Positions 1 to 24,703 of a stretch of DNA of 24,703 bases are shown here, one piece after another. The stretch is from the IMG/VR virus record IMGVR_UViG_3300028560_000009, positions 1 through 24,703 of that record; one strand, 5' to 3'. Each line of letters opens with the position of its first letter. Within the stretch, counting starts at the first letter, position 1. Origin of the DNA: a virus. Under the pieces are notes generated by a model. The model was not told the DNA's origin. It did no database searches and was given only the letters and a program-made list of their open reading frames with translations. A program made the translations under genes and the position numbers.

Positions 1-107
1 TGGAGCTCACCCTGCGCATCGCCGCCTAGCTGTCTGGCACATTCCAGAATCGCGTCTAGGAACTGGTGCGCCGGGTGTTCGGCGACTTGGGGTTCGATAT
101 CAGGCAT
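1..107 (-). CDS. Small phage protein, 3' end outside window
   Basis: The reading frame opens at an ATG on the minus strand and runs off the left edge; 35 codons are visible, starting MPDIEPQVAEHPAHQFLDA. It begins 10 bases after the stop of the 49-aa gene upstream, with a weak purine stretch (GCGAGAAC) before the start. Position and spacing make it the third gene of a tightly packed cistron series transcribed leftwards into the presumed late region. The residues are mostly helical and acidic, with no motif I recognise. Function is unknown, and the gene could be much longer than what is visible. Confidence 0.55.
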   Translation of the reverse strand, partial: MPDIEPQVAEHPAHQFLDAILECARQLGGDAQGEL

Positions 108-117
108 GGCGTTCTCG

Positions 118-267
118 CTATGATTGCTCGTCTTCGGTTATCTGCTGCGTGCCGGCCTCAATCCAGTCTTCCGGATCCTCGACGCCCTGCCGGCTTTCGT
201 GCGCGGCCTCGGCGATCCGACCGAGTGAATGCTCACCCTGGCGATCTTCTGTCTTAAGTCCGATCAT
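118..267 (-). CDS. Hypothetical 49-aa acidic phage protein
   Basis: A 49-aa frame starts at an ATG overlapping the stop of the preceding gene (ATGA). A good ribosome-binding site (GAAGGGGCC) lies about 6 bases before it. The protein is strongly acidic and glutamine-rich, ends EDEQS, and has no membrane segment or cysteine pair. The stop-start overlap on one side and the 10-base gap on the other indicate translational coupling within a leftward operon. I do not recognise the family. A much longer frame reading through this one upstream begins at a non-ATG codon and was not chosen. Confidence 0.6.
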   Translation of the reverse strand: MIGLKTEDRQGEHSLGRIAEAAHESRQGVEDPEDWIEAGTQQITEDEQS

Positions 268-461
268 GACGCGGCCCCTTCGAAAGCAGCGTACGGTGCC
301 GGATGGCCCCATAGCTCCCATGCGTGCTGCATTGGGATCGCTACCGGCTCGCCTGAGCAGCAATAGACGAATGACACCTGGTGATGCTCGATGGCGACAC
401 AGCGCGCGTACCGGCCCGTAGGCAGCTGGTAGTCGGTGCCAATGGTGACGGATAGCTTCAT
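264..461 (-). CDS. Hypothetical 65-aa phage protein
   Basis: A 65-aa frame beginning MKLSVTIGTDYQLPTGRYAR, with aromatic residues and a Cys-Cys pair in the middle (FVYCCSG). It is the first gene after a terminator-like hairpin (477-502) and a candidate leftward promoter near 546-554. It overlaps the next gene by four bases. A TTG codon at 506 would give a longer version, but that extension is encoded by the hairpin itself, so the internal ATG was preferred. No strong Shine-Dalgarno is visible. Function unknown; as the first gene after the putative late promoter it may be a delayed or late accessory protein. Confidence 0.55.
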   Translation of the reverse strand: MKLSVTIGTDYQLPTGRYARCVAIEHHQVSFVYCCSGEPVAIPMQHAWELWGHPAPYAAFEGAAS

Positions 462-476
462 GGGTGCCCAGAATGC

Positions 477-502
477 AAAAAAGCCACACTCGCAAGCGCG
501 GC
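477..502 (-). terminator. Intrinsic terminator-like hairpin, leftward
   Basis: On the minus strand an 8-bp stem (GCCGCGCT / AGTGTGGC, with G-T pairs) and a 4-base loop are followed by six Ts. It lies about 35-60 bases downstream of a leftward extended -10 element and directly before a gene. This recalls the lambda pR'-tR' arrangement, in which a Q-type protein is needed to read through. The stem is moderate, so efficiency is uncertain. Confidence 0.5.
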
Positions 503-531
503 TCAAATAAATCTTGCGGATCCTGTTTGAT

Positions 532-554
532 TGGTATACTATTCAATCATAGCA
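532..554. promoter_or_regulatory. Divergent extended -10 promoter pair
   Basis: Rightward: TGGTATACT (532-540) is an extended -10 element, with a poor -35 (TTGCGG, 514-519, 15-base spacer); it would drive the 112-aa gene at 591. Leftward: TGCTATGAT (minus strand, 554-546) is a second extended -10 that would drive the genes at 461 and below, after the hairpin at 477-502. The two cores nearly abut. Both calls rest on sequence match alone. Confidence 0.4.
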
Positions 555-590
555 GGACGGAACGAAACACCACTCACTCAGGAGCGCATC

Positions 591-929
591 ATGAAAGCAT
601 TTAACGTCGTAGCAAACGCATGTGACTTTGGCATCATCGAAGCCGAAACCGCACAGGAAGCCCGTGATATCGCAGCGCAAGATGCTGGCTACAAGTCCGA
701 AGCGGACATGGTTGCACGGCTGGGCGAACCCAGCGAAATCGTTGTCACCGAAGTCGCTACTGACGTACTGCTCAATGGCAAGCCGGTGGATATGGCCGCA
801 GCGCGCGCGCTGATGGACGACGAGCTGTGCGAGCAAATCCATGGCACAGTCGAGACCGATCAAGAATTTCTCGACGCCTACATGGCTGCGCACAAGGCAA
901 AATTCGACGAAGACTTCGTTCTGAACTGA
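591..929 (+). CDS. Hypothetical 112-aa acidic phage protein
   Basis: The start is set at the ATG at 591, preceded by CAGGAGCGC, rather than the in-frame codon 60 bases upstream, which lies on the promoter. The protein begins MKAFNVVANACDFG and is rich in Ala, Asp and Glu, with an alternating helix/strand look: a short beta N-terminus followed by an EAETAQEARDIAAQ helix. No catalytic motif or membrane segment is recognised. It points rightwards, opposite to the flanking leftward genes, and is followed one base later by a 62-aa gene, so the pair looks like an independently transcribed accessory insert (moron). Confidence 0.7.
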   Translation: MKAFNVVANACDFGIIEAETAQEARDIAAQDAGYKSEADMVARLGEPSEIVVTEVATDVLLNGKPVDMAAARALMDDELCEQIHGTVETDQEFLDAYMAAHKAKFDEDFVLN

Positions 930-930
930 C

Positions 931-1119
931 ATGGCCGAACAACCAAAACGCGGAGGCGCTCGACCGGGCGCCGGCCGCAAGGCAGAAGACGGAGCCGCTG
1001 GCCTCGTCGCTCTCACTGTCAAAGTGCCGCCCGATGTGAAGGCGTGGGCCGGTGAAGTCGGTGCCGCAGCTATCCGTCAGTTGCTGATTACTGAGATGCA
1101 AAAAACCCCACACCGGTGA
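931..1119 (+). CDS. Small basic phage protein with GGARPGAGRK N-terminus
   Basis: A 62-aa protein beginning MAEQPKRGGARPGAGRKAED. This glycine/arginine-rich lead is common in small phage proteins, including some terminase-associated and DNA-binding ones. The C-terminal half (VKVPPDVKAWAGEVGAAAI) resembles a short ribbon-helix-helix-like segment. It starts one base after the preceding stop and has no Shine-Dalgarno of its own, implying translational coupling. Its last codons overlap the leftward terminator at 1100-1131. Likely DNA-binding and possibly a regulator of the upstream gene, but this is inference from composition. Confidence 0.65.
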   Translation: MAEQPKRGGARPGAGRKAEDGAAGLVALTVKVPPDVKAWAGEVGAAAIRQLLITEMQKTPHR

Positions 1120-1131
1120 AGATGTGGGGTT
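1100..1131 (-). terminator. Intrinsic terminator of the right early operon
   Basis: On the minus strand a 9-bp perfect stem (AACCCCACA / TGTGGGGTT) with a 10-base loop runs straight into six Ts. It lies downstream of the 182-aa candidate Q gene (stop at 1255) and would end leftward transcription there. Confidence 0.7.
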
Positions 1132-1156
1132 ATGAATTTGGTGTGGTGCTGGAATG

Positions 1157-1196
1157 AATCAAACCCGCGAACGCTTGGCGCTGGCGGGTTTGATTT
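1157..1196. terminator. Long bidirectional hairpin between convergent genes
   Basis: A perfect 12-bp inverted repeat (AATCAAACCCGC / GCGGGTTTGATT) with a 15-base loop. It sits between the rightward insert (stop 1119) and the leftward operon (stop 1255), with short T-rich flanks on both strands. Probably a shared terminator for convergent transcription. Confidence 0.6.
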
Positions 1197-1254
1197 CTGG
1201 TAGACGCAAAAATTGCAGACTACATGTTTATAGTAGTCAAATCCGCAGTTCGCG

Positions 1255-1803
1255 TCAAGCAACCATCGCCAAATCCTCTCTGATCAGTTTTTGCAGCTTG
1301 GGGTGGACAGCGGCGATAGCCTCCCGGCGCCAGCGATCCACCAGGTCGAACACGCGTCGGATATGCCTGGTGGCCGAGTCCGGACTGACGTCGAACGCGT
1401 CAATATAATCGGCCGGCGTGATCTTCTTTTCCGGCCTGCACCCTGATGCGTATTCTTTCGCAATCAGCTTAGGCTGCGCCCACATCGACAGAATGAAATG
1501 GGCCTGCGCTTTGTTGATACTCGCACGCCCCATCTCCAGCACCACGAACGAGGACAGATCCAGCGTCACGTCGCGGCGAGTCTCATTGTCGGTGCCATAC
1601 TTCAGCCGCAGCACCAGCCCCTGATGCGCTGGCAGCTCCATCAACCATTTAATCACCCAGGCAGCATTGACGTGGCATTCCCCAATGCTCAGCTTGCTGC
1701 CGGTTGACGGCACATTCTCCCCGTAGGTGGCGATTTTCAGCCCGTTGCGCTCCAATGTTTCGAAACATTTTCGAATTGCATGCTCGTCGTTTAGATACAT
1801 CAT
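1255..1803 (-). CDS. Candidate Q-type late antiterminator (DUF1133-like)
   Basis: A 182-aa protein begins MMYLNDEHAIRKCFETLERN and ends with a basic, aromatic helix-rich segment (HIRRVFDLVDRWRREA near residues 145-160) suited to nucleic-acid binding. It is the last gene of the leftward early operon, just before a strong terminator and the start of the presumed late region. That is where lambdoid phages carry Q or other late regulators. The N-terminal segment around residues 20-55 (GLKIATYGENVPSTGSKLSI then an AAWVIKWL helix) recalls the DUF1133 proteins of lambdoid phages. The assignment rests mainly on position. Two adjacent Met codons make the exact start ambiguous by one residue; the ribosome site AAGGGCG is weak. 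Confidence 0.5.
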   Translation of the reverse strand: MMYLNDEHAIRKCFETLERNGLKIATYGENVPSTGSKLSIGECHVNAAWVIKWLMELPAHQGLVLRLKYGTDNETRRDVTLDLSSFVVLEMGRASINKAQAHFILSMWAQPKLIAKEYASGCRPEKKITPADYIDAFDVSPDSATRHIRRVFDLVDRWRREAIAAVHPKLQKLIREDLAMVA

Positions 1804-1841
1804 CGCCCTTGCCCGCCCCTTTTTGAATTACGCCCCAATAA

Positions 1842-2504
1842 TCAAAATTCTTCTACCGCCCAGCCGCCGCCGTCCTTCTTTGTCTTCCTTGCCAATGCAT
1901 TTGCCTTGTTGCATTGGATGCAGATTCTGCCCCCGTTTGTATTAATTCGAAGGTTATCGCCACTCAACGGATGCCCGCGCTTGCAATGCGTTTTCGCGCG
2001 GCGCACCCGAGCCGCCGCCTCAGTTGCCGTTAGCGCAGAAGACATCCCTGCTGACTTTAGAATCTGAGAGACCCTAACGTCAGATACCTTGAACCTTGCC
2101 GAGATCTCGGTTCTTGTTGAACCACTCGCCGCCAAGCAGATAATTTCCTGAACTTGCCTACTCGACAATTTTGATTTTGGATTCTGCTCACCATGCCAAT
2201 CCTGAGCCCTGACAATTCGCCCTTTAGTTGATGCGTCACGCATGTTTTCCGTCCTAGATCCATAAACAAGGTGATCCGGGTTGACGCATGCTGGGTTGTC
2301 GCAAGAATGCATGGCGTCAAGCGGGGTATCGAGATCATGGCCTTTAAAAAGAAATAGCGAGGCTCGGTGCGCCCCTCTCACCTTGCCGTTCAGATAAAAG
2401 ACCCCGTATCCGCCGCCCTTCTTGCCAGCAACCCAGTCCCAGCAGCCACTATCCCTTTTGATCGCCTTCGCCAGAAAGCGCTCTATATCTCGGTCACTTG
2501 CCAT
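1842..2504 (-). CDS. HNH endonuclease, homing type
   Basis: A 220-aa nuclease. An HNH domain occupies about residues 20-95 (CWDWVAGKKGGGYGVF, then MHSCDNPACVNPDHLVYG with its His-Asn-His/zinc-Cys pattern). A helix-turn-helix specificity module follows at about 110-150 (SKLSSRQVQEII, ARFKVSDVRVSQIL). The C-terminal region holds a second candidate zinc site (THCKRGHPLSGDN, then CIQC). This is the architecture of free-standing phage homing endonucleases, which nick or cut DNA to spread their own gene. It overlaps the upstream DUF1064-like gene by 22 bases. The gene is locally more AT-rich than its neighbours, consistent with a mobile insertion. The host target is unknown. Confidence 0.85.
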   Translation of the reverse strand: MASDRDIERFLAKAIKRDSGCWDWVAGKKGGGYGVFYLNGKVRGAHRASLFLFKGHDLDTPLDAMHSCDNPACVNPDHLVYGSRTENMRDASTKGRIVRAQDWHGEQNPKSKLSSRQVQEIICLAASGSTRTEISARFKVSDVRVSQILKSAGMSSALTATEAAARVRRAKTHCKRGHPLSGDNLRINTNGGRICIQCNKANALARKTKKDGGGWAVEEF

Positions 2505-2827
2505 GATCCGCCCCTTCCTTTTCGAATAACTTTGAAGACAAACGGATACAGCGATGCCGCAACTTTTATCTTCACATTTGCGTCATCAAGCATGAAGCCT
2601 TTAACCTCATGCATCTCCATAACGCCATCGCTTCTCATAACGGCAAAATCAACAGTGAAGAACGTGTTGTCAGCCAGTCGGAACTTGATACCCTCGAACT
2701 TGTACCAATCGACCTCGCCGGCCTGGCGGCGCATCTCCAGCAGTTGCGCGTACGCGGCTTCGGTTTTGTTCATGGCGCCGGTCTTGAGTCGCCCCAGCGC
2801 CTGCATGCGCTCCGTAGCACTGGTCAT
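2483..2827 (-). CDS. DUF1064-like phage nuclease (PD-(D/E)XK fold)
   Basis: A 114-aa protein with the core NKTEAAYAQLLEMRRQAGEV, then WYKFEGIKFRLADNTFFTVD and EMHEVKGF. The Asp of TVDF and the Glu-x-Lys of HEVKG (about residues 60 and 74-76) fit the D...ExK catalytic pattern of PD-(D/E)XK nucleases. DUF1064 proteins sit in lambdoid nin-like regions and may process branched DNA during recombination or packaging; the activity here is inferred. Its start directly abuts the preceding stop (TAAATG). The length is typical for the family. Confidence 0.75.
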   Translation of the reverse strand: MTSATERMQALGRLKTGAMNKTEAAYAQLLEMRRQAGEVDWYKFEGIKFRLADNTFFTVDFAVMRSDGVMEMHEVKGFMLDDANVKIKVAASLYPFVFKVIRKGRGGSWQVTEI

Positions 2828-3031
2828 TTAATCGCCCGTCGCAATGTTGTCGATCGGCTCGCCGGTCCGGTAGAAGGCGAGCGACTTTTCCATCTCCTCG
2901 CCCAGTCGCTTCACGGCCCAGGCCGCGGCCTCTTGCGCGGCGGTGCGGCACGAGTGGCCCACTGCCCCGGCAGTCGCCGGCCGGTCAAAGCCCTCGATCA
3001 GGATCAGCCCTTCGGTGATTGTCACTTTCAT
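2828..3031 (-). CDS. Hypothetical 67-aa phage protein
   Basis: Starts at the ATG at 3031, preceded by a strong ribosome-binding site (GAGGAGGGGAAGAA), rather than at a codon 60 bases upstream. It overlaps the small membrane-protein gene before it by four bases (ATGA) and ends flush against the next start. The sequence MKVTITEGLILIEGFDRPAT is followed by a helical AAQEAAAWAVKRLGEEM and a short acidic tail. It has a beta-strand N-terminus plus one amphipathic helix and no recognised motif. Coupled on both sides to nin-region genes; function unknown. Confidence 0.65.
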   Translation of the reverse strand: MKVTITEGLILIEGFDRPATAGAVGHSCRTAAQEAAAWAVKRLGEEMEKSLAFYRTGEPIDNIATGD

Positions 3032-3162
3032 TTCTTCCCCTCCTCGAAATCCCGCTCCATCCGATGAATCGCCCACATCGCGCCCGCCCACATCGCGACG
3101 AAGACGGCCAGCTCAATCCAAATCGCCGTGGTAAACACTGGCGGACATACTGCGTGCCTCAT
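3028..3162 (-). CDS. 44-aa single-pass membrane protein
   Basis: A 44-codon frame begins MRHAVCPPVFTTAIWIELAV with a hydrophobic stretch at about residues 9-30 and a charged end (RMERDFEEGKK). The pattern predicts one inner-membrane helix with a charged tail. The ribosome site GGGAGG lies 6 bases before the ATG. It overlaps genes on both sides by four bases (ATGA), which strongly supports translation. Such micro-proteins are frequent in the nin-like segment of phage operons; the role is unknown. Confidence 0.65.
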   Translation of the reverse strand: MRHAVCPPVFTTAIWIELAVFVAMWAGAMWAIHRMERDFEEGKK

Positions 3163-3503
3163 ACAACCTCCCGCAACATCAATTCCAGCCGCGCCAGCGC
3201 GTTCCATGCGAGGTGCGCCTGATGGGCAATACCCGAATCGGCATCAACCGGTTCGAACGTCTCTTTGAGACGGTGGCGATCCATAGCGGCGGTGTAGCGC
3301 TTGATTCCATCCGGCACAGCCTGCCAGCCGCCCTCTGTGTATTTCGCGGCGCCGAACGTGGCTACCTGGGCGACCGCCAGCAGCGCGCGCGGCATGCCGG
3401 ACAGGATCAGGTCTGGCCGTACCTTGCCTGCGTCCAACTTTGCGCCGGGCTGGTGCTGATCGGTGCCAGTCGGGTCAACCTCCTGCTGATTGCTTTGCTC
3501 CAC
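3159..3503 (-). CDS. dATP/dGTP diphosphohydrolase-like protein (DUF5664/MazG-like)
   Basis: A 114-aa protein with the family core KLDAGKVRPDLILSGMPRAL, then ATFGAAKYTEGGWQ, RYTAAMDRH and a helix containing HLAWNALARLELML. This matches the N-terminal region of phage dATP/dGTP pyrophosphohydrolase-like proteins (DUF5664), all-alpha MazG-like NTP pyrophosphatases that alter the nucleotide pool during infection. Starts at GTG with GGGGAG about 9 bases upstream. It overlaps the preceding gene by 29 bases and the next by four. The catalytic role is inferred from the family; the protein is about the length of the single-domain members. Confidence 0.75.
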   Translation of the reverse strand: MEQSNQQEVDPTGTDQHQPGAKLDAGKVRPDLILSGMPRALLAVAQVATFGAAKYTEGGWQAVPDGIKRYTAAMDRHRLKETFEPVDADSGIAHQAHLAWNALARLELMLREVV

Positions 3504-3660
3504 TTAATGCACTCCCCTTTGCTTGTTCCGATGTATCAAACCGCCCGATAAACTTCGGCCAGCACCACAATTCGAAATATTCCGGGTCGCCCATCGGATA
3601 TCGAAAAATCCGCCAGGCGCCGGACTCGATACACAGATCCGTCACCCGGTGCCAGATCAC
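3475..3660 (-). CDS. Hypothetical 61-aa Trp-rich phage protein
   Basis: A 61-aa frame starts at GTG, overlapping the stop of the micro-protein before it. The sequence is aromatic-rich (MIWHRVTDLCIESGAWRIFR, then EYFELWCWPKFIGRF) with a polar tail, and looks like a small globular beta-rich domain. It overlaps the pyrophosphohydrolase-like gene downstream by 29 bases. The codon pattern and tight packing support a real gene; the family is not recognised. Confidence 0.6.
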   Translation of the reverse strand: MIWHRVTDLCIESGAWRIFRYPMGDPEYFELWCWPKFIGRFDTSEQAKGSALSGAKQSAGG

Positions 3661-3755
3661 CGCAGCCCCATCGCCAACGGAAATATCACGGTGCAGGCCA
3701 CCACCACGGCCAGTGCCACGCGGTATACCCGCTTTCTCATTCCTGTTCGCCTCAT
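3657..3755 (-). CDS. 32-aa membrane micro-protein
   Basis: A 32-codon frame starts at the ATG overlapping the stop of the Ref-like gene (ATGA), with an alternative ATG five codons later. The product is a basic head (MRRTGMRKRVYR) followed by a hydrophobic segment (VALAVVVACTVIFPLAMG), the layout of a single-pass inner-membrane peptide or short signal anchor. It ends overlapping the GTG start of the next gene. The two coupled junctions are the main support. Function unknown. Confidence 0.5.
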   Translation of the reverse strand: MRRTGMRKRVYRVALAVVVACTVIFPLAMGLR

Positions 3756-4060
3756 GCCGCCATTCCCCTTGGGTTCAAAATCTCATTCACTTCTCCAACC
3801 AGATCGGCTTCTTTGCCGAACTGGCGCATGAACGCCTTGCGCGCAAGGTGGATACTCGGCACGGCCGGATGCATGATTCCTCGGTGATGCGCTGGGCAGA
3901 GCGGGATAACCTCATCAGCATCAGATCGCTGACCCATACCGGCCGTCTCGCGGATGTGATGCAGCTCTGCCGGCGTGCCGTAGAAGCCGACTTTGCGGCA
4001 GGCGATACAGCCAATCTCGGCCACGCGGTTCATGTGAGCTTTCTCCGCCTTGGTAGTCAT
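3752..4060 (-). CDS. Ref-like HNH nuclease (RecA-dependent nuclease family)
   Basis: A 102-aa protein with a C-x2-C pair (IGCIACRK, about residues 18-21), an ELHHIRE segment (about 32-38), a PLCPAHHRG motif (about 53-61) and a conserved C-terminal block with KAFMRQFGKEADL. This is the layout of the C-terminal nuclease domain of phage P1 Ref, an HNH-type nuclease that cuts DNA at RecA displacement loops. It lies beside ninB, as recombination nucleases of this type do in lambdoid nin regions. A good ribosome site (AGGAGGG) precedes the ATG. The missing N-terminal extension of P1 Ref is normal for small phage homologues. Confidence 0.75.
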   Translation of the reverse strand: MTTKAEKAHMNRVAEIGCIACRKVGFYGTPAELHHIRETAGMGQRSDADEVIPLCPAHHRGIMHPAVPSIHLARKAFMRQFGKEADLVGEVNEILNPRGMAA

Positions 4061-4509
4061 AACCCACGCCCTCCTGCCTGGCGCTGACTCGGATCAGCAT
4101 CGAACCGGACGCCAAGCTCAGTAGCCGCATCAGCCTCAACTTGCTGCATGTACTCCGAAAACTAGCGGACCTTCAGGTCGGTGGTCGACGTGCGTTCCAG
4201 TCGAATACTGCCGTCTGGCATGGGAACCTCGATCATCGGCAGGAACTTTTCGGCATAGTGGATATGCCAAGCCTTGGATTCAAAATGCCGACCGGCCACC
4301 CAGGTTTGATCTGCAATTGGTTTCAGTACTGCCTTCCAGTACCTGGCGTTCTGCAGGTTGTTGCGCTTCTTGGCGTCATTGGTAACGATGCACCACAGGG
4401 GCTTACCGGCTTCTGAGAGCGCTTTTGCGTTGAGTTTCAGGAACTGCCATAGCGCGCCAGCGACGCTTTCGCTTTTCAACTCAAACTCGCGGTAGACGGT
4501 ATCGGTCAT
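4057..4509 (-). pseudogene. ninB: NinB recombination mediator, interrupted by in-frame amber
   Basis: Frame 4509-4162 encodes 115 aa ending TSTTDLKVR at a TAG. The same frame continues directly after the TAG as FSEYMQQVEADAATELGVRF and stops at 4057, overlapping the next start. Joined, the product is about 150 aa, the usual NinB length. NinB (lambda Orf) binds single-stranded DNA and replaces RecFOR at RecBCD-independent recombination. The residue at the amber lines up with a Glu in lambda NinB (RVGEFAELL as I recall it), so one change from GAG would explain it. The core (TNDAKKRNNLQNARYWKAVL) is intact. The 30-codon tail has its own GGAG six bases before an ATG at 4149 and might be made separately. 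Either a recent nonsense mutation, a suppressible amber, or a tolerated truncation. Confidence 0.75.
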
Positions 4510-5168
4510 GCCGTTTCCCCTTGCGAAATCTTCGCCGCCAGCAGTCCCTGAATCTTCCCAAGAGCAATGGCCGCGCGGCGCTTGTCCTCGATGCTCAGCA
4601 CCTGCCCGGTCAGCATTTCGTGCCGCATTTCGGTGGATTCACTCGGCAGCAGGGCGACAGCATGAGAAGTGGTCAATCGCCCTGCCTGCACGGCGACTTT
4701 GATTGCACTCTCCCTCCCTGCACGATCAGTGCCGGCGGATAGCGTCCACTTCGGTGCCAGCCCGGTTTCCCGGGCCTCAGCCATGACCCGTTCGTAGGTC
4801 TCACGGAATGCCATTCGGGCGCCGACCTTGTCGCCAATCTGGATCAGCGGTGATGCGGCAGTAGATGCCAGGGCCATTTCCTCCGACCAGACCACGCTAA
4901 CCCGCTCATCAGCCAGGCTGGCGGCGATCATCCCCCATGCCTCCTCGGCGCCGGGTCGACCATCGCAGCCCTGCAGTCGATCCAGTACAGCCGCCAGCGA
5001 CAAGCGTCCCGTCAATTCCTTGCGGCAGCGCGTCAGGGCATGCATCACGGCGGGCAGCGGGTAGGCCAGCAGGTCCTCAGTCATCATGGCCTTGGCCGTT
5101 TCCGATAACGTGGTGCCGGTCAGTTCAGATGTTACGGTGATGGCTTCAAGAATCTTCTCGGCGCTCAT
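4506..5168 (-). CDS. Phage replication-region protein, possible helicase loader
   Basis: A 220-aa, mostly helical protein starting MSAEKILEAITVTSELTGTT. An N-terminal block resembles the short helical domain seen in many phage proteins coded just after a replication initiator (AVMHALTRCRKELTGRLSLA). A middle block (EEAWGMIAASLADERVSVVW) and a third block (ARMAFRETYERVMAEARETG) follow. It starts overlapping the stop of the O-like initiator gene (ATGA). In lambdoid phages this slot is held by the P protein or a DnaC-like loader. No Walker A motif is visible, so it is not a DnaC-type ATPase. The loader role is inferred from position only. Confidence 0.65.
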   Translation of the reverse strand: MSAEKILEAITVTSELTGTTLSETAKAMMTEDLLAYPLPAVMHALTRCRKELTGRLSLAAVLDRLQGCDGRPGAEEAWGMIAASLADERVSVVWSEEMALASTAASPLIQIGDKVGARMAFRETYERVMAEARETGLAPKWTLSAGTDRAGRESAIKVAVQAGRLTTSHAVALLPSESTEMRHEMLTGQVLSIEDKRRAAIALGKIQGLLAAKISQGETA

Positions 5169-6031
5169 GCCAGCCCCTTCTGACGCAGGATTTCAAGCGC
5201 GCCGTTGTGGGTTTCGAGATTGGCTTGCGTGGCATCGGCTTGGCGAGCCGTGGACTGGGTCACCCGGCGCCCGGTCGCCCACTCGGTGTGTAGCTTCTCG
5301 GCGTCAGCCAGCAGGCAGTCAGCAGAGTGGCCACGGCTGACGTAGTACCCGTTACCGCTCTCGACGTAGAACGCGGCAACCTGAGGGGCATTGGCGCCCA
5401 AGCGTTTCACCAGATTGGCGAGCTGTCCGTTGACCTTCTGGTTCCGGACGGGCGGCACGCCGTAGCGAACAACGTAGGCGGCCTTGTAGGCTTTCCACGT
5501 ATCGACGTTCAGGGGGTTGGGCTCTGATTTCGGACGAGTATTGCGGGGCCTAGGCACTGCGTCAGCAGCTGCCTGCACCAGTGATGGATCTAACTGATGG
5601 TTCAATGACGGATCTTCATTAAAGGAATGTGCAGAATTTGCACTTTCAACTGGAAAATTTTGCACATTCGGGGGTGCAGATTCTGCATGTGCAAAATTTG
5701 CATGTGCAACGGTTGCATGTGCAGAATTTGCACTTTCTGATCTAACCAGCCCGCCGGCCGCTACATACGAATCGAGTGTGACGATGTAGCGATTCGACTG
5801 GCGAAGATTCCCTTTCTGTCGACGCTCAATGCGCACCAGGCCATGGTCTTCAAGCCAATCAATGTGGCTTACCACCGAGCGGCTGGACATGCTGCCCTTG
5901 CGCTTCAATTCGTCATTCCCCGGCCAGCACTCACCCTCGTCGCTGGCGCGGTCGGCCAGTGCCAGGAGGATCATTTTTTGTCCAGTGGGGATTTCCATTT
6001 CCCAGGCGCGGGACATCAGCTTGATACTCAT
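5165..6031 (-). CDS. O-like replication initiator with internal iterons
   Basis: A 288-aa protein; the start is the ATG at 6031 overlapping the stop of the Rha gene, not the longer frame upstream. Residues about 1-85 form a winged-helix domain (IKLMSRAWEMEIPTGQKMIL, then CWPGNDELKRKGSMSSRSVV and LEDHGLVRIERR), as in phage initiators and DnaD-type primosomal proteins. A low-complexity stretch of pentapeptide repeats (AHATV, AHANF, AHAES) is encoded by 15-bp iterons. The C-terminal half (NPLNVDTWKAYKAAYVVRYG and beyond) is a helical DNA- or helicase-contact domain. Initiator with its origin inside the gene is the lambda O arrangement. The downstream gene is coupled by ATGA. Confidence 0.8.
   Translation of the reverse strand: MSIKLMSRAWEMEIPTGQKMILLALADRASDEGECWPGNDELKRKGSMSSRSVVSHIDWLEDHGLVRIERRQKGNLRQSNRYIVTLDSYVAAGGLVRSESANSAHATVAHANFAHAESAPPNVQNFPVESANSAHSFNEDPSLNHQLDPSLVQAAADAVPRPRNTRPKSEPNPLNVDTWKAYKAAYVVRYGVPPVRNQKVNGQLANLVKRLGANAPQVAAFYVESGNGYYVSRGHSADCLLADAEKLHTEWATGRRVTQSTARQADATQANLETHNGALEILRQKGLA
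5628..5733. repeat. 15-bp iterons, candidate phage origin of replication
   Basis: Four contiguous 15-bp units (5673-5687, 5688-5702, 5703-5717, 5718-5732) of the form TGTGCA-N4-TTGCA, each partly palindromic, with a further clear copy at 5628-5642, exactly three unit lengths away, and a degenerate copy at 5652-5666. They lie inside the initiator gene and encode pentapeptide repeats. A less GC-rich segment (about 5585-5627) adjoins. Phage lambda has its O-protein iterons and origin in the same relative place. Confidence 0.75.
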
Positions 6032-6762
6032 GCAGCCACCCCCGCTTTTTCTTTCAGCACGGTCAGCACGGACGGCTTCCACTGGATTTGCATCTTGGAC
6101 GAGCGCCCGGTGGCGACGGGGCGGTATTCGGCGTGCTGTTGGCCTTTGTCGGTCAGCTTCCATTCGCCGTTGATCTGTTCCTGCAGTCCGGCCTCGGCCA
6201 GCTTCACATTGGCAACACGGGCGTTCGGTTTGTTGTTCAATCCGCACCAGCCCATGGACTCGGCGATATCGGTTGCATTGAGGGTGCCAGCGCGGTCACT
6301 GGCGACGTTCGGGAGGGCGGCATAGAAGTCGGTCAGGTCAGCGCCCGTCTCGCGCTCTACGCATTGCAGCGCGGCAACGGCGGCGCGCTCCTTGATGACG
6401 CCGGCAGCCATGAGTACGGCCATGCCACGCATTTCGCCTCCGCGCGGCGCCGGGGCTTCGATTGTAACTGGCGCCGGCTTGGCTTCGAGCTCCATCCAGC
6501 GCTTGACGATGCGGTTGCGCAAAAGCGTGCTGTAACCGGTGACGAGCGTCATGGTCAGCTCGCGGTCAAGTCCGTAACAAGGTTGCTGGCGCCCGTAGGC
6601 GTCCAGGTAGATGCCCTGAAATTTCAGTAGATCCAAATTCAGGTCGACAAGCATCGTGCGAATGTCGGCCATCACGTTGTCGTGTCGCTTATCGCACAGA
6701 TCCGCGATTTCGCGACTGGACATCGTGAGGTTGTTATTGACTATCGAGGGTGTGTTTTGCAT
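6028..6762 (-). CDS. Rha-family phage regulatory protein / antirepressor
   Basis: A 244-aa protein. Residues about 12-95 match the Rha (pRha) domain: TMSSREIADLCDKRHDNVMA, then LDAYGRQQPCYGLDRELTMT and a helix with RNRIVKRWMELE. The C-terminal part (ATDIAESMGWCGLNNKPNAR, then LAEAGLQEQINGEWKLTDKG) is a KilA-C/antirepressor-like winged helix. Rha proteins are early phage regulators linked to IHF-dependent growth control and antirepression. Since the repressors here lack autoprotease domains, an antirepressor would be a sensible induction route; that is inference. Start chosen at the ATG at 6762, with GGAG 8 bases upstream. It overlaps the initiator start. Confidence 0.8.
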   Translation of the reverse strand: MQNTPSIVNNNLTMSSREIADLCDKRHDNVMADIRTMLVDLNLDLLKFQGIYLDAYGRQQPCYGLDRELTMTLVTGYSTLLRNRIVKRWMELEAKPAPVTIEAPAPRGGEMRGMAVLMAAGVIKERAAVAALQCVERETGADLTDFYAALPNVASDRAGTLNATDIAESMGWCGLNNKPNARVANVKLAEAGLQEQINGEWKLTDKGQQHAEYRPVATGRSSKMQIQWKPSVLTVLKEKAGVAA

Positions 6763-6785
6763 AATCACTCCATCAAATGTTGATT

Positions 6786-6827
6786 AAGCCCACTGAGCGG
6801 TTGCACCCGCGATGAAGTGGGCTTTTT
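6786..6827 (+). terminator. Hairpin terminator between CII-like and Rha genes
   Basis: A 9-bp perfect stem (AAGCCCACT / AGTGGGCTT), with an inner GCGG/CCGC pairing, is followed on the plus strand by a T run (GGGCTTTTTC). On the minus strand the T run is weaker (TTAATC). It lies between two leftward genes, so it may end antisense transcription or act as a partial leftward terminator subject to antitermination. Confidence 0.5.
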
Positions 6828-6860
6828 CTTGTCTGCTCGTTATTGGCCGCAGGCTTCGCC

Positions 6861-7319
6861 CTACCCTTTGAGTCCATTGCGATATGCAAGAGCCATCTGA
6901 ATTAGTTCGTTGAGGATGCATTCCTGCTCATCGCGCTGGGTGTGCGTCAGGCGCCCGGTGCTACCCTCCAGAAGACCGAAGCCCACAACCTTGTAGGCCA
7001 GCTGCGTCAAAACCTCAGCGCAGGTCCGGATGTCAGTGGGCGCGGAATGGGAGTCGACACGGACGGCGACGCAGCCAACAAGACTCGCGATGGCATTGAC
7101 GGTGCGAACGGACTGGGTCAGCTCAATCATTTCCAGAGCGGTCTCTAGCGTCGGGGCTTCTTTGTAGTTATCCGGCTTGAGCTGATTGGACAGAGTCCCG
7201 GGGTTGCGAGAGGTTGCCTCGGCGGCGCCAGTAATCCCGTTGTCAGGAAAGCGCCTTGTGTCGGCGTGGATAGCCGAGAAGAAGCCGGGAAAGCGGCGCT
7301 TTACGTGATCGACTTGCAT
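6861..7319 (-). CDS. Phage CII-type transcriptional regulator (CP76 family)
   Basis: A 152-aa protein starting MQVDHVKRRFPGFFSAIHAD; the ATG at 7319 has AAAGGCG upstream, and the longer frame above it reads through a hairpin and was not used. Residues about 28-65 (GAAEATSRNPGTLSNQLKPD) form the DNA-binding helix-turn-helix typical of phage regulatory protein CII/CP76. The ETALEMIELTQSVRTVNAIA helix and the GCVAVRV strand follow. CII-type proteins activate repressor or integrase promoters and steer lysogeny. It is the second gene of the right operon after the Cro-like gene, the lambda cro-cII order. Confidence 0.75.
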   Translation of the reverse strand: MQVDHVKRRFPGFFSAIHADTRRFPDNGITGAAEATSRNPGTLSNQLKPDNYKEAPTLETALEMIELTQSVRTVNAIASLVGCVAVRVDSHSAPTDIRTCAEVLTQLAYKVVGFGLLEGSTGRLTHTQRDEQECILNELIQMALAYRNGLKG

Positions 7320-7402
7320 GATTCGCCTTTCATTTTCATGTATCCGTTCCAATTTTCTTGCCGTATATTCGAACTGTGAGCGACGCCCTTGCTCATTCCC
7401 CA

Positions 7403-7436
7403 GGAGACCAGCAGGTTTCCCCGCCTGCAGGTCTCC
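7403..7436. promoter_or_regulatory. Long hairpin between cro-like and cII-like genes
   Basis: Near-perfect stem of 13 pairs with one A-A mismatch (GGAGACC-A-GCAGG / CCTGC-A-GGTCTCC) and an 8-base loop, without a U run on either strand. Lambda places its nutR/tR1 antitermination-termination site between cro and cII. A Rho-type terminator, an antitermination RNA or an RNase III site are all possible here. Confidence 0.5.
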
Positions 7437-7445
7437 GCCAAACAA

Positions 7446-7685
7446 CTATTTTTCGATCAACTGCCATTCATCCTTTGGCCAGATCTTCTCGGCATGGAGC
7501 GGCAGAAGGTCATAGACGGTAACCTTACGGCCCGTCTTCTTTTGGATGTCGACTGCCAAGTCATTGCCGGGGAGCTTTCTCCCTGCGGCAACGTGATCCA
7601 GATACTTCTTTTTCCGGGTCACCGAGTTGGCAAACATCTGCTTTTCTTCAGGGCCTAATTCGGCCCAAAACTCTTTGAAATTCAT
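7446..7685 (-). CDS. Cro-like regulator (YdaS/Cro-type HTH)
   Basis: A 79-aa basic protein: MNFKEFWAELGPEEKQMFAN, then VTRKKKYLDHVAAGRKLPGN and DLAVDIQKKTGRKVTVYDLL. The spacing fits a small helix-turn-helix of the Cro/YdaS type. It is the first gene of the leftward early operon and is divergent from the repressor gene, with two operators between them. Cro proteins shut off repressor synthesis and later damp early transcription. No Shine-Dalgarno is obvious in the ten bases before the ATG. The first operator ends only 9 bases upstream of the start. Confidence 0.75.
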   Translation of the reverse strand: MNFKEFWAELGPEEKQMFANSVTRKKKYLDHVAAGRKLPGNDLAVDIQKKTGRKVTVYDLLPLHAEKIWPKDEWQLIEK

Positions 7686-7694
7686 AGACGAAGA

Positions 7695-7709
7695 TTACCC
7701 TAGGGGTAA
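7695..7709. promoter_or_regulatory. Operator O_R-like site 1
   Basis: Perfect 15-bp palindrome TTACCC-TAG-GGGTAA between divergent cro-like and repressor genes. A leftward -10-like element (TATAAG, minus strand, 7715-7710) abuts it, so a bound protein would block the leftward promoter. The flank beyond it (minus strand ...GGGTAATCTTC) is repeated at 12999-13018. Confidence 0.8.
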
Positions 7710-7751
7710 CTTATATGCAAGCAAATCAACACAAAAGCACCCCACAGCACA

Positions 7752-7780
7752 TTTACCCATTGGGTAATCGCAACTACCAT
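7752..7780 (+). promoter_or_regulatory. Operator O_R-like site 2 and candidate P_RM
   Basis: Perfect 15-bp palindrome TTACCC-ATT-GGGTAA at 7753-7767, 58 bp centre to centre from site 1. It overlaps a possible -35 (TTTACC, 7752-7757) that is 17 bases from a possible -10 (TACCAT, 7775-7780). The repressor ATG follows 6 bases after that -10, so the message would be leaderless, as for lambda cI from pRM. The operator match is strong and the promoter match modest. Confidence 0.65.
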
Positions 7781-7786
7781 TTCCGG

Positions 7787-8155
7787 ATGGGACTCACAAA
7801 TAAAGAAATCCGCCTGAAGAACTTCCTATCGCTGGTTGAGCCGCGAGGGGCAGCTGCGGAATTGGCAAAAGATTTAGAAGTGGAATCGAACTACCTGAGC
7901 CGGATCAGGACAGGGAAAAAGAACATCGGCGACGATATGGCGCGCAAGATTGAGGTGGTGCGCAACCTATCAGAAGGGTGGATGGACGTTCAGCACGATG
8001 ACATCCCGCCGGTTTTGAGTGGTGGCGGTCATGTGATTGTTGAGGCGTCCTCCCCTGATGATCTGGCGACAAAACTGTCAGCCCTCGACCGGGCTACAAT
8101 TTTTGAGATTGTGCAGCGAGCAATGGATCTGCAAGACGCGAAGAAAAAAGACTGA
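7787..8155 (+). CDS. CI-like repressor without autoprotease domain
   Basis: A 122-aa protein, taking the ATG at 7787 because the earlier in-frame ATG (7715) lies across the operators. Residues about 20-62 are an XRE-type helix-turn-helix (AAAELAKDLEVESNYLSRIR, then TGKKNIGDDMARKIE). The C-terminal part (GGGHVIVEASSPDDLATKLS and a helix to the end) is a short oligomerisation-like tail with no S24 Ser-Lys protease motif. Being next to the operators and divergent from the Cro-like gene makes it the prime repressor. Lack of the cleavage domain argues against classical RecA-stimulated self-cleavage. A terminator follows at once. Confidence 0.75.
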   Translation: MGLTNKEIRLKNFLSLVEPRGAAAELAKDLEVESNYLSRIRTGKKNIGDDMARKIEVVRNLSEGWMDVQHDDIPPVLSGGGHVIVEASSPDDLATKLSALDRATIFEIVQRAMDLQDAKKKD

Positions 8156-8164
8156 ATACTGGAG

Positions 8165-8189
8165 GCCCGCAAATGCGGGCTTTTATTTT
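8165..8189 (+). terminator. Terminator after repressor gene
   Basis: GCCCGC-AAAT-GCGGGC stem-loop followed by TTTTATTTT, 10 bases after the repressor stop. It separates the repressor message from the nuclease gene. Confidence 0.8.
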
Positions 8190-8210
8190 GCATCAAGTAA
8201 GGGGCGAGCC

Positions 8211-9806
8211 GTGGCAAGGGGATTTTTTAGTGGCCTTAACCAGTTATCCAGGGAGCTTGAACGTCAAGCAAGGGCGTCAGCAAGGGATGCAGCCCGGAGC
8301 GCCCGGGAGCAGGCAAGACTCGAACGAGAAGCAAGAATAGCTTCCGCGCGCGACGAAAAAGAGCGCAAACGCGATTACCTGGAGTCAAGGGCGGAGGAAG
8401 CGGCCGGCATGACGGAAGAGGCGGAGGCTCGAATTGGAGAGCTATCCAGCATTCTTGCAGACGGCATCCGCAGTAGAAAGAAATTTTCACTGGACTGCCT
8501 GATTGTCAAACCCAATATTCCCGTACTAAATCTCGAAGACCTTGAAACGCCGAATCGCGCGCCCGTAGACTGGGAATACGTCACCCCGCGCCCATCTTGG
8601 TTTTTCATGTTGCTAGGAGGAAAAGCTAAGTACGAGCGGGAAAAGGAAGCTTCAGACCGAAAACGCCAGCAGGCGCTCAGAAAATACGAGGCCGACGAGG
8701 CGCTTCGACTCGGTAAAATAGAGGCACGCAAGGCTGAATACACCGCAGAAGTCGCCCGCATTAAACGCCAAGCAGACGAACACAACAAAACAATTGATGA
8801 GTGCTCGAAGGCGCTTCGCGCGCACAACCCGGACGCAATTTCAGGCTATTTCTCGGCTGTTTTGTCCCATAGTTCGCTCCCTGAGGGCTTCCCGCAGTCC
8901 TCCGTCATTGTCTTCTCACCTGAATCTCGTCAACTGGTGGTGAACTATGATGTTCCGCCATTTGAAACGATTACCCCTGATGTAAAAGCAGTGAAGCACG
9001 TAAAGGCTACTGACACATTCAGCCATTCGAAGATACTCGCCGCTCAGCGCAAGCAGATCTACGCGTCGATTATCGCGCAGACTACACTGCGATGCCTGCA
9101 CGAGATATTTCAAGCTGACACTGACGGCAATATCGACACCACGGTTCTCAGTGTGTATGTCGATACCATCAACCCGGCGACAGGGCAGAACACTCGTTAT
9201 TGCGTCGTTTCTGTCAGAACCACAAAAGACACATTCGCCGCTATTGACCTGAGTAGAGTCGATCCTATGGCGTGCCTGCAGCAGCTGAACGCATCGGTGT
9301 CACGCAACCCGGCAGAGCTGGCCCCGGTTCGACCAATACTTGAGTTGAACATGAACGATCCGCGATTCATTACTGAGAGCGATATTCTGTCCGGGTTAGA
9401 CGAAAGACAAAACTTAATGGACCTGACGCCGGGTGAGTTTGAGTCGCTAATTACAAATCTGTTTCAGAAGATGGGGCTAGAAACCAAGCTGACACAGGCA
9501 TCGCGCGACGGCGGCGTGGACTGTATTGCCTACGATCCGCGGCCGATCTTCGGCGGCAAGGTTGTCATCCAGGCCAAGCGCTACAAAAACACCGTTGGCG
9601 TTAGCGCGGTTCGTGACTTATTTGGCACCATGCAGAACGAGGGCGCGTCAAAGGGTATCCTGGTGGCGACGAGCGGTTACGGCAAAGCTTCATTCGAGTT
9701 TGCAAACAACAAACCGATCGAGTTACTTGACGGCGCCAACCTACTGTATCTCTTGCAGAAGCATGCGGGGGTTGATGCGCGGATCGTTATGCCGGTGGAC
9801 GATTAA
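8211..9806 (+). CDS. Mrr-type restriction endonuclease-like protein with coiled-coil N-terminus
   Basis: A 531-aa protein starting at GTG (8211), with AAGGGG about 7 bases upstream; the longer open frame before it overlaps the repressor gene and terminator. Residues about 10-85 and 145-200 are charged coiled coil (REQARLEREARIASARDEKE). The last about 130 residues are an Mrr catalytic domain: DLTPGEFESLITNLFQKMGL, the DGGVD loop (D437) and VIQAKRYK (Q452, K454), the D...QxK set of Mrr nucleases. Mrr proteins cleave modified or foreign DNA. Between the repressor and the second operator pair it occupies the lambda rex position, so a lysogen-expressed anti-phage role is likely (inference). A terminator follows. 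Confidence 0.8.
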   Translation: MARGFFSGLNQLSRELERQARASARDAARSAREQARLEREARIASARDEKERKRDYLESRAEEAAGMTEEAEARIGELSSILADGIRSRKKFSLDCLIVKPNIPVLNLEDLETPNRAPVDWEYVTPRPSWFFMLLGGKAKYEREKEASDRKRQQALRKYEADEALRLGKIEARKAEYTAEVARIKRQADEHNKTIDECSKALRAHNPDAISGYFSAVLSHSSLPEGFPQSSVIVFSPESRQLVVNYDVPPFETITPDVKAVKHVKATDTFSHSKILAAQRKQIYASIIAQTTLRCLHEIFQADTDGNIDTTVLSVYVDTINPATGQNTRYCVVSVRTTKDTFAAIDLSRVDPMACLQQLNASVSRNPAELAPVRPILELNMNDPRFITESDILSGLDERQNLMDLTPGEFESLITNLFQKMGLETKLTQASRDGGVDCIAYDPRPIFGGKVVIQAKRYKNTVGVSAVRDLFGTMQNEGASKGILVATSGYGKASFEFANNKPIELLDGANLLYLLQKHAGVDARIVMPVDD

Positions 9807-9825
9807 ACACAAGAACGAACGACAG

Positions 9826-9878
9826 ACCCGCGATTGCGGGTTTTTTCACGACCAGATTTCAAAATGACACTCAAGGGG
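9826..9878 (+). repeat. Intergenic repeat copy A with terminator and ribosome site
   Basis: 53-bp unit running from ACCCGCGATTGCGGGTTTTT to ACACTCAAGGGG, 44 of 53 bases matching copy B at 10478-10530. It contains the intrinsic terminator of the nuclease gene (CCCGC-GATT-GCGGG then six Ts, 9827-9846) and ends with the ribosome-binding AAGGGG of the next gene. Confidence 0.8.
9827..9846 (+). terminator. Terminator after Mrr-like gene
   Basis: CCCGC-GATT-GCGGG stem-loop directly followed by TTTTTT, 20 bases after the nuclease stop codon. Confidence 0.8.
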
Positions 9879-9886
9879 ATTGCTGC

Positions 9887-10465
9887 ATGGACCATCTAAT
9901 AGAAGAACTTCCAGACCGGCTTGAAAAAGAGCTGCAGACACTCCTGACTGCCGAAGAAAAGGTAATAATTAAGATAAAGGGCGCATTCAAGCAGGCGCTC
10001 ATCTGCACAACCCATCGAGTCATTGTGGCGAAGGGTGGATTCATGACGGGGCAATTTTTTGGCAATAACGTGTTTCAATTGCCATACGCACGGGTGGCCG
10101 GGGTCGAAGTGAAGTATGGGCTCCTGAGCGGGTACTTCGAGCTTTCGGCGGGTGGCATGCAAAATACCGACAAGAGCTACTGGTCTCAAGCCAAGGGAAC
10201 AGACCCGGCAAAGGCGCCGAACTGCGTTTCTCTAAACACCAAGGCAATGGCGCAGAAATTCCGTGATGCAACCGCTTACATTCTGGATCGAGCTTCGACG
10301 TCCGGAATGCACGCCCAAGTCGCCCCGGCAATGCAAGAACCCAAAGGCGGCTCGCACGAGTCAATCTTGAAAGCCGTTTCTGGCCTCAAGGATCTGCATA
10401 GCGCCGGCGTACTGACGGACGATGAGTTTGAAAACAAAAAGCGAGAGCTCCTCGCCCGGATGTAG
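9887..10465 (+). CDS. Bacterial PH-like domain protein with C-terminal SHOCT motif
   Basis: A 192-aa protein. The middle (LTAEEKVIIKIKGAFKQALI, then CTTHRVIVAKGGFMTGQFFG and YARVAGVEVKYGLLSGYFEL) follows the bacterial PH-like pattern of beta strands with the 'T..R.i..k' turn. The last 30 residues (LKDLHSAGVLTDDEFENKKR and on to ARM) are a SHOCT motif, a short helical module found at protein ends and thought to mediate oligomerisation. The linker is Pro/Gln/Ala-rich. PH-SHOCT proteins occur in phages and defence islands, but their job is not settled. Ribosome site AAGGGG, 8 bases upstream, comes from the intergenic repeat. Confidence 0.75.
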   Translation: MDHLIEELPDRLEKELQTLLTAEEKVIIKIKGAFKQALICTTHRVIVAKGGFMTGQFFGNNVFQLPYARVAGVEVKYGLLSGYFELSAGGMQNTDKSYWSQAKGTDPAKAPNCVSLNTKAMAQKFRDATAYILDRASTSGMHAQVAPAMQEPKGGSHESILKAVSGLKDLHSAGVLTDDEFENKKRELLARM

Positions 10466-10477
10466 CCGGCCGCCACC

Positions 10478-10530
10478 ACCCACGATTGCGGGCTGTTTCA
10501 CTACCGGATTTTGGAATAACACTCAAGGGG
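10478..10530 (+). repeat. Intergenic repeat copy B, terminator decayed
   Basis: 53-bp unit matching copy A at 44 of 53 positions and again ending ACACTCAAGGGG just before a start codon. The terminator has lost stem pairs (CCCAC-GATT-GCGGG) and its T run is broken (CTGTTT), so this copy probably allows read-through. Confidence 0.75.
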
Positions 10531-10534
10531 CAGT

Positions 10535-10858
10535 ATGGAAAAATTCATGAATCATTTGAAGCAAAAAGGCTTCAAGGGCTGCCCGATATGCGGGAACAGT
10601 GAGAACTTCACGTGGGGCCATCGGGCTGAGATTCCGGGTCATGAACCCGTTCAGATCGAAGCATTCATACCCGGAACCACGACAGTTCCCGGCAATAACA
10701 ACAAACTTGAGCGGTTTAATACTCAACTGATAATGCTCATATGCGACAACTGCTCTTATGTCATGACTTTCTCGAAGGTTTTCTATCACATGTACGTTGA
10801 GTTGGGGTATGTCGATCAAGGCTACAGCGAGGAGGATGGCAACGATGCCGGCAAGTAA
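10535..10858 (+). CDS. Zinc-ribbon protein, 107 aa
   Basis: A 107-aa protein with two Cys pairs that would form one zinc ribbon: C16/C19 in KGCPICGNSENF and C70/C73 in LICDNCSYVMTF, followed by an aromatic helix (KVFYHMYVELGYVD). The sequence between the pairs is beta-rich. Start at 10535, with AAGGGG from intergenic repeat copy B upstream. Its 3' end overlaps the start of the membrane-protein gene by 14 bases, so the two are coupled and likely act together. No enzyme motif is seen. Role unknown; the immunity-region setting suggests an exclusion or defence cassette. Confidence 0.7.
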   Translation: MEKFMNHLKQKGFKGCPICGNSENFTWGHRAEIPGHEPVQIEAFIPGTTTVPGNNNKLERFNTQLIMLICDNCSYVMTFSKVFYHMYVELGYVDQGYSEEDGNDAGK

Positions 10859-11294
10859 AGTTATCAGTCTCAATATATGGCAACCGCAGCAAGGGGTGGC
10901 CGGGGTTGATGGCGAAGGCGACCTGACCCATAATGTCACTATGAGCACACCTGTCACAGTCGAACTGCTCGACGCCAAACTGGAAACCATCGAAGCCAAG
11001 ATGGATGCCAGGGTTTCGCGCATCGAAGATAAAATGGATGCCTTTGTCGAGGCTAACAAGGACACTCAGGCGTCCATCAAGAGCCTAAAGACTACAATCA
11101 TTGTCACCGGCATATCCGCCGTCCTCGCCATTGTCCTCGGGGTAGCCGCGTTCAACGCAACCGTATTGAGCAACATGGTCGCCTCGTTTGAATCCGGCAA
11201 GAACACTTCTGCCGCGCAGACCCAGGTGATGCAGCAACTAAAAGACACTCAAGCCCTGCTCGATCAGATCAAGAAAACGCATCCCGATCAGTAA
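10845..11294 (+). CDS. Coiled-coil single-pass membrane protein
   Basis: A 149-aa protein starting at the ATG at 10845 inside the end of the preceding gene, with GAGGAGG about 9 bases upstream. Residues about 35-80 form a heptad coiled coil (VELLDAKLETIEAKMDARVS and on). One hydrophobic helix spans about 84-106 (TIIVTGISAVLAIVLGVAAF), followed by a polar helical tail. It is probably an oligomeric inner-membrane protein with the coiled coil on one side. Paired with a zinc-ribbon protein between the repressor and the second operators, it resembles a membrane-acting exclusion effector such as RexB in position only. A terminator follows. Confidence 0.7.
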   Translation: MPASKVISLNIWQPQQGVAGVDGEGDLTHNVTMSTPVTVELLDAKLETIEAKMDARVSRIEDKMDAFVEANKDTQASIKSLKTTIIVTGISAVLAIVLGVAAFNATVLSNMVASFESGKNTSAAQTQVMQQLKDTQALLDQIKKTHPDQ

Positions 11295-11316
11295 TCAGTC
11301 ATAATTCGCTCCAATC

Positions 11317-11340
11317 AGCCCGCCCCAGTGTGGGCTTTTT
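11317..11340 (+). terminator. Terminator after membrane-protein gene
   Basis: AGCCC and GGGCT arms around a 10-base loop are followed by TTTTTC, about 22 bases after the stop. A short GC stem with a clear T run. Confidence 0.6.
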
Positions 11341-11406
11341 CACGCCCACCCTATTCCCCTACCCTGCCCCTGATCGCCTCGCCTGCTGGCGCCGCGTGCC
11401 AGCAAT

Positions 11407-11437
11407 AGCGTTATTCCGCCATTCTTAAAGCGTTATT
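11407..11437 (+). promoter_or_regulatory. Direct repeats upstream of second XRE repressor
   Basis: AGCGTTATT occurs at 11407-11415 and 11429-11437, 22 bp apart (two helical turns), about 30-60 bases before the start of the second XRE gene. Phased direct repeats of this size are typical binding sites for a small HTH regulator, probably this gene's own product. Confidence 0.4.
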
Positions 11438-11465
11438 ACACGCAATCCATGCTCGACAATATTGC

Positions 11466-11801
11466 ATGGACTTTTTTGCAGACCGATTGCGCGCGGCGAG
11501 ACTCGCGCTGGGCATGACACAAGCGCAGCTCGCCAGAAAAGCTGGCCTCAGCGTATCCACCATTCGAGACCTTGAAAGCGGGAAAAACCGTGCTACAACA
11601 CGGCTTTTGCAGATAGCAAAGGCGCTGCGCGTGAATCCTGCATGGCTGGAAACCGGCAAAGGCCAAAAGGAACCGGTCACCCAGGTGGACGGCGCCTACC
11701 TCGTCGCCGAGTCCCTGCAAGACCTGGCTGAGAAGTTGCTCGACAAGGGGCCGGAAACAATTGCGGAACTTATCAAATTAATTATCGAATCAAAGAGATA
11801 G
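11466..11801 (+). CDS. XRE-family transcriptional repressor, short form
   Basis: A 111-aa protein. Residues about 5-60 are a classic XRE helix-turn-helix: LRAARLALGMTQAQLARKAG, then LSVSTIRDLESGKNRATTRL and LLQIAKALRVNPAWLETGKG. The rest is a helical tail (VAESLQDLAEKLLDKGPETI) for dimerisation, with no S24 protease. No Shine-Dalgarno precedes the ATG, so the message may be leaderless. It lies 52 bases before the LuxR-type gene and in the same direction, suggesting one regulates the other. Whether it or the protein at 7787 binds the TTACCC operators is open. Confidence 0.8.
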   Translation: MDFFADRLRAARLALGMTQAQLARKAGLSVSTIRDLESGKNRATTRLLQIAKALRVNPAWLETGKGQKEPVTQVDGAYLVAESLQDLAEKLLDKGPETIAELIKLIIESKR

Positions 11802-11853
11802 GCACGGCGGGACATATCCTGTACATTGCGCGGCTTTGCGCTACGTTTAAGAT

Positions 11854-12606
11854 ATGGACAGCACAACGATGGATCTACTTAATAGTGTGCCGCCCGGTAC
11901 GGCATATACCGTACTGGGCCTGGCCGGGACTCTACCTACGGCGCGGGAGAAGGAGGGTCTGCGCGCATTTTGCCACGGGCTACAGCATCTACTCTCCGGT
12001 GATGTGGCCATTTTGATTGCGGTTACTGGGCTTGGCGGTCACCACCCTACTTTTGCCGACATCCTGAACGTGGGCTGGAGTGACGAGTGGATCGACCTGT
12101 ACCTGGCTGCGGATTTTGCGAACGTCGACCCCGTGCTCAACGGGAAGCCGGATACGCCGATCCTCTGGTCCAAGAGTTTGGCGACATTAAATCGCCGCAC
12201 GCCGAGCCATGCCCGCTTTCTCGCCGCCTGCGCGCGCCACGACATGACGCACGGCCTTACCTACTTACACGACCACGGCACGCACCGCGTAACCATTTCG
12301 TTTGCAGGACGGCGGGCGGAGGAGGATGCCGGGGTGCGTCAGATCATCGGCATGATGCACCGGCACATGTCATCAGCCGCCTCGCGGGTACTCGCCCCAC
12401 GCGACCTCCGGTATGAGCTGACGGATATGGACCGGTCAATAGCGGACAGCATTGCCGTCGGACAATCCGACACTCAGACAGCATCCAATCTCGGCATTAC
12501 CGCAAGGACGGTGCGGCGCCATGTGGCCCGCATCATCAAGCAATACAAGGCTCGCAGCCGGGCGCACCTTGTGTATATTCTCTTTGGAAACCCCAATAAT
12601 ACCTGA
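11854..12606 (+). CDS. LuxR-type acyl-homoserine-lactone receptor/regulator
   Basis: A 250-aa protein with both LuxR domains. The ligand-binding domain (about 20-185) keeps the residues known to contact acyl-homoserine lactones in TraR/LuxR: W79, Y83, D92, P93, W105 and G134 (in DEWIDLYLAADFANVDPVL and HGLTY). The C-terminal LuxR helix-turn-helix spans about 198-245 (LTDMDRSIADSIAVGQSDTQ, then NLGITARTVRRHVARII). No LuxI synthase is in the window, so it would sense host or neighbour signals. Phage-encoded LuxR receptors are known from Aeromonas phages. Start is either 11854 or the ATG at 11869; no good ribosome site is visible for either. Confidence 0.85.
   Translation: MDSTTMDLLNSVPPGTAYTVLGLAGTLPTAREKEGLRAFCHGLQHLLSGDVAILIAVTGLGGHHPTFADILNVGWSDEWIDLYLAADFANVDPVLNGKPDTPILWSKSLATLNRRTPSHARFLAACARHDMTHGLTYLHDHGTHRVTISFAGRRAEEDAGVRQIIGMMHRHMSSAASRVLAPRDLRYELTDMDRSIADSIAVGQSDTQTASNLGITARTVRRHVARIIKQYKARSRAHLVYILFGNPNNT
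11892..11919. repeat. 28-bp inverted repeat inside 5' end of luxR-type gene
   Basis: GCCCGGTACGG / CCGTACTGGGC arms (10 Watson-Crick pairs plus one mismatch) around CATATA, at codons 13-22. It could be an autoregulatory protein-binding site or an RNA hairpin limiting translation. It resembles a lux box only in its general form (a dyad). Confidence 0.45.
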
Positions 12607-12713
12607 GCACCACAGTCAGATATCGCGCTAAAAATGTCCTGTTTTACCCGCTGTTCGTTGCAAGGGGTTTGTGACATCCTATTGCCTCTTTCAACGATCT
12701 ACAGAAACACGCA

Positions 12714-12872
12714 ATGGAAACCGAAACCCTTGGCAGTTCTGTTTACCCCCTTCTCGCCGAACTGCGCATCACCCTCTCGCATGACAACAAATTCAAAGTC
12801 GAAAAACGCGGCAACCTCGCCGCCATCCTTGATTTCCTCCGTTCCAATCCCGACGCACTCCAATCTGCGTAA
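12714..12872 (+). CDS. 52-aa small protein downstream of luxR-type gene
   Basis: A 52-aa frame starting METETLGSSVYPLLAELRIT, then LSHDNKFKVEKRGNLAAILD and FLRSNPDALQSA. Third codon positions are strongly C/G-biased like its neighbours, which supports coding. The product is two amphipathic helices around a short basic turn and has no membrane segment. No clear ribosome site lies upstream. It is the last gene before the second operator pair and lies about 107 bases after the LuxR-type gene. Known phage LuxR receptors can be paired with small lysis-switch proteins; a parallel here is a hypothesis only. Confidence 0.55.
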   Translation: METETLGSSVYPLLAELRITLSHDNKFKVEKRGNLAAILDFLRSNPDALQSA

Positions 12873-12931
12873 TACATGACGGGCCGTCCTGGCCCTCACC
12901 CCTTCCTAGTTTGCCCTTGCCGCACAATCAA

Positions 12932-12946
12932 TTACCCATTTGGTAA
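12932..12946. promoter_or_regulatory. Operator O_L-like site 2
   Basis: TTACC-CATTT-GGTAA, a palindrome matching the TTACCC-N3-GGGTAA operators near the repressor with one arm base changed. It is 67 bp centre to centre from the site at 12999-13013. Confidence 0.65.
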
Positions 12947-12993
12947 CCAAAAAAGCCACACGCGCCATGTGCAGGTAATCTTTTGTCTTGCCT

Positions 12994-13018
12994 TATAGTT
13001 ACCCACGAGGTAATCTTC
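12994..13018 (+). promoter_or_regulatory. Candidate P_L -10 with operator O_L-like site 1
   Basis: TATAGT (12994-12999) merges into TTACC-CACGA-GGTAA (12999-13013) and the flank TCTTC. The leftward promoter at 7715-7691 has the same order: TATAAG, TTACCCCTAGGGTAA, then TCTTC. The mirrored design indicates co-repression of both early operons. No clear -35 is visible 17 bases upstream. A half-site GGTAATCTT lies at 12974-12982. Confidence 0.65.
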
Positions 13019-13434
13019 ACTCCATCAGCTCAGCAACACCGAGCAACGCTCTTTACACAACTTGCAGGGATTAGCAGCCGAAGCGCGAAAGCGTATTAGG
13101 CCCGGCCTCAGATGCAGCCCCGCGCCGGCAAAGCGGGAGCAAACACAGCGAGCACAAAGCGAGCTGGAAGCGTGCGAATCGGGCGACGAAAAGCCAGGTA
13201 ATGAAACACGTGATGCGCCAATCAAACCGTGGCGAGTAACGGGTGAACGAAGTGAATGCAGCACTGGCGACCACGGCCAGGCGACCCAACAACGGAAGCG
13301 AACGGGTGGAGGTGGCGAGGCGAGGTTCCCGGTCACGGATAGCGATCAACGCACGGGGTACTGACCGGTTAGCGCCCGGGTAACGCACAAGCAGCTATAC
13401 ACATCGCGAAGTACCGGTGGCCTGGCGACGGGCC

Positions 13435-13472
13435 ATCACCACAACAGCTTCGACTGAGGACGTTGTGGTGAT
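13435..13472 (+). promoter_or_regulatory. Hairpin just before ribosome site of 71-aa gene
   Basis: An 11-bp perfect stem (ATCACCACAAC / GTTGTGGTGAT) with a 16-base loop ends 5 bases before the AGGAG ribosome site (13478-13482) of the gene at 13488. It may protect, process or regulate that message. Confidence 0.55.
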
Positions 13473-13487
13473 CAACAGGAGAGCGGA

Positions 13488-13703
13488 ATGAACGAAACGA
13501 TCGACTTCGACGACGCGGAATGCGTCGTTTTTGCGCCGTACTCCATCGTCTGGTTTAAGCCGGTGGTCTTTAACACGAGTCGCTTTATCGGCAATTATCT
13601 GCTCTACGGCGAGCGCCCTGGCTTCAAGGTTATTCGCGGCCCGGTAGTGACGGACGCGCCGTCGCCCCCGCTGGATGACCCGATGGACGACATTGAGTTT
13701 TAA
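13488..13703 (+). CDS. Hypothetical 71-aa acidic phage protein
   Basis: A 71-aa protein with AGGAG 5 bases before its ATG region and clean coding bias. The sequence (MNETIDFDDAECVVFAPYSI, then VWFKPVVFNTSRFIGNYLLY) is aromatic and beta-rich, and the tail is Pro/Asp-rich (PPLDDPMDDIEF). The acidic end resembles those of small phage proteins that mimic DNA or dock on host proteins, but no family is recognised. It is the first convincing gene of the left operon. Lambda has regulators and host-takeover genes in that place. Confidence 0.7.
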   Translation: MNETIDFDDAECVVFAPYSIVWFKPVVFNTSRFIGNYLLYGERPGFKVIRGPVVTDAPSPPLDDPMDDIEF

Positions 13704-14135
13704 AGGCTGGCCGCTTGGCAATAGGCGGCTCATGAAGGCCTGTTCGCAGCAGCGGAAGCTACGGCAGAAGGGGCGCGTAAGCCGAAACGGCCTTCATGGG
13801 ACAGCAGTACCGATTCAAGGGCAGCGCGGACGCCACGCAAGACCGCGTATCTCACCGGGAGACGATCATGTAACTGCATCGGGATGGGCAAGGACAACTC
13901 AGCACGGCCTTACTGGGGAGTGAGGCCGGTTTCCAAAGGCGCGTGACAGGCGATTTTGGCAACAAAGTTCCTCCCGCTGGGCTGGCAACCTACTGCCGTA
14001 AACACGGGATTCCCCAATGAGTCAGCCAACAAGGGGCGCGGGTTCCGCCGCGTGACGACGGCCGAGCATAGGCAAGGGTGCGGAAAGAGTGCTGACCTCC
14101 GGGAAAGTCCGGCCAAATTCATCCTGTGAGTGTTT
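13704..14135 (+). ncRNA. Candidate structured phage RNA ending at strong terminator
   Basis: No convincing gene lies between 13704 and 14171. Instead there are dense pairings: GCCGC/GCGGC (about 13709-13730); CATGAAGGCC (13731-13740) with GGCCTTCATG (13789-13798); CGGCCTTACT-GGGG-AGTGAGGCCG (13905-13928); and CCGG-GAAAGT-CCGG (about 14098-14111). Several GGCCTT/AAGGCC elements could pair in alternative ways. An intrinsic terminator follows directly. The stretch could be a trans-acting RNA, an antitermination leader or a decayed gene. Not assigned to any known RNA class. Confidence 0.4.
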
Positions 14136-14161
14136 GCCCGCGGCGCGCGGGCTTCTTTTTT
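14136..14161 (+). terminator. Strong terminator inside left operon
   Basis: GCCCGCG-GCG-CGCGGGC stem-loop followed by TTCTTTTTT. It lies between the leader and the recombination genes, so left-operon transcription must read through or restart. Confidence 0.8.
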
Positions 14162-14171
14162 GGGAGGTCGC

Positions 14172-14363
14172 ATGGAAAACGACATCGCAGCCGCTCGCGT
14201 CCAGGTAGTGATCGACGCCAGCCGGCTGATTATGGCGTATCGGCGCGGAGATGGGCCGGACGAGATCGCGGCAATCATCAAAACGTGCCTTGAGCCGTCC
14301 GTCATGGCTTACCAGCGGGCAGACAACGCGCAGTGGCCAAGGCGCTGCAAGGAGATGGCATGA
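14172..14363 (+). CDS. Hypothetical 63-aa helical phage protein
   Basis: Begins at the ATG at 14172, with GGGAGG 5 bases upstream; an earlier in-frame codon lies in the terminator. The sequence (MENDIAAARVQVVIDASRLI, then MAYRRGDGPDEIAAIIKTCL) is alpha-helical and ends in a basic segment (WPRRCKEMA). It overlaps the next gene by four bases (ATGA). It is the first of a run of small coupled genes leading to the Sak4-like ATPase; family unknown. Confidence 0.7.
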   Translation: MENDIAAARVQVVIDASRLIMAYRRGDGPDEIAAIIKTCLEPSVMAYQRADNAQWPRRCKEMA

Positions 14364-14503
14364 AGCCTTATCTGATCACTGTCGTTGAGCGCGACGGCAC
14401 GCGCTACACCGTGCCAGCGCTCGCCCATCACGTCTGTGATGCCCAGCTGATGGTGCTGGATTCCATCGGGCGGGTCGTGGGTATTCAAGGGAGGCCGGCA
14501 TGA
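14360..14503 (+). CDS. Hypothetical 47-aa phage protein
   Basis: A 47-aa frame starting MKPYLITVVERDGTRYTVPA and continuing LAHHVCDAQLMVLDSIGRVV. The beta-strand/turn/strand opening followed by a helix suggests a small globular fold. It shares four bases (ATGA) with both neighbours; GGAG lies 6 bases upstream. Coupling on both sides and normal codon bias support translation; no function can be given. Confidence 0.6.
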   Translation: MKPYLITVVERDGTRYTVPALAHHVCDAQLMVLDSIGRVVGIQGRPA

Positions 14504-14592
14504 AGGCTTCTGTCAAAAATCGTATTGGCGCCGTGGTTTTGGCGGTGATCATCTTCATCGCCTACGGCCTGATTCAAACGCAATGGGGTTGA
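14500..14592 (+). CDS. 30-aa membrane micro-protein
   Basis: A 30-aa frame: a basic start (MKASVKNRIG), one hydrophobic helix (AVVLAVIIFIAYGLI) and a short polar end. The ribosome site GGGAGG lies 5 bases before the ATG, and the start overlaps the upstream stop (ATGA). Predicted single-pass inner-membrane peptide. Micro-proteins of this kind are repeatedly embedded in both early operons here. Confidence 0.6.
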   Translation: MKASVKNRIGAVVLAVIIFIAYGLIQTQWG

Positions 14593-14594
14593 TC

Positions 14595-14942
14595 ATGAGC
14601 AAAATGGGTGAATTTGACATCGAATGGGGCGAAAAGCCCGGTGGCGATTCGGACTGCGACCCCGTTTACATCGCTGGGCAGTTCAAGCAGAAGGTCGAGG
14701 CGATGCTCCCGAATTTTTGCGATGTGGATGTAGAGATAATGGGCGGCGGCGAAATTTTCATCTTCATTCAGATTGACGGCGTGACGTACAAGTCGCCGCC
14801 CGTTGACGACTACAGCGAAGTTGGCCTGCAGCGCATCAAAAAGGCGACCGCGCAAATGGTGTTCATGGCTGAGGACAAGCGCAAGAACGCCCCGCGCCGC
14901 GTCGTCGGCTCAGACGCCAACTACAGTAGTCGGTTCGACTGA
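14595..14942 (+). CDS. Hypothetical 115-aa acidic phage protein
   Basis: Start at 14595 with GGGGTTGATC upstream; a second in-frame ATG at 14583 is possible. The protein is acidic at the front (MGEFDIEWGEKPGGDSDCDP). A central beta stretch follows (VDVEIMGGGEIFIFIQIDGV), then a basic C-terminal helix (RIKKATAQMVFMAEDKRKNA). It shares one base with the next start. Small and possibly nucleic-acid-associated, as it precedes the recombination genes, but no known family is recognised. Confidence 0.65.
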   Translation: MSKMGEFDIEWGEKPGGDSDCDPVYIAGQFKQKVEAMLPNFCDVDVEIMGGGEIFIFIQIDGVTYKSPPVDDYSEVGLQRIKKATAQMVFMAEDKRKNAPRRVVGSDANYSSRFD

Positions 14943-15133
14943 TGGCGCCGCTGGATGTGCCGCCCAGGGCGAGCAAGGAGCGCGCCGGTCACATTGCGCT
15001 GGTCCGCTCGCTGATTCTGGGCGGCCCGACAAACCGCCCCATCACTGACGCGGATCGCAGCCTGACGCTGCGCCGCAACGACCGATTCGAACGCGAGATG
15101 GCAAAGGCTCTGGCTGGCGCCGATTTCGCATAA
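14942..15133 (+). CDS. Hypothetical 63-aa basic phage protein
   Basis: A 63-aa frame starting MAPLDVPPRASKERAGHIAL and ending EREMAKALAGADFA. It is rich in Arg and helical in its second half (TLRRNDRFEREMAKAL). The start overlaps the previous stop by one base (TGATG), implying re-initiation. It lies 14 bases before the Sak4-like gene. Charge and context suggest nucleic-acid or protein contact in recombination; unproven. Confidence 0.6.
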   Translation: MAPLDVPPRASKERAGHIALVRSLILGGPTNRPITDADRSLTLRRNDRFEREMAKALAGADFA

Positions 15134-15147
15134 CGAGGACATAAGCC

Positions 15148-15807
15148 ATGGGCATCACCACATTCATCCTTGGCGAGCCCGGGACCGGGAAGTCGGCAAG
15201 CATGCGCAATATGCCGCCCGAAGAGACGCTGCTGATTCAGTGCATCAAGAAGCCGCTTCCGTTCCGCTCCGCAACGTGGAAGCTGTTCAACCGCGAGAGC
15301 TGCAAAACGGGAAACATTTTCGTGACGGATGACTATCAAAAAATCATCGAGCTGATGCAAAAAACGTCGCGCAAACGGGTCGTCATCGACGATTACCAGT
15401 ACCTGATGTGCAACGAATTTATGCGCCGTACCGACGAGCGCGGATTCGATAAGTTCTCGGAGATCGGGCATCACGCATGGAAAGTCATCATGGATGCTGC
15501 GGATCTGCCTGACGATGTTCGGGTCTATGTCCTGTGCCACACCGACACGTCGTCGGACGGCATGACGAAGATCAAGACCATCGGGAAGATGCTCGATGAG
15601 AAAGTCTCCCTGGACGGCATGGTAACCATCTGCCTGCGCACGAAGGTTATGGATGGCCAGTTCCACTTTACGACCCGGAACAGCGGGTTCGACACCGTCA
15701 AGTCGCCAATGGGTTTGTTTGACGCCGCGATGATCGACAACGACCTGGAGGCGGTCGACGCCGCCATCTGTAATTACTACGGGATCGGCCAAGCTGCCGC
15801 CGCCTGA
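15148..15807 (+). CDS. Sak4-like RecA-fold ATPase (phage recombinase)
   Basis: A 219-aa P-loop ATPase. Walker A is GEPGTGKS at residues 9-16 and Walker B is VVIDDYQYL at 78-86. Later come VYVLCHTDTS and a KTIGKMLDEKVSLDGMV segment, as in phage nucleotide-binding proteins of the AAA_24/Sak4 group. Sak4 proteins are single-domain RecA-like phage recombinases that promote strand annealing with a partner SSB. The next gene codes an SSB-like protein, which fits that pairing well. Ribosome site GAGGACATAAGCC before the ATG. Alternative: an ATPase of the same fold with another DNA role. Confidence 0.8.
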   Translation: MGITTFILGEPGTGKSASMRNMPPEETLLIQCIKKPLPFRSATWKLFNRESCKTGNIFVTDDYQKIIELMQKTSRKRVVIDDYQYLMCNEFMRRTDERGFDKFSEIGHHAWKVIMDAADLPDDVRVYVLCHTDTSSDGMTKIKTIGKMLDEKVSLDGMVTICLRTKVMDGQFHFTTRNSGFDTVKSPMGLFDAAMIDNDLEAVDAAICNYYGIGQAAAA

Positions 15808-15824
15808 TACTTCTGGAGAATCAA

Positions 15825-16541
15825 ATGGCTTTTCGCACCCTGAACGCGGAATCGGCGCGCGCCGCCGACAACCGCCAGTCCGGCATTACGCAGCCGGGTA
15901 AATTTGTTGGCACCTTGCTGGTGGCTGAATACGTCCAGAAGACGACGTCCAGCGGGATTTCGTTTTCGTTCAAGACCACGACAGGGCAAGAAGCTCGCTG
16001 GTATAGCAATCTGACATACGAAGACAAGAGCACTCACCAGCCGACCGACAATGAGGGCGGCTTTCAAGAGCTGGATTCGTTGATGGCCTGTCTGCGACTG
16101 CGCGATCTGCCGGACCCGGTAATGGGCGAAATCGAGAAATGGGACGCCGCATCTCAGTCCCGTCAGCTTGTTCGGGCTCCGCTGCTGGCGGCGTTGATGG
16201 GCAAGCCGATTGGCGCCCTCTTCCGCATGGAAGAGTATCTGTCTGACAGCGGTGAAGTGAAAGAAAAAGCCCTGTTCGACACCTGGTTCTCGCCGTCGGA
16301 TGAAAAGATCGCTTCCGAAGTGCTGGACGGGGACAAATGCAAAGAGCCGAAGCGGCTGGCTGCCCGTGTTGACTGGATCGCGGCAAACCCCGTCAAGCGC
16401 CTCAAGGGTGGCAGCGCCAGTAAGGTTTCCCCGCCGGGGCGCCGTGAACAGCCTCAACCGAAGAAATATAACGACATCGACGACGATATACCATTTTCCC
16501 CGATCGGGCTTGAAAACCGCGTCATTATTCACTGCATTTAA
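15825..16541 (+). CDS. SSB-like single-strand DNA-binding protein
   Basis: A 238-aa protein. The N-terminal 65 residues (GKFVGTLLVAEYVQKTTSSG, then FSFKTTTGQEARWYSNLTYE) are beta-rich with aromatics, as expected of an OB-like fold. The C-terminal third is a Pro/Gln/Lys linker leading to the acidic tip DDDIPF at 219-224, the hallmark of bacterial and phage SSB tails that recruit repair enzymes. Here 14 more residues (to IIHCI) follow the tip, which is unusual. It starts 17 bases after the Sak4-like gene, with GGAG upstream. Its partner role is inferred from the Sak4-SSB pairing. Confidence 0.65.
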   Translation: MAFRTLNAESARAADNRQSGITQPGKFVGTLLVAEYVQKTTSSGISFSFKTTTGQEARWYSNLTYEDKSTHQPTDNEGGFQELDSLMACLRLRDLPDPVMGEIEKWDAASQSRQLVRAPLLAALMGKPIGALFRMEEYLSDSGEVKEKALFDTWFSPSDEKIASEVLDGDKCKEPKRLAARVDWIAANPVKRLKGGSASKVSPPGRREQPQPKKYNDIDDDIPFSPIGLENRVIIHCI

Positions 16542-16553
16542 CCGGAGCTCACC

Positions 16554-17231
16554 ATGGCCCAAACCGCACGCATCTTTGATATTGAGACCACCGGCCACAT
16601 CGACAAGAAGACCGGCGCCCTGCCTGACGTGGTTGAAGCCGCCTGGCTGGAATTGGACGAACCGCCGGTCTGCGCAGTTATTGACCGGTTTGAACAGCGC
16701 TACAACCCGACCAAACGCATCAACCTCGGCGCGCTGGCTACGCACCACATTCATCCGGATGACCTGGTGGACTGCCCGTCGCACACGAATTTCGCGCTGC
16801 CGCCGACCGATTACTTAATCGGCCACAACGTCGACGGCTTCGACTGGATCGTCATCGGCAAGCCGCCGGTCAAGTTGATCGACACCCTGGCGCTGGCGCG
16901 GATGGCATGGCCATCACTCGACAGCCACACGCAAAGCGCCCTGCTGTACTACCTCAAGGGCAAAGCGGCGCGCGAGGTATTGCGCAGCGCTCACAGCGCC
17001 CTGGCTGACGTCGGTATCTGCCGCGAGATCCTACTGGCGCTGCTGAATGACCTGAAAGTGACGAGCTGGCAGGAGTTGCACGAGCTGTCCGAGCACGCAC
17101 TGGTGCCGGTGGCAATGCCGTTCGGCAAGCATGCCGGCGTGCCGCTGTCGCAGGTTCCGCGCGATTACGTCAAATGGCTGTTGAATCAGCCCAACATCGA
17201 ACCGCGACTCCGCGCCGCGCTCACCAAATAA
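16554..17231 (+). CDS. ExoX-like DEDDh 3'-5' exonuclease
   Basis: A 225-aa exonuclease. The DEDDh set is complete: D9 and E11 in IFDIETTG, D97 in HNVDGFDW, and H147 with D152 in HSALADV. A C-terminal domain from about 187 (AMPFGKHAGVPLSQVPRDYV, then KWLLNQ) is the short module often fused to phage ExoX-type enzymes. Such enzymes degrade single-stranded 3' ends in a metal-dependent reaction and may trim ends during recombination with the Sak4-SSB pair upstream. CGGAG lies 6 bases before the ATG. A terminator follows immediately. Confidence 0.85.
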   Translation: MAQTARIFDIETTGHIDKKTGALPDVVEAAWLELDEPPVCAVIDRFEQRYNPTKRINLGALATHHIHPDDLVDCPSHTNFALPPTDYLIGHNVDGFDWIVIGKPPVKLIDTLALARMAWPSLDSHTQSALLYYLKGKAAREVLRSAHSALADVGICREILLALLNDLKVTSWQELHELSEHALVPVAMPFGKHAGVPLSQVPRDYVKWLLNQPNIEPRLRAALTK

Positions 17232-17235
17232 TCAG

Positions 17236-17256
17236 CCCCGCTTCGGCGGGGTTTTT
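17236..17256 (+). terminator. Terminator after ExoX-like gene
   Basis: CCCCGC-TTCG-GCGGGG stem-loop with a stable UUCG tetraloop, followed by TTTTT, four bases after the stop. Confidence 0.85.
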
Positions 17257-17269
17257 CGTGGAGAAAGCC

Positions 17270-18436
17270 ATGGAACAACCCGAACAAACCGGCGTCGCCC
17301 TGGTCGAGCCGGCCGAGATCGCATCGCGCGATCTGCTAACCATCGACCCGGTGACCTACGTCACCGCCGTCTATGCCGGCCATCACACGGCGCTGGCGCT
17401 GGCTATCGCAGCCATTCCGGCAGAGATCGACGTCACCACCCCGGCGGGCTACAAGCTGGCGACGACCCATCGCGCGACGTTCAAGGGTATTCGCACAGGC
17501 GCCAACGCCACGCGCCAGCAGCGCAAAGCACCGATCCTCGAAATCGGCAAACTGATTGACTCGCACTATAAGGCGCTGGAGGCCGAGGTTACGCCGTACG
17601 AAGCCCGGTTCGACGCCCTCATCAAAGACGAAGATGCGCGTAAAGAGGCCATCAAAGCCGAGAAAGCGCGCATCGAAGCCGAGCGCATCGACGCCATTAA
17701 ATTCCGAATCGACGCATTCGGACTGGTGGCGCTGGACTGCATCGGCAAGTCGGCGGAACACATTCAGGGCGCAATCGAGACAGTCACGGCAGTCGAGATC
17801 GACGCGAGCTTCGAAGAATTTACCACCACCGCCGCGTCAGCCAAGCAATCCGCGCTCGAAAAACTGGATCTGGCGCTGACCAGCGCCAAGGAGGCCGAAG
17901 CCGAGCAGGCTCGGGCCAAGGCGGAACGCGACGAATTTGAGCGCCAGCGCAAGCAGCAAGCGGCCGACGCCGCCGCCCTTGCTGCCGAGCGCAAGCGACT
18001 GGCTGACGAGCGCGCAGAGCAGGAGCGCAAAGCCAAGATCCAACGCGACGCAGAGTCTGCGGCTATTGCAGAAGAACGCCGGAAGCTGGGCGCGGCCCGG
18101 GTCGAGCAAGAGCGTGCAGCCAAGACTCAGGCCGACGCCCTCGCAGCTCAACAGGCTGAAATCAAGCGGCAGCAGGACGAACTGGCTGCCCTGCCGAAGC
18201 CGGCGCCGGTTGTCGTTGAAGCCGCACCCGCACCGATTGCGGTTGTGCCGCCCAAGCTCACGTCAGTGGCAACGGCGCCCGCACCAGCCCCGCTCCGCGA
18301 CGACCCCGAGCACATCAAGCTCATGCTCGACCTGATCGAATCCATCAGGGACGGCAGCAACATTCACCGCGAACGTGCCATCAAGAATGCCGAAGCCTTT
18401 ATCGCATCGGCGCGCGCACAGCAGGAGGCCGCATGA
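17270..18436 (+). CDS. Long coiled-coil phage protein, 388 aa
   Basis: Starts at the ATG at 17270, past the terminator; a longer open frame upstream overlaps the exonuclease gene. An N-terminal globular part (about 1-95) includes KLATTHRATFKGIRTGANAT. A long charged coiled coil follows (about 95-310), rich in Glu/Ala/Arg/Lys (RAKAERDEFERQRKQQAADA). A Pro/Ala/Val linker and a C-terminal helical domain (EHIKLMLDLIESIRDGSNIH) complete it. Composition resembles TolA-like sequences, but no signal or membrane segment is seen, so it is probably cytoplasmic. It is coupled by ATGA to rdgC, suggesting a DNA-metabolism partner. Family not named. Confidence 0.75.
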   Translation: MEQPEQTGVALVEPAEIASRDLLTIDPVTYVTAVYAGHHTALALAIAAIPAEIDVTTPAGYKLATTHRATFKGIRTGANATRQQRKAPILEIGKLIDSHYKALEAEVTPYEARFDALIKDEDARKEAIKAEKARIEAERIDAIKFRIDAFGLVALDCIGKSAEHIQGAIETVTAVEIDASFEEFTTTAASAKQSALEKLDLALTSAKEAEAEQARAKAERDEFERQRKQQAADAAALAAERKRLADERAEQERKAKIQRDAESAAIAEERRKLGAARVEQERAAKTQADALAAQQAEIKRQQDELAALPKPAPVVVEAAPAPIAVVPPKLTSVATAPAPAPLRDDPEHIKLMLDLIESIRDGSNIHRERAIKNAEAFIASARAQQEAA

Positions 18437-19335
18437 CCTGGTTCAAACAACTTTCAATTTTCCGCCTGTCCGCCCCGGTCGACGGCGCGGCATTGTCCGA
18501 ACGCCTGGATAAAGCGCCGTTCGCCAAATGCGCCGGACTGGACTGGTTTACCGAGGGCTGGGTCTGGCCGGCAAGCCACGTCGGCAGCCCGGTATTCAAG
18601 GCCCGCGACTGCCTGCTGGTCTCGCTCAAGCGCGAAGACAAGGTTCTGCCGGTAGTGACGATCCGCGCAGCCGTCGATGAAAAGGCGCTGGAGATCGAAC
18701 AGCGCGACCATCGCGGCATTGGCCACAAGGAAAAGCAGGCATTAAAAGAACAGGTGACCGATGACCTGCTACCGAAAGCCTTCACCCGGGAAGGCCGCCT
18801 GAACGCCTACATCGACAATCGCCGCAGATGGCTGATGGTCGACACGTCCACATCCAGCAAGGCGGAAGCGCTGGTCAGCAAACTGCGTGAGGCTCTGCCG
18901 CCGTTCCCGGCTGCCTTGCCCCGCGCCAAGTTTGCCCCGCACACCGCCATGACCGATTGGCTGGCCGCGGGCGAAGCGCCAGAAGGTTTTGAGCTGGATG
19001 CCGAAGTCGAGCTGCGCGACCCGAGCGAAAACGGTGCGGTAATCCGCTGCGTTCGCATGGATCTGACCTCTGATGAAATTCGCCAGCACATCGCCACCGG
19101 CAAGCAGGTTACGAAGCTCGGATTGATCTGGAACGAGCGCGTGCGCTTTGTGCTGACCGACACGCTGCAGCTCAAGCGCATTCAGTTCCTCGATGTCCTG
19201 CAGGATGAAGCCAGTCAGGCTGGCGACGACAGCGCCAGCCTGTTTGAGGCCACGCTTACGCTGATGGTCGAGGAGCTGGGCGACCTGGTTGATGGGCTGA
19301 TCGAGGCACTCGGCGGATTGGATGCGGCTGGATGA
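18433..19335 (+). CDS. rdgC: RdgC recombination-associated protein
   Basis: A 300-aa protein matching RdgC across its length: start MTWFKQLSIFRLSAPVDGAA, then GWVWPASHVGSPVFKARDCL, VLPVVTIRAAVDEKALEIEQ, KAFTREGRLNAYIDNRRRWL and a C-terminal domain with VTKLGLIWNERVRFVLTD. RdgC forms a ring-shaped dimer that encircles double-stranded DNA and restrains RecA. A phage copy would modulate host RecA or protect replicating phage DNA. The length equals the bacterial family (about 300 aa). It overlaps the coiled-coil gene by four bases. Few phages carry it, so it was probably acquired from a host. Confidence 0.9.
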   Translation: MTWFKQLSIFRLSAPVDGAALSERLDKAPFAKCAGLDWFTEGWVWPASHVGSPVFKARDCLLVSLKREDKVLPVVTIRAAVDEKALEIEQRDHRGIGHKEKQALKEQVTDDLLPKAFTREGRLNAYIDNRRRWLMVDTSTSSKAEALVSKLREALPPFPAALPRAKFAPHTAMTDWLAAGEAPEGFELDAEVELRDPSENGAVIRCVRMDLTSDEIRQHIATGKQVTKLGLIWNERVRFVLTDTLQLKRIQFLDVLQDEASQAGDDSASLFEATLTLMVEELGDLVDGLIEALGGLDAAG

Positions 19336-19392
19336 GTTTGAGAAGTCGACATCGAGTGTTTCACGCCATGAGAAAACATTATCGGAGGATTT

Positions 19393-19557
19393 ATGGACAC
19401 CACGGAAAACAGGTCGCTGGCGCAGTTGATCATCGAGAACGATGCGCTGAAAGCCCGGATCGCCTCGCAAGAGCGGCAGATCGAGGCGCTGGAGGAGCGC
19501 AACGCACATCTGGCCAATGACCGCGACGGCTGGAAATTCAAGGCTCAGGTCGCGTAA
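19393..19557 (+). CDS. 54-aa coiled-coil phage protein
   Basis: A 54-aa frame with an excellent ribosome site (CGGAGGATTT before ATG). It consists almost entirely of a leucine/glutamate heptad helix (LIIENDALKARIASQERQIE, then ALEERNAHLANDRDG), so it probably forms a dimeric coiled coil. It lies 57 bases after rdgC and about 90 before a terminator, ending that transcription unit. Small coiled-coil proteins of this type are widespread in phages; function unknown. Confidence 0.7.
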   Translation: MDTTENRSLAQLIIENDALKARIASQERQIEALEERNAHLANDRDGWKFKAQVA

Positions 19558-19645
19558 CACCACCCACCCCGCCCGGTCCCTCACCGGTTTCATGCAGCGC
19601 GCCGGCGTCCATTCGGACGAAGCGCGCGGGGGTATGAAATTCAAG

Positions 19646-19666
19646 CCCGCGATTGCGGGATTTTTT
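19646..19666 (+). terminator. Terminator before DUF1566 pair
   Basis: CCCGC-GATT-GCGGG stem-loop followed by ATTTTTT. A frame reading through it gives the peptide KPAIAGFF, a typical artefact of terminators. Confidence 0.8.
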
Positions 19667-19696
19667 ACGCCCGCACCGGGCACTAAGTACACTGAC

Positions 19697-20308
19697 ATGC
19701 AAAAAGCAATCGCAGCACATCTTATCCCGACCGAACTGCTGACCCCGTTCGAAGGCGGCTTCTTCGCCGGACTGTTCAAGCAAGGCGGCGAGACCCGCGC
19801 CCTGATCGTTTCCGGGAAAGAAGGCAATCTCGAAGGCGTGTGGGGCGAATACGGACAAGACGTTTCCGGTGCCCGCAGCTACACCGATGGTCTGGCCAAT
19901 ACCATCGCCATGGCCGAGGCTGGCAGCGAACTGGCCAAGCAGGCGCTGATGCTGGAAATCGGCGGATTTACTGACTGGGCCATCCCGGCACGTGACCAGC
20001 TGGAGCTGCTATACCGCCATTTCAAACCGACCACGCGTGCCAATTCGTGCTCGTTCCGCGACGGCGACAACACTTCCAGCCTTCCGCTCGGCTACCCGTA
20101 CACGGAGCAGTCCCCGACACAGACCGCTATCGAAGGCTTCCGTGAGGGCGATGAGCACGCCTTGCAGGCCGAGTGGTACTGGGCATCAACGCAGTTTTCG
20201 TCCAGCCGCGCCTGGATTCAGAGTTTCACCGGTGGCGGCACAACCAGCACCACTAAGGAAAATGAGGCGCGGGTGCGCGCCGTCCGCACGATTCACATCA
20301 TCCATTAA
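19697..20308 (+). CDS. DUF1566 C-type-lectin-like protein 1 (DGR variable-protein type)
   Basis: A 203-aa protein starting at the first ATG after the terminator (19697); no clear ribosome site is present. The C-terminal half is a DUF1566/Lcl-type lectin fold: GGFTDWAIPARDQLELLYRH at about 89-108, GYPYTEQSPTQTAIEGF, then WYWASTQFSSSRAWIQSF and ENEARVRAVRTI at 160-199. This C-terminal block is the position of the variable repeat in diversity-generating retroelement (DGR) target proteins. A second, related gene and an Avd-like gene follow. No reverse transcriptase is present, so diversification is probably lost. Secretion signals are absent; it may be virion-associated or act in the cell. Confidence 0.75.
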   Translation: MQKAIAAHLIPTELLTPFEGGFFAGLFKQGGETRALIVSGKEGNLEGVWGEYGQDVSGARSYTDGLANTIAMAEAGSELAKQALMLEIGGFTDWAIPARDQLELLYRHFKPTTRANSCSFRDGDNTSSLPLGYPYTEQSPTQTAIEGFREGDEHALQAEWYWASTQFSSSRAWIQSFTGGGTTSTTKENEARVRAVRTIHIIH

Positions 20309-20324
20309 GTCATTTTTCAATTTA

Positions 20325-20351
20325 ACCCGGCGCCAGCCGGGTTTGCCTTTT
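20325..20351 (+). terminator. Hairpin between DUF1566 genes
   Basis: ACCCGGC-GCCA-GCCGGGT stem-loop then TTGCCTTTT, 16 bases after the stop. It works as a terminator; it also sits where DGR targets carry a post-variable-repeat hairpin. Confidence 0.6.
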
Positions 20352-20364
20352 CAGGAGTAAACGA

Positions 20365-20955
20365 ATGGGATCGAAATTCGAGTTGTCCATCCAGAACTTG
20401 ACCATCAATTTTGCGCCAGCCGACGCAAGCACCGCCGAACCTCGGCAAAGCCAAGCAGCTATATTTACATCGCACATGGGGCGCACGCCGCTCCCTGGCG
20501 AACTCTGGCCGGGACAAGGCGGAAAAAACGCCGGGCTGATCGTGCCACCCGACGGGTCGCGTCCGTATTACGTGATCGTCGCCGAGCATCCGGATGGCCA
20601 GATTGCGAAAATCGCTTGGGGCGGTTACGGCAAAGACGAACCGGGGGCGAAAAGCCACTGGGATGGATGGGCCAATGCCAAGGCATTGGTTGAATCGGAG
20701 CACGAACATCCGGCGGCGGAATGGGCCCGAGGCCTCGTCATCGACGGCCTCAGCGATTTCTACCTCCCGGCGCGGCGCGAGCTGGCGCTGGTGGAAATCA
20801 ACATGGCGGCGCTGTTTCCGAAGGGCTGGTATCTCACCAGCACGCAGTACAGCCCGAGCAGCGCATACGACCAGGTCTTCGCTGATGGCAGCCCATACCA
20901 CATCAGCAAGGACTACGAGGTGCGCGCGCTGGCCGTCCGCAGATTGTTCATTTAG
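20365..20955 (+). CDS. DUF1566 C-type-lectin-like protein 2 (DGR variable-protein type)
   Basis: A 196-aa paralogue with AGGAGTAAACGA before the ATG. The N-terminal 45 residues are unlike those of the first copy (MGSKFELSIQNLTINFAPAD). The lectin-like part aligns with it: IAWGGYGKDEPGAKSHWDGW, DFYLPARRELALVEINMAAL at about 131-150, and a variable-repeat-like end GWYLTSTQYSPSSAYDQVF then YEVRALAVRR at 154-193. The many Tyr/Ser/Ala/Asp codons in this end are what adenine mutagenesis yields in DGR targets. Both genes are followed by CATCCATT(T)AAG and a GC hairpin, supporting tandem duplication. Confidence 0.75.
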   Translation: MGSKFELSIQNLTINFAPADASTAEPRQSQAAIFTSHMGRTPLPGELWPGQGGKNAGLIVPPDGSRPYYVIVAEHPDGQIAKIAWGGYGKDEPGAKSHWDGWANAKALVESEHEHPAAEWARGLVIDGLSDFYLPARRELALVEINMAALFPKGWYLTSTQYSPSSAYDQVFADGSPYHISKDYEVRALAVRRLFI

Positions 20956-20971
20956 CACTTCATCCATTTAA

Positions 20972-20997
20972 GCGCGGGCTCGCCCGCGCAGGTTTTG
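20972..20997 (+). terminator. GC-rich hairpin after second DUF1566 gene
   Basis: GCGCGGG-CTCG-CCCGCGC perfect 7-bp stem with a tetraloop, followed by AGGTTTTG. The T run is poor for a terminator. DGR target genes need a GC hairpin or cruciform just after the variable repeat, and this has that place and shape. Confidence 0.55.
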
Positions 20998-21001
20998 ACT
21001 T

Positions 21002-21335
21002 ATGTCTTTGCATTCCGAATTGCCGATCTACAAGGTGACCTACGACCTCACCATTTTAGTCAAAAAGCTTGCCAGTCAATTCCCGCGCAATTACCGCGAC
21101 CACGGGAAGCGGCTGGACGGCGAATGCTTGGAGCTTGTTGTCTTGATCTATCGCGCCAATTCGGCGCGTGGTTGACATCGATAAAGTCGACCTGTTTGAA
21201 ACGGCAAATTCGTACTTCGGATTGCTCGGTCAGGCGACGAACAGCCATCACGACCGGTGCAGACTGGCCAATGCACTGCGGCGACGCGGGCGGTCAATCA
21301 GTTTGGACATACGCAAGACTTACCGAAAACCCTGA
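21002..21335 (+). pseudogene. Avd-like four-helix-bundle protein, frameshifted
   Basis: Frame 21002-21175 gives 57 aa: MSLHSELPIYKVTYDLTILV, then KKLASQFPRNYRDHGKRLDG and ECLELVVLIYRANSARG. This is the front half of the Avd/four-helix-bundle family (the 'LPIYK..YDL...FPR.....G..L..E..ELV..IYRAN' pattern). It ends at a TGA. The next frame continues from about 21168 as VVDIDKVDLFETANSYFGLL and stays open to a stop at 21333-21335 with an Arg-rich end. Together they give the usual ~110 aa, so one single-base shift near 21160-21168 explains it. Avd is the accessory protein that binds the DGR reverse transcriptase. It directly follows two DUF1566 genes. Confidence 0.7.
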
Positions 21336-21356
21336 TCCCGCCCGGCGGGATTTTTT
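21335..21356 (+). terminator. Terminator after Avd-like remnant
   Basis: ATCCCGC-CCG-GCGGGAT stem-loop followed directly by TTTTT(T). Confidence 0.8.
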
Positions 21357-21372
21357 ATGTCTGGAGAACCAT

Positions 21373-21630
21373 ATGCAATGCACATGTATGCGCGACCTCG
21401 AACCCAAGCTGGCCAAGCATTACAGCGAGAAGTTGGGCAAGCCTGCGACGGTCGAGTGTCAATCAATCGCAATGGTGTTCGGGGCCACATTGGATGAGGT
21501 TCCTCGCCTGATCTACACGGTGAAGGCGGACAAGTCCGGCTACCGAAAAGGCAAAGAAACGTCGTTCATGTGCGCGTTCTGCCCGGTCTGCGGCAAGCCC
21601 GTGAAAGCGCAGGAAAATGCGCCTGTCTGA
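21373..21630 (+). CDS. Small zinc-ribbon phage protein, 85 aa
   Basis: Starts at the ATG at 21373, with GGAG 8 bases upstream; the longer open frame before it crosses the Avd remnant and a terminator. An N-terminal CTC pair (MQCTCMRDLEPKLAKHYSEK) and a C-terminal CAFCPVCGKPVK cluster can form a zinc site across the chain, with a polar domain between. This fits small phage zinc-ribbon proteins that often sit among accessory genes. Function unknown. A terminator follows. Confidence 0.7.
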   Translation: MQCTCMRDLEPKLAKHYSEKLGKPATVECQSIAMVFGATLDEVPRLIYTVKADKSGYRKGKETSFMCAFCPVCGKPVKAQENAPV

Positions 21631-21650
21631 CCGCCCCACCCTAACCCACC

Positions 21651-21673
21651 AAGCCCGCTGATGCGGGCTTCTT
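21651..21673 (+). terminator. Terminator before methyltransferase gene
   Basis: AAGCCCGC-TGAT-GCGGGCTT perfect 8-bp stem-loop followed by CTTC; a weak T run but a strong stem, 20 bases after the stop. Confidence 0.65.
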
Positions 21674-21689
21674 CATATCTGGAACCCGC

Positions 21690-22604
21690 ATGAAAGCAAT
21701 CGACCTGTTCGCCGGCGCTGGAGGCTTCAGCACCGGCGCCCGCATGGCCGGCATCGATGTCGTCTGGGCCGCAAACCACTGGCAATCGGCGGTTGAGATT
21801 CACGAAGCCAATCATCCGGGCGCGCGGCATGCCTGCCAAGACCTGCATCAGGCGCGGTGGATGGAAGTGCCGGCACATGACCTGCTGATGGCAAGCCCTT
21901 GCTGCCAAGGCCACAGCAAAGCCCGCGGCAAAGAGCACGGCAACCCACAGCACGATGCCAGCCGCTCGACAGCCTGGGCAGTCGTCTCTGCCGCCGAGTA
22001 CCACCGTCCGCAGTTCTGCATCATCGAAAATGTGCCTGAATTTGTGCAGTGGTCACTGTACCCAGCATGGCGTATGGCCATGGAAGCGCTGGGCTACTGC
22101 CTGTCTCCGCATATCGTTGACGCTGCTGACCATGGTGTACCGCAGAACCGTGAGCGGCTTTTTATCGTCGGCACGCGCAGTCAGTACCCGCTGATGCTCA
22201 ACCTGCCACAGCGTGAGCACGTCCCAGTGTCCGGCATCATCGACTTCGACGGCGGGAAGTGGTCGCAGATCGAGAAGCCCGGGCGAGCCGCTGCGACACT
22301 GGAGCGGATCGAGAACGGGCGCCGGCAGCACGGTGAGCGGTTCTTGACGGCGTACTACGGCAACGAGCGCGGCGGCCGGAGCATCGCCCGCCCGATCGGC
22401 ACGATCACCACCCGAGATCGATGGGGGATTGTCGACGGCGACCGGATGCGCATGCTCAGTGTGCAAGAGGCCAGGGCGGCGATGGGATTCCCTGCCGATT
22501 ACATCCTGCCGGAAACTTCAAAGTTGGCCATGCACATGCTCGGCAATGCAGTCTGCCCGCCGGTCGCGCGGGATGTAATTCAGGCGATGCTGGTGGCGGC
22601 GTGA
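21690..22604 (+). CDS. DNA cytosine-5 methyltransferase
   Basis: A 304-aa enzyme with the ordered C5-methyltransferase motifs: I, DLFAGAGGFSTG (5-16); IV, ASPCCQGHSKARG with catalytic Cys at 72; VI, IIENVPEF (112-119); VIII, QNRERLFIVG (152-161); and X, MLGNAVCPPVARDVI near the end. It transfers a methyl group from S-adenosylmethionine to C5 of cytosine. Motif IV reads PCCQ instead of PPCQ, a variant like the PACQG form in many phage enzymes. No partner restriction nuclease lies beside it, so it probably protects phage DNA from host restriction. The target site cannot be read from sequence. Short for the family, with a compact recognition domain. Confidence 0.9.
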   Translation: MKAIDLFAGAGGFSTGARMAGIDVVWAANHWQSAVEIHEANHPGARHACQDLHQARWMEVPAHDLLMASPCCQGHSKARGKEHGNPQHDASRSTAWAVVSAAEYHRPQFCIIENVPEFVQWSLYPAWRMAMEALGYCLSPHIVDAADHGVPQNRERLFIVGTRSQYPLMLNLPQREHVPVSGIIDFDGGKWSQIEKPGRAAATLERIENGRRQHGERFLTAYYGNERGGRSIARPIGTITTRDRWGIVDGDRMRMLSVQEARAAMGFPADYILPETSKLAMHMLGNAVCPPVARDVIQAMLVAA

Positions 22605-22622
22605 CCGGAGGACTTCCTGACC

Positions 22623-22793
22623 TTACGCTATCAGCAGTCGATCAAGCGCATCACGAACGCCAAGCTCAAACTTGAGAACGCCATTCTGTTCTTCATAAAT
22701 CCAATTTTTGGCAGATTGCTTCAGTAGCATGAGTTGAGATGGCTGCGCTTGCGCAATGGCCTTCTGCACTTCTTGCAGAGTGAGTTGATGCAT
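22623..22793 (-). CDS. 56-aa protein on the opposite strand
   Basis: A 56-aa minus-strand frame inside an otherwise rightward operon: MHQLTLQEVQKAIAQAQPSQ, then LMLLKQSAKNWIYEEQNGVL and a helical end. The ribosome site AGGAGATAAAA before the ATG is the main support. No overlapping plus-strand gene competes for this space. The sequence is helical and slightly acidic, like a small regulator or antitoxin, but no family is recognised. It ends 19 bases from the methyltransferase stop, convergent with it. Confidence 0.6.
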   Translation of the reverse strand: MHQLTLQEVQKAIAQAQPSQLMLLKQSAKNWIYEEQNGVLKFELGVRDALDRLLIA

Positions 22794-22866
22794 TTTTATC
22801 TCCTATTGAGCAATGTCGCTCAGGCAGAAGCATGGCATCACGACTCGGTATTAAACAGCCTAACAC

Positions 22867-22889
22867 GCCGCCCACTGAGGCGGCTTTTT
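22867..22889 (+). terminator. Rightward terminator
   Basis: GCCGCC-CACTGA-GGCGGC stem-loop followed by TTTTT, between the minus-strand gene and the next rightward gene. Confidence 0.75.
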
Positions 22890-22902
22890 CATGGGAGTGA
22901 TG

Positions 22903-23085
22903 ATGGACAACGGTCAACGCGCCTTCCGGTCCGCCCGGTCCGCCCGGTCCGCTAGGTCCGCCGAGTCCGCCGCCCGGTCCGGACAAAAAGAAATGTTTAT
23001 CAAAATGTGTAAGGGAAACGCCCCATGGCAACTAACAACTTACATTTTAAGGAGTAGCGGAAACAATGGAACCGATCAAATTTAG
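22903..23085 (+). CDS. 60-aa protein with Arg-Ser-Ala tandem repeats
   Basis: A 60-aa frame with GGGAG 5 bases before its ATG. It opens MDNGQRAF, almost the same as the gene at 23461 (MDKGQRAL), then runs into RSARSARSARSAESAARS encoded by 9-bp tandem repeats. A non-repetitive end follows (EMFIKMCKGNAPWQLTTYIL). It overlaps the next start by 20 bases. The repeat tract may be an expansion that replaced part of a duplicated gene front, so this could be a degenerating copy rather than a working protein. Confidence 0.45.
   Translation: MDNGQRAFRSARSARSARSAESAARSGQKEMFIKMCKGNAPWQLTTYILRSSGNNGTDQI
22927..22983 (+). repeat. 9-bp tandem repeat tract
   Basis: Five contiguous 9-bp units based on CGGTCCGCC (22927-22971), the last two diverged, then GCC and a further partial unit CGGTCCGGA (22975-22983). 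In frame they encode Arg-Ser-Ala; on the other strand they give a Gly-Pro-rich frame. Such tracts are prone to slippage. Confidence 0.85.
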
Positions 23086-23461
23086 AGACATGACGCCTGA
23101 ACAGCGTAGCGAGATTGTCGAGGCGCTGGTTGCTGATCCGGCGAGCGTGGAGTCTTATCAGCCGGATGGAGTGTGGATGGGAAAACGCAACTCGTTTATC
23201 CACCTGAGCAGTTGCTACCGCCTCAAGCCCCGTCAGCTCGTCATTCCTTGGGGCGTGTTGCGGCCTGAGATTGTGTATGTGGCAATGGATGCTGACGGCC
23301 ACGTATTTGGTTATAGCACTCTCCCAGATGTTGGCACAAGTGCGTGGGGATCATGGCACGCTCAAGCGCGTATCGATCATATATTGCCAATAGACACCAT
23401 CGGAATCGACTGGCGCGAATCGCTGGTGATGCGTCCTGGGTATGAGGCGGGAGAGGAATAA
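23066..23461 (+). CDS. Hypothetical 131-aa phage protein
   Basis: A 131-aa protein starting MEPIKFRDMTPEQRSEIVEA, with AAGGAG about 13 bases upstream (long spacing). After an N-terminal helix, the middle is beta-rich with conserved-looking aromatics (SSCYRLKPRQLVIPWGVLRP, then YVAMDADGHVFGYSTLPDVG). The end has WGSWHAQARIDHI. Its stop overlaps the next start by one base (TAATG), indicating coupling. No catalytic motif is identified. It sits among accessory genes at the distal end of the left operon. Confidence 0.7.
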   Translation: MEPIKFRDMTPEQRSEIVEALVADPASVESYQPDGVWMGKRNSFIHLSSCYRLKPRQLVIPWGVLRPEIVYVAMDADGHVFGYSTLPDVGTSAWGSWHAQARIDHILPIDTIGIDWRESLVMRPGYEAGEE

Positions 23462-23850
23462 TGGATAAAGGTCAACGCGCCTTAGACGCAATTCGCAATA
23501 TCGCGCTGGCGCAAGCTGATGTTAAACGACTGTCGAAAGACCTTCAGTCCGCACTGCATGGCTGCAATGGCGTCAAAGGGCGGTTTGAATATTCAGGTGA
23601 AGACGGAAAGTGGAAAGACGGTGATGACGTGACACATCTTCACATCGCATATGAGCCAGTGGCTATTGATGGCGAGTTCGACTACCTAACCGATTCCGAG
23701 ATCCGCGAAGAACTGGCAATCTGCCCCGCCTGCCTGTGCGCACACGATTTAATCCAGCAGCGCAAAGCGGCAAAACGCCGACTGGCTACGGCCAGAATGC
23801 GAATCACGATGATCGGGCGCGGGATACTCAAACAGGAGAAAGCAGCATGA
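23461..23850 (+). CDS. Hypothetical 129-aa phage protein with Cys pair
   Basis: A 129-aa protein: MDKGQRALDAIRNIALAQAD, an acidic middle (FEYSGEDGKWKDGDDVTHLH), then a LAICPACLCAHDLIQQRKAA segment whose C-x2-C-x-C-x2-H could bind a metal, and a basic end (KRRLATARMRITMIGRG). The two outer helices probably pack together. It starts one base into the preceding stop and is followed by a 10-codon frame (23847-23879) that bridges to the next gene by ATGA overlaps. Function unknown; the N-terminus is duplicated at 22903. Confidence 0.7.
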   Translation: MDKGQRALDAIRNIALAQADVKRLSKDLQSALHGCNGVKGRFEYSGEDGKWKDGDDVTHLHIAYEPVAIDGEFDYLTDSEIREELAICPACLCAHDLIQQRKAAKRRLATARMRITMIGRGILKQEKAA

Positions 23851-23875
23851 ACAAGATCAATGATGGCGGTGCCGC

Positions 23876-24349
23876 ATGACCACCAAACCGAAGCGCATCC
23901 CGCGCGCGGCCCGCAACCCGATGCTGATGATCGCCGGCAAGCAGCGCGTTGGTGCTGCGGACGCCGACACCCAGCTACTACCCTTCCTCGCGCACCTGCA
24001 CGAGGTCGCCCAAGGCTATGGTCACGGCGCGACAACGCGCATCGTCACCCGCTACTGTTCGGCCGCCTACGACGCCGCGCTCTATTACAACCACCCCGGG
24101 CTCAAGCGGGCGGCCGAATCCGCCGGCGACGGATGGATCGAGGCCGCAGAGCGCTGCCGGCGAAATGGTATCAACGACCGGGTGGTGATCAATGGCGACG
24201 AGCTGCGCATGCTCCGGCAGCTGGCCTGCGCGCTGCTCGAGCTCGTGCCCGGCATGGAGGTGGCAGCCTGGGCCGCATTCGTTGGCAACGCTGACGAGCG
24301 CTGGGCCAAATACGCGGCGCTTGCGCCGGCATTCAAGGACGCTGCGTGA
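23876..24349 (+). CDS. Hypothetical 157-aa phage protein
   Basis: A 157-aa protein beginning MTTKPKRIPRAARNPMLMIA. A basic N-terminal arm precedes a mostly helical body (LLPFLAHLHEVAQGYGHGAT, then WIEAAERCRRNGINDRVVIN and RQLACALLELVPGMEVAAWA). Many small phage proteins of this region share such an arm and helix layout, but I cannot name the family. It overlaps both neighbours (ATGA before, TGATG after), so translation is coupled. A role in DNA binding is possible from the basic arm only. Confidence 0.65.
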   Translation: MTTKPKRIPRAARNPMLMIAGKQRVGAADADTQLLPFLAHLHEVAQGYGHGATTRIVTRYCSAAYDAALYYNHPGLKRAAESAGDGWIEAAERCRRNGINDRVVINGDELRMLRQLACALLELVPGMEVAAWAAFVGNADERWAKYAALAPAFKDAA

Positions 24350-24703
24350 TGATCATCCTGATACTGGTTAGAACCAATACCGCATGGGAGGCGTGGCAAG
24401 CCGCCCAAGCGGATAAGCTGGATTTGCTGAATGCGCTCAAGGCCGCTCTTGACTGGATTGACGCCGTCCCGAGCGAAACGGTACTGCCGAAGCCTGATCC
24501 TTCTATCTGGATGCGGCCTGATGAATTGCAAAAAGTAAAAGTATCTCCGTATCTGTGCCATGGATGGAACGAACGCGATAAACAATCCGATGCAATTCCG
24601 CTCTACACATATCCACCAGACGCACAGGCCGAAATCGACAGGCTAAAATCTGAAAATACAGAAATGGCTCGTTTGTTATCAACTCGTGTTGAAGCTGTAA
24701 GAT
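24349..24703 (+). CDS. Phage accessory protein, 3' end outside window
   Basis: The open frame starts at the ATG at 24349, one base into the previous stop, and runs off the right edge after 118 codons. Features include LDLLNALKAALDWIDAVPSE, a Pro-rich stretch with IWMRPDELQ, the segment SDAIPLYTYPPDAQAEIDRL and a coiled-coil end. The 'PLYT.PP' turn followed by a helix is common in small Ead/Ea22-type phage proteins of left operons. It is more AT-rich near the edge than its neighbours. Partial, so length and function stay open. Confidence 0.65.
   Translation, partial: MIILILVRTNTAWEAWQAAQADKLDLLNALKAALDWIDAVPSETVLPKPDPSIWMRPDELQKVKVSPYLCHGWNERDKQSDAIPLYTYPPDAQAEIDRLKSENTEMARLLSTRVEAVR

Follow-up and report, generated by a model that had tools for sequence, protein, structure and literature searches.

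The window analysed here, the whole of a 24,703-nt viral record (24.7 kb of phage DNA), carries two successive genes whose products have the DUF1566/Lcl_C lectin fold, each ending in a variable repeat (VR) and each followed by a GC hairpin. Downstream of them lie the first half of an avd gene and, in another frame, the last codons of a reverse transcriptase (RT) gene (table 1). The cassette stands beside recombination genes, and the DNA that flanks it is about 80% identical to the DNA just 5' of the intact DGRs in the contigs L003 and L060. A scan of the window against Rfam gave no match. On the minus strand, at 3162-3503, the window also encodes a protein that matches phrog_5033 ("endolysin; inhibits RNA polymerase", E=3e-45), a label that is doubtful because the protein also matches the dATP/dGTP pyrophosphohydrolase phrog_801 (3e-27).

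An initial annotation, made from the sequence alone, had proposed two paralogous DUF1566 proteins with VR-like ends and a GC hairpin behind each, and all of these features are present. Both proteins match phrog_4245 and PF07603 (the latter below cut-off for target 2), and their predicted structures are lectin-like (AF2 pLDDT of 90 for target 1). For both models the best solved-structure match, and the first in Foldseek, is the C-terminal domain of Legionella Lcl (8q4e; E=3.5e-4 for target 1, E=1.4e-3 and prob 1.00 for target 2). Target 2 is 73% identical to target 2 of the contigs L060/L061. The hairpins lie 18-19 nt past the stop codons of the targets; a comparable hairpin lies no more than 60 nt past the stop at 146 of 283 targets of RT-positive relatives, against 11 in shuffled sequence. 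Hairpins behind the VR are needed for homing in BPP-1, and phage DGRs have GRNA loops (PMC3240598). The 7-8 bp stems of the window fall within the range given in that work, and the loops are GCCA and CTCG rather than GRNA.

Table 1. Features of the cassette and its surroundings in the window, and HNH genes that stand in the place of the RT in related loci (locus: position)
Feature	Position	Strand	Evidence or remark
Sak4-like annealing protein gene	15148-15807		near cassette
SSB gene	15825-16541		near cassette
Recombination-associated exonuclease gene, phrog_724	18433..19335	+	phrog_724 E=8e-87; syntenic, upstream of cassette
Target gene 1, DUF1566/Lcl_C lectin fold	19697..20308	+	PF07603 3e-9; phrog_4245 4e-32
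Variable repeat 1, decayed or decoupled	20189..20288	+	best relative TR is that of L030
GC hairpin after target 1	20324..20343	+	8-bp stem, 4-nt loop; DGR target-site position
Target gene 2, DUF1566/Lcl_C lectin fold	20365..20955	+	phrog_4245 3e-23; PF07603 0.008, below cut-off
Variable repeat 2, adenine-mutagenesis fingerprint	20842..20945	+	compared with L060/L061 TR
GC hairpin after target 2	20972..20989	+	7-bp stem, 4-nt loop
Truncated avd	21002..21175	+	57 aa, stop just past junction; phrog_3206 E=1.8e-9
Deletion junction Avd::RT	21161..21172	+	aligned base by base to avd and RT of L060, L003
RT C-terminus remnant, last ~55 codons	21162..21335	+	RT-profile match, identity to relatives' RTs
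DNA methyltransferase gene	21690-22604		other flank of cassette
HNH gene in RT place	L019:6584-7160		
HNH gene in RT place	L066:7587-8160		
HNH gene in RT place	L200:6587-7160		
HNH gene in RT place	L071:6870-7437		
HNH gene in RT place	L187:2401-2923		
HNH gene in RT place	L017:6467-7214		
HNH gene in RT place	L131:6472-7096		
HNH gene in RT place	L081:7940-8559		
HNH gene in RT place	L136:7226-7947		
HNH gene in RT place	L083:1517-2364		
HNH gene in RT place	L181:7262-7774		

The Junction between avd and the RT Gene

The first of the two frames behind the targets had been read as the first half of Avd, and rightly so: it matches phrog_3206 ("Avd protein of DGR") and, with 61 bits, positions 1-57 of the 116 in a profile built from intact relatives, the match to NF033474 (18 bits) lying below the cut-off of that model. 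The same annotation held that Avd then shifts frame near 21165. The profile searches do not bear this out; Avd is matched over 21002-21172, and the following frame (21162-21332) has no Avd match and corresponds instead to positions 314-370 of the 370 in the RT profile from intact relatives (61 bits). This remnant is 91% identical to the RT of L060/L061, 81% to that of L003, and 59% to that of the Burkholderia phage Magia. Because the frame after the break is the C-terminus of the RT, the break is a deletion junction and not a frameshift inside Avd. The window had also been described as free of any RT, which holds for the RT body (an RVT_1 search of the record was negative) and fails for the C-terminal piece. 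The window thus lacks the intact Avd of a functional DGR, and its "FRAMESHIFTED AVD" is, as judged from these alignments, an Avd::RT fusion scar left by one internal deletion.

The junction can be placed anywhere within 21161-21172, and the overlap of Avd-like and RT-like sequence there would permit a short microhomology. The sequence absent from the window amounts to 1375-1384 bp (~1.38 kb) in L060/L003. The junction is identical in the contigs L001/L020/L059 and L002/L021; the two contigs that share it with the window agree with it at 100% of the bases along 10-12 kb, but they could stem from a single site and population and are then not fully independent of it. This identity makes an assembly error unlikely.

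Intact Relatives and the Adenine Fingerprint

Relatives with an intact RT have complete dual-target DGRs at the same locus. The order targets-Avd-RT is found in the phages Cruim01 (PP179333), Haboob (OR683404), phPA-G (PP083311), LPPA56 (OR188718), and SC_8 (MT121966), as well as in numerous contigs from IMG/VR and from bacterial genomes; the intact IMG/VR relatives L003, L060, and L061 are syntenic with the window. The intact relatives carry one template repeat (TR) of ~100 nt between Avd and the RT, and nearly all of those examined have a single TR and, usually, two VRs that differ from it at adenines only. The paired targets, which had initially been attributed to a local duplication, are how DGRs of this family are normally built. 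In some 37 loci both targets differ from the TR essentially at adenines alone, the C-, G-, and T-permissive controls being far lower. When 277 VRs from 138 loci were pooled and compared with their own TRs, differences were found at 3521 of 8565 adenines (41%) and at 77 of 19614 other positions (0.4%). Within near-identical intact pairs the target bodies differ by 0.9% and the VRs by 12%, and hence the DGRs of these relatives appear, from such comparisons, to be active in nature.

In the window no TR was found, as had been stated earlier: neither VR has an adenine-permissive match outside the targets on either strand. For the TR-VR comparisons, the adenine-permissive scan with C-, G-, and T-permissive controls replaced a loose local alignment that had given over-extended and uninformative results. 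Since the ancestral TR of the window's own lineage is gone, both VRs were compared with the TRs of relatives. VR2 has the adenine-specific differences of a DGR remnant, departing from the L060/L061 TR at 12 of 35 adenines and at 2 of 69 other positions (p=2.6e-5). Although target 2 outside VR2 is 20% diverged from its relative, the non-adenine positions of VR2 are nearly intact, and VR2 was therefore written by a DGR with nearly the L060/L061 TR. The adenine bias of VR1 is weak (16 of 33 adenines and 15 of 67 other positions differ from the L030 TR, p=0.008). VR1 fits no known TR well, and its rewriting may thus have ended earlier, or VR1 may derive from another lineage.

Recurrent Loss of the RT

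The 185 distinct target loci divide into 142 with a full RT, 30 that have lost it, and 13 that are too short to judge; in this census, which is biased by the choice of queries, the RT is lost in 30 of the 172 evaluable loci. A piece of the RT, usually the C-terminal tail, is kept in 12 of the 30. On a tree of the target-1 bodies from which the VRs had been removed, the 17 RT-lost loci among 133 rows need 14 changes between the RT-positive and RT-lost states, of which at least 10 are unavoidable given the branches with good support. When the full 56-aa RT tail was used as the query, 79 of the 80 matches listed were intact RTs, because truncated tails rank low.

In Pseudomonas sp. PH1b (L130:6478-6765) an HNH-free deletion, similar in kind to that of the window, begins just past the target and reaches RT codon 318. 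The RT is inactivated in a different manner in L005:2298-2873 and L110:2152-2796, where the TR and the N-terminus of the RT are kept and the RT stops inside the contig after codon ~118 or ~216. The D3-like Pseudomonas phages U9 and PMG1 (L063, L064) and D3 itself encode a shorter DUF1566 target and have neither Avd nor RT in its vicinity, whereas the DGR is complete in Haboob and phPA-G, which are phages of that kind as well.

HNH Genes in the Place of the RT

Eleven of the 30 RT-lost loci have a gene for an HNH endonuclease directly past the last target or Avd, and in 10 of these 11 (the exception is L181) the retained C-terminus of the RT lies 3' of that gene, in most cases directly adjoining it. 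Homology to the RT resumes at codons 327-346 in Medea1, Aurca01, L200, L187, D14O, L083, L071, L131, and L081, and at codon 287 in L136, and the left edges of the replacements vary between loci. There are about nine distinct HNH junctions if Medea1, Aurca01, and L200 are counted as one event, and the HNH genes belong to at least two families, one of the NUMOD4/HNH_3 kind and one of the phrog_3377/374 kind. An HNH gene no farther than 1 kb from the last target occurs in 11 of 30 RT-lost loci versus none of 142 intact ones, a comparison whose outcome is in part inevitable, since an intact Avd-TR-RT already occupies that space; its informative part is the order target-HNH-RT tail.

The HNH gene of Medea1 is 98-100% identical, and the adjoining RT tail 95-100% identical, across loci with unrelated targets or downstream DNA, which fits a mobile gene. 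One such block of HNH gene and RT tail (95-100% identical) is found in differing target and downstream contexts in L019, L066, L200, and L224-L228, and in L224-L226 it lies directly 3' of a second-type target. The VRs of most HNH-replaced loci match the TR of a relative with 0-1 non-adenine differences, so that either the loss is recent or diversification goes on in trans. The bodies of target 1 in L019 and L200, neither of which has a TR or RT, are 99% identical, against 13 differences in 110 bases between the VRs of the two loci; this could reflect either diversification in trans or the spread of the HNH gene into different parents.

Discussion

We consider the locus in the window to be the fossil of a dual-target DGR, probably of a temperate phage, that suffered a ~1.38-kb deletion after its first target had become decoupled, a reading to which we assign a probability of about 0.93. 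It builds on direct observations: the identities of the genes, the junction, the adenine fingerprint, the intact relatives, and the recurrent loss of the RT. The complete relatives and the fingerprint in VR2 give strong support to the initial proposal that a DGR had decayed within a recombination operon. Neither of the outcomes that would speak against it, a lack of any Avd or S23-like match or a DUF1566 pair never linked to RT or Avd, was encountered. The ancestor presumably had, like the relatives, two lectin-fold targets, Avd, one ~100-nt TR, and an RT, and error-prone reverse transcription of the TR would have altered adenines at the 3' end of either target, as it does in those relatives. 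In the lineage of the window, target 1 would have ceased to track the TR before the deletion. A single deletion of ~1.38 kb, perhaps by short microhomology, would then have brought avd codon ~57 and RT codon ~314 together, at the cost of the TR, the RT body, and all of Avd past that codon. This would have frozen target 2 at its last variant, in a cassette without diversification of its own; the loss of activity is inferred, since a co-resident DGR might diversify target 2 in trans.

Such a non-autonomous target 2, served by the TR and RT of a co-resident DGR phage, is the least improbable of the alternatives, though still unlikely. Target 2 retains its VR 3' end and its hairpin, the non-adenine positions of VR2 are almost intact, the VRs of HNH-replaced relatives match foreign TRs mostly with 0-1 non-adenine differences, and those of Medea1, Aurca01, and L200 differ despite an identical replacement; RT loss with diversification from another DGR has moreover been proposed for Pseudogulbenkiania (PMC3521204). 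However, VR1 has decayed, and the copies of the HNH gene and RT tail in different contexts allow the spread of the HNH gene to explain the differing VRs. The identity of the VRs in the three contigs of the window population also points away from activity, yet as a test of inactivity it has no power, since those of the intact L060/L061 are identical too. The junction might instead be the later state of an HNH invasion in which an HNH gene took the place of the RT body before disappearing itself. We regard this as rather improbable: the edges in L071 (avd codon 62, HNH, RT codon ~325) do lie near the 57/314 of the window, but there is no HNH gene at the window junction and no trace of one in its ambiguous ~10 nt, its RT edge (~311-314) lies upstream of the HNH edges at 327-346, and L130 is likewise an HNH-free deletion. 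The missing HNH gene and an RT edge upstream of most HNH edges make the window best read as a separate deletion.

It is highly improbable that the contig is an assembly artefact in which an intact DGR has been collapsed. Repeats of ~100 nt such as TR and VR could confuse assemblers, but the junction joins Avd to RT, not TR to VR, it recurs identically in two other contigs, and similar RT-tail remnants are known from isolate phages and bacterial genomes. Practically no weight is left for the original version, in which Avd was broken by a simple frameshift and the RT lay elsewhere; the first half is indeed Avd, but the second frame is RT, and the RT match refutes it.

Among the domains of DGR targets DUF1566 has often been reported, and cases with two DUF1566 targets are known (PMC6642488). 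Phage DGRs with two targets have been described (PMC10743442), and a 2012 study reported truncated DGR RTs as well as RT loss offset by a further copy (PMC3521204). The window resembles the DUF1566/C-type-lectin phage DGRs of the BPP-1 type in its target fold, VR at the 3' end, hairpin behind the VR, Avd next to the target, and adenine signature. It differs from them in having two targets, in lacking the RT body, the TR, and half of Avd, and in being located next to genes for recombination and not within a tail module. With Cruim01, Haboob, phPA-G, LPPA56, SC_8, L003, L060, and L061 it shares paired or single DUF1566 targets and the order of Avd and RT, whereas the TR and RT kept there have been lost here. 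In the DiGReF survey, RTs truncated through transposons, nonsense mutations, or frameshifts (PMC3521204) are also inactivated with their targets retained, but the internal deletion in the window and the HNH replacements in its relatives remove the TR as well. In Medea1, Aurca01, and vB_PaeS-D14O the targets are kept and the RT is reduced to its C-terminal tail, as in the window, but an HNH gene replaces the RT body there.

By itself the window is a further example of known DGR decay, and the pattern of HNH replacement is the newer observation; our literature search found no paper linking homing endonucleases to DGR loss or decay. We see an even chance that DGR loss recurs in this phage family in part because homing endonucleases of at least two unrelated HNH families hit a conserved stretch near the C-terminus of the RT, codons 327-346 (TANSYFGLL...SHSxKDR), delete what lies upstream of it, namely the TR and the RT body, and pass between phages together with the RT tail, leaving targets that are frozen or dependent on trans action, with the window as an HNH-free case of such loss. 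The window can be seen as the scar of a phage that abandoned targeted hypermutation yet kept its hypervariable proteins. The recurrent loss in the family, together with the HNH replacements, is the part worth following: with many independent losses beside intact relatives, the function of the targets without diversification becomes testable, and the same family allows both diversification in trans and the predation of homing endonucleases on DGR RTs to be tested.
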